Virus record (IMG/VR): IMGVR_UViG_3300030419_006839
Span: 40,852 to 104,851 of that record
Reading direction: 5' to 3' (one strand)
DNA: 64,000 bases
From: a virus
How positions within the stretch are numbered: the stretch's first letter is position 1; the number at the start of each line of letters is the position of its first letter. The notes below the pieces were generated by a model that ran no database searches, was not told the DNA's origin, and saw only the letters and a program-made list of their open reading frames with translations. Shown piece after piece: positions 1 to 64,000 of the stretch. A program made the translations under genes and the position numbers.

Positions 1-2142
1 GATACTGAGCATAATAGATTACGAACTATGGAATTAACACATAGGAAAAACATAGAAATACAAGAAGCACAACTAGAAAACATTAAAGGAAACTTAGAAG
101 ACGGTAAAAAAGCATTTCAAGAGCTTAGGAAAGAAGGTTTTGTTGAAGAGGGGAGAGTTAATTATACCAAAATAGAAGGAATAGAAAGTGAAAAAGAAAG
201 ATATAAGGAAATAATGACATTGGCAGCAACGGCATATAATGCTATTGAAGAAATAGCAATTAAACATGATATTAAATTAAAAGAAATGTCTATAGAAAAT
301 GCGAAAGATCTTTTTAATATAGAAGTAGATTTATTTGAAAGGGCAGAACTTAAAAAGAGACATGAAATTGACATAACAAATAAAAAAAATGAAGATAGTA
401 TAAAACTATTAGAACTAGAGTTAGAACTTGGTAAGAAGTTTTCCGAAGGGAAACAGAAAGATTCTGAACAGTTAGAAATACTAATCAATAAACAAAACCG
501 ACAATTAGAAATAGAAGGAGAGATTTTAAATAACCTAATAGAAAGTGATGGTATATTAAGTGATACAGTGGCTAAACAAATACAATCTCTGCAGCATCTT
601 TCAAGAGAAAATGATTTACAAAGAAATATTTTAGAATTGCAATTAAAAAGAAACGAACAAGAAAGAATATATAATAATTTATTAGATGAATCATCTAATT
701 TCTTGAAAATGTCTGATTTGGAACGTAGAACTCAATTAACAAGACAAAGAATGACTCCTGGTGGTATGATTCCAAATCCATTACAAGAATATTCTAATAT
801 AAATGCTGAACTAATTAGAGCAGAAATGGAAAGATCAGTTCAACTTAGTATAATTAAGGATAAACATAAAGAGGATGATAAAAAAAGAGAACAAGAAACT
901 CTTAAAATAAATAATGAATTTAATATAAAAAGAAGTGAATTGGCCTTACAAGTAGAACAACAAGATTTAGAAAACTTTGAAAAAGTAAAAGACAACATAA
1001 CAACATTACTTGAAGATAAAATAAATAATCACTTTGAAGCAGCAGAAGCAGAGAAAGAATTAAATAGAGAAAAAAATGAAGCAATTGCAGAGATGGAAAG
1101 AGATCTATATAGAGAATTAAGAGACATACAAGAAGATTACACACTAACATTTAATGAGAGAATGAACAAATTAGAAAGTTTAGCTAGAGATAGTTCAGAA
1201 AGAAGATCTGAGATAGAAAAAGAAGCCGATGAAAAGAAAGAAGAATTTGATACAAATAATCTATTTAGTAGAGAAAGATTAGTTAATTATGGATCTTCAG
1301 TTGGTGGATCTCTTATTGCTTCAGCATCTATGCCATTGATAAGATCTCTAACTAGACCTACTGTTGAAGCTAATAGTGAGGGATTAGATGGTCGTTTAGG
1401 TAACTTAAGTAATACTGATTTTACAAACATGGGTAGTATTAGCGATATGTTTAAAAACTTATTTCTAGGAAAGGTAGAACAAGCAGAAGGTATTACTATA
1501 AACGAAATTCTTGAAAAAAACACTAATGCAATTGTAGATAACACTCAAGCACTATTGATTACAACAAATAATCAGAGAGGATATAAACAAGCGGAAAATT
1601 ACATTTTTGATAAACTTAGTGGGGGTCTACTAGGTGCTGGTAGTGCTGGTAGTAGTGAAATAGATAATAGTGGTAAGTTTAAAGAATCGGTGAAAAGTCT
1701 TCCCTCTTTAACTAATTTCACTAAGATTTTTAAGGATGTGGGTGCAAGTTCTATTTTTAGCGGTCTAGGAGGAATTCCTACAAGCCCTGTACTTAATAAT
1801 TTATGGGAAGATATATCAAAAGATATTTCAGTTCCAGAGACGATTTTTAGAAGTTTTCTTAGATTACTTGCTCCTTTCGACAACCCAACAAATGACAATA
1901 AACTCATGACTCAATATAAGCAACTTGGATCAGAGATGCAAAAAGCTCAAGAAAGATCTGCTGCTGACATGATAGGAATAAGTGCTGGAGCATTTACTGA
2001 AGCGTATGCACAAGCAGCATCAAATTCTGGACAAGGTGGAGTTCCAAATGTTACCATTAGTGGTGAATTTCGTTTAGATCAGGGAGCAATAAGGTTCTTT
2101 GAGGATGAGAGAAATAGATTATCCAAACGTGGTAATATTTAA
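1..2142 (+). CDS. Tape-measure-like coiled-coil tail protein (5' partial)
   Basis: The frame is open from the first base of the window, so the true start lies upstream and only the C-terminal 714 codons are seen. The first two thirds are dense Lys/Glu/Leu coiled coil with few Gly or Pro. A Gly/Ser/Ala-rich stretch follows, then a short tail with an alternating Gly/Ala region and a beta-like end (VTISGEFRLDQ). Long helical rods encoded just upstream of tail-tip genes are typical of tape measure proteins, which set tail length and are ejected with DNA. The function is inferred from this architecture and from the tail genes that follow; a different internal or tail rod protein is possible. Confidence 0.55.
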   Translation, partial: DTEHNRLRTMELTHRKNIEIQEAQLENIKGNLEDGKKAFQELRKEGFVEEGRVNYTKIEGIESEKERYKEIMTLAATAYNAIEEIAIKHDIKLKEMSIENAKDLFNIEVDLFERAELKKRHEIDITNKKNEDSIKLLELELELGKKFSEGKQKDSEQLEILINKQNRQLEIEGEILNNLIESDGILSDTVAKQIQSLQHLSRENDLQRNILELQLKRNEQERIYNNLLDESSNFLKMSDLERRTQLTRQRMTPGGMIPNPLQEYSNINAELIRAEMERSVQLSIIKDKHKEDDKKREQETLKINNEFNIKRSELALQVEQQDLENFEKVKDNITTLLEDKINNHFEAAEAEKELNREKNEAIAEMERDLYRELRDIQEDYTLTFNERMNKLESLARDSSERRSEIEKEADEKKEEFDTNNLFSRERLVNYGSSVGGSLIASASMPLIRSLTRPTVEANSEGLDGRLGNLSNTDFTNMGSISDMFKNLFLGKVEQAEGITINEILEKNTNAIVDNTQALLITTNNQRGYKQAENYIFDKLSGGLLGAGSAGSSEIDNSGKFKESVKSLPSLTNFTKIFKDVGASSIFSGLGGIPTSPVLNNLWEDISKDISVPETIFRSFLRLLAPFDNPTNDNKLMTQYKQLGSEMQKAQERSAADMIGISAGAFTEAYAQAASNSGQGGVPNVTISGEFRLDQGAIRFFEDERNRLSKRGNI

Positions 2143-2158
2143 TCATAGGAGGTAAATC

Positions 2159-2512
2159 ATGGAAGAAACACTGTTAACGACACTTACCGAATTAGGTAGT
2201 ACTGCATTTATTCAATTACTATTAGGTATTGTGATATACTTAGCAATAACAAAGTACCTTCCTAGAGTTGCCCAAGAACACAAAGAGCAAATAGAGAATC
2301 AAAGAACTGATTTCATGACACAACTAGATAAGCTTGAAAACAATAGACATGAAGCGGTAATAGCGTTTCAGAAAACAATTGATGATTTGGAGACAGCAGT
2401 AGAAAAGAATGAAAAATCTTTAGGTAAGTTGGTTTCTATTATAATCTCCACTCAAACTACTTCTGCAGAAGAAAGTCAAAAACTATTAGAAAAAGTTTTA
2501 AATGGAGATTAA
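2159..2512 (+). CDS. Small membrane protein with N-terminal TM and coiled coil
   Basis: A 117-residue protein behind a strong AGGAGG site (about 2148-2153). Residues about 17-33 form one hydrophobic helix (FIQLLLGIVIYLAI). The rest is a charged coiled coil ending in a Ser/Thr/Glu-rich segment. One membrane helix followed by a coil fits holin-accessory or spanin-like proteins, and the gene sits between the tape measure and the next tail genes. No family was recognised. Confidence 0.6.
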   Translation: MEETLLTTLTELGSTAFIQLLLGIVIYLAITKYLPRVAQEHKEQIENQRTDFMTQLDKLENNRHEAVIAFQKTIDDLETAVEKNEKSLGKLVSIIISTQTTSAEESQKLLEKVLNGD

Positions 2513-2513
2513 T

Positions 2514-2732
2514 ATGGAACCACATTACTTAGAGGAACTAAAACGTATAAATAAAAGATTAGATGATTTAGATAAAAAAATTGATGTCATGATGGAAAAC
2601 CATATATACCATTTATCTTTAGAGATAACAAAAATGCAAACATATTTTAAGGTATTAACTGGTTTTGTGGTTTTTTTACCACCTATAACAGTGACAGCAA
2701 TAAAAGTTTTTGAAGTTCTAACTCAGGGATAA
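2514..2732 (+). CDS. XhlA-like small membrane protein
   Basis: Seventy-two residues from the ATG at 2514, which has GGAG six bases upstream. An ATG at 2502 lies inside the previous gene and lacks a site. The N-terminal half is an amphipathic coil (LEELKRINKRLDDLDKKID) and the last 25 residues are hydrophobic. This order matches the XhlA hemolysin/holin-accessory family, whose members have a coil followed by a C-terminal membrane anchor. In known phages XhlA-type proteins work with a holin in lysis, but here the gene lies among tail genes, so the role is uncertain. Confidence 0.5.
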   Translation: MEPHYLEELKRINKRLDDLDKKIDVMMENHIYHLSLEITKMQTYFKVLTGFVVFLPPITVTAIKVFEVLTQG

Positions 2733-2734
2733 AA

Positions 2735-3955
2735 ATGTCAATAACTTTTTTAGATGCCCTACAACAAGATATTAGGCCAAAATATTCTTTTTTTTTAGTG
2801 GAGAAGCCACCTTCCTATAAAAAAAATCCATACCCACCCATACATAATACAACAAATAACAACCCATTAAGAGTAACCAATATTTCTTCTAATTCTGTAG
2901 GTGGTATTAACTATGTAAAAATAACTACAGAATATGACCATCAAATGGAAGTTGGTGATGAAATATATATTTCTGGTTCTGGAGGATTTAATGGACACCA
3001 TACAGTCAAACAAGTATTGAATACTACAGTTTCAGTATTGGAAACTATATATTCTGGAAGTGATGAAAATCCTTCAAGTTGTACATGGAAGTTTTATTGG
3101 TATAAGTGGTCAGAAGACTTACAAAACACATCTTCTGATTTAGGTGGTTCACTAGAGAAAACAAGGAGAATAGATATTAGCAAATATGTACTTGAATGTA
3201 GAGATGTAAGTTTTGATTCAGAAGGAATTGTTCCACATACATATATGCATAGCTCTGTTGATATTAGGTTACTTAAAAATTTAAACAAAAACAAACAAAA
3301 AGAAGAAAGTTTTGACATAAGTAGAAGCGAAAATATATTTACAGAAATGAAATATAAATCGAGTGGATATGGAGCAAAAATATATTGCAATATAGAATTT
3401 GAATATTCAGATGGTACTTCAAAAAGTATAGAACCTTTCTTTATTGGTTTTGTTATAGATGCTAAAATGGGTGTAGATTATATTAACCTTACATTAGATA
3501 ATGGAACTTATGAAATAAAAGAGAAGGAAATAAGAGAGTTTGGAACCTATATACAAGACGTAATTCCTGTTAATAATAGATCTTCTAAAGGTGATGGGGT
3601 TACTTTTAAAACTAATATATTCCCTATTTCTAAAGGTTTTTTTGAAGCCTGGTTGTTTAAGAGAGCGGATAGAAAACCTGAGTTAAAAGATCTAGAACCA
3701 GATAGATTTTCTATAGAACCTAAATATTCAGGGTTTGATGTGTCAGACACTTACTGGAAAGAAGAAAAAAAGCCATATGAAAACATAAACGAAGGAGATG
3801 TAAAAATAGCTGATTTTGTAAGAAGATCAAATGTTTATGATTTAAGTAATGTTAGAGATAGAATGTTTAAAGTTAAAAGCAATCCAAGTGATGGTGATTA
3901 CTTCGGTGAATACAATAGAATAACTGATTATGAAGAACATAAGGTAGGGGGATAA
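2735..3955 (+). CDS. Tail or baseplate structural protein
   Basis: A 406-residue soluble, beta-rich protein with many Asn, Ser, Tyr and Gly residues and no membrane segment. Residues about 45-105 look like a small beta domain of the kind found in phage fibre proteins (VKITTEYDHQMEVGDEIYIS). The gene is directly followed by the 3318-aa protein, with only 2 bases between, so the two are probably co-translated and may contact each other at the tail tip. I do not recognise the family; a distal tail or hub-adaptor role is inferred from position only. Confidence 0.5.
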   Translation: MSITFLDALQQDIRPKYSFFLVEKPPSYKKNPYPPIHNTTNNNPLRVTNISSNSVGGINYVKITTEYDHQMEVGDEIYISGSGGFNGHHTVKQVLNTTVSVLETIYSGSDENPSSCTWKFYWYKWSEDLQNTSSDLGGSLEKTRRIDISKYVLECRDVSFDSEGIVPHTYMHSSVDIRLLKNLNKNKQKEESFDISRSENIFTEMKYKSSGYGAKIYCNIEFEYSDGTSKSIEPFFIGFVIDAKMGVDYINLTLDNGTYEIKEKEIREFGTYIQDVIPVNNRSSKGDGVTFKTNIFPISKGFFEAWLFKRADRKPELKDLEPDRFSIEPKYSGFDVSDTYWKEEKKPYENINEGDVKIADFVRRSNVYDLSNVRDRMFKVKSNPSDGDYFGEYNRITDYEEHKVGG

Positions 3956-3957
3956 TA

Positions 3958-6900
3958 ATGGCTAAGATACCAGACAAGGAAATTAGAGAGAATTGGAGTC
4001 TTCCTAATTTGTATGAAGATGAAAATGGAAATCAAAAAACTAAACTAAAAGAACAGGAATCCATCTCTCACTACAACTTCAATCCTTATGGTGCTAAAGT
4101 TAATTATGACACTGGTGAAATAAATTTAGCATTTGATAATAATGCATCATCTTTATTTAATGATTTTATTCAAGCAAACTATATATTTTCACCAAGATAC
4201 CAAAGTCCTCACTCTTTAGTTAAAGATTTATTTAAAAATATAAATTCTCCAATAGTTAAAGATGAGAATTTTGAAGAAATAATTCTAAAAAACAAAGAAA
4301 AAACATGGACAAGTTTGGGTAAGGTTTCATATTTAGATAAAAACACTTATCCAAATTGTCTTTTACTTGTAGAAGGTACATTTTCTAATGTAGATAATTC
4401 AAACTCAACTGAAGTAAAAAAACTATATATAGCCTTTGGAGATCAGCTATTTTCTCAAGATTTAATTACAGGTGACTTAAAGTTAGAGTGTAGGGTTTGG
4501 GGTAATATTTATGGTTTAGAAAAAGATACTTATGGAAATGTATTTATAATTTCCAGTTTAAACGATGAGTGTAGAACTAATGTATCAGATGATAACTCAT
4601 TTAATACGGATGATAATACAAACCCTGCTGGATTGGGTATCGTAAACATTTACAAGTGGTGCTTTGATAAAAATAGTTTTCCAAATGTTGAAAATAGATT
4701 AGATTACAATAAAAAACTTAAAAGAATATTAACAACTTATTATAATGGTAGAACTGATTTTGGTAGCTTAAGTGATTTAGGTTTTTTATACAATAACTAT
4801 TCTCCCTATCAAGGAAAGATAGACGAAGATAATTGTAATTTAGCAAAAACCACAGTAGGATTCTTTAAAGACAATGTTATAAATTGTGGTCAATATTTTT
4901 TCCCTTGTCAGTCTTATGAATACTTGCCTAAACAAGTTAGCTATGATGGTGGCCCTACATCTACAAAAATTACAAATACATATGTTGAACTAGAGAAACT
5001 TGATTCAAAAGTCGTGGAAACAAAAATAGGGGGAAAAGAAATTGAACTTAATATATGGAATGCCCTTAAAGCTGCATGGAATGGAGAAGATCCAGAATCA
5101 ATTATAAAAGAAAAAGATTACAAAGAAATTGAAAAAATCATTAAAGAAAACACTAATACAACGAGATTAGAACTACCTAGTATTATTGGTATGCCAAATC
5201 AAGGTTTTTCATGGTTTGAGGATTTTTTGTACATACCCTTCGATAAAGGAAGTGTTTTTGGGTTGATGAGAATACCAACACCACAAGTAATTTTTAGTGA
5301 TTCAGTTTTAGATACCTTAAAACTACCAAAACCCTTCATAAAAGGAAACACTAATTCTTCTATTTCCAATTGTGATGATGATTTTATAAGTGTTTCAGAT
5401 GTTCCAAACTATACATCATATTTTAACATGTTACATACTGGAATTACTTGGTTGTCAAGTAGGGGTTTTGATGGAAAAAACTGTGGGTTATTTTCAAGAA
5501 CAAACCTAGAGGTAATAAATAAAAACTTAAGAGAAGGGGGAGATGGAGCAGGAGATAAATACAGTGATACTTACAGTGATGCAGATAAAAAGACACAAAC
5601 TAAATCTGTAAATGAACATGAAAATACAACCTTGAGTGGTAACAATTTAACTAGATTTTATGGAAATAGATACCATAATAAAAACATGGCAGCAGGTAAG
5701 ATAACTGAATTTTATGGTGATCAATCAAGTAATTCATATAGTGGTAAGATAGTTGAACATTCAAATTTAATCGGTGGTGGTTTCAAACCATCTTCAACAA
5801 AAAACTATTATTCATTTATTATAGATACTGAAAATGTTCCAAAAAGAGGAGAATCTGGTTCAACAGATTTATCTTTAGCACCAACTGGATGGACAGTTCC
5901 AGCCAATATTATTCACATTTCTAAACCTGTTGGAATTAATCCATCCTCAATAAGAAAACCACTAACTCACAAACTTGAAACTTTCATATACGATAGCACA
6001 TTGCAAGAATTGACTAATGAGATGGTTGATGTTTTACTAACATATAATAAATCCACTAGTAGTGTTGTACCTGTAAACTATATACTACAAGCCGAAGATA
6101 GTAGTATAAACACACAAACAAGTAAACCAAACAAATTCGGGGCTAAAACGAAGGAAAGATTTTGGAACATGAGGACTTCAGAAATAACACCTAGTAACGA
6201 CATTCTATCATATGTTAAAAGAGGTAGTGAATCATCAGATCCATTTTTAATTGGTAGTGCTAATGAGTTTTCAACCTCTTGGGGATTAGGTGGTGGTGTT
6301 CAATATGGTAGATCAGATGGTTCTCATTACTACCAAATACACAGGACAATAATTGGTAAAAAAACTAGTACTGATATACATACCAGGACAACGGGAATTA
6401 AACATACTAAGAGGTTTGTATTAAACAATACTAGAAATGGTAATTATGAATATTTTGATAGTAGTGGAACTAAACAAAACAATAGTGAATCAGGTGGAGC
6501 ATTAACCTCTGTATACACAAATAGTGGTAGTGAATTAAATTTTGATAATAGCCAATACAATGGTGCAGAATTCTTTTGTATTAATTCATCCAATAATTCT
6601 GCTGATATTTCTTTAGAAAGGTCAACACCTAGAGAAGTGGATTCAAGCGATAGAAATAACTTAAAACTAAATGATAATCAAATATTTTTTAACTTACCTA
6701 ATCCAATACACTGGGGTGATGTTGGTAGTATTATTATACATAAAAACAGATTATACTTTACTGTATTTGATTATAAATCAACAGAGCCTCATCAAAGTTG
6801 GGAAAATTCCGATAGGGTTGACATGGAGGTTTCTGGAAAACCAGCAGTAGGATATGAATTAGAAGCAGGTATTTATTGTCTAAACATATCAGTAGATTCT

Positions 6901-9900
6901 GCAGATAGTCACGGATCTTCAGGTTTCAGCAAAACTAACAATTGTACAAAATTCACCAATAAAGTTAATGAAACTATAAAGAAATTATCCAATGATGACC
7001 AATATTACAGCAATAATCTAAATCCCATCTTGGAAAACATTCCACACACAACAACAGAAAATCAAGCATCTGGTGGTAGTCAATCTTTAGATTCTGGATC
7101 TGGTTCTAGTAACTATCAAGGAACATCAACAAGTAGTGAACTTAATTATTTTAAACCTGATGAACAATACGATGCGTCTGGTAGTATGCCGATAACTGAA
7201 ATAAATCCAGATTTTACTTCTAGTCCAGTTAATAAAAACCCCAAAGATTTCCCTCCAATACAATTTCTTTTAGATCCTTCAAAAGATTCAAGACAAGTTA
7301 GATTGAAAAGAATTTCACATAGTAGCTATCGTGGAGAGTATGTTGAGAAAATGTCTTTAAATAGAGTTTTTTCCGATGGTGGAAAGAAAAGACGGCAATT
7401 AGAAGTTAGTCAATACTCCTCACCTAGATCTCCATTTGTTTCTGGAGATAAGGTTATATATTTAGCTGGAAATGAATTTTGGAGAGGTAGTTTGTTTAGT
7501 AGTAATGTTAGATTTAATCCATACTCTATGGATGGTAAAATGCTAATATTGGATTGTAAGAATACATCTAAAGAAAACATATTTTTTGGCAAAGCATCTC
7601 CTATAGATGAATTTACAAACTATGTAAATGCTAAAGGAAATAATGATGCCATGAAAGGTTTTTCATCAAACTCAGTAACAGATAGTTCTGGAAATACATA
7701 TGTTGTTTCTGGGAAAGATGCTTTACACCTACTAAGTTTTAGTGATGTACCTAAACCAAAACAAAATAGCTCAGGTAGTTTTAAACGTAAAAATAGTGGA
7801 TATATGTTAACTTTGATTGATGGTAAGTTAGAACTATCAACTCAAGCAAATAGAGATTTCTTATCGAAAACAATAAACTATAATGAAGAATTAATAACTG
7901 ATGGTAATAATTTCTTTAATTTTTCAATATTAAAGTATGGAAACGAACTATCTACAAAAATACCACTAATTGATACTAATAAAGAAAATTACTATGGCAT
8001 TATTTCTAAATTAGCAAGTTTAGTTGATGCTGAATTTGGTATAGAAAATCAAGAACCATACTTTAGAAATAAAGATTCAAATATGCTACTGTCTTCAGAT
8101 TTTGGTACATCATTAACACCAAGAGGTGGGCCATTAGATACAGACAACTCAATACTGAATAAATTCCTATTGGATTCAGAATATACATTTTGGTATGTAA
8201 ATGGTGAAATAGTCTCTGTCTATAATCAAGCATACAATGGATCTTCAACAAATAAGATAGTTGAAAGAGGGTTATTAGGTACAGAAGTAAAAGAACATGG
8301 ACAAAACCAAATAGTTTATAGAATGAAACTATATGCAGATGATAAGAATCTCATAAGTATAAATAACTACAGTAAAGATTATGATAATATATATAATGAA
8401 GTTAGAGTTGATTTTAACAGTAAAGAGGGTTTTCAAGATTCTATTGTTGTCTCTACAAACAATGAAAGTTCATCATATGATCGTACTTTTAATTATTCTG
8501 CTCCATTTATAACTGAAGGTTCTTGGGCTAAGGGAATTGCATATAGGCTTTTAAATAGACTTTCAAAAGAAAAATATTTAATTGACATGTCTATAAGGAT
8601 TAACCCTGAATTAAAAAATGCAGATTTTATAGTAGTTAATTGTGGTGAGTATAATATTAGTAATAAGCTTTTTCAGATAAAATCAGTATCACACAACTTA
8701 ACGGAACATATCACAAATATAAGTGCAATTTCCGTAGAAGAACCCACACTTAGTCTATCGTATTATAATGGTAGTAGTTTTGTTGCATATAACGATGGAA
8801 TAGATGCTGGATCAAATAAAATAGCTGGAAACGATGAGACTTTAATAATTAAACTAACAAATGAAGGAAATTATGATTTAAATATCAGTGATATTTTTAT
8901 TGATGACATAAGTTTTAAAGTTTTTAGATATGTGAATGGGGTAAAGAGTAAGGAAATAGAAAGAAATGATTCTGATTCTGGGTTTAAAGTTGGATCAGAA
9001 AAAGACTTAACCATACCTGTTGGCTCTAGTAAAGAGTTTTATATAAGTTTTATCTTACCACAAGAAAGTAATTTCTTTAGGGAATTAAGTATAGTTTCTA
9101 ATTTAGAAAAAAATCCCATTAGCCACTTCTCTATTTTTGGATCAATTAAATCTATAAGTCTAGATGTAGAAGGTGATTTAAGTTTTGGAAACATAAACAA
9201 TAACCAACCTAAATCAAAAAGAATTGTTGTTAAAAATAAGGGAGTTAATGAAATTAAATTAACCAATCTAGAAATTAAGTCTGGGAAGCAAGGAACAATT
9301 TTAAACAGTTTAGATGGATTTTCTTTCAACAAGATAAATATAAGTAACAATCAATCAACATCAATAAACACATCTAATGTAAACATTACATTAAAAGGAG
9401 AGGATAGTGGTAGTGGAGAAGATTTCACAATAATTGAAGTTGTTTTTGACCCTAGTGAAACTGTTAGGAATGGAAGATATAGAGTGGATAAAACTGGAAT
9501 TGAAGGAAATATAAAATTATTTATAGATGCAGAAACTACTGGTGGTACTAGTACCACATTAGCTTCAAGTTTAAACAGTACATCTCAACAAATAACCCTT
9601 ACAGATTCCAGTGGGTTTGATGTTGGTGATAACATAATGATAGATACAATTGAAATGGAAATAGTAGGTAAAAGTGGAAATACAATTTCAGTGGACTCTA
9701 GAGATAAACACAATGATAGTATACAAACCATACCAAAATCTTACAATTCTGGTACAAGTGTAATTAACCTAAAAAATACAGTTTCTACAAAAAGGATAAA
9801 TTATAGTGGTAAAATAAATAGTATACCAGTAAGTGCTAGAATACATGCCAATAGAATAAAACTATATGGCTTAGACAATTTAGAACTTCCAAAACAAGAT

Positions 9901-12900
9901 GGAAAGTATTTATTAGATAATCAAATCACTAGAAATAGGTTTTCAGCAAAACTAAAAAGTATAAAAAACCAACTAAAAACAAACAATTCAAATGCAAATA
10001 AAATTAAGATAGAAGAAGGAAGAGTTTATATTGGAACAGATAGTGGATACCAAACTGGAACTACTGTTCCTCTTTTTGTTTCAGATAGTTCAAATTTACA
10101 ATACAATCATGATTGGGAATCTAAAACATATAAAGTTAAAGTAAACTTAACAGATAATGATCAGAAAAACTTCAAATTACTATTACATTTAGATAAAGAA
10201 AACAGTGGCAATAGACATATTACTTTAAATAAATATGAAATAAGCAATTCAACAAATACACTTTTAGCTAGACAAAGAAGAAATTTAGAAAATTATACTT
10301 TTACTAATGTAGATGAAGATGGTCATATTGTTCTTAACTATATTTTCGCTCGTACAGATAATGAAAATCTAAACTTAGAAGAAAGACATAATTCTTTATT
10401 TCATCAAGATAGCGACACAACAGCGGTAGTGTCAGGTAAAGAATATGTAATATATCATTTAGGTAGTGGAACAGATGCAGAAAAAGAAACTAGATGGCAA
10501 AATGTCGGATTTGATGGAGTACCTTTTGAAGGAGCATACTTTACTGCAAACACAACAACAACGATGACTGATGACGCTAAAGTAACTGAATCTTTTATAA
10601 ATATATCATTGAATTTACTACATTTAAGTGTAGATACATATGACTCTAAAAACAATTCTCTAACTACGGTTGTTGATGGTTATGCAATAAATCAATGGAG
10701 AAAGGCATTATCAATAGATATTAAAACTGAAACAGTCTTCACTCTTGATAGATTGTCTGCAATGAATGTTGGAGACAAGTTTGCAATAATAACAGAAACT
10801 GAAAATATAGATGGGGATGTTTCAAATTATTCTAAAGAAGGATTTGATTCATCAAACAACAATCAAAAAACAGATGCAAGTATTAAGTCATGGCAATCAG
10901 GTTTACCATTAAGCTATGGAGGTAGTGGTAATGTTAGGTATATTATGGTTAATCTTCAAGACCATAAATTTAAGGCTGGAGAACAATTACTTATATATTC
11001 GTCAAATGGTGGTAAGTTTGATGGTGTTCATGATATACATAGTGTTTCCCCTGATATAATAAATTTGTATGGAGATAGTGCACTAAGTCCTAGTAGTGGT
11101 AATTTAAATGACGTATTGGATACTAATGTTAGAGTTACTAAGGTACATACAATAGATAGGATAATTAATCAAAACTCATTTGTTGTTAAAGATTTAGGTA
11201 GAGAAGATAGTACATCAGAAATAACATTACGAAATACAGTAAACGAACTTAGTACTCCAAATAAAGATTGCAACATTGTCTTATTAAATGACTTTACTAA
11301 ACAGGAAGGAATTATAATAAGAAATGAACCTGATATAATTACTGGTACAGTTGTAGGAGAAATATCAGAATTAGGTGATTATTTTATAAAAATAAGAATA
11401 GATGAAGATGAGGAGCTATTTCCAGGTGGTGTAGACCTAACAGAAGAAAACTGCATAAAGTTTATAGGTGATTCAAATAGTTTGTTTGATGGATATTTTA
11501 AATATCAAACTCCAATACCTATAGACAAAGATACTTTTAAAATTAAACTACCCAAACTATCCTTATTGAATGTGGCGTATTCTACAAGTCAAAAAAAGTA
11601 CTATGCTATCTGTAAAACGACAAAAAAAATAGACACCTTAAAAACTACAGACGGAGATGAAAGTACTAATAGGGAATATAATCCATATGGTCTTAAAAAC
11701 ATAATACCATTTAATGAAGGAGATACGGTTTCGATAGAAGGAACCTCAAACGAAGAATACGATAATATAAAATCAATTAAAATAAATAAAATACATGACG
11801 AAATTGGATTATTAACAGATGGTGTAATGGAATCTTTTGGTGGTAAAAGTGGAGAAAAAACTTTTTATGTTGAACTTGATTTACCACTAGATACGTACAG
11901 TAAAACACAGGCACGTACTCAGATTACACAATTATCTTCAAGTGTGGGCAGTACTTCAGCAACAACTTTCTCTGTTGATGATGCAAGTAACATTAGTCAG
12001 TATGACATTTTATTTTTCTCTTCTAGTATTTTTAATGAAGTTGAAGAAATAGTTAGAGTAACCAATATTAGTAGTAATGAAATTACTGTTGAAAGAGGAA
12101 TTGATGGATCTACAGCAGAAACCCATAATAGTGGTGATAAACTTTTCAAATTTGATAACATAATTAGTAAAGGATTTTTGCAAAAAAAATCTCCACATAA
12201 CGGAACTAAACTTAATTTCGTTTTAGAAGCTAGTAATAAGCAATATGGATTAAAGTTTTCAACCAACACTAGTAAGAATTATGATTCTAATCTTGCAACT
12301 TCTTTTTCAAGTTCTCAAGATACCTTCTCTGATGGTATTGGTATAAAAAGAGCTAAAATACTTAGTAGTGAAAGAGATAATAGCAAAATAAGGATTTGGT
12401 TTGATGTAGATACTTACCCTACAACACAACTACAATCTTCAATCACTAATTCACAAAACAACATTAAAGTAGGAAATACTGACCATATTAGTGAAGGTGA
12501 GATTATAAAAATTGATAATGAAGAAATGAGAGTAACCTCAGTTAGTAGTAATACCCTACTAATGGTTAAAAGAGCAGTAAATAGTACATCAGCAGCAACG
12601 CACCAAACATCCTCAACTGTTTCTAATGTTTTTGATTCTATATTTTCTGTTGGTGAAAATATAATAATTTACGATACAGATAATCAAGATTCTCATGGAA
12701 CTTGGAGTATTAGTGGTACAGATGGTTTCAACTACATTGAAGTAACTCTTGGAACTGGTGATAGTAGTTTTGTAATTAACAGAGGATTTATAGCAACGAC
12801 AAAACAAAATTTAGAATCGTCAAGTATTATTAAGTCATTTGATTCTATCAGTTTACCAAAAAAGACAAGTTCTACTAGTGGTGATAATATATGCAGACCT

Positions 12901-13914
12901 TTTGAAACATTTGAAACTAGCTTAACTAAATCTTTTGGATCTATGAATAAGACAAATTCAAATTTAAAAAATAAATATAGATCAATTTATGATAGTAATA
13001 ATGACAATGAAGTTGATATTTTTGATTTAGTATTGTTTTTTAGTAAGATGAAGGTTACTCCAGAAATCAGTCCATTTGTTTTTAATAGTTTTAGTAATTC
13101 TGATGAAAGTATATTATTTGAAGTTAAAGATAATATAATATACAAAAAATCAGGTCAACTATTAACTGGGATTGAAGATGTGTTAGAAGGAGATGGTGAA
13201 TCAAACATTGTAGTTTCAACAACAGATCCAGAAAACCCAACAATCAGTGTAAGCTCTGTTTTAAAGTCTTATCCTCAAAATCAAAATATATCAATTAGAG
13301 AAGCAGGAACTGATGATTCTAGAGAGGATTTTTTAAATGTAAAATATGATCATGACAATTCAAAAAGAAATATTATAGACTTATCAGGTAGTTTAACGTT
13401 TACTGATGTCGAGATTGGTTCTTCCTACACAAAGAAGTTAGAGTTAACTAATGTTAGTCCAAATATTGATTATGAATTAACTATTTCTACAATTATAAAT
13501 ACTCCATTTTATGATGAAAGTATGATATACGCACTAGATAAAGATGGAAACACTATATCATCTGATGCTATGCGTTTAGATTTTAGTAAAAATAAAATTA
13601 TAATAAGTCCAGATCAGGTAATAGATATACCTATATCTTTAACTACACAAAACACCTTAGAGAAATTAGATGAAGGTGAAAAAGGATTAGAAGTCAGAGG
13701 AACCAACGTAAGAATACCACAAGTATTATTACTAACAAATGAAAAAATAAGACAAATTTTCTCTCCAAATTCTGAAATAGGTATTTCTAATTCATATCAA
13801 ATTAGAAAAGCATACATTAAAATTGAATTTGTTGAATTAAATTCCTCAAATAATTCAAATAGAAATAAGACCTTTATAGTTTTACCAATAAATACTATAC
13901 CAAAAAATAATTAA
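3958..13914 (+). CDS. Giant (3318 aa) tail-tip / baseplate adhesin-like protein
   Basis: The largest gene in the window, behind an AGGGGG-type site. Residues about 1300-1600 resemble a phage baseplate hub segment (YNEVRVDF, then ADFIVVNCGEYNISNKLFQI). Residues about 1725-1830 and 3140-3240 look like ASH / choice-of-anchor-D beta domains (LSFGNINN.QPKSKRIVVKN). A short repeat with the logic [TQL.SSI..S...I.V.....I..GD.I.I..E...V] occurs near residues 1862, 2652 and 2822; this pattern is common in phage fibre proteins. A dockerin-like calcium-loop motif (DSNNDNEVDIFD) is near residue 3012. The likely role is host recognition at the tail tip. The exact structural homologue is not identified. Confidence 0.6.
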   Translation: MAKIPDKEIRENWSLPNLYEDENGNQKTKLKEQESISHYNFNPYGAKVNYDTGEINLAFDNNASSLFNDFIQANYIFSPRYQSPHSLVKDLFKNINSPIVKDENFEEIILKNKEKTWTSLGKVSYLDKNTYPNCLLLVEGTFSNVDNSNSTEVKKLYIAFGDQLFSQDLITGDLKLECRVWGNIYGLEKDTYGNVFIISSLNDECRTNVSDDNSFNTDDNTNPAGLGIVNIYKWCFDKNSFPNVENRLDYNKKLKRILTTYYNGRTDFGSLSDLGFLYNNYSPYQGKIDEDNCNLAKTTVGFFKDNVINCGQYFFPCQSYEYLPKQVSYDGGPTSTKITNTYVELEKLDSKVVETKIGGKEIELNIWNALKAAWNGEDPESIIKEKDYKEIEKIIKENTNTTRLELPSIIGMPNQGFSWFEDFLYIPFDKGSVFGLMRIPTPQVIFSDSVLDTLKLPKPFIKGNTNSSISNCDDDFISVSDVPNYTSYFNMLHTGITWLSSRGFDGKNCGLFSRTNLEVINKNLREGGDGAGDKYSDTYSDADKKTQTKSVNEHENTTLSGNNLTRFYGNRYHNKNMAAGKITEFYGDQSSNSYSGKIVEHSNLIGGGFKPSSTKNYYSFIIDTENVPKRGESGSTDLSLAPTGWTVPANIIHISKPVGINPSSIRKPLTHKLETFIYDSTLQELTNEMVDVLLTYNKSTSSVVPVNYILQAEDSSINTQTSKPNKFGAKTKERFWNMRTSEITPSNDILSYVKRGSESSDPFLIGSANEFSTSWGLGGGVQYGRSDGSHYYQIHRTIIGKKTSTDIHTRTTGIKHTKRFVLNNTRNGNYEYFDSSGTKQNNSESGGALTSVYTNSGSELNFDNSQYNGAEFFCINSSNNSADISLERSTPREVDSSDRNNLKLNDNQIFFNLPNPIHWGDVGSIIIHKNRLYFTVFDYKSTEPHQSWENSDRVDMEVSGKPAVGYELEAGIYCLNISVDSADSHGSSGFSKTNNCTKFTNKVNETIKKLSNDDQYYSNNLNPILENIPHTTTENQASGGSQSLDSGSGSSNYQGTSTSSELNYFKPDEQYDASGSMPITEINPDFTSSPVNKNPKDFPPIQFLLDPSKDSRQVRLKRISHSSYRGEYVEKMSLNRVFSDGGKKRRQLEVSQYSSPRSPFVSGDKVIYLAGNEFWRGSLFSSNVRFNPYSMDGKMLILDCKNTSKENIFFGKASPIDEFTNYVNAKGNNDAMKGFSSNSVTDSSGNTYVVSGKDALHLLSFSDVPKPKQNSSGSFKRKNSGYMLTLIDGKLELSTQANRDFLSKTINYNEELITDGNNFFNFSILKYGNELSTKIPLIDTNKENYYGIISKLASLVDAEFGIENQEPYFRNKDSNMLLSSDFGTSLTPRGGPLDTDNSILNKFLLDSEYTFWYVNGEIVSVYNQAYNGSSTNKIVERGLLGTEVKEHGQNQIVYRMKLYADDKNLISINNYSKDYDNIYNEVRVDFNSKEGFQDSIVVSTNNESSSYDRTFNYSAPFITEGSWAKGIAYRLLNRLSKEKYLIDMSIRINPELKNADFIVVNCGEYNISNKLFQIKSVSHNLTEHITNISAISVEEPTLSLSYYNGSSFVAYNDGIDAGSNKIAGNDETLIIKLTNEGNYDLNISDIFIDDISFKVFRYVNGVKSKEIERNDSDSGFKVGSEKDLTIPVGSSKEFYISFILPQESNFFRELSIVSNLEKNPISHFSIFGSIKSISLDVEGDLSFGNINNNQPKSKRIVVKNKGVNEIKLTNLEIKSGKQGTILNSLDGFSFNKINISNNQSTSINTSNVNITLKGEDSGSGEDFTIIEVVFDPSETVRNGRYRVDKTGIEGNIKLFIDAETTGGTSTTLASSLNSTSQQITLTDSSGFDVGDNIMIDTIEMEIVGKSGNTISVDSRDKHNDSIQTIPKSYNSGTSVINLKNTVSTKRINYSGKINSIPVSARIHANRIKLYGLDNLELPKQDGKYLLDNQITRNRFSAKLKSIKNQLKTNNSNANKIKIEEGRVYIGTDSGYQTGTTVPLFVSDSSNLQYNHDWESKTYKVKVNLTDNDQKNFKLLLHLDKENSGNRHITLNKYEISNSTNTLLARQRRNLENYTFTNVDEDGHIVLNYIFARTDNENLNLEERHNSLFHQDSDTTAVVSGKEYVIYHLGSGTDAEKETRWQNVGFDGVPFEGAYFTANTTTTMTDDAKVTESFINISLNLLHLSVDTYDSKNNSLTTVVDGYAINQWRKALSIDIKTETVFTLDRLSAMNVGDKFAIITETENIDGDVSNYSKEGFDSSNNNQKTDASIKSWQSGLPLSYGGSGNVRYIMVNLQDHKFKAGEQLLIYSSNGGKFDGVHDIHSVSPDIINLYGDSALSPSSGNLNDVLDTNVRVTKVHTIDRIINQNSFVVKDLGREDSTSEITLRNTVNELSTPNKDCNIVLLNDFTKQEGIIIRNEPDIITGTVVGEISELGDYFIKIRIDEDEELFPGGVDLTEENCIKFIGDSNSLFDGYFKYQTPIPIDKDTFKIKLPKLSLLNVAYSTSQKKYYAICKTTKKIDTLKTTDGDESTNREYNPYGLKNIIPFNEGDTVSIEGTSNEEYDNIKSIKINKIHDEIGLLTDGVMESFGGKSGEKTFYVELDLPLDTYSKTQARTQITQLSSSVGSTSATTFSVDDASNISQYDILFFSSSIFNEVEEIVRVTNISSNEITVERGIDGSTAETHNSGDKLFKFDNIISKGFLQKKSPHNGTKLNFVLEASNKQYGLKFSTNTSKNYDSNLATSFSSSQDTFSDGIGIKRAKILSSERDNSKIRIWFDVDTYPTTQLQSSITNSQNNIKVGNTDHISEGEIIKIDNEEMRVTSVSSNTLLMVKRAVNSTSAATHQTSSTVSNVFDSIFSVGENIIIYDTDNQDSHGTWSISGTDGFNYIEVTLGTGDSSFVINRGFIATTKQNLESSSIIKSFDSISLPKKTSSTSGDNICRPFETFETSLTKSFGSMNKTNSNLKNKYRSIYDSNNDNEVDIFDLVLFFSKMKVTPEISPFVFNSFSNSDESILFEVKDNIIYKKSGQLLTGIEDVLEGDGESNIVVSTTDPENPTISVSSVLKSYPQNQNISIREAGTDDSREDFLNVKYDHDNSKRNIIDLSGSLTFTDVEIGSSYTKKLELTNVSPNIDYELTISTIINTPFYDESMIYALDKDGNTISSDAMRLDFSKNKIIISPDQVIDIPISLTTQNTLEKLDEGEKGLEVRGTNVRIPQVLLLTNEKIRQIFSPNSEIGISNSYQIRKAYIKIEFVELNSSNNSNRNKTFIVLPINTIPKNN

Positions 13915-13944
13915 AGTTAGTGTGAGGTTGTCGATATTCTAGTA
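13910..13944 (+). promoter_or_regulatory. Phage promoter, divergent copy upstream of dnaE
   Basis: Contains ATTAAAGTTAG, then TTGTCGATATT and CTAGTA, matching the repeated TAAAGTT / GTCGATA / TATA layout seen elsewhere with a weaker last box. Its TAA is the stop codon of the 3318-aa gene. A second AT-rich box (TATAATATAACT, about 13969-13980) lies just before the dnaE ribosome site. Together they probably start the replication transcript. Confidence 0.55.
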
Positions 13945-14001
13945 AAGAAATTGAATTTTACCTGTTATATAATATAACTGATAATAACTAAGGAGTAATA
14001 A

Positions 14002-17000
14002 ATGGGATACGTTCCATTACATGTACATTCACACTTTTCACTACTTGATGGTTTAGAATCACCAAAACAACTAATACAGAGGGCTAAAGATGTTGGTATA
14101 GATGCATTAGCCTTAACTGATCATGGTACTATGGGTGGTCTTATAGATTTTTATTTTAGCTGTAAAGAAGAAAACATAAAGCCAATTATGGGTTCTGAAT
14201 TTTATTTTGCAGAAGATAGATTAATTAAAGAAAAAACTGCTCATGGAAATTCTAACTATCATCAAACAATTCTTGCAAAAAACATAGAAGGTTGGAAAAA
14301 CTTAATCACTCTGACTACAGAAGCAGCATCAACTGGTTTTTATAGAAACCCTAGAATAGATTTTTCCTTATTAGAACAACATAATGATGGATTAATAGTT
14401 GGATCTGGTTGTGCTGCTAGTATAATAAGTAAATGTATTGAATCTGATGACTTTTCTAAAGTCAAATGGCTATTTAACTTCTTTAAAAAGAATTTTGATG
14501 GAAGATTTTTTGCTGAATTAACCTCCATAGAAAATATATATGAAAATGGAGACTTAGCCGTAGATCAGAAAAAGATAAATAAATACCTAATTCAATATGC
14601 TAAAGAGTTTGGTATTCCTTTCACAATAATGTCAGATGCCCACTACGCTGAAAAAGAGCATTATGATGAACACGATCTTCTACTTGCAGTTCAGACTAAG
14701 AAAAAACTGAAAGATAAAGATAGATTTAGATTTGGAACTAAAGAAGTTTGGCTAAAAAGTGAAGATGATATGTGGGATTATTGGCATAGAGAAGGTAAGG
14801 ATCATATATCAGAAGATGATTTTGCTACAGCACTAGAAAATACTGTTAAAATAGCAGAAATGACTTCTATTGATTTAGAAGAATATTATAAATCATATCG
14901 TATGCCTAAACTAGATGTTAAAGATGCAAGAGAAGCTCTCTTTAATCGTGCTTTAAACAATAAAGAAAGAACTATGTTAATAAACAGGTTGTCTGACTCA
15001 GAACAATCTAAATATGTTTCTAGGTTAAATCGTGAATTAAATTTAATAGTAGATCAAGGATTTGCATCTTATTTCATGATGACTGCGGATTTAACTGACC
15101 ATATGCGTGAGAATAAGATAATGAAAGGTTTAGCTAGAGGTTCCGCAGGAGGCTCTCTTTTGGCGTATATGCTTGGCATTACCGATATTGACCCTATCAC
15201 ACACAACCTATCATTTGAACGCTTCATGAACGAAGATAAAGCGTCTATGCCCGATATAGATATAGACATAGATGATGAAAAACGACAAGAAATCTTAGAC
15301 TATTTTATAGGTAAATATGGAACAGACAACGTTTCTCAAATAGGAACTAGAATAACAATGCAATCTAAGTTAGCTAGTAAAGATGTTGGTAGAACTTTAG
15401 GTATTTCTTTCGATAAGTTAAATGATTTAAGTGATGATTTGGAAGTCTTATCTACAGTTAACAACTTCAAGGGAACAAAGGAGGAAATAAACAACATTAT
15501 TTCAGGTTTGAATGAACAATTAATCAGTTCAAATCCATCTCAGAATAGTAAGTTAACTAAGAAATTAGAATCTTGGAAAAAAATTAAAAATATTTCTGAA
15601 AAACACCCACAATGGCTACCTATGTCATCTAGAGTGTCTGGAAAACCAAAAGCAATAGGTAAACATGCTGCAGGTATTGTTGTGGCAGATGACTCATTAA
15701 AGAAAATATTACCACTACAACATGCTAAGAATGAAACATTGGTGACTGAGTGGTCTGATGGCCTTTCAAGAAAAGAATTATCTGATGTTGTAAAGGTATT
15801 AAAGTTTGATTTATTGGGGCTTTCTAATTTAGGTATAATTCAGAACACTATTGACCTTATTAGACAGAGACATAATGAAACAAAAAGATTAGATTTAAAT
15901 CTTTCTGACCAAAACATACTAAATTCAATCGTTTTAGATGATCCGTATGTTTTTGACAATTGTTTACCTAATAAATTAATGGGAGTTTTTCAATTTGACA
16001 CATATGCTGCAGAAAGAGTGCTTAATCTTATAACTCCTGAGAATATTATTGAACTTTGTGCATTAAATGCCATGAATAGACCTGCTGCTTTACAGGCAAA
16101 TGTTCCATTTATGTACGCACAGAGAAAAACTGGAAAAACAAAAATAGAATATTCCCATCCATTAATGGAAGAAATATTAAAGGAAACCTATGGATTAATA
16201 ATATATCAAGAGCAAGTCATGGAGATTGCCAATAAGATAGGAGGATTAACTCCAGCAGAAACAGATAAGTTTAGAAAGGTTCTAGTTAAGGTAACTGAAT
16301 CTAATAAAGAAAAAGAAGATAAAGAAAGGATAAGTTTAATTGATAAATTTCAGGTTGGTGCATTAGAGAAAGGAATGAGTCCTGATGACATAGTTTCTTT
16401 ATCAGAAAAGTTAATTTATTTTTCAGGATATGGGTTTAATAAATCTCATAGTAGATCTTATGCCTTATTAGCATATTACACTATGTATTTAAAAACTTAT
16501 TTTTATCCAGAATTTTTAACGGCATATTTAAATAAAAGACCAGAGAATTTAGATAGAGCTATAAGAGAAGCTGGATTCGATATGTTTTTACCAGTAGATG
16601 TGAATCAATCTAATAATAGTTTTATTTTAGATGAAAGTGGTAGAATAAGAGTAGGTTTTTCAGCAATAAAAGGTTTAGGTGCAGTTGCAGTAAAGGAAAT
16701 AGTAGAAAAAAGACCTTTTATGGACTTAGATGATTTAAAAAATAAGGTTGAAAAAAGAAAGGTAAATAAGACTAGAATTTCTGCGTTAATAAAGAGTGGT
16801 GCTTTAACTTCTTTGAAGGTGAAAACCAACCTAGAGTCTGAGTTACAGGTTTTAGGAATACCTCTTTGGTCAATTAAAAAACAACTTTTCTTGATAAAAA
16901 GATTAAAAAATGATCTTAGATTACCTGCTAGAGGTAGTCAGGTTTTAAACAATGAGGATATAGACTACGTTGAAGATGGAACTTCTGTAATTTCTTTAGG

Positions 17001-17214
17001 ATTTATAAATAAGATTGAAAAGAAATTTAAATCTGGAGGATATTTGGCAGAGTTATATGATGGAACTTCATATGTTTCCCTAGTTAAGTATTCTTTAAAT
17101 CAAAATGATACATACCCTAGATTGGGTCAAATAGTATTGATTGAAGGGGAAAAGAAGACATATGCTAAACACAACTCTACTCAATTAATGGTCAATAGGG
17201 TAAAGGGGTTTTAA
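14002..17214 (+). CDS. dnaE: DNA polymerase III alpha subunit (DnaE-type)
   Basis: A C-family replicative DNA polymerase of 1070 residues (cellular DnaE is about 1160). The N-terminal PHP domain (about 1-220) carries what look like all the usual metal ligands: H7, H9, D16, H41, E66, H87, C137, D212 and H214. The palm has the catalytic MPDIDID motif with D418 and D420, plus a third Asp at about 603 (KFDLLGL). A helix-hairpin-helix-like region and an OB fold (about 990-1040) follow. AAGGAG lies 6 bases before the ATG. It makes the phage chain-elongating polymerase. The intact PHP site suggests built-in 3'-5' exonuclease activity, as in bacteria with active PHP domains. No clamp or clamp-loader gene is seen in this window. 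Confidence 0.95.
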   Translation: MGYVPLHVHSHFSLLDGLESPKQLIQRAKDVGIDALALTDHGTMGGLIDFYFSCKEENIKPIMGSEFYFAEDRLIKEKTAHGNSNYHQTILAKNIEGWKNLITLTTEAASTGFYRNPRIDFSLLEQHNDGLIVGSGCAASIISKCIESDDFSKVKWLFNFFKKNFDGRFFAELTSIENIYENGDLAVDQKKINKYLIQYAKEFGIPFTIMSDAHYAEKEHYDEHDLLLAVQTKKKLKDKDRFRFGTKEVWLKSEDDMWDYWHREGKDHISEDDFATALENTVKIAEMTSIDLEEYYKSYRMPKLDVKDAREALFNRALNNKERTMLINRLSDSEQSKYVSRLNRELNLIVDQGFASYFMMTADLTDHMRENKIMKGLARGSAGGSLLAYMLGITDIDPITHNLSFERFMNEDKASMPDIDIDIDDEKRQEILDYFIGKYGTDNVSQIGTRITMQSKLASKDVGRTLGISFDKLNDLSDDLEVLSTVNNFKGTKEEINNIISGLNEQLISSNPSQNSKLTKKLESWKKIKNISEKHPQWLPMSSRVSGKPKAIGKHAAGIVVADDSLKKILPLQHAKNETLVTEWSDGLSRKELSDVVKVLKFDLLGLSNLGIIQNTIDLIRQRHNETKRLDLNLSDQNILNSIVLDDPYVFDNCLPNKLMGVFQFDTYAAERVLNLITPENIIELCALNAMNRPAALQANVPFMYAQRKTGKTKIEYSHPLMEEILKETYGLIIYQEQVMEIANKIGGLTPAETDKFRKVLVKVTESNKEKEDKERISLIDKFQVGALEKGMSPDDIVSLSEKLIYFSGYGFNKSHSRSYALLAYYTMYLKTYFYPEFLTAYLNKRPENLDRAIREAGFDMFLPVDVNQSNNSFILDESGRIRVGFSAIKGLGAVAVKEIVEKRPFMDLDDLKNKVEKRKVNKTRISALIKSGALTSLKVKTNLESELQVLGIPLWSIKKQLFLIKRLKNDLRLPARGSQVLNNEDIDYVEDGTSVISLGFINKIEKKFKSGGYLAELYDGTSYVSLVKYSLNQNDTYPRLGQIVLIEGEKKTYAKHNSTQLMVNRVKGF

Positions 17215-17987
17215 TGAAAAAAATTATTATTGTTTTGTTTTTATTTTCAATTAGTTGTTTTGCAAAAGATCTTTATCATAATAAAAATCTTATTTATTTT
17301 TGGAATTTTGATAATGAAAGAAGATTTTTAATAGACGTTAAATCAAATACAATAGCACATAAAAGAGGAACTGTAAGGTGGATTCCAAGAGAGTATTCAT
17401 ATAATAATTCACCTGTTATTCATATACATGGTAATATAGATCCTAATTCTAGTTTTACAATACCTGCTAGATACCTTGAGCGTGAATTAAATGAGTGGAC
17501 ACTTGATTTTGAGTTTGGGGCTGGAAGTCATGATTTGGATCATACAAATAGGGATAATGGAGAATTAATGCCCTTTGGTCAGATACTCAGATGGGGTGAT
17601 TTAAGAATTACTTTTTATCAAGATTCTGCTCAAGGATGGAAAGGAATCGTGAGAATAATATATCAGGGTCAGAAGAGAACTATTGAGTATTTACGAGGGT
17701 TTAAATATTATTACATGGCAGTTAGATCGGAAGAAAATGGTATTTCAATTTGGCTAGATTCTTATTGTACTGATTATATTGAGATACCTAGAACTTCTGT
17801 AGTTGGTTTACCAATAGTTTTTGGAGGTAATGGGTTTGCTGGTAGGTTTGATGATATAAAGGTCTATAATGAAAGACTTAAACCCTGGGAAATAACAAGT
17901 AATTATTGGGGGAAAGAGTTAAATATTGAATCTAAAGACAAATTAATATTTTTATGGTCAAAAATAAAAAAACAAGGAGATTTATAG
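17214..17987 (+). CDS. Secreted LamG/concanavalin-like protein
   Basis: The ATG overlaps the last base of dnaE (TAATG), so translation is coupled. Residues 1-18 are a signal peptide (KKIIIVLFLFSISCFA) with a probable cut after CFA; the Cys makes a lipoprotein conceivable, but the lipobox is poor. The rest has the pattern of a LamG-type jelly-roll lectin fold: IYFWNFDNE at the start, WTLDFEFGAGSHD in the middle and FAGRFDDIKVYNERL near the end. Such domains bind carbohydrate. An exported phage protein of this type could act on the host surface or in superinfection exclusion; that role is speculation. Confidence 0.6.
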   Translation: MKKIIIVLFLFSISCFAKDLYHNKNLIYFWNFDNERRFLIDVKSNTIAHKRGTVRWIPREYSYNNSPVIHIHGNIDPNSSFTIPARYLERELNEWTLDFEFGAGSHDLDHTNRDNGELMPFGQILRWGDLRITFYQDSAQGWKGIVRIIYQGQKRTIEYLRGFKYYYMAVRSEENGISIWLDSYCTDYIEIPRTSVVGLPIVFGGNGFAGRFDDIKVYNERLKPWEITSNYWGKELNIESKDKLIFLWSKIKKQGDL

Positions 17988-17988
17988 A

Positions 17989-18234
17989 ATGGTAAATACG
18001 AAAATATTTATTGTTCTTTTAAAATATGGTTGGAATGTGAGAAGAAAAAATTGGTGGTATAGGTTTCCATTTATTCCAATACCACCAAGAAATTGGTTGT
18101 TGTGGAGGTTTGAAACAGCTTGGGGGATTGATTCAAGAACATTCAAACTATCAGACTTACCTCCTGTTAATAAAATAATTAAAGATGTTTGGAAGTTTGG
18201 ACATTGGTTGAGTTATATAGGGAGATATAGATGA
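17989..18234 (+). CDS. Unknown 81-aa Trp/Arg-rich protein
   Basis: Starts 1 base after the LamG gene and overlaps the next gene by 4 bases. It is rich in Trp (9), Arg and Pro, with a hydrophobic N-terminus and IPIPPRNWLLWRFE in the middle. No family recognised. Tight packing on both sides supports that it is translated. Confidence 0.55.
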   Translation: MVNTKIFIVLLKYGWNVRRKNWWYRFPFIPIPPRNWLLWRFETAWGIDSRTFKLSDLPPVNKIIKDVWKFGHWLSYIGRYR

Positions 18235-18776
18235 AGAAAGAACGGGGAAGAAAAAGAACTAAGAAATATGAAAAAGGAAATGAAGCTTGGAATTTAAAAG
18301 ATTCTGATTGGAGATGCCCATCTTGCTCTAGACTTAAGGATGAAATATTAAGATTTGAGGATGGTAAGTGGATTGGGGGTCTTCATGAACATCATGACCA
18401 TTCAAATGATTGGCAAAGTAGGAGTGATGCAAGTAGGGTTAAGTTTCTAGCAATACATATTTGTGATCAATGTAATCATGCAGATGGATTAATTAAAAAA
18501 CAATATCCTGGAATAATTGATGATGAGTTCTCTTTCTCACCGATTCAAATTGGAATGTTTGTTACAGCTAGTCCGAATAAAAAGCATAGGATAAACTATG
18601 TCAAAGCATTAGAAATATACTATGAAGAAATTGATATGGGTATGGATGAATTTGAGATCTATTATAGAGATATGGTTAATGATGAAACTAACAACTTTGC
18701 TATTCATGCGATATATAAAAGAATGATTAAAGAAGGAACTAAGCCATCGACCTACTTTGAGAGCCAATATGTATAA
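18231..18776 (+). CDS. HNH-like zinc-binding protein (putative endonuclease)
   Basis: Contains CPSC near residue 24, HEHHDH near residue 55 and ICDQCNHADG near residue 80. The order Cys pair, His cluster, Cys pair plus Asn is the layout of HNH/endonuclease VII-type nucleases, with structural zinc bound by the four Cys. The C-terminal half is helical. It lies just upstream of the SbcC N-half and overlaps it by 8 bases, so a DNA-processing role is reasonable. Whether it is an active nuclease or only a zinc-finger protein cannot be decided by eye. Confidence 0.5.
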   Translation: MKKERGRKRTKKYEKGNEAWNLKDSDWRCPSCSRLKDEILRFEDGKWIGGLHEHHDHSNDWQSRSDASRVKFLAIHICDQCNHADGLIKKQYPGIIDDEFSFSPIQIGMFVTASPNKKHRINYVKALEIYYEEIDMGMDEFEIYYRDMVNDETNNFAIHAIYKRMIKEGTKPSTYFESQYV

Positions 18777-19749
18777 GATAGAAACTATTAAAATAAATAA
18801 TGTTCAGTCTTGGAAAAATGCTACTTTTAATTTCAGCAACTTTAATATTATCAGAGGAAGATCTAATTCTGGTAAAAGTGCCTTAATTAAATCAATATCA
18901 ATGGTTTTTGCAAATGAGTGGGATTCTTCTTGGTTAAGGCAGGGAGAAAACACTTGTTTCGTAGAAATATACTTTAAAGGTGGTAATTACATTAAAAGAA
19001 TTAGAGGAAGTCAGAATAGTGTTGAAATAAAAAACGAAAAAGGATCAAATAAATATACAAGCTTTTCTACTAAGTATCCTCAAGAAGTTTTAGATTTTTT
19101 AAACAATACTGACTACAACATAGGTTTTCAATTTGATTCTCACTTTTTTATAAGTGAATCTCCAAATAAGAGAGCTAATACGCTTAGTTCTTTTACTGAT
19201 TTGTCAAAGGTTGATAATATGTTGGATAGGGTTAAGTCATTAATAAATGAGAATAGAAGTAATAAGAAATTTGTAACAAATGAAATAGAAAACATAACTG
19301 ATAAAATAAATAAAAAAAATAATGAAAGTTTTCCAAACAAGGATGATGTAGTTAATCTAATAAAGGAATTATCACTTGTTGAAGAAATGAAGAAAAAACT
19401 ATCATTTAGGCAAGAGTTAAGTAACGTGAATAGTAATATCATATTATTATCAAGATCCTTACTACTTAGGAAAAGTTTTAAAAGGTTATCCTTAAATAGA
19501 GATTTAGTTAATTTAAAAAAAATAATGATGAAAGAGGAAGTTTATTCTGAAATAATAAGTAAGTTAAAAGTTATTTCAAAAAGAAAAAACTTTTTAAAAA
19601 GTACTCAAGAGTTGAAAGTTGTCAACGAAACCTTAGACTTTATTTCTTTAAAAATTAAAGAATTAGAGAAAGAAAAAGTTGGGAAAATTTGTCCAACTTG
19701 CAATACTGAATATAGAGGTGCAATTAGTAATGGTACATTTAATTCGTAA
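18769..19749 (+). CDS. SbcC/Rad50-type ATPase, N-terminal half
   Basis: The start chosen is the second ATG (MYKIETIKI), giving 326 residues. The N-terminal lobe has a Walker A (GRSNSGKSALIK, about residues 30-41) and a Q-loop region typical of SbcC/gp46 (FQFDSHFFISESPNKRAN). About 150 residues of coiled coil follow, and the protein ends 12 residues after a zinc-hook motif, CPTC. The signature motif, Walker B and H-loop of a complete Rad50 are missing here. They are found in a separate - strand gene at 52754-53365. With SbcD nearby (21021-21911) the pieces would form a Mre11-Rad50-like end-processing complex. Confidence 0.85.
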   Translation: MYKIETIKINNVQSWKNATFNFSNFNIIRGRSNSGKSALIKSISMVFANEWDSSWLRQGENTCFVEIYFKGGNYIKRIRGSQNSVEIKNEKGSNKYTSFSTKYPQEVLDFLNNTDYNIGFQFDSHFFISESPNKRANTLSSFTDLSKVDNMLDRVKSLINENRSNKKFVTNEIENITDKINKKNNESFPNKDDVVNLIKELSLVEEMKKKLSFRQELSNVNSNIILLSRSLLLRKSFKRLSLNRDLVNLKKIMMKEEVYSEIISKLKVISKRKNFLKSTQELKVVNETLDFISLKIKELEKEKVGKICPTCNTEYRGAISNGTFNS

Positions 19750-19981
19750 AGAAGGATATAAGGAATATCAGGTTTTTTTATCTTCTATGAATGAAAGTTC
19801 TTCCATAATAGAAGTAGTTACTTATGACGCATTGGAACCAAGAAAAGATTCGTTACCGTTGTGGGTAGACACAAATAATGTAGAAATACAAAATTCAGAC
19901 CAAGTAGAATCTAAATTCCATAGTTTTATGGATAATGAAGGCACAGAAAAAATAACAACTTTAGGTGGGTTTCGTAACTAA
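19730..19981 (+). CDS. Unknown 84-aa protein overlapping the SbcC-N end
   Basis: The start is set at the ATG at 19730, which has GAGGTG about nine bases upstream; a longer frame from 19679 has no site. It overlaps the end of the SbcC N-half by 20 bases in another frame. The product is acidic with a beta-rich start (HLIRKEGYKEYQVFLSS). No family recognised. Confidence 0.5.
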   Translation: MVHLIRKEGYKEYQVFLSSMNESSSIIEVVTYDALEPRKDSLPLWVDTNNVEIQNSDQVESKFHSFMDNEGTEKITTLGGFRN

Positions 19982-20202
19982 TGAAAGATCTTAGAGAATG
20001 GAGTATAATTAGCTCTGGTGATAAAAACTACATAATTGTAGATTATGACTATGAAAATTATGAAGCGGAATTAGCTGAATGGACTTTCGAGATAGGAGAT
20101 AAAACTGCTTTACAAATCGTAGAAAACATTCTAGATTTAAAATCTGAAATGTTCTTAGATATAAATCAAGTAAAAAAAATGGAAAGATTATTTGAATGGT
20201 AG
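19981..20202 (+). CDS. Unknown 73-aa acidic protein
   Basis: Starts on the last base of the preceding stop (TAATG), so it is coupled to it. The product is rich in Glu, Asp, Trp and Tyr with no Cys pairs or membrane segment. No family recognised. Confidence 0.5.
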   Translation: MKDLREWSIISSGDKNYIIVDYDYENYEAELAEWTFEIGDKTALQIVENILDLKSEMFLDINQVKKMERLFEW

Positions 20203-20209
20203 GTTTATT

Positions 20210-20389
20210 ATGAGTAAGAAAAAAGAAACTAGTGTTAAAGATGTTTATAATGACTATACAAACAATTACGGTTGTTGGTCTATATCTGATATAATAAGTG
20301 AATTGTGTGAAATAAAACGAGAAAAGAAGCTTAATAGTGAATATAGTTTCTTTTTTTCTGAAAAAAAACCTAAAGTTAAATCAAAATAG
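20210..20389 (+). CDS. Unknown 59-aa basic protein
   Basis: The ATG at 20210 is preceded by AGGTT; an earlier in-frame ATG at 20192 lies inside the previous gene. The product is Lys-rich at both ends with a short central helix (WSISDIISELCEIKREKK). No family recognised. The end of the gene overlaps a promoter element. Confidence 0.45.
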   Translation: MSKKKETSVKDVYNDYTNNYGCWSISDIISELCEIKREKKLNSEYSFFFSEKKPKVKSK

Positions 20390-20406
20390 TCGATATATAT
20401 AATATA
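20370..20406 (+). promoter_or_regulatory. Phage promoter (+ strand copy)
   Basis: CTAAAGTT, then AGTCGATATA, then TATAATATA fits the repeated promoter. It overlaps the end of the preceding gene and sits about 30 bases before the GGAGGGG-type site of the 20437 gene. It probably starts the transcript that includes sbcD and the Fe-S island. Confidence 0.65.
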
Positions 20407-20436
20407 GGCATTTCAAACCTAATTTGGAGGGGAGAT

Positions 20437-20637
20437 ATGAGTATTGTTGTTTTAGAAAAAGAAGAAGGTGTAATAAATGTAGACTTTAAAAAAATAAAAG
20501 AAAATAGAGATAGACAAAAGACATTCCAAGAATTATTGTCTACAATAGATCTAACTCCACTTGAACCAGAAAATATACAATATCATGAAGAAATAACTTT
20601 ATTTCAAACAATAGAGAAGGATGACTGTGAAAATTGA
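20437..20637 (+). CDS. Unknown 66-aa acidic protein
   Basis: First gene after a phage promoter, with a strong GGAGGGGAG site. The product is acidic and helical with no recognisable domain. It overlaps the next gene by 17 bases. Confidence 0.55.
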   Translation: MSIVVLEKEEGVINVDFKKIKENRDRQKTFQELLSTIDLTPLEPENIQYHEEITLFQTIEKDDCEN

Positions 20638-20866
20638 TTATTTTAAAAGTTTAGTAGGCAAACATATATATGAATTAGTTATAGATGGTGGTCAAACATA
20701 TAAGGACGTAAAAGTAGTTAAATTGCTATGGGACGATATGAATGATTTAATTTACTTATCCTACATTGAAAATAATTCAATAGGTTTTTATTGTGATGTT
20801 AAAACAATAAAATCAGTATCAACAGATGGTGTTTTATCCCAATGGTTTGATGAAGATGAAATATAA
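20621..20866 (+). CDS. Unknown 81-aa protein
   Basis: Overlaps the end of the preceding gene in another frame. The predicted product alternates short beta strands (IYELVIDGGQTYKDVKVVK) and is acidic at the end. No family recognised. Confidence 0.5.
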   Translation: MTVKIDYFKSLVGKHIYELVIDGGQTYKDVKVVKLLWDDMNDLIYLSYIENNSIGFYCDVKTIKSVSTDGVLSQWFDEDEI

Positions 20867-20880
20867 ATTAGGAGGTGTAA

Positions 20881-21030
20881 ATGTCAGACGGTCCATGTCC
20901 TAAATGTTCCGTTCTAAAGGAAAAGTTTGGAAAATATTGGTGTTGGGTTGTTTTTAAAAACAACAAACTTAAAACAGTTTTAAGGACAAAAAAAGAAGCA
21001 TTAAGTTGGGTGAGGAAAAATTGCGAATAG
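20881..21030 (+). CDS. Small CxxC protein (49 aa)
   Basis: The ATG lies 2 bases after a strong AGGAGGTG site region (20871-20878). The product begins with a Cys pair (PCPKC) and is otherwise basic (KTVLRTKKEALSWVRKNC). The single Cys pair plus Cys14-like residues might bind a metal as a dimer. It overlaps the start of sbcD by 10 bases, so the two are probably coupled. Confidence 0.6.
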   Translation: MSDGPCPKCSVLKEKFGKYWCWVVFKNNKLKTVLRTKKEALSWVRKNCE

Positions 21031-21911
21031 TATTTTTTACAGACCCTCATTTAAGTGTTAAAAAACCATCTTGTAGGAAAGATGATTATCATAATACAAT
21101 AAACAGTAAGTTAGACGAAATAATACAAGAGTCTAAACTTAGTGATTATGTTATAAGTGCAGGGGATATTTTCGATAGATATAATCCAGTGATAAGGACA
21201 ATGAATGTTTTTATGAATTTCATAGATAAACTTCATTGTCCTTTAGTTTTGTGTGCTGGAAATCATGATTTACAAGGAAATAATTATGAACAAATAGAGT
21301 CTACAGGTATAGGACATGTTTGTAGATTTTTCTCTGATAAAAAGGTGGTGTTGTTAAATATAGATAGAAAAAAATATAGTTTAAGTCATAATGTAGACAT
21401 TTGGTTTAAAGAAACTGATCCTATTAAAAGTATGAAGTTTTTTAATGTAGAAAAAGAAAAGGCAATTAATTTTGGCATTATTCATGATATGGTTATAAAT
21501 AATGAGTTTTTTGATAATTTTACCTTATTGGAAGATTTTGAAACTAATTTGGATTTATTGTTTAATGGTCATTACCATCCAGGGCATGAACATAGATACA
21601 TTAATAAAACTCATTTTGTTAATACTGGAGCAATGTCTAGAATGTCTTTAGGTAAGTCAGATATTACGAGAAAACCTAAGTATGCAATTATAACTGTGAA
21701 TGAGGAGGAAAAAAATATAGAAGTAGATTATAAGTCGTTTGCTTCATATGAGAAAGATGTTTTTCACCAAGTAATTAAGTCTTCATATCAAGAGTTTTTT
21801 GATAACATAGAGGAAAAAGCAATAGATAATGATGTTATTTCTTTTATGTTTGATGAATCAAACAAACTTAGTGAATCAGCTAGAAATGTTTTAAGGGAAA
21901 TATATGATTAA
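21021..21911 (+). CDS. sbcD: SbcD/Mre11-type DNA exonuclease
   Basis: A calcineurin-like metallophosphoesterase with all expected blocks: FFTDPHLS (DxH), SAGDIFDR (GD), CAGNHD (GNHD), IIHDMV (His) and NGHYHPGHE (GHxH). The start is set at TTG 21021 because GGTGAGG lies just upstream; an in-frame TTG at 21006 is also possible. At 296 residues it resembles gp47/SbcD core length. It should pair with the SbcC halves in DNA-end resection, recombination or host DNA breakdown. The N-half is 1.3 kb upstream and the C-half is on the other strand 31 kb away. Confidence 0.9.
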   Translation: MRIVFFTDPHLSVKKPSCRKDDYHNTINSKLDEIIQESKLSDYVISAGDIFDRYNPVIRTMNVFMNFIDKLHCPLVLCAGNHDLQGNNYEQIESTGIGHVCRFFSDKKVVLLNIDRKKYSLSHNVDIWFKETDPIKSMKFFNVEKEKAINFGIIHDMVINNEFFDNFTLLEDFETNLDLLFNGHYHPGHEHRYINKTHFVNTGAMSRMSLGKSDITRKPKYAIITVNEEEKNIEVDYKSFASYEKDVFHQVIKSSYQEFFDNIEEKAIDNDVISFMFDESNKLSESARNVLREIYD

Positions 21912-22194
21912 GAATTTAAAAGAAGTATTAGCTAAAGAATATCCATATGCGGTTTATTTAGATTCTTTTGATGATTGTTTTGTTGGTATTTTAGAAAAGC
22001 AAGGATCTCCACAAACCTCATGTTACAATAAGGAGAAAATGATAATCAGTATGATGAAAAAGATGAACTTAAGTTTTGAAGAGACTAATCTCTTTTTTGA
22101 AAAATTTATATTAACTCAAGGTGCTGGATTGATAACTCCTTCATTTATTCATTTTCCTGTTGAGATAGAAAAAGATATATCGAGGCATATTTAA
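21904..22194 (+). CDS. Conserved phage small protein (paralogue of 26746 gene)
   Basis: A 96-residue protein overlapping sbcD by 8 bases. The core DSFDDCFVGILEKQG, then YNKEKMI, then ITPSFI, closely parallels the protein at 26746-26985 (DGFDDCCLGYVERFG, YDKDKMI, TTPCFM). The pair shows a conserved FDDC motif and a helix. Function unknown. Confidence 0.6.
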   Translation: MIKNLKEVLAKEYPYAVYLDSFDDCFVGILEKQGSPQTSCYNKEKMIISMMKKMNLSFEETNLFFEKFILTQGAGLITPSFIHFPVEIEKDISRHI

Positions 22195-22421
22195 TGGAGT
22201 TTAATGAGATACAGGAAAAAATAAAAATGTATGAAATGGAATATCAAAAACTCTTAGGAGTTAAAGAAAGATTAATTAAACAATTAGAAATGGAGGGATA
22301 TTCAAAAGAAGAAATAGAAACAATAGATTTTGAAAAAGTTTCAATAGAAATGGAAGAAAGTATATTGAATGTTAAGACAGAAATTGAAAAAATGGAAGAA
22401 CAATTGGTCAGAAACAAATAA
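22194..22421 (+). CDS. Small coiled-coil protein
   Basis: Seventy-five residues, Glu/Lys-rich and almost entirely helical, with two coil segments separated by a turn (EMEGYSKEEIETID). The ATG overlaps the previous stop (TAATG). No family recognised. Confidence 0.5.
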   Translation: MEFNEIQEKIKMYEMEYQKLLGVKERLIKQLEMEGYSKEEIETIDFEKVSIEMEESILNVKTEIEKMEEQLVRNK

Positions 22422-22448
22422 TGTCCGATAATAAAAAGGAGTCATAAG

Positions 22449-22622
22449 TTGGAAATAACAATTAAAGTTACATGTTTTAATCCTGGTTGTGATGTTTTCA
22501 TAACAACAACGTTAGAAGAATTTGATTCTACAACATGTAAGAACATAATAAAACAATTATCTATAGAAGTAATGAACATTATGAACAACAGAGAGTTGGA
22601 TAATAAAAAAGAGGAACAATGA
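22449..22622 (+). CDS. Unknown 57-aa protein, TTG start
   Basis: Reads from TTG 22449 with AAAAGGAG about 8 bases upstream. It contains a possible Cys trio (TCFNPGCDVF and TTCKN). Its stop overlaps the ATG of the SemiSWEET-like gene (ATGA). Confidence 0.5.
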   Translation: MEITIKVTCFNPGCDVFITTTLEEFDSTTCKNIIKQLSIEVMNIMNNRELDNKKEEQ

Positions 22623-22885
22623 TAGCATATTTGTTAGGGTCTATGATGATGTTTTGTTTTACCTTTTCTTTCTTACCTCAAATAGGTAAGATGATGATTG
22701 GTAGAACTAACAAAAATGTAAGTATATTTATGATTATGCTACAGGTTATAGGCTATTTTTGTGGTGTTGTTTTTCTAAAAGTAGAGAGTGTTGATAATGT
22801 TTTATTGTTTTTAAACTACCATGCAGGTTTGTTTATATCTGTTATTACTGCATGTGCTTGGTTGTATTGCAATAAGGTTGAATAG
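22619..22885 (+). CDS. SemiSWEET / PQ-loop family membrane protein
   Basis: Eighty-eight residues with three hydrophobic helices, the first ending in a PQ motif (SFLPQIGKMM). Then TNKNVSIFMIMLQVIGYF, typical of PQ-loop proteins, and a last helix (LFISVITACAWLY) follow. The length and single triple-helix bundle match bacterial SemiSWEETs, which dimerise to move sugars across the inner membrane. The substrate cannot be inferred. It opens the transport/Fe-S island and is coupled to the gene before it. Confidence 0.7.
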   Translation: MIAYLLGSMMMFCFTFSFLPQIGKMMIGRTNKNVSIFMIMLQVIGYFCGVVFLKVESVDNVLLFLNYHAGLFISVITACAWLYCNKVE

Positions 22886-22887
22886 TT

Positions 22888-22956
22888 ATGGATAATTTTG
22901 AGCTTACAGTAATTTGCTTAATATTTATATTAATAATATTATCTAACAACCCTTAA
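22888..22956 (+). CDS. Hydrophobic 22-aa peptide
   Basis: A very short frame directly after the SemiSWEET gene, with a run of hydrophobic residues (TVICLIFILIIL). It could be a single-helix membrane peptide or a leader for the permease gene. Weak evidence beyond position and composition. Confidence 0.3.
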   Translation: MDNFELTVICLIFILIILSNNP

Positions 22957-22967
22957 GAGGTGTTATA

Positions 22968-23891
22968 TTGGAAACTTTTTTGTTATTAGGTTTTTTCATG
23001 TCTGCATACTCAGTTGTAGCTAATGATAGTATTCAGACTTTAGGTACTTTTATTTCGTCAAATAAGAATAAATCTTGGTATCAGTTGTGGATTTGGTTTG
23101 GTGGAATAATGATAGCAACAGCTACGATTGGATGGTTTCTAAATGGAGGAGATTTATCTTGGGGAAGATTGTCTACCATTCCATATCCAGATAAATTTAA
23201 ATATAAGTTTTTACTAGCTCCAATTTGTCTATTAATACTAACTAGGATCGGTGTTCCTGTTTCAACAACGTTATTTACATTAACAACTTTTGCTTCAACA
23301 CCAACCGTTATGAAAATGGTAAAAAAATCTGTAACTGGTTATGTCGTAGCTAGTGTAATATCATTTTTAATATGGATAGTAGTTGCAAATCACGTAAAAA
23401 AACACAAGAAGTGGTGGTCTAATGTTCCTCCTATTTGGAGTAAATTACAATTAGTGTCCACTTCTTTTTTATGGATTACTTGGTTGATGCATGATACAGC
23501 TAATGAATGTGTGTTTCTTCCAAGAGATATATCCATTAACATGTTATTGTTGTATTTAATAACTTCATTTTCATTACTGGGTGTAATATTTTATATGAAA
23601 GGAGGTAAAATACAACAAGTAGTACAAAAAAAATCTGAAGTCATAAATATAAAACAGGTTACTATTATTGACTTTGTTTATGGTAGTTTATTGTTTTCGT
23701 TTAAAGTAGTTAATCCAATACCGATGAGTACAACATGGTTGTTTGTTGGAATGTTGGCAGGTAGAGAAATAGCTATGACTCAAGTTTTAAAAAAGAAACA
23801 GAGAGAGGGTTTAGTTGGAGTAGGTTGGGATTTCGTTAGATTAGTTATTGGATTAATAATTAGTGTTGGTGTTGCTATATATTTACCTTAA
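22968..23891 (+). CDS. PiT-family phosphate permease-like protein
   Basis: Begins at TTG 22968 behind AAGAGGTG. The protein has about eight hydrophobic helices in two related halves. The first half has ANDSIQTLGTFISSN and GVPVSTTLFTLTTF; the second has MHDTANECVFL and NPIPMSTTWLFVGML. The duplicated ND/TAN and [P][VM]STT elements are the signature of PiT/PHO4 inorganic phosphate symporters. At 307 residues it is shorter than cellular PiT (400-500). It would import phosphate through the inner membrane and support phage DNA synthesis. The substrate is by analogy; the diverged second ND motif leaves room for another ion or anion. Confidence 0.6.
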   Translation: METFLLLGFFMSAYSVVANDSIQTLGTFISSNKNKSWYQLWIWFGGIMIATATIGWFLNGGDLSWGRLSTIPYPDKFKYKFLLAPICLLILTRIGVPVSTTLFTLTTFASTPTVMKMVKKSVTGYVVASVISFLIWIVVANHVKKHKKWWSNVPPIWSKLQLVSTSFLWITWLMHDTANECVFLPRDISINMLLLYLITSFSLLGVIFYMKGGKIQQVVQKKSEVINIKQVTIIDFVYGSLLFSFKVVNPIPMSTTWLFVGMLAGREIAMTQVLKKKQREGLVGVGWDFVRLVIGLIISVGVAIYLP

Positions 23892-23901
23892 AGGTTTAAA
23901 G

Positions 23902-24273
23902 ATGAAAAAATATGACCATTATAAATCAGTTCCTAAGTTTCCTTTTGAGATTGGTACAAAGACACGAAAACCTAAATCTATTGCAGTTGTGGATGAAGGC
24001 AATTGCACTGGATGTCAGGTCTGCGTTCCTTTTTGTCCTGTTGACTGTATTGAAGTTGATGATTTTTCTAATGGTAATGCTCCTATAAAACCAGTTAGAA
24101 TACGATATAATGAATGCATTGGTTGTTCTATTTGTTCTACAGTGTGTACTAAATTGACATGGGATGCCATACATATGATTAAAATAGCAGATTTTGAGTC
24201 TATGTTTCCAGGCATAGAAATTACAAATACTTTTGAAAATAATAATGAAGATAATGAGGTTATAGAAATATGA
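23902..24273 (+). CDS. Two-cluster 4Fe-4S ferredoxin-like protein
   Basis: The ATG at 23902 is preceded by AAGG; an in-frame ATG at 23863 lies in the permease gene. Two perfect CxxCxxCxxxC motifs are present: NCTGCQVCVPFCP near residue 36 and ECIGCSICSTVCT near residue 71. Each can hold one 4Fe-4S cluster. The N-terminus (KFPFEIGTKTRKPKSIAVVD) and acidic C-terminus look like a stand-alone electron carrier. It is the first of four Fe-S-linked genes in a row and overlaps the glutaredoxin start (ATGA). It could be a client or electron donor for the island. Confidence 0.85.
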   Translation: MKKYDHYKSVPKFPFEIGTKTRKPKSIAVVDEGNCTGCQVCVPFCPVDCIEVDDFSNGNAPIKPVRIRYNECIGCSICSTVCTKLTWDAIHMIKIADFESMFPGIEITNTFENNNEDNEVIEI

Positions 24274-24668
24274 AGGTTGTAGCATATTTGAAACAACAGT
24301 GTGGTTGGAGTCGTGGGGTCAGGGAAGTTTTGGCAAAGTGTGGTATTGAATACGAAGAAAAACAAATTCATATCCCTGATAATTTCATCGAGATGGTAGA
24401 AAAGACGGGTCAGCATATGCAACCATGTGTGCAATTTGGTGATACTATGTTAGTCGATGTTAGTGGCGATGAAGTCTTGGAATATATTATTTCCAATGAA
24501 CATAGCATTGTAGACAATGATATTGTAACGGATGTTCCTTTAGATGCACCATGTACTGAGGAGGAGGAACTTGCAAAGGTTCGTGGAGATGATAAGGGAA
24601 GACCTAGCAATGGTGGTTCCCATCCACATATTCCAATCAAAGATAATGGATTTTATGGAGCAAGATAA
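24270..24668 (+). CDS. Glutaredoxin-like protein
   Basis: The first ~75 residues have the thioredoxin/glutaredoxin fold pattern (VVAYLKQQCGWSRGVREVL). The active site is CGWS, with only one Cys, like monothiol CGFS glutaredoxins that carry 2Fe-2S clusters. QPCVQFGD replaces the TVP loop and GDEVLEYI the C-terminal GGxD-type helix. A ~55-residue extension ending in HPHIPIKDNGFYGAR follows. Placed directly upstream of A-type and NfuA carriers, it may pass Fe-S clusters. A Cys in the TVP-loop position is unusual. Confidence 0.8.
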   Translation: MKVVAYLKQQCGWSRGVREVLAKCGIEYEEKQIHIPDNFIEMVEKTGQHMQPCVQFGDTMLVDVSGDEVLEYIISNEHSIVDNDIVTDVPLDAPCTEEEELAKVRGDDKGRPSNGGSHPHIPIKDNGFYGAR

Positions 24669-24868
24669 TGTTATTGAGTAAAGATAAGAAAATTCAAGCA
24701 CTGAAAGACCAAATAAATAATTTAAAGAAAAGACCAAGCTCCATTTATGGTTCAGGTCATGCACTTAGTGATTCAGAAAAAGAAAGTGTGGTTAAAAGAG
24801 AAAACAAATGGAAAGAAAAACGTATCACTGAAATGATGCAAGAAATTAGGAGACTAAAGGGTAAATAA
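24668..24868 (+). CDS. Unknown 66-aa basic helical protein
   Basis: Lies between the glutaredoxin and A-type carrier genes and shares a base with each stop/start (TAATG on both sides), so it is part of the operon. Lys/Glu-rich with coiled-coil ends and a central GSGHALSDSEK linker. No metal ligands. Confidence 0.55.
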   Translation: MLLSKDKKIQALKDQINNLKKRPSSIYGSGHALSDSEKESVVKRENKWKEKRITEMMQEIRRLKGK

Positions 24869-25197
24869 TGATATCCATATCTGATAAAGCACTAGAAACT
24901 GCAATGAGGATGAGGGATCAACAGGGTGAAGAATTTAAAAAATGTGGTCTTAGGATTAAGGTTGAAGGTGGAGGATGTTCTGGATTTCAATATAACCTAT
25001 CCTATGATGTTTGGGATGATGGTGATGTAGTATTCAACGTCAAGGATATATTTAAAATTATTGTTGATAAGAGGTCATTTTTGTATGTTGCTGGTTCTCA
25101 GATAAATTATGAGGATGGGTTGATGGGTAATGGGTTTGTAATTAATAATCCAAAGGCAAATTCAACTTGTGGTTGTGGGGAAAGTTTTAGCATATGA
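24868..25197 (+). CDS. A-type Fe-S carrier (IscA/ErpA/SufA family)
   Basis: A 109-residue HesB-domain protein with the three invariant Cys: GGGCSGFQY near residue 38 and TCGCGESF at the C-terminus. The middle (FKIIVDKRSFLYVAGSQINY) is the usual beta core that precedes the NNPKANSTCGCG end. A-type proteins bind and deliver Fe-S clusters to apoproteins. The stop overlaps the nfuA start (ATGA), so the two are made together. Confidence 0.95.
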   Translation: MISISDKALETAMRMRDQQGEEFKKCGLRIKVEGGGCSGFQYNLSYDVWDDGDVVFNVKDIFKIIVDKRSFLYVAGSQINYEDGLMGNGFVINNPKANSTCGCGESFSI

Positions 25198-25766
25198 TTG
25201 AAGTTACAGAAAAGGCAATTGAGAAAATTTCTGGTATTATTGAAAACGATGAAGATTATTCTGCTGAGAATACCCTGTTCAGAATCCAAGTTACGGGTAA
25301 GACTGCAACGGATTATAAATATGGTATTGGATTGGAATTCAGAAAGGATGATTACACCGAAACTGAATCATTTTTTAATTTAGAAAAGTTTAGTATGGTT
25401 GTAGATGAAAGATCATTGAGAATACTGGATGGTGCTACAGTCGATTATAAAGAAGATTTGAATGTACAGGGGTTTGATATTATCAATCCAAATAAACCAG
25501 AAGCAAGTGATTTAGAAGAACGTATAATGGAATTGATTGATTCAACGATCAATCCTCAAATTGCATCACATGGTGGAAATATTCAAGTTGTCGGTATTGA
25601 TGCTGGTATTTTATATATCGAAATGTTGGGTGGATGTCAGGGTTGTTCTGCATCTCAATATACACTACAACATGCGGTAGATCAACAAATTAAATCTCGA
25701 TTTCCTGAGATAACGCAAATTGTAGATACCACAAACCATGAAGCAGGAGAAAATCCATATTATTGA
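25194..25766 (+). CDS. nfuA: NfuA-type Fe-S biogenesis protein
   Basis: Two domains. Residues 1-~95 are a degenerate A-type domain without its Cys ligands. Residues ~103-180 are an Nfu domain with GGCQGCSAS, the CxxC that holds a 4Fe-4S cluster. At 190 aa it is nearly the same length as cellular NfuA, and the same degenerate-HesB plus Nfu fusion is diagnostic. It would stabilise or repair Fe-S clusters on clients. With glutaredoxin and the A-type carrier it makes a three-protein delivery chain, all encoded by the phage. Confidence 0.93.
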   Translation: MIEVTEKAIEKISGIIENDEDYSAENTLFRIQVTGKTATDYKYGIGLEFRKDDYTETESFFNLEKFSMVVDERSLRILDGATVDYKEDLNVQGFDIINPNKPEASDLEERIMELIDSTINPQIASHGGNIQVVGIDAGILYIEMLGGCQGCSASQYTLQHAVDQQIKSRFPEITQIVDTTNHEAGENPYY

Positions 25767-25775
25767 TATGTAAAA

Positions 25776-25787
25776 TCCACATGTGGA
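25776..25787. promoter_or_regulatory. Perfect 12-bp palindrome after the Fe-S genes
   Basis: TCCACATGTGGA is its own reverse complement and lies in the short gap between nfuA and the next gene, followed by AT-rich sequence. It may be an operator or a weak RNA hairpin. Confidence 0.25.
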
Positions 25788-25828
25788 GTTGGATAAAATT
25801 TTATTATTTAATTTAAGGAACATTGTTT

Positions 25829-25993
25829 ATGTTTGAATTTTTCACTGAACATGCACATGAAATTTATTGTTGGTCTTGGGCTTTAGGTATTTGTAGTGGA
25901 CTTTTTATTGTAATGCTATTAATAGCTGGAAACTGGGATCATGGTTATGCTAAAGGATACGAAAAAGGATTTGAAGAGGGACAAAAAAAATGA
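25829..25993 (+). CDS. Small membrane protein (54 aa)
   Basis: The ATG follows TTTAAGGAAC. One hydrophobic helix (WALGICSGLFIVMLLIAG) is followed by a Gly/Lys repeat end (GYAKGYEKGFEEGQKK), a pattern common in small phage membrane proteins. It overlaps the next gene by 4 bases. Confidence 0.55.
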   Translation: MFEFFTEHAHEIYCWSWALGICSGLFIVMLLIAGNWDHGYAKGYEKGFEEGQKK

Positions 25994-26307
25994 TGGAATT
26001 CTGGAAGTTTAAGAAGTTTACAATGAAGTTTCAATGGAGGGGGAAGTGGAAACGAAACAACCCTGAAATAAGAGAAGAATTAATGTTAATGTCTAATAAT
26101 ATAGATCCATTAACAGGTATTACATTCCCTGAAAATCAGGTGCACTTCTCTTCTCGTAACTCTTGGTATCATTGGAAAAGATATGACATATGGGTTGCAA
26201 AGGGGGAATCTAATTCATGGTCAATGCAGTTATTCCCAACTGCAGAAAACCCATATTCTCCATATGCAGAAGAACATATGAGATTTGAAGTGTTTAAAAC
26301 ATTATGA
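25990..26307 (+). CDS. Unknown 105-aa protein
   Basis: Coupled to the preceding membrane protein (ATGATG overlap). Basic, Trp-rich start (WKFKKFTMKFQWRGKWKR) and a beta-rich centre. No family recognised. Confidence 0.5.
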   Translation: MMEFWKFKKFTMKFQWRGKWKRNNPEIREELMLMSNNIDPLTGITFPENQVHFSSRNSWYHWKRYDIWVAKGESNSWSMQLFPTAENPYSPYAEEHMRFEVFKTL

Positions 26308-26328
26308 TAACATTTGAGGTAGTATTTT

Positions 26329-26454
26329 ATGCCATATAAAAAAATAACAAGAGGAAAAAATAAGGGTAAGTATAGAGCGAAAGATGGTAGAGTTTTAACC
26401 TTAACTCAAATACAAGCTTACTATGCTGGTAAGAAAAATAAAAATAAAAAATAG
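26329..26454 (+). CDS. Small basic protein (41 aa)
   Basis: Reads MPYKKITRGKNKGKYRAKDG and ends in Lys/Asn repeats. TGAGGTAG lies about 9 bases upstream. The high basic charge suggests nucleic-acid binding; no family recognised. Confidence 0.5.
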   Translation: MPYKKITRGKNKGKYRAKDGRVLTLTQIQAYYAGKKNKNKK

Positions 26455-26462
26455 GAGATATT

Positions 26463-26735
26463 ATGTCGTTTTACTTTAAAGAAAAAGAATACAGAGAAGA
26501 ATTAATCAAAAATCATTTAAAGAAAATAGGGTATACATCCTCAGACTTTGCAACTTACATATATGCAGAGAATAAGAACGCTTGGGTGGGTATAAACTAC
26601 ACAGATCTTATAAATGATCTTCTAGATCAATTAAAAGGTCAAGTATCGCAAAAAGATTTAGTCGATCAAATATTTGATGTAATGAGGTCTGAAGAAGAAT
26701 ATTATATCAATGCTTGGAATAATTTAGATAAATAG
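26463..26735 (+). CDS. Unknown 90-aa helical protein
   Basis: A strong TAGGAGAT site precedes the ATG. Acidic and helical with Tyr/Trp-rich ends. No family recognised. Confidence 0.55.
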   Translation: MSFYFKEKEYREELIKNHLKKIGYTSSDFATYIYAENKNAWVGINYTDLINDLLDQLKGQVSQKDLVDQIFDVMRSEEEYYINAWNNLDK

Positions 26736-26745
26736 GAGATATAAA

Positions 26746-26985
26746 TTGTTTGTAGATGGGTTTGATGATTGTTGTCTTGGATATGTGGAGAGGTTTGGAA
26801 TGCAACCAACTCCTCTTTACGATAAAGACAAGATGATTGATAAAATGGTAGATGACGGTATGACTCCAGAGGAAGCAATTGAATATTTTTATTTTAATAT
26901 AATTGGATCTTGGGTTGGAGAAACTACCCCTTGTTTTATGACTGAAATGGATAAAGAAGGAGTTGAGTTAATTTTAGAAACATGA
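26746..26985 (+). CDS. Conserved phage small protein, TTG start (paralogue of 21904 gene)
   Basis: Starts at TTG 26746 with AGGAGAT upstream. FVDGFDDCCLGYVERFG, YDKDKMI and TTPCFM align with the 21904 protein, though this copy is shorter. The shared core suggests a gene duplication. Function unknown. Confidence 0.6.
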   Translation: MFVDGFDDCCLGYVERFGMQPTPLYDKDKMIDKMVDDGMTPEEAIEYFYFNIIGSWVGETTPCFMTEMDKEGVELILET

Positions 26986-27152
26986 TATTTAATTGCCAAG
27001 AAAAAGAAGAACAGTTTTTTAAGATGAATAAAGAAATAGAAGAAATATCTAATTCCATTACTAAATTAGATAAGATGTGGAAAACTAATTTAAAACTACA
27101 CTCTATAAATATATTAGTTATAGAGTTGCAAAAACTTTTAAAAGATGAATAA
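26982..27152 (+). CDS. Small coiled-coil protein (56 aa)
   Basis: ATG overlaps the stop of the previous gene (ATGA) and its own end overlaps the next ATG. Lys/Glu-rich heptads with a hydrophobic C-terminal helix (INILVIELQKLL). No family recognised. Confidence 0.5.
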   Translation: MIFNCQEKEEQFFKMNKEIEEISNSITKLDKMWKTNLKLHSINILVIELQKLLKDE

Positions 27153-27654
27153 AATAATTTTTTTATTTTTATTGATATTTATAACAGATTATTCTCTATC
27201 TGAAGAGAATCATTACAGTGTTATTGTTAGTAATAATTTATTTAGACCTTTGGGTTGGACTCCACCAAGAGTTATTCCCGAATGGAAACTGATAGGAACC
27301 ATAATTGGAAAGGATTATAAAATAGCTTATGTCTCAAATATTAAAACATCTAGCTTTCAACGCTTGGCTATTGGTGATACTTTTGGTAGTCATATCGTGG
27401 ATGATATACAACAAAACAAACTATTAACTAAAAAAGGTATAAAATATGAGTTTAGGAAACCAATATTCCTTAATACACGAAACAATAAGAGAAAATCAAA
27501 AACTAAAGAAACAAGTGGGGGAATTGTTAGAACAACTGGAATTACAAATGGAGGCGAATCAAAAACTACTAGACAGAATCAAACAGCTAGAAGAAGTAGA
27601 AGAAGAGAAAGATTTAGAGAAAGATTCCAAGAACTTAAAAATAGATTTGAATAG
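27145..27654 (+). CDS. Secreted protein with GspC/PilP-like start
   Basis: A 169-residue frame. Residues 1-18 are a signal peptide (IIFLFLLIFITDYSLS). Residues about 28-90 read VIVSNNLFRPLGWTPP ... WKLIGTIIG, similar in order to the beta domain of GspC/PilP pilot proteins. The last ~65 residues are Arg/Lys-rich and lie over another gene in a second frame, so the annotated end may be only partly meaningful. Located among small lysis-like and unknown genes. Confidence 0.5.
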   Translation: MNKIIFLFLLIFITDYSLSEENHYSVIVSNNLFRPLGWTPPRVIPEWKLIGTIIGKDYKIAYVSNIKTSSFQRLAIGDTFGSHIVDDIQQNKLLTKKGIKYEFRKPIFLNTRNNKRKSKTKETSGGIVRTTGITNGGESKTTRQNQTARRSRRRERFRERFQELKNRFE

Positions 27655-27670
27655 GAAAAGTATAGTTTGA
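27446..27670 (+). CDS. Coiled-coil protein overlapping the 27145 gene
   Basis: A 74-residue heptad protein (ENQKLKKQVGELLEQLE and a second coil) starting inside the upstream gene in another frame. AAAAAGG lies about 6 bases before its ATG. It shares 209 bases with the 27145 frame. The coil is convincing, so this gene is likely real. Confidence 0.5.
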   Translation: MSLGNQYSLIHETIRENQKLKKQVGELLEQLELQMEANQKLLDRIKQLEEVEEEKDLEKDSKNLKIDLNRKSIV

Positions 27671-27671
27671 T

Positions 27672-27869
27672 ATGAATTTAGATTATTTTAAAGATAAAAT
27701 ATTTCAGTATTGTGATTTAAACCATGATAATGAAAATTTTTCAGGCTGGAAAGTTTGTAAAGAAAATATTAAATTGTGGGAAGAAATTTCTATGATGTTT
27801 TACGGCATGTGGATTGCAGAAAATTCAAGTAATGCTGAAATAGTAGAATTTTCTCAAACGGAGTGGTAG
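27672..27869 (+). CDS. Unknown 65-aa protein
   Basis: Follows the coiled-coil gene by one base. Acidic and aromatic, with two Cys (YCDLNHDNE, GWKVCKEN). No family recognised. Confidence 0.5.
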   Translation: MNLDYFKDKIFQYCDLNHDNENFSGWKVCKENIKLWEEISMMFYGMWIAENSSNAEIVEFSQTEW

Positions 27870-27871
27870 GT

Positions 27872-28012
27872 ATGATTTTATTAGTTCTTGTTTGCTATGG
27901 ATGTTTTTCTGTAATTGTAAGTAATTTAGTTGAGAAGATTCCATATATTCCATATAATTTTCATGAATTTAAAAATGATTTAGACATTGGAGGAGATTGT
28001 GATAGTTGTTAG
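27872..28012 (+). CDS. Small membrane protein (46 aa)
   Basis: The ATG follows GGTAGGT. Hydrophobic helix at the N-terminus (ILLVLVCYGCFSVIV) and a short tail ending GGDCDSC. It overlaps the next gene, which starts at GTG 27999. Confidence 0.45.
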   Translation: MILLVLVCYGCFSVIVSNLVEKIPYIPYNFHEFKNDLDIGGDCDSC

Positions 28013-28361
28013 AACGGTTGAAATAGTTTCAGTCGTATTTTTATTTTTTATTTCCATTTTATTGTTGTTTCTCCTGATAGGTTGTGAGATGAGAGAGAAT
28101 GCGGTGATTAGAGAGCAGACCGACATTTTTACTGATGAAATACGAGAAAAGAATAAGGATATGCAATCCTTGTCTAATCAGTTAAAAGTTGCAGAGGAGA
28201 ATATTAAGACGTTGAAGGCAAAGTTACTTTGTCGTGAAGAACTGATAGATGAAGCAATGGAACAGGCTAAGAGAGATACTCTTAAAGAAAATCCAGTGTT
28301 GATCTCGATCAATAAAAATCCACAAAAATCTAATAAGGTACAGGCAGAACGTAATCAATAA
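27999..28361 (+). CDS. Membrane-anchored coiled-coil protein (i-spanin candidate)
   Basis: The start is placed at GTG 27999 because GGAGGA lies 5 bases upstream. The N-terminal helix (VVFLFFISILLLFLLIG) is followed by a Glu/Lys coil of ~60 residues, the layout of an Rz-type inner-membrane spanin. The next gene encodes an outer-membrane-type lipoprotein, the expected partner. In phages of Gram-negative hosts the pair fuses inner and outer membranes at lysis. Assigned by shape and order only. Confidence 0.45.
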   Translation: MIVVRTVEIVSVVFLFFISILLLFLLIGCEMRENAVIREQTDIFTDEIREKNKDMQSLSNQLKVAEENIKTLKAKLLCREELIDEAMEQAKRDTLKENPVLISINKNPQKSNKVQAERNQ

Positions 28362-28401
28362 TGTACCAAAAAAAAGATAATTAAAAGGGGGAAGCAAAGT
28401 A

Positions 28402-28761
28402 ATGAAAATCAGATTGTTAGTAATGGGAATTATATTGATGTTTGTGTCTAGTTGTGCGGTGAAACCTGAGTTTCTAGTAGAAGGACGTACTACTATCAGA
28501 TCAACGTTGATTACAGAATCTCAGTTATTAGAACAGCAAAGATTAGAAAGGCAAATTTGGAACTGGAAGAATAGACAACGTATCAGATTTCAAATGGAGA
28601 TGATGAGACACAGACATCCACAAATGAGAATAGGTAGAAATACCTATAATCCCAATCGAAGGGGAATTCGTAGACATATCATTCGTAGAAAACATAATGG
28701 TGTTAAAATTCATAAGAGAAACTATTGGTCTAACAAAGTAGAATCAGAACGTAATAAATAA
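28402..28761 (+). CDS. Lipoprotein (o-spanin candidate)
   Basis: A clear signal with lipobox FVSSC at about residues 15-18. The mature part is very basic and Arg/His-rich (RRGIRRHIIRRKHNG). AAAAGGGG precedes the ATG. Adjacent to a membrane coil protein, so possibly an Rz1-like partner, although real Rz1 proteins are usually Pro-rich. Confidence 0.5.
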   Translation: MKIRLLVMGIILMFVSSCAVKPEFLVEGRTTIRSTLITESQLLEQQRLERQIWNWKNRQRIRFQMEMMRHRHPQMRIGRNTYNPNRRGIRRHIIRRKHNGVKIHKRNYWSNKVESERNK

Positions 28762-28764
28762 TAT

Positions 28765-28926
28765 ATGATTAAGAAAGATGGAAAATTAATATCTATATTG
28801 GAAATAAATTTTCGTGAAAAACTTAGGGTTGAGAAATTAGAAAAAGATTTTGAAGAATTAAAAATTAAGTTCAAAAAAGTAAAAGAAGAGAACAAGAAGT
28901 TAAAAAAACTTTTAAAAAAGAAATGA
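28765..28926 (+). CDS. Small Lys-rich coiled-coil protein (53 aa)
   Basis: Starts MIKKDGKLISILE and ends in a Lys/Glu coil. Its stop overlaps the next ATG. The product is strongly basic; function unknown. Confidence 0.45.
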   Translation: MIKKDGKLISILEINFREKLRVEKLEKDFEELKIKFKKVKEENKKLKKLLKKK

Positions 28927-29078
28927 AAGAAATATATTTATTAAAAGAAATTTTTGAAGAACTGAATGATATGATGCATATCAAAGGAGGAGGTGAAACA
29001 CCAACGAAAGAGTGGGAAGATAAGTATAGATTCCTTCAAAGAAGGGTAGACTACTTTAAAAAAAAATTATTAAAATAA
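28923..29078 (+). CDS. Unknown 51-aa protein
   Basis: ATG overlaps the preceding stop (ATGA). Helical, with a GGGETPTKEW turn in the middle and a basic end. No family recognised. Confidence 0.45.
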   Translation: MKEIYLLKEIFEELNDMMHIKGGGETPTKEWEDKYRFLQRRVDYFKKKLLK

Positions 29079-29224
29079 GAAATAGAGAAAACAAAGAACA
29101 ATTAGAAAAGATTAGAGAAATACAACGAAAGGAATATGTTAAAGGAGAAATAAACCTATACCAAAAAAACGAAAGGAAAAGATTAAAATATGAGGTCTTG
29201 AAAAGTAAAAAAACAAGTAGATAA
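29069..29224 (+). CDS. Possible small basic coil gene with non-standard start
   Basis: An open frame of ~50 codons (ENKEQLEKIREIQRKEYVKG) fills the gap between two genes and has protein-like Lys/Glu/Arg content. No ATG, GTG or TTG precedes it in frame, only ATT/ATA codons, so it would need a rare start. It may instead be a decayed gene or chance. Confidence 0.2.
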   Translation: MKIRNRENKEQLEKIREIQRKEYVKGEINLYQKNERKRLKYEVLKSKKTSR

Positions 29225-29226
29225 TA

Positions 29227-29535
29227 ATGAGAATTATACCAATTTCAGGAACGGTTGGAAGTTCTTTCCATCACTATTTTGAATATTATAGGAGGAATAT
29301 ATTAGATAACTATCTAAATGAATCACTAATAGATCGGAGGTATAAAATGGATGTTAGTACAAATAGATCAGATAATAATACACCTGATTATTTAAGATAT
29401 ATTCAAGAAGCAAAACAAGCGGAAAGAAAACAAGAAACTAGAAATTTAATGAACGAAGAAAAAGAAAACAAAAATAAAAGCGTAGGCAATATAGTTCAAA
29501 CAACTATTGGAACTATCATTGACATCTATGCATAA
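29227..29535 (+). CDS. Unknown protein upstream of flagellin (start uncertain)
   Basis: A 102-residue frame from 29227. A very good site (GGAGGT) lies before an internal ATG at 29347, which would give 62 residues (MDVSTNRSDNN). The C-terminal part is acidic/helical, then VGNIVQTTIGTIIDIYA. It ends just before the flagellin gene, so it may be a partner; no recognised chaperone motif. Confidence 0.45.
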   Translation: MRIIPISGTVGSSFHHYFEYYRRNILDNYLNESLIDRRYKMDVSTNRSDNNTPDYLRYIQEAKQAERKQETRNLMNEEKENKNKSVGNIVQTTIGTIIDIYA

Positions 29536-29554
29536 AAAACAGGAGAAATTTATA

Positions 29555-30439
29555 ATGTTAAATAGTGTAGCAAATAGAGCATATCAAAACTATAAAAAGA
29601 CAACTGCAGAAATTCAAGAAACTATGCAATTATTGGCAGATGGCAAACCTAAACTTAATCCAACAGATCAATCTAGAGTTAATAAAATGAACTCTAGAAT
29701 TAGGACATTAAAAACCGCAAATACAAATGTAAAAGAATCTTTAAACCTTTTGAGATCTGCAGATAGTGGAATTAGTTCTATTAGAAGTGTGGTTTCTAAA
29801 CTAAGAGGTATTGCTCAAGAATCTCAGTCAGAAGAAATTAGTGCCGAAGAACGTGCTGATTTACAGGTAGAGTATGATACTTTATATAAAGAAATAGATT
29901 TCATATTAGACAATACAGAATATGATGGAGTTAAACTACTTGATGGTACGTTTGCAACTAAGAATGTAGTTATTGATTCTGATGATTCAGTTCAAATAGA
30001 TATTGATGATATGACTGAAGGTTCATTACGTATTGGTGCTTATACAAAAACATTAGAAATTGGCGATCCTGAGATTGGTTTGGATAATGGTCAAGGTGGA
30101 GTTTATGCCCCAGGGGATTCTATAAGTATTGTCAAGTCTTCCGTAGACACTGTTGAAAAGGCTCAAGACGCAGTTGCACGTTTAGATTTTGCTTTGGGTA
30201 AGTTAGATGAGGAATCAGTAAAACTAAATTCAAAGGCTCAGAGATTTGAATTTACTACAAGTCATTTAACAAGTATGGTAGGAGTATTGGAAGAATCGGT
30301 TGATACCATCGAAGATTTTGATGAGGCTAGAGAAATGAGTCGTTTGGCACAAGCTCAAATAAGACAACAATCAGCCATTGCCATGATGGTACAGGCACAA
30401 CAATTATCTCAAACTATTCACCAATTACTTAACCAGTAA
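29555..30439 (+). CDS. Flagellin
   Basis: ATG 29555 has AGGAGA 8 bases upstream. The 294-residue product has the two coiled ends of flagellin: an N-terminal D0/D1 region (SRVNKMNSRIRTLKTANTNV, then SADSGISSIRSVVSKL) and the mirrored C-terminal D1/D0 end (EAREMSRLAQAQIRQQSAIA, then QAQQLSQTIHQLL). A short beta middle replaces the variable D2/D3. Length and layout fit compact bacterial flagellins. In bacteria flagellin polymerises into the filament after export. No FliS chaperone or other flagellar gene was seen nearby, so it may mix with or block host filaments. Confidence 0.9.
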   Translation: MLNSVANRAYQNYKKTTAEIQETMQLLADGKPKLNPTDQSRVNKMNSRIRTLKTANTNVKESLNLLRSADSGISSIRSVVSKLRGIAQESQSEEISAEERADLQVEYDTLYKEIDFILDNTEYDGVKLLDGTFATKNVVIDSDDSVQIDIDDMTEGSLRIGAYTKTLEIGDPEIGLDNGQGGVYAPGDSISIVKSSVDTVEKAQDAVARLDFALGKLDEESVKLNSKAQRFEFTTSHLTSMVGVLEESVDTIEDFDEAREMSRLAQAQIRQQSAIAMMVQAQQLSQTIHQLLNQ

Positions 30440-30688
30440 ATGATTACATATAGAATAGAAGACATACCTGACGATAGAGGATGGTTAACCACTACATGGG
30501 GAAAAGCTGTAGGCTCTGAACCATGTAGTTTTATTTGTCATCACTGTGCTATAATTTGGAGGGCAAACTTCCCTAGAAATACAATTCTTGGAGTAAGGAA
30601 TAGTAACGTTTGGGAAAGAAATCCATGTCCAAGTTGTATAAAAAATAAACTAAAGAAATATGAGGGATTAGATGAAGTGGGTAATTAG
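30440..30688 (+). CDS. Zinc-ribbon-like protein (82 aa)
   Basis: Two Cys pairs about 31 residues apart (CHHC at about 32-35 and CPSC near residue 63) form a likely zinc ribbon. The start touches the flagellin stop. No further domain; possible nucleic-acid or protein-binding adaptor. Confidence 0.55.
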   Translation: MITYRIEDIPDDRGWLTTTWGKAVGSEPCSFICHHCAIIWRANFPRNTILGVRNSNVWERNPCPSCIKNKLKKYEGLDEVGN

Positions 30689-30755
30689 TTTTTCAATTGG
30701 TTTTATAATTGCAATTAGTCTTCTTTACGGCATTGCACAATTTTGGACTTGGTAA
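30672..30755 (+). CDS. 27-aa membrane peptide
   Basis: ATG overlaps the end of the zinc-ribbon gene. Nearly all hydrophobic (VISFSIGFIIAISLLYGIA) with Trp at both ends, as in small single-helix membrane peptides. Confidence 0.4.
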   Translation: MKWVISFSIGFIIAISLLYGIAQFWTW

Positions 30756-30756
30756 A

Positions 30757-30788
30757 AAAAAAGGATGGGAATTAACCCATCCTTTTTC
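30757..30788. terminator. Bidirectional terminator between convergent genes
   Basis: GGATGGG, loop AATTAA, CCCATCC, with an A tract before and a T tract after. It can stop both the flagellin-side (+) and hsp20 (-) transcripts. Confidence 0.85.
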
Positions 30789-30790
30789 AT

Positions 30791-31207
30791 TTAATTTATT
30801 TTTATTGATTTTGGTTTCTCTGATTCTGGTATTTTATTTTCTAGTTTAATATTTAAAATACCATCAACAATTCTTGCAGATGTTACTAAGATAGTATTTG
30901 ATAATGTTAGAGACTTCTCAAACTTTCTATTTGCAATACCTCTATGTAGATATTTAGATTTAACATCTGACTGAATTTTTTCTCCAATAATCTTTAACTC
31001 ATTAGATTCTCCTGGGTGATGTGTTACTGATATTTCATCCTTAGAGAATCCTGCTACAGCTATTTCCACTATATATGTATTATCATCCTCCTGTATTATA
31101 TTATATGGAGGATATTTTTGTTTAGAGTTTTGGAATTCATCTAGTTGATTAAATAAACCTTTAAACCCTACAAAGAATGGATCGTATTTTGTTACTAATG
31201 TTGTCAT
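30791..31207 (-). CDS. Hsp20/IbpA-type small heat shock protein
   Basis: A 138-residue alpha-crystallin-domain protein. Residues ~35-125 have the expected strands: YIVEIAVAGFSKDEISV, LKIIGEK, KYLHRGIANRKFEKSLTL and IVDGILNIKLENKIPE, including the G-I-L triplet. sHSPs hold unfolding proteins; phages infecting marine bacteria often carry one, possibly for particle assembly. It is the only - strand gene in this + region and has its own upstream region with an RNA-thermometer-like hairpin. Confidence 0.93.
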   Translation of the reverse strand: MTTLVTKYDPFFVGFKGLFNQLDEFQNSKQKYPPYNIIQEDDNTYIVEIAVAGFSKDEISVTHHPGESNELKIIGEKIQSDVKSKYLHRGIANRKFEKSLTLSNTILVTSARIVDGILNIKLENKIPESEKPKSIKIN

Positions 31208-31214
31208 AATTTTT

Positions 31215-31234
31215 TTCTCCTATTTAAGCAAGAA
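31215..31234 (-). promoter_or_regulatory. ROSE-like RNA thermometer hairpin before hsp20
   Basis: On the - strand the leader reads UUCUUGCU, loop UAAAU, AGGAGAA, followed by about 8 bases and the ATG. The two arms pair with one unpaired G, which covers the Shine-Dalgarno AGGAG. The UUGCU-against-AGGA pairing with a bulged G is the hallmark of ROSE elements that control Hsp20 genes. It would open on heating. Confidence 0.6.
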
Positions 31235-31272
31235 TTTCAAGTGTCTTTCGACCACTTTTTAATAGTTTATAA

Positions 31273-31315
31273 AAAGATGCTGAATAACATCTTGGCAGAA
31301 ACTTTCAGCATCTTT
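31273..31315 (-). promoter_or_regulatory. Upstream hairpin in the hsp20 leader
   Basis: A 12-bp inverted repeat (AAAGATGCTGAA / TTCAGCATCTTT) with a 19-base loop, about 65 bases before the start codon. ROSE leaders often contain further hairpins upstream, so this may be part of the same element. It lies within the ~280-bp region between hsp20 and the next gene, which holds no good frame. Confidence 0.5.
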
Positions 31316-31436
31316 AATACACTTTTTCAGATAAGGAATTATTTAAATTCCCGACCTCAGTAGGTGATTAATATAAACTCACCCACATACTTATAACGTC
31401 ACTTTCCCTAAATTATTTACTAAAAAAATAAATCAG

Positions 31437-31470
31437 TAAAAAGTTTTAACCTATTAACGTTATATATAAT
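31437..31470 (+). promoter_or_regulatory. Possible promoter before the TonB-like gene
   Basis: AAAAAGTTTTAAC then ACGTTATATATAAT resembles the repeated phage promoter, but lacks the GTCGATA box. Located 20 bases upstream of the GAGGTG site. Confidence 0.4.
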
Positions 31471-31489
31471 TGCAATGAGGTGAATTATC

Positions 31490-31813
31490 TTGAAAACACA
31501 TATAACTAGATCACACCTTGAAGAATATGAAATCAGTTTAGTTAATAAGATAAAAAGTCTATACAAACAAGTATCTTCTGATGATTCTGGTAAAACTGAA
31601 ATACAAGTAGTACTAGATAGAGGTGGGTGTATAGTTTGGATGGATATTATTTGCTCATCTGGGCATAAGCATTTAGATGAATATGCAAAAAAAATAATAG
31701 AAGATGCTTGTCCGTTTAAAGACTTCCCTGAAAATTCATTGCATCATTATTTAGACATTATTATAACAATTATTTTTAAACATAAGGAGAATCATGAACG
31801 TAACGTTAGTTGA
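31490..31813 (+). CDS. TonB C-terminal-domain-like protein
   Basis: TTG start at 31490 with GAGGTG 7 bases before. Residues ~38-100 follow the TonB/TolA C-terminal consensus: EIQVVLDRGGCIVWMDIICS, SSGHKHLDEYAKKI, and CPFKDFPE then LDIIITIIF. TonB-C transfers energy to outer-membrane receptors. Here there is no membrane anchor or Pro-rich linker, so it might compete with host TonB/Tol partners or bind the phage receptor system. The match is in pattern, not proven homology. Confidence 0.5.
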   Translation: MKTHITRSHLEEYEISLVNKIKSLYKQVSSDDSGKTEIQVVLDRGGCIVWMDIICSSGHKHLDEYAKKIIEDACPFKDFPENSLHHYLDIIITIIFKHKENHERNVS

Positions 31814-32474
31814 TAAAATGGGTAATGACCTTAGTGTTGTAAATGCTGCTAGGGTTTCATTCGGTAAAAAAAAGGAAAAATTTGATGATAAGGATAAGAA
31901 ACTTATTGGTTACCTTGCTAGGCATAATCATTGGACTCCTTTCGGCCATGTTTCTTTACAGTTTCACATCGTTGCTCCTGTCTTTGTTGCTAGGCAATTA
32001 GTTAAACATCAAGTTGGCTTGGTTTGGAATGAAATTAGTAGGAGGTATGTTGATAGTGACCCTGAGTATTATACTCCAGAAAAATGGAGACTTAAAGCAA
32101 GTAATAAAAAGCAGGGAAGTTCTGATGAATTTTATTACAATGAAGTAGTAACAAAAGATGCTTTTGATCCTAGTATACCTAGTCCTGGAGGTAATCCTTA
32201 TGAAATGCCTTCATATAAATACATTTGTGAACAAGCTAGGATTGCATATAACTCTATGATAAATATTGGTATTTGTCCAGAACAAGCAAGAATGATATTA
32301 CCTCAAAGTATGATGACTGAGTGGTATTGGTCGGGTACTTTAATGGCATTTGCTAGAGTTTGTAATCTAAGATGTAAACCAGATACGCAGTTGGAGACTC
32401 AATGGATAGCAGATAAAATAGATAAGTTAGCAGTTGAAGTTGCCCCTGTTAGTTGGGAACAATTAAGAAAATGA
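31794..32474 (+). CDS. thyX: Flavin-dependent thymidylate synthase (ThyX)
   Basis: 226 residues with the ThyX signature KHQVGLVWNEISRRYVD (variant of RHRxxxxxxxS) near residue 71. Also present are HNHWTPFGHVSLQFH near residue 44, then PQSMMTEWYWSG and the C-terminal RCKPDTQLETQW. ThyX makes dTMP from dUMP using FAD and methylene-THF. It overlaps the preceding gene by 20 bases and the next by 4. It supports phage DNA synthesis. Confidence 0.95.
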   Translation: MNVTLVDKMGNDLSVVNAARVSFGKKKEKFDDKDKKLIGYLARHNHWTPFGHVSLQFHIVAPVFVARQLVKHQVGLVWNEISRRYVDSDPEYYTPEKWRLKASNKKQGSSDEFYYNEVVTKDAFDPSIPSPGGNPYEMPSYKYICEQARIAYNSMINIGICPEQARMILPQSMMTEWYWSGTLMAFARVCNLRCKPDTQLETQWIADKIDKLAVEVAPVSWEQLRK

Positions 32475-32695
32475 AAGAAAAGCAAAAATGGTGGGAAAGA
32501 AAAAGTCTTGTAAACGATACTCTCTTAGATCAAGAAGTTAAACTTGCAAACTTAAGATGGTCGCAAATAAAGGAAGACTTGGAAACTGTTCAACTAGAGT
32601 TGGTTGCTTTAGATGGAAAATACAACAAAGTTAAGAAGAAGAATAAAAAGTTAAAAAAACAAAACAAAAAGTTAAAGAGGAGATTATTAAAGTGA
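32471..32695 (+). CDS. Small Lys-rich coiled-coil protein
   Basis: Starts at ATG 32471, overlapping the thyX stop (ATGA). The C-terminal half is nearly all Lys/Asn/Leu (KKKNKKLKKQNKKLKRRLLK), strongly basic. Possibly nucleic-acid binding; no family recognised. Confidence 0.5.
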   Translation: MKEKQKWWERKSLVNDTLLDQEVKLANLRWSQIKEDLETVQLELVALDGKYNKVKKKNKKLKKQNKKLKRRLLK

Positions 32696-33423
32696 CACTT
32701 ACTAATGTTCAATCAGGAAACGCTGAATGGGAAAATATTATAGATGCTAACATTCCAGAGAGTACAGAAACACATAAGCCAATCAAGCATTCTACAATGG
32801 TAGATTGGCTAGATTCTTCATTAGAGAAAAACAACATTAAAGTTGTTGATAGGGTTTTTAATCTAAGTAAAAATACTATGAGGATGATGGCATTATATCA
32901 AGTAGAAAAAAAAGATGAAAAAGATAAAAACACATTAGTTGGTTTGCTCAATTGCAATGAAAAAACGTATGCTGCTAAACTAATGTTTGGTTTGCGTTGG
33001 TTGACTTGTGGGAATAGACTTTGGTATGAATCTGTTCTTTTTAAAAGAAAACATACGGGAAATATAACTCAAGACTTAGAATTAGGAATAAGCAATGCAA
33101 TTAGTAACATAACAATATATCAAAACGAATTTGATAAAGTTATAAATAAATATAAGGAAATAAGAATAAATGATGAAATTGCAAGCCATGCAATAGTTAA
33201 TGCTGCAAGTAAAAAAATTATTCCTTCTTCTAAAGTTGTTAGTGTTTACAGAGAGTGGTTTAATCCATCATATACTTATGACCATAATGAGAAATCTTTA
33301 TATCGGCTTAATAATGCATTTACAACTTCTTTTAGAAACTATAAGAGTCCGTTTTCAGTTCCTAAAAGAAGTTTCGGTTTAATAAAACTACTTGGTGAAT
33401 ATACAACAAAATTGGAGAGTTAA
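32692..33423 (+). CDS. DUF932-like phage/plasmid protein
   Basis: GTG start at 32692, overlapping the previous stop. The segment FGLRWLTCGNRLWYESV, followed by KRKHTGN, resembles the central region of DUF932 proteins found in phages and plasmids. Helical C-terminal half. Biochemical role unknown in the family. Confidence 0.5.
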   Translation: MTLTNVQSGNAEWENIIDANIPESTETHKPIKHSTMVDWLDSSLEKNNIKVVDRVFNLSKNTMRMMALYQVEKKDEKDKNTLVGLLNCNEKTYAAKLMFGLRWLTCGNRLWYESVLFKRKHTGNITQDLELGISNAISNITIYQNEFDKVINKYKEIRINDEIASHAIVNAASKKIIPSSKVVSVYREWFNPSYTYDHNEKSLYRLNNAFTTSFRNYKSPFSVPKRSFGLIKLLGEYTTKLES

Positions 33424-33425
33424 AA

Positions 33426-34088
33426 ATGTTACTAGCGTTTTCAGGTAAAAAAGGTTCAGGTAAGTCAACTGCTTGCAAACTAACTCAGGAAATATTTCTT
33501 GAAGAAGGTTTAGGTTTAATAGAAATAAAAAGTTTTGCAGAACCTATCTATAATTTAGTGTCCGAAATGTTAGGGGTTCCTGTTAGTTATATTAAAGAGC
33601 ATAAAGATAATGGGCAACAGATACCTTTGCCTAAATTTTCTAAAGATCCTATAATTGATGAAGGTGGTAATCATTGGGTTTACAACCCAGTAAACTTTAG
33701 ACAGATACTACAAACAATTGGTATGAATCTAAGAGAATCTGATGAGAGTGCTTGGCTGAATTGCTTGTTTGGAAGATTTGATGCCAAGTATCTCTATGAT
33801 GTTCAGAATTCAATCTCTTGGGTCATTGAAGATTTGAGATTTGAAAATGAAATAAAAAGAATTAAAAATTTACAAGGTGTTGTCATTCGGGTAATGAGAG
33901 AAGACTTAATCTGCGATGATGAGAATATATCAGAAACTTCTTTGGATTCATATCAGAGATATGATTTCATTGTCGCTAATGACGGTAGTATAGATCAGTT
34001 TAAGAAAAATATATCTGAAATTATACATCAAATTGTATTGTCTAAAAATGATCCAGAATATGAAGCTAAAACACATTACTATTGGTAG
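33426..34088 (+). CDS. Deoxynucleoside monophosphate kinase
   Basis: A 220-aa P-loop kinase. GKKGSGKST near residue 7 is Walker A. NFRQILQTIGMNLRES and SWVIEDLRFENEI are typical of the phage dNMP kinase family (T4 gene 1-like). VIRVMRE supplies the lid-like Arg. It raises the dNTP supply by phosphorylating dNMPs, next to thyX. Confidence 0.85.
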   Translation: MLLAFSGKKGSGKSTACKLTQEIFLEEGLGLIEIKSFAEPIYNLVSEMLGVPVSYIKEHKDNGQQIPLPKFSKDPIIDEGGNHWVYNPVNFRQILQTIGMNLRESDESAWLNCLFGRFDAKYLYDVQNSISWVIEDLRFENEIKRIKNLQGVVIRVMREDLICDDENISETSLDSYQRYDFIVANDGSIDQFKKNISEIIHQIVLSKNDPEYEAKTHYYW

Positions 34089-34097
34089 AGGTGATAT

Positions 34098-34454
34098 ATG
34101 TATGAATATAAAGCAAAGGTTGTTAAAGTTGTCGATGGAGATACTGTTGATTTTCTCGTTGATCTTGGTTTCGACACATGGAAAAAAGTTAGAGCAAGAT
34201 TGTACGGAATTAATGCTCCAGAAAGTCGTACAAGAGATCTTGAAGAAAAAAAACGAGGATTAGAATCTAAAAAATTTCTAACTGATACTTTATCTAATTT
34301 TGACAATGAATGTATTATTAAAAGCAGAGGGACAGGTAAGTATGGAAGATGTTTAGCTGAAATATTTATCGAAGATTTTAATCCTGAAGTCAGTGTTAAT
34401 CAGCAGATGGTTGATATTGGTTTAGCTGAAGAATATTTTGGTGGAAAACGCTAA
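34098..34454 (+). CDS. Thermonuclease-like (SNase) protein
   Basis: 118 residues with the staphylococcal nuclease layout: VVKVVDGDTVDF, RARLYGINAPES, then TGKYGRCLAEIF. The D, E and R positions of the active site are all present. No signal peptide, so it would act in the cytoplasm, perhaps on host nucleic acid. Its TAA stop is also the start of a promoter. Confidence 0.85.
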   Translation: MYEYKAKVVKVVDGDTVDFLVDLGFDTWKKVRARLYGINAPESRTRDLEEKKRGLESKKFLTDTLSNFDNECIIKSRGTGKYGRCLAEIFIEDFNPEVSVNQQMVDIGLAEEYFGGKR

Positions 34455-34486
34455 AGTTATCTAGAATTTGTCGATAATATATAGTA
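34451..34486 (+). promoter_or_regulatory. Phage promoter (+ strand)
   Basis: CTAAAGTTATCT, then TTTGTCGATAATATATAGTA, a close match to the - strand consensus. It lies between the nuclease and the next gene and its TAA is the nuclease stop codon. Confidence 0.8.
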
Positions 34487-34509
34487 GAAGCAAAATAAAT
34501 GGAGGAAAA

Positions 34510-34998
34510 ATGAACGTCTTCTACTTAGATCATAACACTGATGATTGTGCCAAGTATCATAATGATAAGCATTGTGTCAAGATGATACTTGAGTATGCAC
34601 AATTATTATCTACTTGTCATAGGGTATTAGATGGAGATCAATGTATCGACAAAGTATATAAAGCAACCCATAAGAATCATCCTTCTGCTATTTGGGCTAG
34701 AAGTAATTCCGAAAACTATAAGTGGTTGTATAAGCTTTTTTGTTCTCTATCTAAGGAATACGAGTATCGTTATGATAGAAGTCACTTAAGTTTTGTCAAG
34801 TTAGAAAATGTATTAGTTAATCAACCTAAAAACATAGTTACAGGTAGTTTTAATCAACCAACACCAGCAATGCCTGAATACTGTAAGATTCCAAATAACT
34901 CATTAGCTTCTTACAGGAAATATTATATAAATGAGAAAAGCCATATTGCTTATTGGAAAAAAAGAGAAATACCTAGTTGGTATAAGGAGAACAAATGA
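34510..34998 (+). CDS. Conserved phage protein (MNVFYLD family)
   Basis: ATG 34510 is set by GGAGG just upstream; a longer frame overlaps the promoter. The 162-aa product starts MNVFYLDHNTDDCAKYHNDK, then HCVKMILEYAQLLSTCHR and THKNHPSAIWARSNSENYKW. This His/Cys-rich family is widespread in phages and bacteria, but I know of no proven function. A DNA-modification or glycosylase-like role has been suggested for relatives; unconfirmed. Confidence 0.6.
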   Translation: MNVFYLDHNTDDCAKYHNDKHCVKMILEYAQLLSTCHRVLDGDQCIDKVYKATHKNHPSAIWARSNSENYKWLYKLFCSLSKEYEYRYDRSHLSFVKLENVLVNQPKNIVTGSFNQPTPAMPEYCKIPNNSLASYRKYYINEKSHIAYWKKREIPSWYKENK

Positions 34999-35363
34999 AA
35001 AATTTCAAATTAAATACAATTATTGCTACTTCCGTTTCAAAATGTCAAGATTTCTCTTGTCAGAAAGATATTGCATTGTCTGTTCATAATGCTATTAATG
35101 AACTTCATGTAAGTATTAGTACGTTGCATGAAATTTTTATTGAGTTCCCATATATATCAAACTATGCAGATTTCACTAAGTTTAAAGGTCTAACTAAGTA
35201 TATGTATTCTTGTTTATATAACTATGTAGTTCAGTGCGTTCGTGATACACCACATCCAGGTAAATGGAAACATGATACGAAAAGTGATCGTGTAGATAAA
35301 ATTATTAAATTTAATAGTTCCGATTGGTTAAACAATTCTGAATCAATAGGAGATAGTAATTGA
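34995..35363 (+). CDS. Unknown 122-aa protein
   Basis: Overlaps the previous gene by 4 bases (ATGA). Contains paired Cys (KCQDFSCQ) and Ser/His-rich helices. No family recognised. Confidence 0.5.
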   Translation: MKNFKLNTIIATSVSKCQDFSCQKDIALSVHNAINELHVSISTLHEIFIEFPYISNYADFTKFKGLTKYMYSCLYNYVVQCVRDTPHPGKWKHDTKSDRVDKIIKFNSSDWLNNSESIGDSN

Positions 35364-35683
35364 AAAGTGTTAAAGAAAACAAAAGGGAGAATGAAAGATT
35401 AACTAGGATTGCTATGATAATATTTATTATTCTTTCTATCTTAGTTGTTTTTTTAGCAGGTTGTTCTAATGATGGGGAGATTTATTATAATAGTTGGTCT
35501 ACTAGCATACAATCATTAGATAGATCTAATGATCTTACTTTTGATGAATCCATACATCAAGAGTGCAATGGTAGACATTATGTAGACCCTTACACAAAAA
35601 TTGAATATTGTTTACCAGAAAATTTTACAAACTATAAAAATATACACATATATAAAATAGGAGAAAAGAATGTTCTTAAATAA
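35360..35683 (+). CDS. Lipoprotein
   Basis: TTG start overlapping the previous stop, with TAGGAGAT upstream. A long charged N-terminus is followed by a hydrophobic helix and lipobox FLAGCS. The mature part (~73 aa) has two Cys (ECNGRHY, EYCLPEN). Probably an outer-membrane lipoprotein; candidate lysis or exclusion protein. Confidence 0.6.
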   Translation: MKSVKENKRENERLTRIAMIIFIILSILVVFLAGCSNDGEIYYNSWSTSIQSLDRSNDLTFDESIHQECNGRHYVDPYTKIEYCLPENFTNYKNIHIYKIGEKNVLK

Positions 35684-35954
35684 TCACTCTAGAAAAATTA
35701 TTAATCGAATGGGCTTAAATGTTTGTGATAAAACTGGAGTCGTATTAAGTCCAGGAAAATTTGAAAATGAAATGTATTATGTTCCAGTTTTTTGGAATTA
35801 TTATTTAGAAGGATCTTATGATGAGTTGCTAGAAGATGTTGTTTTTTTCAAACTTAATTATGATGACATTTCAAACTTTCCAGAATTGAAAGGTTTTGAA
35901 AAGTTTATATTAACTGTTTCTGAGCAAGGATTTGTTTCTGGGAGAATAGTGTAA
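35670..35954 (+). CDS. Unknown 94-aa protein
   Basis: Overlaps the lipoprotein end by 14 bases, with AGGAGAA before the ATG. Beta-rich centre (VLSPGKFENEMYYVPVFW). No family recognised. Confidence 0.5.
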   Translation: MFLNNHSRKIINRMGLNVCDKTGVVLSPGKFENEMYYVPVFWNYYLEGSYDELLEDVVFFKLNYDDISNFPELKGFEKFILTVSEQGFVSGRIV

Positions 35955-36068
35955 TTGAAAGTAACTCCAGAAATTTTATATGTTTGGATTGCAATATTAG
36001 CTTTCTGCTTTTCTTGCTGGTATTTTGCAATTAAATTTATAATTAAAATATTTAATTGGGTGTTTTAA
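35955..36068 (+). CDS. Small membrane protein (37 aa), TTG start
   Basis: Starts right after the previous stop. One long hydrophobic helix (YVWIAILAFCFSCWYFAI). GGGAG lies about 11 bases upstream. Confidence 0.4.
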   Translation: MKVTPEILYVWIAILAFCFSCWYFAIKFIIKIFNWVF

Positions 36069-36069
36069 T

Positions 36070-36537
36070 ATGACTAAAGAATTGCAAGAAGAAGTTGATC
36101 AAGCAGAAAATGATCATGAATTAATTTTACTTCTCAAAACTGAAGTAGAAAAACTTACTAATGAAATAGAAAAAACTGAACGACATTTAGAGGATTCTTT
36201 AAGTGAACATCACGAAACAGCAGAGCAGTTAGCTTTACATGAAAAACTATCTGCTCAACAAACTCTATTGAAACATGTATTTTATGGAGTACTATCTCTA
36301 GTTCTAGGTATGTGGAGTTTAGTCTTTGTGGGTTGGTTTACTGGACAAGAAGCTATTGAACGTGAAATGGCTTTCTTTGAAAGGATAATTCTTGTTTTCA
36401 TAGGAATCGTTGGAGGTGCAGTTTCAAGTTTCTTTGATGTTAGAAATTTTGCCCTAAATAGGGATGGTAATGGTAATGGAAACTCTAATGGTAATGGGAA
36501 TGGGAATGGAAAAAAAAGAATGAATGATACTGACTAG
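36070..36537 (+). CDS. Coiled-coil membrane protein with Gly-Asn tail
   Basis: 155 residues: an acidic coil (1-~70), two hydrophobic helices (~75-100 and ~112-130), then a tail of Gly-Asn repeats (DGNGNGNSNGNGNGNGKK) encoded by tandem GGTAAT-like hexamers. The two helices plus coil resemble pore or lysis accessory proteins. Function unknown. Confidence 0.5.
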   Translation: MTKELQEEVDQAENDHELILLLKTEVEKLTNEIEKTERHLEDSLSEHHETAEQLALHEKLSAQQTLLKHVFYGVLSLVLGMWSLVFVGWFTGQEAIEREMAFFERIILVFIGIVGGAVSSFFDVRNFALNRDGNGNGNSNGNGNGNGKKRMNDTD

Positions 36538-36549
36538 TTAGGAGGTTAT

Positions 36550-36762
36550 ATGTTGAAAGGAATTAGGACTATAATTCAAGTTTACTTGTGTGTCGCTTTT
36601 TGGATCATAATGAATGCAATTGCAATCCCTCTTGCATTCATACTTAATTGCATTCAAGATCTGTTGTGGTTAATTTCTCCTAAGTTAACTCTATGGTTTA
36701 ATCGAGGTGTTATAGCTGTTTACTCTAAGTTAGTTAAGGAGGATGAGGAGGACGATGAGTAG
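36550..36762 (+). CDS. Small membrane protein, holin-like candidate
   Basis: TTAGGAGG precedes the ATG. Two hydrophobic segments (VYLCVAFWIIMNAIAIPLAF and LLWLISPKLTLWF) and an acidic C-terminus (EDEEDDE). This size and shape fits a small class II holin; the lysozyme lies 1.6 kb downstream. Confidence 0.45.
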   Translation: MLKGIRTIIQVYLCVAFWIIMNAIAIPLAFILNCIQDLLWLISPKLTLWFNRGVIAVYSKLVKEDEEDDE

Positions 36763-36991
36763 GCATCATTCAAAATATGTCAGCAACCAAGAAGTTATAC
36801 ATAAATGTTTAGTTACTTACGTTGAAGTACTTTCAAACATGCCATTCTCTTGGTATGTCGATAGAGTTAGTGAAAGTGTTTGTCGTAAGGGATATATGAT
36901 TGATAGAGGTGAAATTATCAAAACGATTGAACACTTCTTAAAAGATAAAATAAAAATTTGTCCTCATTGTTATAACGGACTAGGAGGTTAG
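36755..36991 (+). CDS. Unknown 78-aa protein with CxxC
   Basis: Start set at ATG 36755, which follows GAGGAGGA; ATG 36743 is in the previous gene. One Cys pair near the end (ICPHCYNG). No family recognised. Confidence 0.5.
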   Translation: MSRHHSKYVSNQEVIHKCLVTYVEVLSNMPFSWYVDRVSESVCRKGYMIDRGEIIKTIEHFLKDKIKICPHCYNGLGG

Positions 36992-36995
36992 GTAT

Positions 36996-37235
36996 ATGCC
37001 AATTTATGAATATAAATGCCCTGATTGTGGGGAAACTTTTGAAGCATTACAATCCATCAATGATGAACCATTAGATGAATGCGAATTGTGTGGAGGTGAA
37101 AACGTTAAGAAAATAATGTCAAAGTCAAATTGGAAAATGGCCGTGCATTGGTGGGATGATTCTTATACTCCTACTGGTACACCTGCTCAAAATAATCGTA
37201 ATAGAAACACCATTGAGGAGTTTGCCGATGCATAA
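36996..37235 (+). CDS. FmdB-family zinc ribbon protein
   Basis: Begins MPIYEYKCPDCGETFE, with a second pair CELCGGE: the FmdB zinc ribbon. The C-terminal Thr/Asn-rich tail is disordered. FmdB proteins are small regulators of unclear target. A longer frame over its end belongs to the HAD gene. Confidence 0.8.
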   Translation: MPIYEYKCPDCGETFEALQSINDEPLDECELCGGENVKKIMSKSNWKMAVHWWDDSYTPTGTPAQNNRNRNTIEEFADA

Positions 37236-37734
37236 TTCTTCTAGTGTTTCTAAACAAATAAAGGAAATACAAAGTCAAGATACTTCTATGTTTCGTACTT
37301 TTGTTTTCGATATTGATGGTACTATTTTTAAACATAAGAGTAATGATGATTTAGACCAAGTTTGTGTCAAGTTAATTAAAGCTAAAGATAAATTACCTAA
37401 GCATCTTCAAGACTTTATGAGATCTCCTCCTGAGTATCTTCAAGAGGAGATACTCGATGGGGTTAAAGAGTTTTGGTTGAATTATCTTCATTCAAATGAT
37501 ACCATTATACTTACTTCCGCTAGATTGGAACGACATCGACTACAGACCGAAATTATGCTAAACTTTTGGGGGCTTCGGTTTGATCATCTCATTCTAGGTA
37601 TTCCTAGTGGTGTTCGATATTTATTTAATGACATTGATCCTAAAAAGCCAGGATTAGAAAAGGCTGTTGCTATTAATTTAAAACGTAATGAAGGTCTTAC
37701 GCCTAGATCTTACGATGTGAGGTACGATGATTAA
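37228..37734 (+). CDS. HAD-superfamily phosphatase
   Basis: Starts at ATG 37228 with GAGGAG upstream; 168 residues. FVFDIDGTIF is HAD motif I (both Asp), IILTSARLERHR is motif II plus the following helix, and RYLFNDIDPKKPG is motif III. Similar small phage HAD proteins act as 3'-phosphatases or phosphate-ester hydrolases. The substrate is unknown. Confidence 0.75.
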   Translation: MHNSSSVSKQIKEIQSQDTSMFRTFVFDIDGTIFKHKSNDDLDQVCVKLIKAKDKLPKHLQDFMRSPPEYLQEEILDGVKEFWLNYLHSNDTIILTSARLERHRLQTEIMLNFWGLRFDHLILGIPSGVRYLFNDIDPKKPGLEKAVAINLKRNEGLTPRSYDVRYDD

Positions 37735-37960
37735 AGAAAAAAAAGGTATGGATTTCTTTCTCCTTCAAGCTGCTAAAAAGAGATTTGAAGGGGATTTGTT
37801 AACTTATAACGCTAACCTCAACGTATTGTTGAGTAACCCTGCTGGTATTGGTGAACACTCCGACATTGTAGGCGAGGTCTGTAAACTCATTCAACATGCT
37901 CATGATGCCAAAGGTTGTCTTGAAATTGTTGATGCTTACATCGAGGAACATAATTATTAA
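37727..37960 (+). CDS. Unknown 77-aa protein
   Basis: ATG overlaps the HAD stop by 8 bases. Helical, Leu/Lys/Glu-rich, with two Cys. No family recognised. Confidence 0.5.
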   Translation: MIKEKKGMDFFLLQAAKKRFEGDLLTYNANLNVLLSNPAGIGEHSDIVGEVCKLIQHAHDAKGCLEIVDAYIEEHNY

Positions 37961-38005
37961 TGAGATCAAAGTGAAATTTGCCTTGAAGGAGGAAGTTTCT
38001 TAAGT

Positions 38006-38338
38006 GTGAAAAACAATAGTCGCAAAGAACAATTACGTTCGATGGGTACAAGGTATAATCTAAAATCTAATGGTGATTGGAAATACTTTAGGCTTAGACT
38101 TAAACCTCACATATTTAATTGGATTTACAAACTAGCCATCGAACAAGATGTGTCAATTAATAGAATGATTAATGAACTGTTTGAAACACAAATGAAATTC
38201 ATGGGATATGTTGCAGATGATGGAGAAGTTATGACTGATCCTCAAGAGGTCGCTCGACAACTTACTCACGATACTATAACTGATTCCATGAATAACTATT
38301 TATCAATGTTAGAAGAACGTAAAAATAAAGAGGTATGA
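38006..38338 (+). CDS. Ribbon-helix-helix-like regulator
   Basis: GTG 38006 behind AAGGAGGAAG (spacing ~8). Residues ~25-60 read FRLRLKPHIFNWIYKLAIEQ, then DVSINRMINELFE. A beta strand, then two helices, is the ribbon-helix-helix DNA-binding fold. Dimeric regulators of this type bind operators. Placed directly before the lysozyme, it may control late or lysis genes. Confidence 0.65.
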   Translation: MKNNSRKEQLRSMGTRYNLKSNGDWKYFRLRLKPHIFNWIYKLAIEQDVSINRMINELFETQMKFMGYVADDGEVMTDPQEVARQLTHDTITDSMNNYLSMLEERKNKEV

Positions 38339-38931
38339 ATATGAACCAAGAAAATAAAACAACTACTGCTGAAGAAGTTAAAGCTACGAAACCAAAACGA
38401 ACTCGTAAGAAAACTCCAAAGAAGTCTGAATTTGAAACTTGCATGGATCATGTATTTGAAAATGAGGGAATACTCTCAGACGATCCTGTTGATCGAGGTG
38501 GATTAACTAAGTATGGAGTAACAATTTCGACATATAAAAAATATTGGAAAGATAAAGGCGAAGAGAAAACTGAAGATGATTTGAGAAAAGCCACTAAAGC
38601 CGAAGTTCTAGAAATCTATAGGAAAAACTTTTGGGAACCAAGTAGAGTAGAACAACTACCAAAAGAAATTAGAATGACATATTTCGATATGGTTGTTAAT
38701 CATGGACAAGGAAATGCCGTTAGAATATTACAAAAAGCCATCAATCTTGGTAGAATCTCCCTTATCTCAGAAGATGGTTTAATTGGAAAAAACACAATCA
38801 GTCACGCTAAGAAGGTCAGTCGAGATAAGTTACAAGCTTCTAGAGCGTTATTCTATGCGAATTTGATTGCTCGTAGACCTCAACAGGAGAAATTTTGGCT
38901 AGGATGGTATAGACGTTGCAAAAACACTTGA
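38335..38931 (+). CDS. GH108-type lysozyme (endolysin)
   Basis: 198 aa starting at ATG 38335 (38341 also possible). After a Lys-rich N-terminus, CMDHVFENEGILSDDPVDRG, then GLTKYGVTIS, is the GH108 lysozyme signature, with E in ENEG as the acid. FWEPSRVEQL and YFDMVVNHG follow, and the end is a peptidoglycan-binding-3-like region. It cleaves peptidoglycan glycan strands. There is no signal peptide, so a holin would be needed. Confidence 0.85.
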   Translation: MNMNQENKTTTAEEVKATKPKRTRKKTPKKSEFETCMDHVFENEGILSDDPVDRGGLTKYGVTISTYKKYWKDKGEEKTEDDLRKATKAEVLEIYRKNFWEPSRVEQLPKEIRMTYFDMVVNHGQGNAVRILQKAINLGRISLISEDGLIGKNTISHAKKVSRDKLQASRALFYANLIARRPQQEKFWLGWYRRCKNT

Positions 38932-39454
38932 TAACGAGTAACTAAACCTGCTAATCAGTTATTATTTCTCGATAGCTGGTTAGTAACTGAGCCTATTTGC
39001 GTGATCAGTTACGGTTTTATGCTGTAATGCTCATGTAAATGGGCTTTTTTGTTGCCTTGAAAAAGAAATGACACAAAGTGTGACGTAAATTTGGGCCAAA
39101 AAAGAAAAAACACAAAGTGTGACAAAACTTTTGAGAGTAAAGTGAGATCAAAATTGCGAGGTGATAACTATTGGGACTAAGAAGACTCTGCGGTGAAAAC
39201 TAAGCTATGACTGAACTTAACTGGTTATGACTGATAACCTTGTGGAGAAAAAAGATATTTAATTACACCTTAGTAAGAATTTATAAAAACTCTTTAGTAA
39301 AACAACTCCGAAAGACTTTAAACTTTCAAGTTTAATAGACGCATACAAAATCAAAAGGTTTAGACTAAATAACAATTTTTTAAAACTTTTTTTATTCCCT
39401 GGAGTGCTGGACTGCGAGATCGGTCATTGATGTCATTAGACTCCTCAGTTAAGA
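38932..39454. repeat. Repeat-rich gap at the convergent junction
   Basis: No gene of convincing quality. Contains many CAGTTA/TAACTG copies (38956, 38984, 39006, 39218, 39446 and further into the next gene), two CACAAAGTGTG palindromes (about 39070-39080 and 39111-39121), and CTGGAGTGCTGGACTG near 39402. The same words recur at 39569 and 39693. A rho-independent terminator is at 39029. Could be a replication origin, terminator or other control site. Confidence 0.5.
39029..39050 (+). terminator. Terminator after the lysozyme operon
   Basis: GCTCAT, loop GTAA, ATGGGC, then six T. It ends the long + strand run that finishes with the lysozyme. Confidence 0.75.
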
Positions 39455-39634
39455 TCAGTTATCATCCAGGAGTCTACGTAAGTCCCTCTTAGATCTCATA
39501 CGATCATATTTTTTCTTGGATTTTAACCGAATTGCACCAGGAGCAATCGGATGCCTAACCTTTACGCCTGGATTGCTAGACTCAGTAACTGATAGTGATC
39601 GGACTGCTTGCTTTTTTCGTTTAGTTCTTTTCAT
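39455..39634 (-). CDS. Small very basic protein (59 aa)
   Basis: Starts at ATG 39634 with AGGGGG 9 bases before; a longer frame from 39748 has no site. Lys/Arg make up about a third of it (MKRTKRKKQAVRSL, RLKSKKKYDRMRSKRD). It overlaps part of the repeat-rich junction on the other side. Possible DNA-binding protein. Confidence 0.45.
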   Translation of the reverse strand: MKRTKRKKQAVRSLSVTESSNPGVKVRHPIAPGAIRLKSKKKYDRMRSKRDLRRLLDDN

Positions 39635-39754
39635 TTTTTTTAACCCCCTGTTTTCTGAGAAATCGGTAACTGAGAAATATGCCTTTTTTGGGCTGGACTG
39701 CTGGAGTGCTTGGGCTGGAGTGTTAATGTCCCCAAATACATTGAACATTCGTTA

Positions 39755-39970
39755 TCATAATACATAAAATTCCCCGTCATCGTCATACCATGATGTGTTG
39801 TCATTAGTTATAATATTTCTATTTAAAAGCTCTTCTCTGACTTCATGTAAGCAGAACCCATTAAAAGGATCAAGGCTATCCCCCTTAAGGATAACCTTTT
39901 CAGCAAGTGATTTAATTTTACCAGAAAAGGAAAATACTGGAATTGTCTCAATGTGTTTAATGCATTTCAT
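39755..39970 (-). CDS. Unknown 71-aa protein
   Basis: The last of a string of overlapping - strand genes. Mixed composition, ending in DDDGEFYVL. An opposite-strand frame is its shadow. No family recognised. Confidence 0.5.
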   Translation of the reverse strand: MKCIKHIETIPVFSFSGKIKSLAEKVILKGDSLDPFNGFCLHEVREELLNRNIITNDNTSWYDDDGEFYVL

Positions 39971-40160
39971 AATTTTCCCTACTAAAATCCCATGTTTTAT
40001 CTATGATTAGTTCTTTATACCATTGATCTATGTCAGATGGATGATCTGATTCAAACATATAATGAGCGAGAATATCAATTAATTCTTCTCCATTATAGGA
40101 ATCTATTTCAAATTTCGCTAATGCTTTAGCTTTTCCCCACGTATCTAACTTGATTCCCAC
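39957..40160 (-). CDS. Unknown 67-aa protein
   Basis: Overlaps both neighbours by 14-16 bases. Acidic and helical, Trp-containing (MGIKLDTWGKAKALAKFEID). The MGIK/MGIM starts of this and the next protein are similar, suggesting related start sites. Confidence 0.5.
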   Translation of the reverse strand: MGIKLDTWGKAKALAKFEIDSYNGEELIDILAHYMFESDHPSDIDQWYKELIIDKTWDFSRENYEMH

Positions 40161-40333
40161 TTTATATCCTCCTGATTGAAATATTCTCTGGATGTTTCAA
40201 GAAAATAATAAATCATATTCCAATCGTCTTGTTTAATTTCATTACCATTTTCTAATTCTTGAATTAAACAATGTACGCTATTAGCTATGTCTCCAAGACC
40301 AAATAAGGTAGTTCCACCTAACATAATTCCCAC
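40145..40333 (-). CDS. Unknown 62-aa protein
   Basis: Starts MGIMLGGTTLFGLGDIANSV, then an acidic helical half. Overlaps both neighbours. No family recognised. Confidence 0.5.
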   Translation of the reverse strand: MGIMLGGTTLFGLGDIANSVHCLIQELENGNEIKQDDWNMIYYFLETSREYFNQEDIKWESS

Positions 40334-40677
40334 TTTATAGCCTCCTGAATACGTTTTACTTTATCTGGGTCTACATTATTGTTTGTAATTACAGTTGATT
40401 TTTCAACTAATTCTGGATATGCGTATAATGCTTTCTTCCATATTGCTTCAACTAAGAAATCTTCTTCCTCTACGAACTCTTTAGTAGACTGATAGATACA
40501 AACGGTGTCTGATATATTATGGTAAATTTCCCAAGCATCTATATCATCAAAGTACCTTATATCCTTTGATGAATACGATCCATAGTTTAGTATTATCTTG
40601 ACGCTAATTCCGTCATCTTTTCCAATAGCCATCTGTCTAAGATGTTCTACTGATTTTATTGGTATATACTCTGGCAT
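40318..40677 (-). CDS. Unknown 119-aa protein
   Basis: Mixed alpha/beta, with SVKIILNYGSYSSKDIRYFD and an acidic middle. The stop overlaps the next gene by 16 bases. No family recognised. Confidence 0.55.
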   Translation of the reverse strand: MPEYIPIKSVEHLRQMAIGKDDGISVKIILNYGSYSSKDIRYFDDIDAWEIYHNISDTVCIYQSTKEFVEEEDFLVEAIWKKALYAYPELVEKSTVITNNNVDPDKVKRIQEAIKWELC

Positions 40678-40884
40678 CTATATTTCCTCCTTCAGTAAAT
40701 TAAGTCTATGTCTTATGATAGAAAATACATCCTTAGTAAAATCACACTTACTTATTGGATCATCAGTCAGTAATTTGATAACAGTTTCCGTAGAAACTAT
40801 GTCAAAGTATTTAAGTAAATCTTCTTCTATTTCCGTTCCTACTTTTGCAATTTGGTATTTTGTAAAGGGAATACCTCCAGCCAT
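40678..40884 (-). CDS. Unknown 68-aa protein
   Basis: Its stop abuts the next gene directly. Helical, ending in FSIIRHRLNLLKEEI. No family recognised. Confidence 0.5.
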   Translation of the reverse strand: MAGGIPFTKYQIAKVGTEIEEDLLKYFDIVSTETVIKLLTDDPISKCDFTKDVFSIIRHRLNLLKEEI

Positions 40885-40885
40885 T

Positions 40886-41035
40886 TCAATCTACCTCCTC
40901 TAAAAAATATTCCTTAACATCTTCTATATTAGATATTACATACCTTATACACCATCCAGCTATTTCAATATCATCCCATTCTTCTGGAAAAACATAATCA
41001 TAATTTTTTAATAACTCATCCATTTCTCTTTTCAT
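40886..41035 (-). CDS. Unknown 49-aa acidic protein
   Basis: Fills a gap between two genes: ATG 41035 to TGA 40886. Acidic (FPEEWDDIEIAGWCIRYVI). Overlaps the upstream gene by 20 bases, and GGAGGTAG near its end provides the site for the next gene. Confidence 0.5.
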   Translation of the reverse strand: MKREMDELLKNYDYVFPEEWDDIEIAGWCIRYVISNIEDVKEYFLEEVD

Positions 41036-41315
41036 TGATATCCTTTCTTGGTATAATCATACCTGTTTTTGCATCAATAAACCAGAAATCATCTTCACTT
41101 ATTTCTTTAAAGCCCTGCGGTTTTCCTTGACTTCCTGTGTATTCCTCTATCTCGATTATTTCATTTTCTTTATAATCTTCTTCAAAAGGTATTGATTCTG
41201 AATAGTTATGTAAAAAGTTAAGAATACTATCTTCAGTTAATTCTTCTCCATTTGTTTCAATATACTGAACAGTAAAAAATGGAACTTTATACCAAATATC
41301 AACCCTATATTTCAT
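41016..41315 (-). CDS. Unknown 99-aa protein
   Basis: Acidic, beta-rich (YRVDIWYKVPFFTVQYI) with an Ile/Glu-rich middle. Overlaps both neighbours (4 and 20 bases). No family recognised. Confidence 0.5.
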   Translation of the reverse strand: MKYRVDIWYKVPFFTVQYIETNGEELTEDSILNFLHNYSESIPFEEDYKENEIIEIEEYTGSQGKPQGFKEISEDDFWFIDAKTGMIIPRKDINEKRNG

Positions 41316-41539
41316 TGTATCTCTCCTGTAACTTTTTGCAGATTAATTGGACAACCCCTTATTCCATACAGTTCAGAAAAATAATCATCTATGAAATTAC
41401 GGCAAGATTCAAAAATGTCAGTCTTTATATCATCTTCTCCATATAAACCTTCTATATCTTCAAGTAGAAAGTATAGTTTTACAATAATGGTTGATTTAAC
41501 TTCTTCCTTAACCTCTTTACTTTCTAATTGTAAACTCAT
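41312..41539 (-). CDS. Unknown 75-aa acidic helical protein
   Basis: Glu-rich helices and one Cys pair region (SCRNF, GIRGC). Overlaps the next gene by 4 bases. No family recognised. Confidence 0.5.
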   Translation of the reverse strand: MSLQLESKEVKEEVKSTIIVKLYFLLEDIEGLYGEDDIKTDIFESCRNFIDDYFSELYGIRGCPINLQKVTGEIQ

Positions 41540-41556
41540 ACATAAACCCCTTAAAG

Positions 41557-41580
41557 AAAGGGGGAAATTAATCCCCCAAT
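41557..41580 (-). terminator. Terminator after the 41585 gene
   Basis: On the - strand GGGGGA, loop TTAATT, TCCCCC is followed by TTTCTTT. It separates the 125-aa gene from the cluster downstream, although the T tract is interrupted. Confidence 0.6.
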
Positions 41581-41584
41581 TGTG

Positions 41585-41962
41585 TTAGATTCTTACTTGT
41601 TTCTGTCCACCATAAATACGAACAGCTTGTTTTGTAGCATCTTTTTCTGACAAACCTTGTAGCATCAACAATTCTTGTACAGCTTTTGCCTTTGCTATTT
41701 CAGGATTTGCCACTCTTAACGCTTCTTTACCAGAACTGTAGAATGTTCCATCTTGTTTTGGTGTTTGCATTCTATAATTACTTGGTGAAACTCCAACTAA
41801 ACTATTAAAGGTTCTGCGATTAACAGCATCAACTTCCTCAACACCACCAATACGAAATAGAAAGTCATTAAAAGATCGACTAATTTGCTTTTGAGTTTCA
41901 ATAGCGGTTACAGGTGTTTGGAATTGATTGGTTACTACGTTGCTGTTAGTTACATATGTCAT
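41585..41962 (-). CDS. Unknown 125-aa protein
   Basis: First gene after a phage promoter, with TAGGAG before the ATG. Gln/Ala-rich, mostly helical (PEIAKAKAVQELLMLQGLSE). No Cys. No family recognised. Confidence 0.6.
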   Translation of the reverse strand: MTYVTNSNVVTNQFQTPVTAIETQKQISRSFNDFLFRIGGVEEVDAVNRRTFNSLVGVSPSNYRMQTPKQDGTFYSSGKEALRVANPEIAKAKAVQELLMLQGLSEKDATKQAVRIYGGQKQVRI

Positions 41963-42026
41963 ATCAAAATCTCCTATGCCTTATTTGGCATTAATTGTTT
42001 AGTGTGTAGGAACAACCTTTGCTCCT

Positions 42027-42061
42027 ACTATATAATATCGACAGTTTCGAGAAAACTTTAG
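42027..42061 (-). promoter_or_regulatory. Phage promoter P1 (- strand)
   Basis: CTAAAGTTTTCTCGAAACTG, then TCGATATTATATAGTA, full match to the repeated promoter. It drives the 125-aa gene; its TAA is the stop of the small upstream gene. Confidence 0.85.
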
Positions 42062-42189
42062 CGTTTTTTTAAAATTATTTTCAATGATGCGAAAATTCCT
42101 ACCAAACTCCACCAACTTACAGCAGATAGGAAAATGATAACGATTGCCACAATTCCATATGCGACAATTTTAAGCAAGAAATCAAACAC
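42058..42189 (-). CDS. Small membrane protein (43 aa), GTG start
   Basis: GTG 42189 with AAGGAG about 10 bases before. One hydrophobic helix (IVAYGIVAIVIIFLSAVSWW) and a basic end. The stop TAA lies inside the next promoter. Confidence 0.5.
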   Translation of the reverse strand: MFDFLLKIVAYGIVAIVIIFLSAVSWWSLVGIFASLKIILKKR

Positions 42190-42206
42190 ATTGTTACTAC
42201 TCCTTT

Positions 42207-42241
42207 ATTATATAATATCGACAGTTTTGAGAAAACTTTAG
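42207..42241 (-). promoter_or_regulatory. Phage promoter P2 (- strand)
   Basis: AAAGTTTTCTCAAAACTGTC, then GATATTATATAATA, directly followed by AAGGAG, so the leader to the next gene would be only a few bases. Confidence 0.85.
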
Positions 42242-42250
42242 AGAAAAATA

Positions 42251-43120
42251 TTATAAATCTTCTCTAATTCCAACCATAACAGGAAATCTTGGATAACCAT
42301 CATCTGTTATTTCTTGATACTTTACAGTTGCAAGTTTTCCAATGTGGTCATCTTTATTTTTCCAGTATTCTTTTAATTCCTCCTTTGTTACGGATGGTCT
42401 AACCCTAAAGCTAACTTTTCCATCTGTAACTAAAAATGATCCTAAAACATTAGGATGGTTATTTTGTTCTACTGCATCGAGTATAGTATATTCGGAATCC
42501 TTGAAATATTTATACTTAAAAAGTTGATTACTTCGTTTGTTCTCATATGGTAAGTTGTCAATTCTTACCATTAAACCCTCATATCCACATTCTATAAAGT
42601 CTTGACAATATTTGTCAAACATTTGTAAACCCTTATACGATATATGACCTAAACTTATTGTCTCTACCGTTTTAATATAAGGACTTATAGATACAGGATG
42701 TGTATAAGCTAAACGACTAATTTCTCTTTTCCTGTTACTGAAACTAGAATCCATAACAACGTCAAAAACATGAAACTGTATTTCTTTATGGTTGTCATGT
42801 AAATTTTTAGTTCGTGAAACAATACTATTTATCTCTGAAAATGTTAATGATTCATTGAATAGTTCACCGTCTAACCACTCTAAAGAACGGAATGTGCTTA
42901 ATTTACCAACTTTAATTAATTCTTGATGTAAATGTGGACAACTTGTAACCTCTTTTCCTGAACGTTTGAACATCTTACCATTTTTTAAATTACCAACGAC
43001 TCTCACACCGTCAAGTTTTGGTTGGACAAACATTTCATGTTGATTGTGTTCTGTATAACTATTGACTTTTTTACGACTTGATTTATCAGACAAGTCGTGA
43101 GCCAACATTGGTTTAATCAT
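42251..43120 (-). CDS. ATP-dependent DNA ligase
   Basis: 289 residues, like small phage ligases. Nucleotidyltransferase motifs are present: KLDGVRVV (motif I, active Lys near residue 35), EWLDGELF (III), GYEGLMVR (IV) and LFKYKYF (V). An OB fold (residues ~210-289) follows. It seals nicks at replication and repair. GGAGA precedes the ATG and a phage promoter lies 20 bases upstream. Confidence 0.93.
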   Translation of the reverse strand: MIKPMLAHDLSDKSSRKKVNSYTEHNQHEMFVQPKLDGVRVVGNLKNGKMFKRSGKEVTSCPHLHQELIKVGKLSTFRSLEWLDGELFNESLTFSEINSIVSRTKNLHDNHKEIQFHVFDVVMDSSFSNRKREISRLAYTHPVSISPYIKTVETISLGHISYKGLQMFDKYCQDFIECGYEGLMVRIDNLPYENKRSNQLFKYKYFKDSEYTILDAVEQNNHPNVLGSFLVTDGKVSFRVRPSVTKEELKEYWKNKDDHIGKLATVKYQEITDDGYPRFPVMVGIREDL

Positions 43121-43140
43121 TTTTTTCTCCTTCGTCCTAT

Positions 43141-43175
43141 ACTATATAATATCGACAATTTTGAGAAAACTTTAG
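43141..43175 (-). promoter_or_regulatory. Phage promoter P3 (- strand), before ligase
   Basis: CTAAAGTTTTCTCAAAATTG, then TCGATATTATATAGT. Upstream is the A/T-tract module (AAAAAAAAGTGG ... TTTTTTTC) and the element GGCCCCCACGCC. It drives the ligase gene. Confidence 0.85.
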
Positions 43176-43281
43176 CCCTTTTTTGAAAAAAAACCACTTT
43201 TTTTTAAATTTATTTTTTCTGGCAATATAGTATTTTTCTTTGATTGGGATGGTTGATGGCGTGGGGGCCATTGCGAGGATG

Positions 43282-43575
43282 TTAATCCTCGACAATTTTG
43301 TTATAGATTTGATCTACCTTTTCAATTAATAGATTTAGTTTGTGATTTTCTATACGTTTTAATTCTTCTTGCACATTTCCTACATACTTAGCCTGTAGTT
43401 CTTCAATCATATATTCCATACATCCCATAGCATCTAATAATAAAACAAAATTATTCATTACTTTTTTTTCAAAGCTTAAATTTGTTTTATCTTTTAATTC
43501 TCTGTTTTGTTTTCTTATTTGCCATAGGTCATATACTTCTTGATCTTCTTTAGATGGTATTGTGTCATTATTCAT
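43282..43575 (-). CDS. Unknown 97-aa helical protein
   Basis: Acidic, coiled-coil-like, with LLLDAMGCMEYMIEEL in the centre. The last gene of a unit; the following ~100 bases hold the upstream module of P3. No family recognised. Confidence 0.55.
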   Translation of the reverse strand: MNNDTIPSKEDQEVYDLWQIRKQNRELKDKTNLSFEKKVMNNFVLLLDAMGCMEYMIEELQAKYVGNVQEELKRIENHKLNLLIEKVDQIYNKIVED

Positions 43576-43585
43576 TATTGACTCC

Positions 43586-44026
43586 TTAAGCTGTTGGATA
43601 TTGTTGAAAAAAGTTAATTTCTAATTGTTTATAATCACCATTAGCTTCCTTTTTTTTGATCCACTCTTGTTCTTCATTAACAATTTCTGCTATTTTTTCT
43701 AAAAATTCTAAGTTATTAAACATATGCGGTTGTTCATATATTGATATATTATTTATTTCAATTGGTTTATAACCTTGTAGGTTGATTGTTACATCAACGG
43801 AACTAATCGTGCAATCATCATGTTGATGACCGTAATAATTAAATTCTTCCATAGTAAACATATCTTCGTCAAAATAGTCTATTTCAGGTAAAAAATCTTC
43901 AATCTCAAAAGAATCATTGCATTCTAAAGTTCCAGAAACAAGGCTTGAAACCTCTGTTCTAAAATGGACTTTATTAATAGTAATGTCTTTAGCACTAATT
44001 TCTTGTTTTAATTTTAAATTATCCAT
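43586..44026 (-). CDS. Unknown 146-aa acidic protein
   Basis: Many Asp/Glu/Asn and a His cluster (YYGHQHDDC). Starts inside the end of the upstream gene (8-base overlap). No family recognised. Confidence 0.5.
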   Translation of the reverse strand: MDNLKLKQEISAKDITINKVHFRTEVSSLVSGTLECNDSFEIEDFLPEIDYFDEDMFTMEEFNYYGHQHDDCTISSVDVTINLQGYKPIEINNISIYEQPHMFNNLEFLEKIAEIVNEEQEWIKKKEANGDYKQLEINFFQQYPTA

Positions 44027-44228
44027 AAATATCTAACTTTGCTCCTAAATTTGGGTTAGTAGATTTTGCCTTTTTTCTTTCATGTTTTGCTAAATCTAAA
44101 GTTGCTTCTATCCTTATTTCTCTTTTTGCATGTTGGATTTCATTGTATAATTGAAATTGTTCCAACGTACTAAAGTTTGCTATCCTACTTTGTCTCAAGA
44201 ATCTTGGATTCATGAATGTAGTTATCAT
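44019..44228 (-). CDS. Unknown 69-aa basic helical protein
   Basis: Arg/Lys-rich helices (LAKHERKKAKSTNP). Stop and start shared with neighbours (TAATG-type). No family recognised. Confidence 0.5.
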   Translation of the reverse strand: MITTFMNPRFLRQSRIANFSTLEQFQLYNEIQHAKREIRIEATLDLAKHERKKAKSTNPNLGAKLDIYG

Positions 44229-44485
44229 TACTCACTCCATACTTTAATAGCATTTGATTTAATCTCTGAAACATAAACATCTCCTAAATCATAACTTCCC
44301 CAATTTAAAGGTGATGAAACACCACAAAACCAACGAGCATTTTTATTCTTTGCTTCATTTGTTGGTGATTGCCATTTTTTTAAAACTTTCCAAGTCCATC
44401 CTTCAGCATTTCCAACACCTTTCCATATTTCATATGGTTCGTTTAAATTTCTAGTTTTTGCACAATAGTTTTTCTCTCTTGCCAT
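44228..44485 (-). CDS. Unknown 85-aa Trp-rich protein
   Basis: Seven Trp in 85 residues (WKGVGNAEGWTWKVLKKWQS). AAGGAG precedes the ATG and P4 lies 30 bases upstream. Trp-rich beta proteins of this kind are often phage inhibitors, but nothing here shows which target. Confidence 0.55.
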   Translation of the reverse strand: MAREKNYCAKTRNLNEPYEIWKGVGNAEGWTWKVLKKWQSPTNEAKNKNARWFCGVSSPLNWGSYDLGDVYVSEIKSNAIKVWSE

Positions 44486-44515
44486 TCAGTACTCCTTAAT
44501 TCGTTCTTTGTTCCT

Positions 44516-44550
44516 ATTATATAATATCGACAATTCCTAGAAAACTTTAG
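44516..44550 (-). promoter_or_regulatory. Phage promoter P4 (- strand)
   Basis: CTAAAGTTTTCTAGGAATTG, then TCGATATTATATAATA. Preceded by the GGCCCCAGGCCC element and A8/T7 tracts. Confidence 0.85.
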
Positions 44551-44661
44551 CCTTTTTTTCAAAAAAAGTGCCTTTTTTTTGATTTAATTTTTTCTGTAAA
44601 ACATTATTACTTTATTATAGGACGTGTTGATGGGCCTGGGGCCATTGATTAGGCTAACATT

Positions 44662-44850
44662 TCAGATTCCATAATCATCTAAAAAAGTTTGACATATTAC
44701 TTGACATAATTCATCTGTCAGTCTGTCTTTGACTGAAGGTCTATTTGAATTTTCTTGCTCTAAGTCATCGAGGTAGTCATAACATGAATTAGATAGAACG
44801 GTTATAATATCTTCCTGTAGTTGTTCTCTGAGTTCTTTAAGTATTTTCAT
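44662..44850 (-). CDS. Unknown 62-aa acidic protein
   Basis: Helical, Glu/Leu-rich with three Cys. Follows the GP88 gene by 3 bases. No family recognised. Confidence 0.5.
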   Translation of the reverse strand: MKILKELREQLQEDIITVLSNSCYDYLDDLEQENSNRPSVKDRLTDELCQVICQTFLDDYGI

Positions 44851-44853
44851 TGA

Positions 44854-45588
44854 TTATGCCACCTTTCCATACTTTATTTTTTCAATCTGTAATAAATTTT
44901 TAGATTCTCCATTTGCTTTAGCTCCATGATATTCGTAAGCTATACATTCGATATTTTCATTCCAACATGCACGACATTCTTGACATTGACCACCTTGCGA
45001 ACCACTTGGACAAAAATATATACCACTTTCTTTGTTGTCTTTATGCAAACTAAATTCATCTTTAGTTAAGACTACAGAATGTGTTTGATGTTGATTTGGT
45101 TTGAATGGTTTATTCTTAAACGGTGAGCTAACTCTAATGGTTAAATTTTCAGGTTTGTTTACAAACTGTTTTTTATGTTGCCATTCTTTTGTTGGTAGCC
45201 AATGGTTTATATGTGGCGTTTTTCTACAAATCTCATATATATCTGATAAGTGTTGTAAGTCAATAATATCTCCAGCATCAAACCATCTAAAAAATGGAAC
45301 TCGTTGCATTAATTTTGAATTGTTTAGAATAAAAACTACAGATTCTACCCATAATTTTCTATTGGATAAATATTTTTGATAACGATTTTCTAACGCATTT
45401 TTTACATTAGAAAATTTATATCGTCCATTATCTGCATAACATCCAAAACAAGCAGAACCCTCCACTTCGATCAATACAGATCCCGTATCACAATATTCTA
45501 CTGGAATATTCCATGAAAGTGCTGGCATTTTTCCTGCATCGCTTAATCCACCAATATTTTCATTTGCTTGTTTAATTGTAGTTACCAT
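44854..45588 (-). CDS. GP88-family phage protein
   Basis: 244 residues. Starts with ...GKMPALSWNIP and SACFGCYADNGRYKF, the pattern of the GP88 family first seen in mycobacteriophages. The middle has FRWFDAGDI and the C-terminus has a Cys cluster (CPSGSQGGQCQECRACW), a likely metal centre. The family has no assigned activity, but the Cys clusters suggest a Fe-S or zinc protein. AAAGGAA precedes the ATG. Confidence 0.8.
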   Translation of the reverse strand: MVTTIKQANENIGGLSDAGKMPALSWNIPVEYCDTGSVLIEVEGSACFGCYADNGRYKFSNVKNALENRYQKYLSNRKLWVESVVFILNNSKLMQRVPFFRWFDAGDIIDLQHLSDIYEICRKTPHINHWLPTKEWQHKKQFVNKPENLTIRVSSPFKNKPFKPNQHQTHSVVLTKDEFSLHKDNKESGIYFCPSGSQGGQCQECRACWNENIECIAYEYHGAKANGESKNLLQIEKIKYGKVA

Positions 45589-45626
45589 TTTATTCCTTTG
45601 TCTTAAGTTTAGGTTAATTGCTTCCT

Positions 45627-45661
45627 ATTATATAATATCGACAATTACTAGAAAACTTTAG
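45627..45661 (-). promoter_or_regulatory. Phage promoter P5 (- strand)
   Basis: CTAAAGTTTTCTAGTAATTG, then TCGATATTATATAATA. It starts the GP88 unit. The upstream module has the AAAAAAAAGTGAC and TTTTTTT tracts. Confidence 0.85.
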
Positions 45662-45765
45662 CCCTTTTTGTAAAAAAAGTCACTTTTTTTTGATTTTATT
45701 TTTTCCTACAAAGATTGGAATGTTTTGGAAATGGGATGGTGATCTCGCCTACGGCATTGAGAAGT

Positions 45766-46014
45766 AAAAAAAGCAAGCTACTCGCCCCTCGATGTTTACT
45801 TTGAGTCGAAACTCATGACTTATAATCTAAGCCATATTCAACACCTCTTTGTACTTTCGGAGTTTTCACTTGCCGATGAGAGCAACGTCCAAAGAATGGT
45901 AGATCTACGTAGGACTTCTAGAATGTTTTGTAGCGTGGATCAGACGCATCACTCATTATGGAATATCCGCATTCGGATCTTACATGCTTTTAAGCTCATC
46001 TTTCCTATAGAAAT
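45766..46014 (-). ncRNA. Candidate structured non-coding RNA
   Basis: A ~230-base stretch between the 46015 gene and the next module has no convincing frame and is about 41% GC by hand count, well above the genome. On the - strand it contains a hairpin ATCCG-AATG-CGGAT, a UUCG-capped hairpin (GAGTTTCGACTC), and ends in GCGAG-TAG-CTTGC followed by seven T, a rho-independent terminator. It could be a 3'-UTR-derived or independent RNA. No known family recognised. Confidence 0.5.
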
Positions 46015-46434
46015 TTATAAATCCATATGGTAACCGTAATCCTCATCTGTACCAAAACCTGCAGATGCTAATGCTTCGCCATCATCTGAATAATCATCCA
46101 CAGTATTTAATGAATCTGTATCATAAAATGCTTGTTGCCACCATGAATTAACTTGATTTGTTAGTTCCTCATAAATCCTTGCTTGAAGGAATTGAAAAAT
46201 ATTTTCACAACTTGAAATAGAAACAAATCCAGAATCAGATTCAAAACCCAAATCTGTATCATCTTTTAAGTATTCGATATACTCCCAATTTGATGTTGGC
46301 ATTTGACGGTCAATTTCTTCAGTAATTAACCTTTCACTGTCAAAAGTACTAAATTCTTCAGCACTCATGTTATCAATTTCTGATCTAATTTCATCACAAA
46401 TATTTTTTGCTAATCTTTCAACTTTAATAGACAT
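46015..46434 (-). CDS. Unknown 139-aa acidic protein
   Basis: Strongly acidic with a Ser/Asp/Gly-rich end (DDYSDDGEALASAGFGTDED). Starts 3 bases after the preceding stop. Downstream of it is the structured-RNA region. No family recognised. Confidence 0.55.
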   Translation of the reverse strand: MSIKVERLAKNICDEIRSEIDNMSAEEFSTFDSERLITEEIDRQMPTSNWEYIEYLKDDTDLGFESDSGFVSISSCENIFQFLQARIYEELTNQVNSWWQQAFYDTDSLNTVDDYSDDGEALASAGFGTDEDYGYHMDL

Positions 46435-46437
46435 AAA

Positions 46438-46641
46438 TTAAACTCCTAAAAAAATTTCATCTTGACAAGTTTGACACAAACCAGAAATTCTATATTCTTT
46501 TTTTGATATATCATCTCTGAAATTTAGATTTACTTTGTGTGGTTCTTTTGAAACACAAGAATTGTTAGTAATTGATTCTGTTCTATCAAATAGAGAATCT
46601 AAAAATATTTCAATTGGTCTTGATTTTTTAGTTGGTTTCAT
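46438..46641 (-). CDS. Unknown 67-aa CxxC protein
   Basis: Basic N-terminus, then a Cys pair (GLCQTCQDE). P6 lies only ~12 bases before the ATG, so the leader is extremely short (TATAATAGAGGTAAGTTATG). No family recognised. Confidence 0.55.
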   Translation of the reverse strand: MKPTKKSRPIEIFLDSLFDRTESITNNSCVSKEPHKVNLNFRDDISKKEYRISGLCQTCQDEIFLGV

Positions 46642-46652
46642 AACTTACCTCT

Positions 46653-46687
46653 ATTATATAATATCGACAGTTTCAAGAAAACTTTAG
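46653..46687 (-). promoter_or_regulatory. Phage promoter P6 (- strand)
   Basis: CTAAAGTTTTCTTGAAACTG, then TCGATATTATATAATA, placed so that the -10-like box is about 12 bases from the start codon. The ribosome site is GAGGT. Confidence 0.85.
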
Positions 46688-46830
46688 GAAAAAATCAATT
46701 ATTTTTTGAAAAAAACTGATTTTTTTTTCTTCAATTTTTGATTCTTTCTTTTTATATCTGACACCTGTATGTAGATTCAAATCTTCACTTTTTAGCTTTC
46801 TATTGACATTATCTGATCGCTTAAATTTTG

Positions 46831-46980
46831 TCATTCAGCTTTACCAAGTTTTATGTTGCCGTTGCTTTCCTCTACTTTTGGATCATCATCTTTTTTGAGT
46901 TTGGCTCGTTTGATTCTTGCTTTGTGCCTTGCAAGTCTAATTCGTTTTTTACGATTCTGTAATTTTCTAGTGTGTTTCAT
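46831..46980 (-). CDS. Small very basic protein (49 aa)
   Basis: ATG 46980, preceded by AGAGGAA. Arg/Lys-rich first half (MKHTRKLQNRKKRIRLARHK), then an acidic Asp stretch. The opposite charges at the two ends suggest a nucleic-acid-binding peptide with a tail. No family recognised. Confidence 0.5.
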   Translation of the reverse strand: MKHTRKLQNRKKRIRLARHKARIKRAKLKKDDDPKVEESNGNIKLGKAE

Positions 46981-46996
46981 ATTTCCTCTTTACCTC

Positions 46997-47032
46997 TATT
47001 ATATAATATCGACAATTTTGAGAAAACTTTAG
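46997..47032 (-). promoter_or_regulatory. Phage promoter P7 (- strand)
   Basis: CTAAAGTTTTCTCAAAATTG, then TCGATATTATATAATA, followed by GAGGTAAAGAGG. Drives the basic 49-aa gene. Confidence 0.85.
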
Positions 47033-47136
47033 CCCTTTTTGTAAAAAAAAGCAACTTTTTTTTGATTTAATTTTTTCTGAGAATACCATAAACCTGTGTT
47101 ATACCTGCATTGGTGTGTTGGAATACATTGAGAACC

Positions 47137-47352
47137 TTATACATTCCACCCGTTTAATCTTAAATCGTTTAAATGTGATTGTAAAGGTTCCAATGTATCA
47201 GTATTTACTGTTATTATATGGTTGGTTTCAACGACTAAAACATCGCATTCTTGTTTTGACTTACCAGAAAAAGTATTTATTTTTTTTCTGGTAAATTCAC
47301 GAATGGATACATTTTTATTTATTGCTTTACAAAAGTGTGTTGCTACTTTCAT
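47137..47352 (-). CDS. Unknown 71-aa protein
   Basis: Mixed, with ECDVLVVETNHIITVNTDT. Its ATG overlaps the previous stop by one base. No family recognised. Confidence 0.5.
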   Translation of the reverse strand: MKVATHFCKAINKNVSIREFTRKKINTFSGKSKQECDVLVVETNHIITVNTDTLEPLQSHLNDLRLNGWNV

Positions 47353-47771
47353 TAGAAACTCCTAACAAAATCATGGAAGTCATACGTTGATAATAATTGA
47401 GTCATTCTTTTTTCTATTTCTGTTGCGTGTATAATATCAGCAAATTTTAGGTTTTCCATTATTCGATGATATGCAACTATTGGAGGAATACTGTTGTCTA
47501 AATTATCATACATTAAATTAAAATCTTCCTTCAATTCTGAAATTTGTTCTTTTGTTAGTTTGTTTTCCCATTCTCCAAGCTTCATTCTTTTATTTAAGCT
47601 ACCGCTTTTTGAGAATGATAACATTGTGTCAATCCTTACCTTTGAGGCTTTTCTGGTTAAATCATTTTTTTGTTCTTTAGTAAATGATTTTGACACACCA
47701 TCTAAAACTTTAGAAATAAACTCTTTTGAAATGTTTACTTGTTGGTTTGTTAGATCTGCTAAATTTTGCAT
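47352..47771 (-). CDS. Unknown 139-aa basic helical protein
   Basis: Mostly helical, Lys/Leu-rich, no Cys. AGAGGTAA lies before the ATG and P8 is close upstream. No family recognised. Confidence 0.55.
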   Translation of the reverse strand: MQNLADLTNQQVNISKEFISKVLDGVSKSFTKEQKNDLTRKASKVRIDTMLSFSKSGSLNKRMKLGEWENKLTKEQISELKEDFNLMYDNLDNSIPPIVAYHRIMENLKFADIIHATEIEKRMTQLLSTYDFHDFVRSF

Positions 47772-47788
47772 GTTTACCTCTTTTGTAT

Positions 47789-47824
47789 ACTATATAATAT
47801 CGACAGCTTTGATGGAAACTTTAG
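47789..47824 (-). promoter_or_regulatory. Phage promoter P8 (- strand)
   Basis: CTAAAGTTTCCATCAAAGCT, then GTCGATATTATATAGTA. Directly upstream is copy 1 of the 156-bp repeat. Confidence 0.8.
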
Positions 47825-47845
47825 GAAAAAAGTGATTTTTTTTTG

Positions 47846-48001
47846 CCCCATTTTTTGAAAAGTTGGCACGATTTATAATCACTTTTTTGCTTTGAATCAT
47901 TTTTTGAATCTTGAAACCCTTGCTATTACTCGCTTTGGCGAGATTGCAAATCCCCTTTTTTCTTTTCACCCTCAAAGAAAGAAAAAAGGGGTTTGTAATA
48001 A
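47846..48001 (-). repeat. 156-bp repeat, copy 1
   Basis: Three copies (here, 49191, 50605) share blocks TGCCAACTTT, GATTCAAAA, AGCAAGGG, GATTTGCAAT and a long hairpin with GGGG/CCCC and A/T arms at the outer end. Inner hairpin CTCGC-CAAA-GCGAG. A reading frame runs through copies 1 and 3, but a stop breaks it in copy 2, so an RNA or DNA element is more likely than a protein. Confidence 0.75.
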
Positions 48002-48037
48002 CCTGTAGTTATACAGTTAAGATTAAATCTAACTGAC

Positions 48038-48265
48038 TTAATTTAATAAGTCAGTTAGTTTATTATCCCATAAAATAGTTGACAATCTTGATGCTATTTC
48101 ATATATATGTTCTTCCGCACAATCATTTCCATTTTCGTTTTCCTGAAATTTATATTCACAAAATTCCACATAATTATCATATTCTACCTCTAATAAATAA
48201 GTTAGTATAGTTTGTATATCAATTGATATATCAAAAATTAAATTAGATCTTTCTTGTTCAGTCAT
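48038..48265 (-). CDS. Unknown 75-aa acidic protein
   Basis: Helical and acidic. Its last codons sit inside a perfect hairpin (AACTGACTTA / TAAGTCAGTT at 48030-48058) that probably ends transcription. Overlaps the next gene start by 8 bases. Confidence 0.5.
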   Translation of the reverse strand: MTEQERSNLIFDISIDIQTILTYLLEVEYDNYVEFCEYKFQENENGNDCAEEHIYEIASRLSTILWDNKLTDLLN

Positions 48266-48425
48266 TTTCTTCTACTATTTCACTCCATAAAGAAATAAAA
48301 TTTTCAGACTCATAATACATAGATTTATATAGCAAGTCTTGTATTTCATCAATTGGATTACTTGAAGTTTCAATAATCCATCTTGCTATTTTTTCTAACT
48401 GTTTGTCATTGTATGGTTCTTTCAT
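48258..48425 (-). CDS. Unknown 55-aa protein
   Basis: The start is set at ATG 48425, directly after the upstream stop; a GTG at 48446 overlaps that gene. Helical (YNDKQLEKIARWIIETS). No family recognised. Confidence 0.45.
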   Translation of the reverse strand: MKEPYNDKQLEKIARWIIETSSNPIDEIQDLLYKSMYYESENFISLWSEIVEEND

Positions 48426-48427
48426 AA

Positions 48428-48682
48428 TTATATACCCATAATCCACTTATCTAAAGCATAATTAAATTTATTCTTTTCTTTTATTGGATCAATTCCAACC
48501 TTATGAAAAGTGTAGTTTACTGAATCATCCATATAGTCATAATACGTTTGTTGATTGTCAAACTTTGGTGATTTTCTCTCATTATTATAAGAATTACAAG
48601 CTTCATTAAAACCATTGAAAATATCTTGAAAAATAGTGTTTTTGGTTGAAAGTTCTTTACCGTTCCAAATTACTTTTGGCAT
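48428..48682 (-). CDS. Unknown 84-aa protein, paralogue A (WNGK family)
   Basis: ATG 48682 with AAGGAG 8 bases before; a longer frame has no site. Shares VIWNGKELS, then IFQDIFNGFNEAC, with the 49798 protein (INWNGKLRP, IFHDIVEGLWDAI). Function unknown. Confidence 0.55.
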   Translation of the reverse strand: MPKVIWNGKELSTKNTIFQDIFNGFNEACNSYNNERKSPKFDNQQTYYDYMDDSVNYTFHKVGIDPIKEKNKFNYALDKWIMGI

Positions 48683-48683
48683 T

Positions 48684-48857
48684 CTAATATTCTCCTTCAA
48701 ATCTCTCATCTTTAATCATTGTTGCTTGAAATTTTGGGTCTAATTTCATATAGATAGTTTTAGGTTTTGACGGTTGTGCAAGATACATCTTGCCATCATC
48801 ATCAATAAATAAAACCTTAAACCAAATTCCGAGAATTTTAACTTCGTAATTTTCCAT
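48684..48857 (-). CDS. Unknown 57-aa protein
   Basis: ATG 48857, shortly after P9. Beta-rich (ENYEVKILGIWFKVLFI), then a basic middle. Its end overlaps the next gene's start region. No family recognised. Confidence 0.5.
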   Translation of the reverse strand: MENYEVKILGIWFKVLFIDDDGKMYLAQPSKPKTIYMKLDPKFQATMIKDERFEGEY

Positions 48858-48874
48858 ATTAGTAATTTACCTCT

Positions 48875-48909
48875 AATATATAATATCGACAGTTTTGAGA
48901 AAACTTTAG
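48875..48909 (-). promoter_or_regulatory. Phage promoter P9 (- strand)
   Basis: CTAAAGTTTTCTCAAAACTG, then TCGATATTATATATTA. Its TAA is the stop codon of the upstream 53-aa gene; GAGGTAA serves the next gene. Confidence 0.85.
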
Positions 48910-49067
48910 CTTTTTTTGATAAAGTTTTTTCCTAAAGTTTCGTAAACTCTTTTCATAAATTTTTCACGATTTTTTCTATATTCCTTAATTCTTTTCTGTT
49001 CTTTAGTTAAACCAATAACATCAATTTTTTCGTGTAAGTTATGAGGGATTGTTTTAATAATATTCAA
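48906..49067 (-). CDS. Unknown 53-aa basic protein, TTG start, paralogue A
   Basis: TTG 49067 with TAGGG 7 bases upstream. NIIKTIPHNLHEKIDVIGL, then KRIKEYRKNREKFMKRVYET, nearly repeats the 50013 protein. Very basic at the end. Upstream, 49064-49141 could hold a 25-codon frame (weak). Function unknown. Confidence 0.6.
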   Translation of the reverse strand: MNIIKTIPHNLHEKIDVIGLTKEQKRIKEYRKNREKFMKRVYETLGKNFIKKS

Positions 49068-49190
49068 GTTGTTACCCTATTGGTAAAATATTCTGGTTTA
49101 AATTTCTTGCATCTAAAACTTGTCGGTTCACAATGCACCACTTTCTATAAATATCAGTTTTTTGGATAGTAAGTTTTTTAATTTTTCTTA

Positions 49191-49346
49191 CCCCATTTTC
49201 TGGAAAGTTGGCATGATTTATAATCGCTTTTTTGCTTTGAATCATCTTTTGAATCCTTCAACCCTTGCTATCATTGGGTTTGAGGAGATTGCAAATCCCC
49301 TTTTTTCTTTTCACCCTTAAAGAAAGAAAAAAGGGGTTTGTAATAA
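49191..49346 (-). repeat. 156-bp repeat, copy 2
   Basis: Second copy of the repeat described at 47846. It differs from copies 1 and 3 in the inner hairpin and has a TGA in the frame where the others have sense codons. Followed on the + strand by GGGC-AGTTAA-GCCC, a possible terminator for the 49382 gene. No promoter of the usual type is next to this copy. Confidence 0.75.
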
Positions 49347-49381
49347 GGTAGAGAAGGGCAGTTAAGCCCAACTCTATTGAT

Positions 49382-49786
49382 TTACTTATCTATAGTCATT
49401 TTTATTGTAGCAATATATACAACACCACTTTTATCAGTTTCTAGTTGTTGTGTTTCAACCCTTGATTTTTTTAGGGTATTTGTTTGCAAATAATCAGCTA
49501 ATTCTGTTCTTGCCATATGTTTTGCTTTATTTATAGCAAGTTGTACATTTCTACTTCTAGCCTGTTTTATAGTTGTTATTTTCTTTGGTGTTTCTATCAC
49601 TTTAGTTGTTGGTTCTAAAGGCATATTAATATTTTTAGAAGAACATCCAGAAACACATAAAAAAACTATACCTAAAATTAATATTGAACCTAAAACAAAA
49701 ACTGTTTCGATTGCATCCTTAATATCATCTTTAATGCTTGTTCTAATTTCTTGGTTTTGCAATTGATTTCCTTGATACATTTTCAT
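49382..49786 (-). CDS. Lipoprotein with LPP20-like domain
   Basis: Contains a hydrophobic helix and a lipobox (LCVSGCSS) after a 26-residue charged N-terminus. The mature part ends in repeated Ala/Lys/Arg helices (AINKAKHMARTELADYL) followed by a beta strand, the layout of LPP20-type lipoproteins. Likely outer membrane. The long charged N-terminus is unusual for a lipoprotein signal. Confidence 0.6.
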   Translation of the reverse strand: MKMYQGNQLQNQEIRTSIKDDIKDAIETVFVLGSILILGIVFLCVSGCSSKNINMPLEPTTKVIETPKKITTIKQARSRNVQLAINKAKHMARTELADYLQTNTLKKSRVETQQLETDKSGVVYIATIKMTIDK

Positions 49787-49797
49787 ATTGCTTCCTC

Positions 49798-50004
49798 TTA
49801 TCTAATCCAGTTTGGGTTATCTTTATAGTGAAATGATTTTTTCCAATCCTCAAATTTTTCTGCTTGTTTGTCTATTTCATAATCTTCTATTGCATCCCAT
49901 AATCCTTCAACTATATCATGGAAAATATTTTTTTCATTTTTTGGCCTTAATTTTCCATTCCAATTAATTTCTAAATTGTTAGTAATCCCTTCTATTTTAT
50001 ACAT
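49798..50004 (-). CDS. Unknown 68-aa protein, paralogue B (WNGK family)
   Basis: Paralogue of the 48428 protein with the same INWNGKL and NIFHDIVEG core. TATTCC/weak site before the ATG. Function unknown. Confidence 0.55.
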   Translation of the reverse strand: MYKIEGITNNLEINWNGKLRPKNEKNIFHDIVEGLWDAIEDYEIDKQAEKFEDWKKSFHYKDNPNWIR

Positions 50005-50012
50005 TGTTATTC

Positions 50013-50168
50013 CTATTTTATAAAGTTTTTTCCTAAAGTTTCGTAAACTCTTTTCATAAAGTTCTCACGATTTTGTTGATATTTCTTGATTCTCTTTTGT
50101 TCTTTAGACAAACCAATAACATCAATTTTTTCGTGTAATTTGTGGGGTATCGTTTCAATAATTTTCAT
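50013..50168 (-). CDS. Unknown 51-aa basic protein, paralogue B
   Basis: Start set at ATG 50168 behind AAAGGGAAA; the longer frame covers the promoter. MKIIETIPHKLHEKIDVIGL matches the 48906 protein. The pair plus the WNGK pair shows a duplicated block. Confidence 0.6.
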   Translation of the reverse strand: MKIIETIPHKLHEKIDVIGLSKEQKRIKKYQQNRENFMKRVYETLGKNFIK

Positions 50169-50186
50169 ATTTTCCCTTTGTTCTCT

Positions 50187-50221
50187 ACTATATAATATCG
50201 ACAGTTTCAAGAAAACTTTAG
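50187..50221 (-). promoter_or_regulatory. Phage promoter P10 (- strand)
   Basis: CTAAAGTTTTCTTGAAACTG, then TCGATATTATATAGTA. Drives the duplicated block. Confidence 0.85.
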
Positions 50222-50228
50222 TAGTTTT

Positions 50229-50495
50229 TTACAATGAAATGTAACTTTTTGATGAATTAAATAACCAATTTTCAACTAGAAACTTATCAATTAGATTATT
50301 TCTATATGCGTTTAGAAATTCCTCATCAGTTACAGATAACAAACAATCATCCCATGCAAAAAAAGTATTTTCACCATCTTCTATTTCATAAACTCCATTT
50401 TCCCTATCTATTTTCGTGATAGCATAATAACGACTTTTTCGGTCTATGTTTCTAGTTGGAATGGTTTTTACGATTTGGCGAATGCTGTGGTTCAT
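50229..50495 (-). CDS. Unknown 88-aa protein
   Basis: Beta-rich first half (YYAITKIDRENGVYEIEDGE), helical end. AAGAGGAAA precedes the ATG, P11 upstream. No family recognised. Confidence 0.55.
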   Translation of the reverse strand: MNHSIRQIVKTIPTRNIDRKSRYYAITKIDRENGVYEIEDGENTFFAWDDCLLSVTDEEFLNAYRNNLIDKFLVENWLFNSSKSYISL

Positions 50496-50513
50496 AATTG
50501 TATTTCCTCTTAT

Positions 50514-50548
50514 ACTATATAATATCGACAGTTTCTAAAAAACTTTAG
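50514..50548 (-). promoter_or_regulatory. Phage promoter P11 (- strand)
   Basis: CTAAAGTTTTTTAGAAACTG, then TCGATATTATATAGTA. First promoter of the 39-50 kb - strand block; copy 3 of the repeat is upstream. Confidence 0.85.
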
Positions 50549-50604
50549 AAAAAAAAACAACTTTTTCAAAAAATTTTCCAAAGTAAAAAAATAATTTTTC
50601 ACAC

Positions 50605-50760
50605 CCCCATTTTCTGGAAAGTTGGCACGATTTATATTTGTTTTTTTGCTTTGGAACATTTTTTGAATCTCTAAACCCTTGCTATCACTGGCTTTGCCGT
50701 GATTGCAAATCCCTTTTTTTCTTCTCACCTATAGAGGAAGAAAAAAGGGGTTTGTAATAA
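50605..50760 (-). repeat. 156-bp repeat, copy 3
   Basis: Third copy of the repeat. The inner hairpin has an extra bulged base (CAC-T-GGC against GCCGTG) that keeps pairing. The outer arms and the TGCCAACTTT and GATTCAAAA blocks are the same as the others. It borders the end of the - strand block, next to a divergent + gene. Confidence 0.75.
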
Positions 50761-50840
50761 GCTACCCTAACACAGTATATCCACATTCTCACTTATAGAT
50801 ATATACACATCTTTTTACTTCTTGCAAATTTAATTATGTT

Positions 50841-50870
50841 TTGTTATTATTTGCAAATAAACTTAATACT
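50841..50870 (+). promoter_or_regulatory. Sigma70-like promoter
   Basis: TTGTTA, 17 bases, TAATAC, upstream of the 50908 gene. Nearby direct repeats TTGCAAAT may be binding sites. Different from the repeated phage promoter, so possibly read by host RNA polymerase. Confidence 0.5.
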
Positions 50871-50907
50871 AGTTGTAAGTGTTAAGACATTTAATAAAGA
50901 GGTTTTT

Positions 50908-51222
50908 ATGAGTTTTGAAGAAAAAATAGAGTCTTATGAGAAGATTACTAAGAAGTTAGAGAAATATGATAGTCCTGATTTTAATTTGACAAAAGAATTT
51001 TTCAAAGAAATGAATTTTAATTTTAAAGAAGGGTGTGAGATATTTTATTCTAGTGAGTCTGGTGATAAAAAAAACTTAAAACGTGCAGAAAGGAAGTTAG
51101 ATAGAGCGATTAGATCTGCTGAAAAACTAGAGAGTATTTTGTCTAGTCAGCAAAAGAGTTTCAGAAAAACTGTAATCAATTCTAGTAAGGAAAAAGAAAA
51201 ATCTACTGGACAGACTTTTTGA
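50908..51222 (+). CDS. Unknown 104-aa charged helical protein
   Basis: ATG 50908 behind AAAGAGG; a longer frame from 50836 crosses the promoter. Lys/Glu-rich coil, ending in a basic Ser-rich tail. A lone + gene in a - strand area, flanked by its own promoter and terminator. No family recognised. Confidence 0.55.
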   Translation: MSFEEKIESYEKITKKLEKYDSPDFNLTKEFFKEMNFNFKEGCEIFYSSESGDKKNLKRAERKLDRAIRSAEKLESILSSQQKSFRKTVINSSKEKEKSTGQTF

Positions 51223-51228
51223 TAAACT

Positions 51229-51261
51229 AATCATATGTGGGAATAACACCCACATATGATT
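51229..51261. terminator. Convergent hairpin terminator
   Basis: A 13-bp stem (AATCATATGTGGG / CCCACATATGATT) with a 7-base loop, between the ends of convergent genes. T tracts flank both ends weakly. Confidence 0.75.
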
Positions 51262-51737
51262 TAACCTCCCTTCATTATGTTTATCTTCTCTTGATACGTT
51301 AATTTTTCCCACAACTCTTTTTTATCATTTTTATCTTTTTCTTTACCTGAAACAATTTCTATTAGGCTTTTGTTTTTTTCATCCTTTATTGTACTCAGAA
51401 ATTCACATTTATATATCTTTACCTCAGTACGAGAACTTGGTTGTAGGAAAAATAAAGTTGAATCAGTTCTTAATGGGTATTCTGGATGTAAGTAATTGAT
51501 AGTCTTTCCTTTGCTTTTTATATCCACCTCTATAGTCTTTTTAATATTGTTATGTAGCCACTTGTTTTCTATATCAAAACCTACGACCACATTACTCTTG
51601 TAGTTAGATATATTGGACAACTCATTTTCAAGAACACATCTGTTGATTTTAATGATAAAAGTTTTTTTGTATGCATTAACAAACTCATCTAGATCAAATA
51701 GATTAATATTAAATCTATCAGTAAACACGTATTTCAT
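51261..51737 (-). CDS. Unknown 158-aa protein
   Basis: Beta-rich N-terminal half and a Lys-rich helical end. Strong GAAGGAG site before the ATG. No family recognised. Confidence 0.55.
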   Translation of the reverse strand: MKYVFTDRFNINLFDLDEFVNAYKKTFIIKINRCVLENELSNISNYKSNVVVGFDIENKWLHNNIKKTIEVDIKSKGKTINYLHPEYPLRTDSTLFFLQPSSRTEVKIYKCEFLSTIKDEKNKSLIEIVSGKEKDKNDKKELWEKLTYQEKINIMKGG

Positions 51738-51987
51738 TTATTTACACGACTCCTTCATATTAATTTACATAGTAAATAACACAATTATAGATAAAATATT
51801 TACTAAAAACTATGTTATATATATTATTAAAACAAATATTTATAAAAAAAAGTAAATTTAAAACAAACTCTCCTGAAAAGATGGTGCTGTGAAAAAATAT
51901 TTGATTTTGGATATAGGCTTATACGCTTTTTTCTCCGAAATTGTTTTTTACTCTTTTTAGGAGTTGATGTCATAGGAGTACAAGTAA
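51738..51987. other. AT-rich divergent control region
   Basis: About 250 bases with no good gene between divergent genes. It has a 9-bp inverted repeat TAGTAAATA / TATTTACTA (51770-51778, 51797-51805) and TATAAT-like boxes on both strands. Probably holds promoters for the two flanking genes and an operator. Confidence 0.45.
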
Positions 51988-52539
51988 ATGCAAGATAATG
52001 GGTATAGAAAATCATATTTTGAAGGATATTTGTCAGCTTATAATGATCTAATAACTAAAAAAATCAATAGAAAAAAAGTTTCTAAGTTTATAACAGAAAT
52101 GAAAGAATGGTCAGGTGTTGAGTTTGATGTGTCTAGATTAAATAGAATAAAAGAAATGCAAATACCTTCTATAGAAAGATCTAAATCTTATAGAGAAGTG
52201 GATCTTAAACCAGGATTTGTTTATTTTGTAAGAAAAAGAGGTACTGATGAAATTAAGATTGGTCATACAGTTAATATTAAGAGTAGGATGCAAAGTATAA
52301 AGACAGGTGTAACGGGAGAATTAGAATTAATTTTTAAGGAAACCTGGGAGTATAATAATTCTAAAAGTGGATCGTATTGGGCAAAATATTCAGAGAAAAA
52401 TTACCATTCTCTCTTTTCTAGTTATAGAATAAAAAGAGAATGGTTTTTACTGCCAAATATAGATAATTATATTTCTGGATCTTTGTTCAATAAGAAAGAA
52501 TATGTTTCTAGCCTACAAAGTAATGACCCTAGAAGTTAG
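51988..52539 (+). CDS. GIY-YIG-like (T5orf172/MUG113) protein
   Basis: 183 residues; the C-terminal half reads FVYFVRKRGTDEIKIGHTVN, SRMQSIKTGVTGELELIF, then EKNYHSLFSSYRIKREWFLL, the fold of T5orf172-type GIY-YIG proteins. The N-terminal ~70 residues are a basic helical region. Some of these are nucleases or homing-related; this one has its own promoter region and may move independently. The Glu and Arg of the active site are plausible but not certain. Confidence 0.65.
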   Translation: MQDNGYRKSYFEGYLSAYNDLITKKINRKKVSKFITEMKEWSGVEFDVSRLNRIKEMQIPSIERSKSYREVDLKPGFVYFVRKRGTDEIKIGHTVNIKSRMQSIKTGVTGELELIFKETWEYNNSKSGSYWAKYSEKNYHSLFSSYRIKREWFLLPNIDNYISGSLFNKKEYVSSLQSNDPRS

Positions 52540-52543
52540 GGTC
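52525..52543. terminator. Convergent terminator
   Basis: GACCCTA, loop GAAGT, TAGGGTC, over the end of the GIY-YIG-like gene and touching the end of the next - strand gene. Confidence 0.55.
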
Positions 52544-52743
52544 TAACTTGTTATAGAATCAATTATTTTTTGAATGATTTTTTCAGTTAGGGTATCTATA
52601 AACTCATCTGTTTCATCCATTAATTTTTCTAGAACCATTTCAACGACTTTTTCTACTAATTCGTCACCTTGATCCTGAATTTCACTTACAACTTCATCTT
52701 TTAGCTTACCAGCTAAACTACTAGCTAAATCTCCAAATCCCAT
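52543..52743 (-). CDS. Unknown 66-aa amphipathic protein
   Basis: A fully helical, Glu/Asp/Leu/Ile-rich peptide (EMVLEKLMDETDEFIDTL) with strong amphipathic periodicity. TAGGAGGTAA precedes it. It lies directly downstream of the SbcC C-half and may be a partner. No family recognised. Confidence 0.5.
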   Translation of the reverse strand: MGFGDLASSLAGKLKDEVVSEIQDQGDELVEKVVEMVLEKLMDETDEFIDTLTEKIIQKIIDSITS

Positions 52744-52753
52744 TACTTACCTC

Positions 52754-53365
52754 CTATATTGATATAGAAAAATCTTTTTCTTTTTTTACATGTATTACAT
52801 GATCTGCATGTATTTGTATGTCTTGTTTATGAGAAACCATTATGATTTGAATACCCAATCTTTCACAAATTTCGCTAATAAAGCTAGATGCGTTTTCCAG
52901 GTACTCCAAACTAAGAAACTTCAAAGGCTCATCCAAGATTATTATTTTAGATGAATTTTGAAGATGAATAAAAATAATACGAACAACTAAGGAAATTATA
53001 TCGTTTATACCACCTCCTGATGATTTTTGTGGTGAAACTTCAATACCCTCCTCTGTTAAAAACACCTCTACGGCAGGTTGATTCCTGTATGTAGAAATTT
53101 TTATGTTGAAAATTATATCCTTTTCAAATATTTTACTTAAAGCTTCTGTGATTAGTGAGTTGAAGATTGAACAGATTTGACCTCTGTATTTTTCTGAAAC
53201 AGCGATTAAAAAATTCTTTAATTCTTCGTATGTTTTGTCTAAGTTTTCTAATTCGGAAAGGTTTGTTTCATATCGAGTAACTGATTTTGATAACTCACCA
53301 ATCTCTCTTTCATGTAGGTTAACTTCATTCAAGATATTATTGAGTTTAATTTTTAAATTTTTCAT
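52754..53365 (-). CDS. SbcC/Rad50-type ATPase, C-terminal half
   Basis: A 203-residue protein; the frame extends to 53401, but that part is a terminator, so ATG 53365 is chosen even though its site is weak. After ~70 residues of coiled coil come the ABC signature-like segment SSGGGINDIISLVVRI, Walker B KIIILDEPLKFLS and H-loop IIMVSHKQD. These are exactly the parts missing from the + strand N-half at 18769. No CxxC hook is present here. The two would have to associate through their coils and share the ATPase head. Confidence 0.8.
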   Translation of the reverse strand: MKNLKIKLNNILNEVNLHEREIGELSKSVTRYETNLSELENLDKTYEELKNFLIAVSEKYRGQICSIFNSLITEALSKIFEKDIIFNIKISTYRNQPAVEVFLTEEGIEVSPQKSSGGGINDIISLVVRIIFIHLQNSSKIIILDEPLKFLSLEYLENASSFISEICERLGIQIIMVSHKQDIQIHADHVIHVKKEKDFSISI

Positions 53366-53373
53366 ATTGATAT

Positions 53374-53399
53374 AAAAAAAGCCCACCATTTCGGTGGGC
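53374..53399 (-). terminator. Terminator after the SSB-like gene
   Basis: GCCCACC, loop GAAAT, GGTGGGC, then seven T. It sits between the SSB-like gene and the SbcC C-half, so the latter may need its own promoter or read-through. Confidence 0.9.
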
Positions 53400-53412
53400 A
53401 ATTATTAGTTTT

Positions 53413-54291
53413 TTAGAAAGGTGAATCGTCTGATGCTGAATCAGAAGATATTTTATCTTGCATCATCTTCTTCAAATCAGCAGAAACATTATCGAAAGAA
53501 CTAGAGTTGGAATCGTTATTATTAAAACCATTACCATTTTGACTTCCACGATCTTCATGGACACCAGTTAGGTACTCTATTATCTCATCTCTAGTTCTGA
53601 TTCGATAATAATCCTCTAGGTTAATAGAGTTGTTTTTAACTAAGTCAGATTCTTCAGGACTTAGTGGTGATTCGTTTTTACCTGCAATAATTTCAAATTT
53701 CTGACCACCGAATCTATCAGGGTGGTACTTCAACAATAAATCATAACCAGACTTATCATCAGATGGATCTCCTCTATAAGACTCACTTAAAAAGTCTGCA
53801 TTAGGGTCACTTTCAGAAGGAGGAGTTGCCATTTCTACTAACTCATTAAATGGTGATTTCCTAAATCCAATAATACCCATCAATTCCTCTGGTGGTAAGC
53901 TTGACTTCTGTGCCATTCGGTCAATACAATTAATAGACGCTTGAAAAGTAGCTCTAGATGGTGTTGCATCCTTACCCCAAGAAGGAGGAGGCTGTTTAAA
54001 CGAGCAAAAACCTAAATCTGAGTGCTTTTCACCTTTTAGCTGAAGGTCATATACTTCATCAATTGGACACTTTCCATCTATACGAAGTATAGTAGATCCA
54101 CTATAGTCATAATTTATACATGGAATAACAATAGTAACTGATGTTCCCGTTGTCTTCTCAACTTCAATGAAATGTAGTTGTCTTCGTACAATATCTCCTA
54201 CTAGTCTTACTCTTGGATTTTTTTTCCAATCAATAAAGTTTGCCTTTGGTAAACTACCTGTGTTTTCAGCTTTAAGTTGTCCTAATTTCAT
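53413..54291 (-). CDS. Single-stranded DNA-binding protein-like
   Basis: 292 residues. The N-terminal half has an OB-like beta pattern with aromatic and basic residues; the C-terminus is Ser/Asn-rich, then acidic, ending ASDDSPF. This tip resembles the DDIPF-type tail of SSB proteins that recruits partners. It has a strong promoter (P12) and terminator of its own, as expected for a highly expressed SSB. Homology to gp32 is not shown directly. Confidence 0.6.
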   Translation of the reverse strand: MKLGQLKAENTGSLPKANFIDWKKNPRVRLVGDIVRRQLHFIEVEKTTGTSVTIVIPCINYDYSGSTILRIDGKCPIDEVYDLQLKGEKHSDLGFCSFKQPPPSWGKDATPSRATFQASINCIDRMAQKSSLPPEELMGIIGFRKSPFNELVEMATPPSESDPNADFLSESYRGDPSDDKSGYDLLLKYHPDRFGGQKFEIIAGKNESPLSPEESDLVKNNSINLEDYYRIRTRDEIIEYLTGVHEDRGSQNGNGFNNNDSNSSSFDNVSADLKKMMQDKISSDSASDDSPF

Positions 54292-54350
54292 TTTTTCATT
54301 TCTCCATTTAATTTTAATTATTTTTGTTTTTAATTGGCTTAATTGCCTTA

Positions 54351-54387
54351 CAATTTAAATTATCGACTGTTTTTAGTTAACTTTAAT
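54351..54387 (-). promoter_or_regulatory. Phage promoter P12 (- strand), before SSB
   Basis: ATTAAAGTTAACTAAAAACA, then GTCGATAATTTAAATTG. The TATA box is weaker than in P1-P11. It follows directly the end of the structured small RNA. Confidence 0.65.
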
Positions 54388-54396
54388 TTTTTTATT

Positions 54397-54481
54397 AAAA
54401 AAAAAGAAGAGTAGTTTAATTAAGCTATATTGAAGGATGGATACAGCTTTATGTCGGGTAAAGACAAAGAACTACTCTTCT
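54397..54481 (-). ncRNA. Candidate small RNA with three-way junction
   Basis: On the - strand a 12-bp closing stem (AGAAGAGTAGTT / AACTACTCTTCT) encloses two hairpins, CUUUGUC-UUUACCC-GACAUAAAG and AGCUGUAU-10 nt-AUAUAGCU. It ends in eight U, like a terminator. Length about 85 bases. It lies between the portal gene and the SSB promoter. A TATATAG box about 30 bases upstream could serve as its promoter. Confidence 0.6.
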
Positions 54482-54549
54482 ATTAAGGAGTCACACAAAC
54501 AACCAACACACTATATAACGTGATTTATGTTTGTTTATTTACTAAATAT

Positions 54550-56187
54550 TTAACTTTCTTGACTTGTTGAAGCTATTTGATTGATTGATAACTGAATATC
54601 ATCAATTTTGTCTTCTAGGTTATCTAATCTATTTTCAGTTTCCTCTTTAGGAAGTGAATAAGATTTAAACATTGCATCTCTCTCACTCAAACTAGCAGCA
54701 ATAGCATCAGTTAGGTCAGAATCCTCTAGTTCTTCTAAACCAGTAGGTAATCCTGGATTTGGTAATTCTAAGCCATTAGAGCCTATTTTAGAGCCTTTAA
54801 GTGTCATCTTAAGGGGTACATCACCCCACTCGACTTCAGGTAGTCCGAATCTATGTTTTCTAACATAATTTATTGTTAAAACACCTTCCATTAATTGTTG
54901 TCTGTCTAAATCCCATTGTTCTTGTTCATCTAAAGATTTTTCCAATCCCCAATCTAAATATACATCTCTATACCCAAAACCACCTTTGTGTCCAATTTTA
55001 GGGTTTGGTAAAGACCAAATCAATTCAGAATTTAAATGATATGCAAAGGTGGATAACTGAGGAATTAAGGCATCTTTTTCAAACTGTTCTTGTTGTTGTT
55101 CTGAGTTAAGCTTACCTGTGTTGGGTGTTACCATACCTAAAACTAATGGTTGCATGTTAAAAACAGACATTATTTGTTCCAACATCCATTGACTATATTG
55201 CTTAAAAGACATTTCACTTGGAGCTAAACCTACTTTTTCTATTTTAACAGATCCTTCACCCTCTCCAGTAGAGATTAATATAGGTCTATGTGGTTTTCCC
55301 CTTAAGTTGTTATCCCAGAATTTTTGATATTCCTGTAATCTTTCTAGGGATACATTATTAAACAATACAGCTAATCTTGGAGTTGCATCATTACCAAAAA
55401 GTGCTGAATTATAGTTCTCAACTCTTGTTGCATTAACTACAGTTTTTGCTAATGTTTCTATTTTTGAAGTCCCATAAGGTGTTCCAGATCTTGGATTCAT
55501 TACCATATATATAAGTTCGTCTATACCATACCAAACACCACTTAAATGACTTGAGTTTTTCTTTTCTGAATCAGTCATAAATATATTGGTAAACCCTCTA
55601 TCTTGATCATCATAATCATGACCAGAGCTTTGAATGTCAGATTTTTCAAAGTAGCATTTATTGAAATTTATAAAATTCCCAGATTTATCTGTATTTAATA
55701 CAAAACTAGGAGAATGGGCAGCATATATTTCTACAGGCATACCAAATTCATCACGAACTATCTCCAAACAACCTGCATCATAAACTAACATATCTCTGTC
55801 AAGTTTTTGTCGAATTGAACTAAAAGATTCTCTACTTGAGTTTGGATTTATAACTAAGTCTGCTAGTTTTTCAATGTGACGCATTTGTTGATCGCTTGGG
55901 TTTGATGCATCATTGTCTGGAGTTGCAATAGGAACTATTTCTGGTGGGATTAAACTTAATCTAGTTACAATTTTATCAACACATGCACGAATCCATGTAT
56001 TTTTTTCATAAATTAACCTCATCTCATCAAAAGTTAAGTAGTCAACAGTGTTTCTTTCAAGCGAAATCCTTCTTTCTTCTCCAATTTCAACCCTTCGCTT
56101 TCTCTTTTTTATTGCGTTGGTTGTATTTAGTTTTAAAGAGGGTCTTTGCATAGAAAGAATTTTATTTGATTTTGTAAAAGAAATCAT
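54550..56187 (-). CDS. Portal protein
   Basis: 545 residues with the HK97/phage portal pattern: IRACVDKIVTRLSLIPPEIV near residue 65, GTPYGTSKIETLAK near 236, and NMQPLVLGM followed by GKLNSEQQQEQFEKDAL near 345. The C-terminal end is helical with Gln/Glu-rich coils. It forms the dodecameric channel where DNA enters the capsid and docks the terminase, whose genes lie just upstream. A gap of ten bases separates it from the membrane protein before it. Confidence 0.85.
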   Translation of the reverse strand: MISFTKSNKILSMQRPSLKLNTTNAIKKRKRRVEIGEERRISLERNTVDYLTFDEMRLIYEKNTWIRACVDKIVTRLSLIPPEIVPIATPDNDASNPSDQQMRHIEKLADLVINPNSSRESFSSIRQKLDRDMLVYDAGCLEIVRDEFGMPVEIYAAHSPSFVLNTDKSGNFINFNKCYFEKSDIQSSGHDYDDQDRGFTNIFMTDSEKKNSSHLSGVWYGIDELIYMVMNPRSGTPYGTSKIETLAKTVVNATRVENYNSALFGNDATPRLAVLFNNVSLERLQEYQKFWDNNLRGKPHRPILISTGEGEGSVKIEKVGLAPSEMSFKQYSQWMLEQIMSVFNMQPLVLGMVTPNTGKLNSEQQQEQFEKDALIPQLSTFAYHLNSELIWSLPNPKIGHKGGFGYRDVYLDWGLEKSLDEQEQWDLDRQQLMEGVLTINYVRKHRFGLPEVEWGDVPLKMTLKGSKIGSNGLELPNPGLPTGLEELEDSDLTDAIAASLSERDAMFKSYSLPKEETENRLDNLEDKIDDIQLSINQIASTSQES

Positions 56188-56197
56188 ATTATTCCTC

Positions 56198-56566
56198 CTA
56201 ATCGTCTTCTTCTAAGTTTTCTATTTCAGGTTGAAGTAAAATTCGATCATTAATAAAAGCAGAGAAAAGACTTATCAGAAGTAAGTTTAAAGAAGAAAGA
56301 TAAGAATCTTCATATGCTTTGAATGCAGATAATAATAAACAAGAGATAAATATTATCGCAGTTAAAAATTTTAAATAAATATCTAAATCTAAAGTTATAA
56401 AATATCGTACAAAGTTGTAAACTTTTCTAAAAATTGATTTAATAAATCTAATTATACCTTCTACAATTAAAACTTGAAAGTTAAATATTTCTTCTAGTAT
56501 TTCTCCAGAGTATTTAATAAAGTTCACTAAGATAGCCAAAATAACCACCGTCCTTTGGTTTAGCAT
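56198..56566 (-). CDS. Unknown membrane protein (122 aa)
   Basis: Several hydrophobic segments (VVILAILVNFIKYSG, LKFLTAIIFISCLLLSAF, SLNLLLISLFSAFI), acidic end. It overlaps the terminase nuclease gene by 53 bases; a shorter start would reduce this. A membrane protein between terminase and portal genes is unusual. Function unknown. Confidence 0.5.
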   Translation of the reverse strand: MLNQRTVVILAILVNFIKYSGEILEEIFNFQVLIVEGIIRFIKSIFRKVYNFVRYFITLDLDIYLKFLTAIIFISCLLLSAFKAYEDSYLSSLNLLLISLFSAFINDRILLQPEIENLEEDD

Positions 56567-57512
56567 TTGTTTTTATTGTATATATAACACCAGCAATAGC
56601 TTGAATTAAATCATGACTACCACCTGGAGGGTGGTCATATTTGTTTCCAACTCTTTCTAGTTGTCTTAACTCTTTGTGTGGTAGGTTAACTTCACCTTCA
56701 GGTGTTTTAACATTTAATGGATACATATTTATTCTTTTTTCATAAATAGCTTTAATCAACTCATCAAAAGGTTCAGTTGTTCTATCTATAGATAAGGTAT
56801 CGGCATCCATTCCTACAGCTTTCATGTTTTGTATAAAGTCTGCTGATTGGTAACCATCTAAAGTTACCCTATGTATATTATATCCTCTTTTGATTACATC
56901 AAAAATTATTTGTCTAATTGCTATTAATTGAACTGGACTTTCTTTATAACCTTTAAATGATGCTAGTAAATCAAAGGAGACTATTGGTTCTTTTATTTTT
57001 CTCACTCTATTTTGTGCATCTCTTTGTTCTTTTTCTACCCAATCTTCTGCATGACCTACAGCCAAACCTAGTCGATCTTGAGTTAATCCTATATCAACGT
57101 GGCAATATCTTCGTATGTGATCTTGACAAATAAAATCATCTCTAAAAACGGTATTAACTACTTCACCATTTGGTTGTAGGAACGGATTTTTTATAATTGG
57201 ATGTTTAAAATCTTTTAGTTTTTCAAAAGATTTTTCAATAAACTCTGAGTGTTCAATAGCAGGAGCGACTGCATCAATTGGATTAGCACCAAAATCTCTC
57301 GTAGCTAATGCAGGGTTTCTTAGAAACTCATCCATATAACTTTCTATTGTTTGGGTATCTCTCATTCTCCAAGTAGGTGCTTGTATTGCAAGAGATTTGT
57401 CAAATTTAAACATTCTGACATCATAATCGTACTTTTCTTTGACAAAATCTGGATTTAAAGAGGTTCTACTACTATAGTCTTGCTCTAAAGAGAAAATTGA
57501 TTCATCACTCAT
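56514..57512 (-). CDS. Terminase large subunit, nuclease half
   Basis: 332 residues. It begins with a region typical of the inter-domain part of large terminases (KSLAIQAPTWRM, then LRNPALATRDFGANP). The RNase H-like nuclease follows, with Asp ligands in HVDIGLTQDR (D140), TLDGYQ (D219) and GGSHDLIQAIAG (D301). There is no Walker A or B. It cuts concatemeric DNA for packaging. The ATPase half is a separate gene at 58231-59025, with two small genes between. Confidence 0.85.
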   Translation of the reverse strand: MSDESIFSLEQDYSSRTSLNPDFVKEKYDYDVRMFKFDKSLAIQAPTWRMRDTQTIESYMDEFLRNPALATRDFGANPIDAVAPAIEHSEFIEKSFEKLKDFKHPIIKNPFLQPNGEVVNTVFRDDFICQDHIRRYCHVDIGLTQDRLGLAVGHAEDWVEKEQRDAQNRVRKIKEPIVSFDLLASFKGYKESPVQLIAIRQIIFDVIKRGYNIHRVTLDGYQSADFIQNMKAVGMDADTLSIDRTTEPFDELIKAIYEKRINMYPLNVKTPEGEVNLPHKELRQLERVGNKYDHPPGGSHDLIQAIAGVIYTIKTNAKPKDGGYFGYLSELY

Positions 57513-57868
57513 TTAAAAATACCAAAAAGAAATGAGAAAAATCCTTTCTTTTTCTCTTTTTCTATTATTTTTTCTGCTACTTTTTCAGAATCTATCTTAT
57601 ATTCTGAATTTTGTACACGTTCCCTTAAATCCTTCAGTTGTTGTTCTCTATCTGGATCAATTTCATTCTGTTTTTGTATGAAATCTAGGTTTTCCATTTC
57701 TTTTTTTTCGTTTTCACCTGAAAATTCAAAAATAGCTTTAACAATTTCTATTTCTTCATTTGTAAGGCTTTCTAGGTGACTTTTTAATACAAAATCTGTT
57801 CCTTTAGAGATTTCTATTAAATGTTTTGAATTTGTACCCAATTCTTTTGCTAACTCGTAAACTCTCAT
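57509..57868 (-). CDS. IF2-N-like domain protein within the split terminase
   Basis: 119 residues. Begins VYELAKELGTNSKHLIEISK, the short helical pattern of the N-terminal domain of translation initiation factor IF-2, then a charged coil and a basic C-terminus (KKGFFSFLFGIFK). It overlaps the nuclease half by 4 bases. The domain binds partners in IF-2; here it might help assemble the terminase. Confidence 0.5.
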   Translation of the reverse strand: MRVYELAKELGTNSKHLIEISKGTDFVLKSHLESLTNEEIEIVKAIFEFSGENEKKEMENLDFIQKQNEIDPDREQQLKDLRERVQNSEYKIDSEKVAEKIIEKEKKKGFFSFLFGIFK

Positions 57869-57877
57869 TACAACCTC

Positions 57878-58225
57878 CTAAAAGTCGTGCAAATAAATAG
57901 AATTTATTCTTTTTTCTCTTTTTTCTTTACGTAATTTATTTTGTCTTTTCTTGTATTTTTTCAAATCTTTTTTGTGTTCTTCTTTGAAGTCTGAAGCGAA
58001 ACCAACAACCCTATATATTTTTAACATAATAGCAAAAACGGCTACGGCACTTGTTCCACCAACGCTCATTGCAATACTTTCACCAATCTCAGGAAATTCA
58101 TTAAATATAGGAGCAAGTAGTCCCAAAATACCACCTAAACTTGCAAATTTAGACCATGTGGTATCATGAACCCTATCTATTCTCTTATCATACTCCTCAT
58201 CTATTAATTCCTCTTGGTCTTTCAT
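57878..58225 (-). CDS. Membrane protein within the split terminase
   Basis: 115 residues from ATG 58225 (a TTG at 58240 overlaps the ATPase gene). Two hydrophobic segments (FASLGGILGLLAPIF, GGTSAVAVFAIMLKIY) and a basic C-terminus (KRQNKLRKEKREKRIN). A membrane-bound packaging accessory is possible; otherwise unknown. Confidence 0.55.
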   Translation of the reverse strand: MKDQEELIDEEYDKRIDRVHDTTWSKFASLGGILGLLAPIFNEFPEIGESIAMSVGGTSAVAVFAIMLKIYRVVGFASDFKEEHKKDLKKYKKRQNKLRKEKREKRINSIYLHDF

Positions 58226-58230
58226 TGCTA

Positions 58231-59025
58231 TTATTCCCAAAAATCTCTTCTATTACCACTAATTGCTATTTCTCTCATTTTCCTTACCGCAAAAGAATCT
58301 GTAGATTTTGGACTAGTTATAACTATTATTTTATAGTGATCTGGAAACCTTGTCTTACAACTACCTAAGAGTGAATTGTATATCTCATTTGCTGCGGATT
58401 TGTTCATATTATCTACAAACCAATCTGCTTCATCGAGTATTCCTTGTTTTGTATTATAACCCAACCAAGCAGTTGATTTTGAATGACCACAAACTCCAAT
58501 TATGTTTTTGGGAAAAATTATTCTATCTTTTGTATCAATATAGTATGGAACCCTGTGTCCATCTAAACTAGATAGTTCAAAAGCACTTTCCACTTCAAAA
58601 AAACACTTTGAATGTTTTAACTTTTCTCTAAGGTCAGTAAAAACTACATCCCTGGCTTGGTGTTGGTTTGTTGCCATATTTAAAAAATAAATGTGAGTTC
58701 CTACCGCTAAACTACTATATCTTTGTGGGTTTTTTAACATTGCAGTTTGCCAGATACCTCTACACTGATAAATAGATGAGTTAAAACTCTTTCCAGAACC
58801 TTTTCCTAGTACCAACCAAGCTTCTCTAACTTCAGGATCATCTACGTGCTTTAATAGACTTAAATTAGCATCTGAAATATCTAGAGATAAGTCCATATAG
58901 TCTTCACTCAGTATAAATTCCTCCATATCGACATTTTTTGTTTCATAATCACCATCAGATTGTGAAACTTCTATCCTTTTTTTTAATTCATCAGCAAAAT
59001 TTCCTAATAAAGATCCAGAATTCAT
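58231..59025 (-). CDS. Terminase large subunit, ATPase half
   Basis: 264 residues. Walker A (LVLGKGSGKSF, residues 71-81), Walker B (GILDEADWF, D198/E199) and coupling motif (VITSPKS) are in order, as in large terminase motors. The protein ends about 20 residues after the coupling motif (NRRDFWE), where a full-length terminase would continue into the nuclease. It powers DNA translocation. It overlaps the preceding zinc-ribbon gene by 4 bases. Confidence 0.88.
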   Translation of the reverse strand: MNSGSLLGNFADELKKRIEVSQSDGDYETKNVDMEEFILSEDYMDLSLDISDANLSLLKHVDDPEVREAWLVLGKGSGKSFNSSIYQCRGIWQTAMLKNPQRYSSLAVGTHIYFLNMATNQHQARDVVFTDLREKLKHSKCFFEVESAFELSSLDGHRVPYYIDTKDRIIFPKNIIGVCGHSKSTAWLGYNTKQGILDEADWFVDNMNKSAANEIYNSLLGSCKTRFPDHYKIIVITSPKSTDSFAVRKMREIAISGNRRDFWE

Positions 59026-59750
59026 GGTAACTCTCCTGAAGTTAGTTTTTTAATACTTTCTGCCATTTCTATTTTTTTATTTTCGGCTATGTCTGCTTCC
59101 AATATGACTCCCATAACTTTCTCTATCATACCTCTGATCTCAGATACGTTTACCATTATTTTCAACTTTGCTTCTAATTCCATTAGGTTTGTTATGGTTG
59201 TTGTTATTTGCTGTATTAATTTTTGACTACTTCTAATGTCTTTTGCTTCAGGATAATCTCCATGTGCAGAAACATTGTACTGTAAGTATGTTCTCAATAG
59301 GGCTAATTCACCTCTTAGGTCATGTAATTGAGGATTGTCATATTCATCTTGCCAAATATTATATATTTCTGAGTTTTTCTCTATCTTGGGTATAAAACCT
59401 GTTTGAGTTTTTTGAAACTTACTACTATGGTTGTCCATAAATGATTCTCTTATCTCAAGGTCTGTTTTTTTACTATTGGACATATCAACAGTCTCCGATG
59501 TTTGGTTTTTAGATGCACCAACAGTTGGTTTTACATTGCCATGAGAAATACAAAAATCATATCTTACTCCAGTATTAACCCATTTATCTGTATCTGGGTC
59601 TTTAACGTAGTGAAATGGTCTATCTTTTTGGCAAGATGCTCTATCTACACCACAATTTGGACACTTAGTCAGTTCTTTAGATCTACCATAGTGATAGTCG
59701 CAATTTCTACAAGTAGATACTGGATAGCCACATTTTAAGTTTTCAGACAT
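59022..59750 (-). CDS. Zinc-ribbon protein, candidate terminase small subunit
   Basis: 242 residues. N-terminus has Cys pairs (STCRNCDYHYG, TKCPNCGVD), a likely zinc ribbon. The C-terminal half is a long helical region (LHDLRGELALLRTYLQYNV, coils to the end). Directly upstream of and overlapping the ATPase half, the usual place of the DNA-recognising small terminase. Function inferred from position. Confidence 0.5.
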   Translation of the reverse strand: MSENLKCGYPVSTCRNCDYHYGRSKELTKCPNCGVDRASCQKDRPFHYVKDPDTDKWVNTGVRYDFCISHGNVKPTVGASKNQTSETVDMSNSKKTDLEIRESFMDNHSSKFQKTQTGFIPKIEKNSEIYNIWQDEYDNPQLHDLRGELALLRTYLQYNVSAHGDYPEAKDIRSSQKLIQQITTTITNLMELEAKLKIMVNVSEIRGMIEKVMGVILEADIAENKKIEMAESIKKLTSGELP

Positions 59751-60242
59751 TTAAAAAATCCTATATTTATAATTAACCAATTTATCTATATTAAAAATCT
59801 TAAGAGGTTTTAAATATTCCAAAACATAACCTCCCCACTTCCATTCCTCATCAACAATGAAAGATTTCCTATTATTATCACACCAATTATTATACGAACT
59901 TATAGGTATTGCATAAGTTTTAGCTTTATTTAGAAAGCTAACCTTATTTTCAAACCCCATAGACATTATAACATATGATTTGCATCTATTTTTAGCAAAA
60001 TGAGATAGAGATTTTCTTTGGTGTTTTTTTAATTGACTTTTTTGTATTCTATCTTTTTTCGTGTATTTTAGTTCTAATGTAGTAAAACTTTTATCAAAAA
60101 ACCAAAAGTCACAAGGTTTTTCAAACCTAGCAAACCTTCCCATTTCTTCAGGTCTAAACCAGTAAAAATCTCTGTCTAAAAATCTATTTTTTTCTTGATA
60201 GAATATTAAAGTTTTTTCAAAAGCTTTTTCTTGTATGTTCAT
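59751..60242 (-). CDS. RecU-like Holliday junction resolvase
   Basis: 163 residues. FEKPCDFWFFDKSFTTLELK gives the D...ExK nuclease core and KSQLKKHQRKSLSHF matches the RecU HQ helix; VIMSMGF follows as a strand. RecU resolves four-way junctions; in phages such enzymes clear branched DNA before packaging, which suits its place next to the terminase. A PD-(D/E)xK nuclease of another kind is the alternative. Confidence 0.65.
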   Translation of the reverse strand: MNIQEKAFEKTLIFYQEKNRFLDRDFYWFRPEEMGRFARFEKPCDFWFFDKSFTTLELKYTKKDRIQKSQLKKHQRKSLSHFAKNRCKSYVIMSMGFENKVSFLNKAKTYAIPISSYNNWCDNNRKSFIVDEEWKWGGYVLEYLKPLKIFNIDKLVNYKYRIF

Positions 60243-60251
60243 AGGTTATCA

Positions 60252-61340
60252 TTATGTTGTACCGCACCAAAAAGCCATACCATTTCTCCTTATAAAGATT
60301 AAATTATTTCCTATTATTGGATAATGCAACTCTCCATTAAATTCTATTTTTCTATGGTGATCTCTTTTAACACAACTTGAACCTTCTTGATGTATACTTA
60401 ACTTATATTGTATATTTTTAGATACAATTTTATGCTTTATTTTATCACCAAATTCATATTCCTTCCCAATTACGTCTTTTATTATAACATTACTTCTACA
60501 ACCTAAGCATGAAGCTATAACTTGATAGTCTTTGGCTAAATCTTCTGATATTCCGCAAAAAACACCTTTGTTGAAACCTTCAGAGAACTCACCTACTCTT
60601 TCTACCATCCAACCATCACCAAGTATTGCTCCCTCTAGGAATTTCTCTAGCAACCTTGTAGAAAGATTAAAAATACTTTTCAATCTTCTTTCTTCTTTAG
60701 TTCTTCCTATTTTTTCTACGATCCACTCATGTAATGGCTTACTGTATATATTAAAGTAATATATGTCGGATAATCCTTGTTTTTCCCTAGAGTAGTGATA
60801 AACTTTTGATTTTTCACCAAAAAGTCTTTCTGAAACATCTTTTATTATGGGTATGTTTTTTTCTTTACACTGTGAAATACTAATAGTGTTTTTTTTCTTT
60901 GACAACGACCCGTCTGTTGCAACAATACCTAACCAGAAATAAAAATCTTCTGCATCTAATACAAAACTACCTATTTTTACTTCGGTAGGATCTTTAGTTT
61001 CTTCAAACTTTATTTTATGGTCAAAAACTAATGGTTTTTTCTTTATGTCACAATATTCTACAAAATCATTTCTCCTAGTTTGTTCATCTAAAACACCATG
61101 ATGTTGATTGTATTTACTTGTCCATAGATAAACTTCTTCTGAAAATTTTGGAGATTCCCAATATCTGGTTTTAAAGTAATATAGAGGTTTATCGTATGAA
61201 AATGAGTCCAATTCTTCTACTTCTTTCCACCTATCCAATAGGGAAGATGGATTTCTCATTAGTACTACTTCTTTATCTTTTATTGAGTTTATTGACTTAA
61301 AGCCATCTTGTGTTAATATTTCTGTGTCTTGGTCAAACAT
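60252..61340 (-). CDS. Free-standing intein-like Hint/LAGLIDADG protein
   Basis: 362 residues. It begins MFDQDTEILTQDGFKSI, the block A of an intein with Met in place of Cys1, and has block-B-like TSKYNQHHGVL. Two LAGLIDADG motifs follow: FYFWLGIVATDGSL (133-146) and LLEKFLEGAILGDGW (230-244). The end, FIRRNGMAFWCGTT, resembles an intein C-terminus but lacks the His-Asn and any extein. AGAAGG before the ATG shows it is translated by itself. It is probably an intein-derived homing endonuclease that can no longer splice. Confidence 0.75.
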   Translation of the reverse strand: MFDQDTEILTQDGFKSINSIKDKEVVLMRNPSSLLDRWKEVEELDSFSYDKPLYYFKTRYWESPKFSEEVYLWTSKYNQHHGVLDEQTRRNDFVEYCDIKKKPLVFDHKIKFEETKDPTEVKIGSFVLDAEDFYFWLGIVATDGSLSKKKNTISISQCKEKNIPIIKDVSERLFGEKSKVYHYSREKQGLSDIYYFNIYSKPLHEWIVEKIGRTKEERRLKSIFNLSTRLLEKFLEGAILGDGWMVERVGEFSEGFNKGVFCGISEDLAKDYQVIASCLGCRSNVIIKDVIGKEYEFGDKIKHKIVSKNIQYKLSIHQEGSSCVKRDHHRKIEFNGELHYPIIGNNLIFIRRNGMAFWCGTT

Positions 61341-61929
61341 TTCTACGACCTTCTAACATGGTGTGTATACAATCAATTAATTTTTCATGTTTATCTGTAT
61401 CGGAAAGATTAAACATGTACTTTAGGAATGAAGAATTTTCGTTTTTTCTTAATAATTTTAAATACTTAATATTTCCTTCAAATATGTCATAAAACCAAGA
61501 TGGAGGAGTTTTACCTTTTGTATTTAGATATAATTCAGCTTCCTTTCTCTTAACTCTTACAACAATATCTGGATTTAAATTTTCTACTTCTACATTAATA
61601 GCAGACTTTCTTTCATTTATTTCTGCAGACTTGAATTTTATATAATGTATTTCCTTAAGTGTTTTTCTTATGTTTTTTTTATAAAACACTAAGTTATGCT
61701 TTCTTAGTATATTTGATATTATTTCCTCTTGTTCTTCTCCTAACCAACTAACTTTCTGGTAAGATTTATCTAAAAAGCCTGAATCTTCATTGTTTGTATA
61801 GAGTTGATTTAGCATTTCATCAACTTTATCTTCACTAATGTCAATCATCTGCTCATCAGAAACTAAATCTTTAAGCATTTCTTTCTTTTCTTCTAAATTC
61901 AGAACAGAAGAATCTGCAACTACTTCCAT
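61333..61929 (-). CDS. Unknown 198-aa protein
   Basis: Helical and charged; LYLNTKGKTPPSWFYDIFEG in the second half. It overlaps the homing endonuclease start by 8 bases and lies 2 bases after the RecB-like gene. Could be a DNA-processing partner. No family recognised. Confidence 0.5.
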   Translation of the reverse strand: MEVVADSSVLNLEEKKEMLKDLVSDEQMIDISEDKVDEMLNQLYTNNEDSGFLDKSYQKVSWLGEEQEEIISNILRKHNLVFYKKNIRKTLKEIHYIKFKSAEINERKSAINVEVENLNPDIVVRVKRKEAELYLNTKGKTPPSWFYDIFEGNIKYLKLLRKNENSSFLKYMFNLSDTDKHEKLIDCIHTMLEGRRNV

Positions 61930-61931
61930 TT

Positions 61932-62711
61932 TTAACCTATAAATAATTTTTGATTTTTATCGAAAACCATATGAGATTTTGTTTGAAAAGCCATACATTC
62001 TTTTTTATGTTCGCAAAATTTACAATTCTTTTCTGAATAGGAAGCATTTAGGTTGTTTTTCTTTAGTCTGTTTTTTGTTTCTATAGAAATATCAAACAAC
62101 TTACTCATATCAGATATTCCTCTTGCTGTTTCTACAAACTTGTTATACCTCAAGAAATAAAAACCTATTTTATCTATATCAATATCTTGATAAGTAGAAG
62201 CAAAGTAATACATAGATAGTTGATTTGAATTATTAACTTCTTCTTTTGTAGATATTTTATAATTCGACTTCCAATCTACTAAGTAGGTTTCACCATCTAA
62301 TTCAAAAACTAAATCTATAAACCCACTCATAGTCATATCACCACTAACCTTAATTTTGAAATATTCCTCTAAAAAAAGTACATTAGCATTAGTCCATCCA
62401 CGCTTAATCATATCGTTAGACCAACTAATTAACATATGTTCTCCATCTTTTAAGAATTCTTGAGGGTCTTTATTAAAGGTAGGGGATTTTTTTACAAAAC
62501 TGTTATAGAAATTTTCTGTCCAGTTAATTTTAATGAATTCGTTATCTCCAATTGCATTGCTTTTTATAATATCTGCTATTGAAGCATGTAAACAACTACC
62601 AAAAACACCATAAGGTGATTCTACTGAACCTTTTCTTTTTTCTACGTACTTCCAAAAGCCTTTTAATTCACATTCTTGTGTGTCATTAATGGCACTCGCA
62701 CTTATTCTCAT
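61932..62711 (-). CDS. RecB/Cas4-like PD-(D/E)xK nuclease
   Basis: 259 residues. GFIDLVFELD and YLVDWKS form the D...DxK core, with QLSMYYFA as the QxxxY motif. CKFCEHKKEC near the end plus Cys14-like residues could bind a 4Fe-4S cluster, as in Cas4/AddB-type enzymes. Such single-domain proteins are phage exonucleases that process DNA ends. First gene of the - strand operon, with a promoter upstream. Confidence 0.8.
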   Translation of the reverse strand: MRISASAINDTQECELKGFWKYVEKRKGSVESPYGVFGSCLHASIADIIKSNAIGDNEFIKINWTENFYNSFVKKSPTFNKDPQEFLKDGEHMLISWSNDMIKRGWTNANVLFLEEYFKIKVSGDMTMSGFIDLVFELDGETYLVDWKSNYKISTKEEVNNSNQLSMYYFASTYQDIDIDKIGFYFLRYNKFVETARGISDMSKLFDISIETKNRLKKNNLNASYSEKNCKFCEHKKECMAFQTKSHMVFDKNQKLFIG

Positions 62712-62740
62712 TTAGTTTTCCTTATTAAAGTTAGTTTTAT

Positions 62741-62768
62741 TTTATACTATCAGTTATAATAATAACAA
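62741..62768 (-). promoter_or_regulatory. Sigma70-like promoter for the packaging operon
   Basis: On the - strand TTGTTA, 16 bases, TATAAA. It drives the RecB-like-to-portal operon, divergent from the sigma-like gene. Similar TTGTTA boxes precede the 50908 gene. Confidence 0.55.
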
Positions 62769-62802
62769 GTTTTTTTGAGTTTGTTTTACTTGAAAATTTT
62801 TC

Positions 62803-62840
62803 ATTAAAGTTATTTATTATTGGTCGATAATATAAAGTAT
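62803..62840 (+). promoter_or_regulatory. Phage promoter before the sigma-like gene
   Basis: ATTAAAGTTATTTATTATTG, then GTCGATAATATAAAGTATA. Follows the repeated layout and lies ~25 bases before the ATG. Confidence 0.65.
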
Positions 62841-62864
62841 AAACAAATTAAGAAAGGAAAAATA

Positions 62865-63605
62865 ATGAATAAGCAAACAATTTTAAAAGCATATAACGGT
62901 GATACAATAGCAAAAACTCAAACATACAACCACTATAGAAAAGTCTTGAAAAGTATGCTATATGGGTATAATTTTGATTTAGATCCTTCAATTTGTTCAG
63001 AAGATGTTGCTCAAGTGGCATTACCTGAAGCAATGAAGAGATTTTTTAAGAATTTAGACACTAATCAGATTGATAAGTTTGATTCATTTGCTAAATCTAA
63101 TATTAATTTTGCAATAAAGCATTTCATACAGTCTCAGAAGTCAAAAAATAATGGTCGAAGGTTGTTTTTTAGTATGGATGCACCTAAGAAATCTTCAAGT
63201 GTTGAAAAAAGTGGTGATTTTTTCTATCATGAAGACATAAAGAATGAAAGATGGTCTATGGAGGAGAAATTAGTTTATGGGGATACTAAGGATGAAATGT
63301 TGAAGCTGATTTCTAAAGCACAGGTTAAATCTCAGGGTTTTAAATCATTAAATCCAAAGTTTACTGAGATTGCAAAAGAGGTTATTTCTGGAAATAGTTG
63401 TAGAACCAACTTAGCTAAAGATTATGATCTATCAATATCATCTATTACTAGGTTTATTACAGAAATTATGTATCCGTGTTGTTTAATGGCTATTGATAAG
63501 CATACAACGTATAAAAGAATGGGTCAACACCTAAATAAAAGTGCAAAAGGGTTAATCGTACAGGAAAAGGGTACGGAATTTGCTAAGAAAGTAGGTTATA
63601 TTTAA
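62865..63605 (+). CDS. Sigma-factor-like protein
   Basis: ATG 62865 with AAAGGA upstream; 246 residues. Residues ~40-85 (CSEDVAQVALPEAMKRFFKN) look like a sigma region 2, and ~165-205 (FKSLNPKFTEIAKEVISGNS, then TNLAKDYDLSISSITRFI) form a helix-turn-helix like region 4. This order fits a phage-encoded ECF/late sigma factor that redirects host RNA polymerase. It may read the repeated phage promoters, one of which lies before its own gene. Confidence 0.6.
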   Translation: MNKQTILKAYNGDTIAKTQTYNHYRKVLKSMLYGYNFDLDPSICSEDVAQVALPEAMKRFFKNLDTNQIDKFDSFAKSNINFAIKHFIQSQKSKNNGRRLFFSMDAPKKSSSVEKSGDFFYHEDIKNERWSMEEKLVYGDTKDEMLKLISKAQVKSQGFKSLNPKFTEIAKEVISGNSCRTNLAKDYDLSISSITRFITEIMYPCCLMAIDKHTTYKRMGQHLNKSAKGLIVQEKGTEFAKKVGYI

Positions 63606-63634
63606 ACAATATATAAAAAATCACATATTTTATA

Positions 63635-63665
63635 GACGTAAGAGAAATCTTACGTCTTTTTTTTT
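63635..63665 (+). terminator. Strong terminator after the sigma-like gene
   Basis: GACGTAAGA, loop GAAA, TCTTACGTC, then nine T. A textbook rho-independent terminator. Confidence 0.95.
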
Positions 63666-63749
63666 GCCTTTTTTTAAATTACTTGTTATAATTAAAAAAG
63701 AACTTGAAATCAGTATAGGTTTTCGAGAATATATTTAGAGGAATCAAAT

Positions 63750-64000
63750 ATGGGTAAAAAAAGAACCAACTTTCCTAGTTATGGTGACGATGAAAAAATA
63801 AGCATCTCCAATAGTAGATTTAAACAATTCGACTATGAATATGCTTTAAAGCTTAAAGAAGAATACCCAAAAATATGGAAAATGGCAGGTACAGGTGGAA
63901 ATCCACCAACTTCATTTACAGGTAATGATGCTTTTCGACTTTGGGGTAAATATCGTGCAGGAGAGCGTACACCATCAGTTTTATCTTGGATTAAGAGAAG
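63750..64000 (+). CDS. Unknown protein, 3' truncated by the window end
   Basis: ATG 63750 with AGAGGA; 83 codons visible and still open. Basic start, then FRLWGKYRAGERTPSVLSWI, a Gly/Arg-rich stretch similar to the N-termini of some phage head-morphogenesis proteins. The family cannot be decided from the fragment. Confidence 0.45.
   Translation, partial: MGKKRTNFPSYGDDEKISISNSRFKQFDYEYALKLKEEYPKIWKMAGTGGNPPTSFTGNDAFRLWGKYRAGERTPSVLSWIKR

What the first reader, a model, noticed from the sequence alone, without database searches (positions are those of the whole stretch)
56514..59025. Large terminase divided into ATPase and nuclease genes with two genes between
The ATPase motifs (Walker A, Walker B, coupling) are all in the 58231 gene and the nuclease Asp residues all in the 56514 gene. 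The break falls at the linker between the two domains. Between them lie an IF2-N-like protein and a membrane protein, tightly overlapped with both sides, so it is not a simple frameshift.
Basis: partly seen in the sequence, partly recalled or inferred. Interest (0 to 1): 0.8.

Follow-up and report, generated by a model that had tools for sequence, protein, structure and literature searches.

The report
Phage DNA-packaging enzyme encoded by two genes
The enzyme that pumps DNA into a phage head and cuts it is normally one protein with a motor half and a cutter half, but in this phage and a diverse set of uncultured relatives the two halves are separate genes, an inherited break that challenges the view, taken from phage T4, that the halves must be physically joined.

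Summary
Confirmed, and broader than reported. The ATPase half (58231-59025, -) and nuclease half (56514-57512, -) of the large terminase (TerL) are separate, complete genes. All motifs are present, and models of each match TerL ATPase and nuclease domains. The record (104,851 b, possibly incomplete) holds no other TerL.

The break is not a local insertion. About 19 IMG/VR contigs carry both halves as separate genes, with nothing (9-nt gap or 8-nt overlap), one, two or three unrelated genes between them, or 2-16 kb. Close relatives (62-73% identity) have one non-homologous gene where this phage has the IF2-N and membrane genes. In a tree with fused relatives, split TerLs form one clade (13 of 58 rows; UFBoot 99, SH-aLRT 93), so one old fission at the linker is most likely. 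Nuclease-only data leave this phage's lineage unplaced.

No intron was found (T4 introns as positive control); intein trans-splicing and a fresh frameshift do not fit. dN/dS is 0.025-0.036 for both halves in two relatives.

Most likely the two polypeptides assemble non-covalently into a working terminase (inferred). In T4, losing the ATPase-nuclease hinge abolishes packaging (PMC9958956), so this natural two-part terminase is surprising and testable.

The parts
58231..59025 (-). TerL ATPase (motor) gene, 264 aa; Walker A codons 58786-58806, Walker B about 58423-58443, coupling motif about 58303-58323
56514..57512 (-). TerL nuclease gene, 332 aa, RNase H fold; acidic residues D140 (57093-57095), D219 (56856-56858), D293 (56634-56636), D301 (56610-56612)
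57878..58225 (-). intervening gene 1: small membrane protein (115 aa from ATG 58225; mechanical ORF starts TTG 58240); no match in the five related records searched
57509..57868 (-). intervening gene 2: IF2-N domain protein, 119 aa, own AGGAGG ribosome-binding site; no match in the five related records searched nor in INPHARED phages
57509..57512 (-). ATGA stop-start overlap between the IF2-N gene and the nuclease gene
59022..59750 (-). cysteine-rich zinc-ribbon plus helical protein, directly upstream of the ATPase gene (ATGA overlap); candidate terminase small subunit (inferred). Cys/His pattern conserved in distant split-TerL phages
54550..56187 (-). portal protein, downstream of the nuclease
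   Evidence: Pfam PF04860 E 1e-29, PHROG 12
56198..56566 (-). small membrane protein between nuclease and portal, a similar gene at the same place in L002, L003, L004, L028

Best explanation
A two-gene large terminase. In an ancestor of this phage lineage the single terL gene was broken once, at the flexible linker between the ATPase and RNase-H-type nuclease domains. Both halves have their own start and stop codons and stay under selection, and other genes moved into or out of the gap. The two proteins are translated separately and most likely assemble non-covalently at the portal: the ATPase ring drives packaging, and the nuclease binds it (or the portal or the zinc-ribbon protein) to make the initial and headful cuts. 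Shown by sequence: the separate intact genes, conserved catalytic residues, purifying selection in relatives, one clade of split forms, no detectable intron. Inferred: complex formation, division of labour, and that packaging works without the covalent link.
For: Complete motif sets in separate ORFs. Folds match TerL ATPase and TerL nuclease. One ATPase and one nuclease, no second TerL, in each split record that holds both genes (in L042 the nuclease match is in two pieces). Split also in L001, L002, L003, L004, L018/L028, L019, L024, L030, L031, L032, L033, L042, L044, L096, L108, L090/L091, with 0 to several different genes or up to 16 kb between. In the 49-kb contig G021 the genes are 16 kb apart on one strand, and the same spacing is seen in contig G022. 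Tree: 13 dereplicated split rows are one clade, UFBoot 99 / SH-aLRT 93; ATPase alone SH-aLRT 97; with 69 fused rows the label needs one change (SH-aLRT 87). dN/dS L002-L003: 0.025 ATPase, 0.036 nuclease. Break position is uniform: the ATPase ends 25-54 aa after the coupling motif in all but L024 of the clade.
Against: No protein data: neither expression, complex formation nor packaging was tested. In T4 the separated domains keep ATPase and nuclease activity but lose DNA translocation (PMC9958956), so re-joining or a special tether is not excluded. The nuclease-only tree does not place the window trio with the other split nucleases. All split cases are metagenome contigs; L033 and L042 carry a stop or frameshift in the nuclease, probably assembly errors.
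Confidence: 0.8

Rival explanations
1. The halves are exons rejoined at RNA level by a self-splicing intron carrying the two genes, as in Jug phages and Bastillevirinae.
For: Group I introns splitting terL are documented and spliced in Jug phages (PMC12363816) and Bastillevirinae (PMC11878797). The intervening segment here is about 0.7 kb.
Against: Rfam in E-value mode found both T4 introns in the control (9e-8, 2e-6) but nothing in window 52000-62800 at E<=1, nor an intron in L002, L028, L032, L001. The interval is almost entirely coding. Relatives have a 9-nt gap or 8-nt overlap (no room for an intron) or 16 kb between the genes.
Confidence: 0.03
2. Protein trans-splicing by a split intein joins the two halves after translation.
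For: A fused relative carries an intein in terL (L014 at Walker A), and a stand-alone Hint-like LAGLIDADG gene lies 1.2 kb upstream (60252-61340).
Against: ATPase tails after the coupling motif are mostly only 25-54 aa, and the nuclease N-termini show no intein C-terminal motif by eye. The stand-alone Hint-like gene is not flanked by terL parts.
Confidence: 0.02
3. A recent frameshift, decaying gene or assembly artefact split an intact terL.
For: L092 looks like exactly that, a frameshift inside the nuclease domain; L033 and L042 have single lesions.
Against: Same break in about 19 contigs, most of them different sequences; dN/dS of 0.025-0.036 between L002 and L003; intact catalytic residues; own start codons.
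Confidence: 0.03
4. Only the ATPase is the packaging motor; the nuclease has become an independent enzyme (e.g. concatemer cutting) and is not part of the portal complex.
For: Genes 16 kb apart in G021/G022; both conserved; T4 nuclease-dead gp17 still packages pre-cut DNA in vitro (PMC9958956).
Against: In several lineages the two genes stay neighbours of each other and of the portal gene (window, L002, L030, L031), and no other candidate headful nuclease was identified.
Confidence: 0.12

Closest known systems
Two-domain TerL of tailed phages (T4 gp17, G20c/P74-26, D6E, HK97)
   Same: ATPase and RNase-H nuclease folds, motif order, place beside the portal gene
   Different: one polypeptide there; two genes here. 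In T4 loss of the hinge abolishes translocation (PMC9958956)
Intron-split terL of Jug phages (PMC12363816) and Bastillevirinae (PMC11878797)
   Same: terL read as two or more ORFs, often with ORFs between
   Different: theirs are group I introns removed by splicing; here no intron found, spacing from a 38-nt overlap to 16 kb, intervening genes unrelated among relatives
Intein-bearing TerL (Microcystis phage Mic1, PMC7156551; Rhodobacter phage RcTiptonus, L014)
   Same: terL interrupted by another coding element
   Different: inteins excise and restore one protein; no intein parts seen at the break here
Herpesvirus UL15 (from general knowledge, not tested here)
   Same: ATPase and nuclease exons with other genes between them
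   Different: UL15 exons are spliced into one protein, and the intervening genes lie on the other strand
phi29 gp16 (PMC7672431)
   Same: a packaging ATPase that works without an active nuclease domain
   Different: gp16 keeps a covalent vestigial nuclease domain

Membership tests
Terminase large subunit (TerL) | ASCE ATPase with Walker A, Walker B and coupling motif | tested here: met
Terminase large subunit (TerL) | RNase H-fold nuclease with conserved acidic residues | tested here: met
Terminase large subunit (TerL) | both domains in one polypeptide | tested here: not met
   separate ORFs; so it is a split TerL, not a standard member
Terminase large subunit (TerL) | ATP-driven DNA packaging and cutting | not testable with these tools
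   needs in vitro packaging
Intron-interrupted terL | self-splicing intron between the exons | tested here: not met
   (T4 control positive); L030/L031 have no room for one
Split-intein fractured gene | IntN at ATPase C-terminus and IntC at nuclease N-terminus | tested here: not met
   by inspection of termini and their lengths only
Split-TerL lineage with one origin | split forms form one side of one branch | tested here: met
   concatenated trees, (L092 apart, a frameshift); ATPase-only; nuclease-only inconclusive

The most novel reading that the evidence does not exclude
A dsDNA packaging motor whose ATPase ring translocates genomic DNA with no covalently attached nuclease/translocation domain, the nuclease being recruited in trans only for the initiation and headful cuts; this would rule out, for this lineage, models in which the inter-domain hinge transmits the power stroke.
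Probability: 0.35. Interest if true: 0.85.

Novelty: new variant of a known kind. Interest (0 to 1): 0.66.

Why it matters
Whether the ATPase and nuclease domains of TerL must be covalently coupled is central to competing motor models: the T4 model has the C-domain as the 'wheel' coupled through a flexible hinge, and T4 halves lose translocation when the hinge is missing (PMC9958956). A natural, selected, two-polypeptide terminase makes the question directly testable, and separate subunits would allow independent control of pumping and cutting. It also warns that searches for full-length TerL, a standard phage marker, may miss or mis-score these phages: Pfam found neither half.

Tried and rejected
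Frameshift or artefact: rejected for the clade, accepted for L092. Intron: Rfam negative; note that the gathering-threshold run missed the T4 introns, so only E-value mode counts. Split intein: no intein parts seen at the termini. Second TerL elsewhere: none in 104,851 b; the Pfam Terminase_6N search is weak evidence, as it also misses the window's own ATPase. Intervening genes conserved because needed: not supported, since relatives lack them and have a different gene. Profile search of PDB sequences gave nothing. Isolates: the nine fetched and read (L008-L016) are fused; other isolates were seen only as annotations under partial matches, and none of the best-ranked matches exceeded about 35% identity. 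An A4 nuclease scan could not run. Literature: no description of a non-intron split TerL found in open-access PMC, which leaves out most subscription papers.

Full report
OBSERVATION. The window is the last 64 kb of a 104,851-b IMG/VR virus record. Reading the minus strand: zinc-ribbon protein 59022-59750, ATPase 58231-59025, membrane protein 57878-58225, IF2-N protein 57509-57868, nuclease 56514-57512, membrane protein 56198-56566, portal 54550-56187. Alignment with fused TerLs puts Walker A, Walker B and the coupling motif in the first gene, all nuclease acidic residues in the second, and the break in the variable linker. The stretch from coupling motif to the conserved Arg of the nuclease is 98 aa summed over the two genes here, against 53-106 aa in fused relatives without an intein in this stretch (L117 and L125 excluded), so no conserved sequence is lost.

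STRUCTURE. AF2 models from alignments of window and locus proteins: ATPase pLDDT 84.5, best PDB match T4 gp17 ATPase domain 2o0j E 6e-6, with Sf6, HK97, D6E and P74-26 terminases among the next; nuclease pLDDT 77.7, best match the G20c TerL nuclease 5m1k E 1e-5, then D6E and T4 gp17. Each half folds as a recognisable TerL domain on its own.

RELATIVES. Scans of IMG/VR and ORF-level HMM classification found the same break elsewhere. Close relatives L002, L003, L004, L018/L028 and L019 (62-73% identity) have one 71-77 aa gene between the halves. It shows no significant similarity to the window's IF2-N protein and has no match in G000, and the window's two intervening genes have no match in the related records searched. 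L001 has three ORFs between. L030 has a 9-nt gap, L031 an 8-nt overlap, L044 a 38-nt overlap, L032 about 1.5 kb, L024 one ORF, L096 2.2 kb, L108 4.6 kb. L090's contig G021 has ATPase and nuclease 16 kb apart on one strand, and contig G022 shows the same spacing. L146 has a stand-alone nuclease gene preceded by a small ORF, its contig starting 356 b upstream. About 19 contigs hold both halves as separate genes. Isolated phages found as relatives in INPHARED are distant (about 35% identity or less among the best-ranked matches); the nine whose loci were fetched (L008-L016) all carry a fused gene, and other isolates were not read beyond their annotation.

PHYLOGENY. On concatenated domains (IQ-TREE, LG+C20 PMSF, 58 rows) the 13 dereplicated split rows form one clade, UFBoot 99 / SH-aLRT 93, inside fused TerLs; the only other 'split' row was L092, which on inspection is a frameshift within the nuclease domain. 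The ATPase-only tree recovers 14 split rows as a clade (SH-aLRT 97); the nuclease-only tree leaves the window trio away from the others, without starred branches requiring more than one change. With 69 fused rows, and L092 and L033 left out, split remains one side of one branch (SH-aLRT 87). As TerL is fused in the outgroups examined, a single fission is the simplest history; the root was not inferred by the method.

SELECTION AND SIGNALS. dN/dS between L002 and L003 is 0.025 (ATPase) and 0.036 (nuclease); most of the more distant pairs are saturated at silent sites, and the window itself was compared only with such distant pairs. The IF2-N gene has a strong AGGAGG site; the window nuclease start is stop-start coupled (ATGA) with a weak site; L030's nuclease has its own GAGGTGG site.

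RNA SPLICING. Rfam in E-value mode finds T4 td and nrdB introns (control) but nothing in the window region and no intron in four relatives. The gathering-mode scan missed the T4 introns and is not used as evidence.

MECHANISM. Shown: two intact genes, conserved and under selection in relatives, and no rejoining signal. Inferred: the proteins assemble non-covalently at the portal, the ATPase pumping and the nuclease cutting. The T4 review PMC9958956 states that without the hinge the separate domains keep their activities but lose translocation; phi29 gp16 has a vestigial nuclease (PMC7672431). The lineage must therefore have solved the coupling another way, or its motor does not need the C-domain to move DNA. 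The zinc-ribbon protein directly upstream (invariant Cys/His pattern down to L031, L032, L024) is a plausible third component.

LIMITS. All split genomes are metagenome contigs, none shown to be complete; hosts are unknown; no protein-level test was possible; the literature search covered open-access PMC only.

Noticed in passing
window 60252-61340 (-): Stand-alone Hint-like LAGLIDADG gene (intein-like start FDQDTEILT and end RRNGMAFWCGTT) with no flanking extein; similar genes lie upstream of the ATPase in L002 and L003.
   Followed up: partly
window 59022-59750 (-): Zinc-ribbon plus helical protein upstream of the ATPase gene in the window, L002/L003/L028, L024, L031 and L032 lineages (C7 C14 C17 C30 C33 C40 C67 H70 invariant); possible terminase small subunit.
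   Followed up: partly
L014 895-4035 (Rhodobacter phage RcTiptonus), also L078, L111, L117, L125: Fused TerL relatives of 900-1160 aa with long inserts inside the ATPase domain or the linker stretch; in L014 the insert looks like an intein at the Walker A motif.
   Followed up: partly
L033 3771-5348; L042 2977-3826; L092 635-2196; L102 6421-7768: Nuclease or TerL ORFs broken by an in-frame stop or frameshift, probably assembly errors.
   Followed up: partly
L001 5717-7949, L033 1085-3734: The split-TerL lineage of L001/L033 carries a cysteine-protease/transglutaminase-like gene, a small membrane gene and a long helical gene between the halves; a different set from the window.
   Followed up: no
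L002 7758-7831: tRNA gene downstream of the portal in relative L002; ARAGORN finds no tRNA in the window.
   Followed up: no
L051 and MAG G012 (Deltaproteobacteria NP119): A MAG contains contigs of a split-TerL phage of the L024 type, ATPase and nuclease on different contigs.
   Followed up: partly
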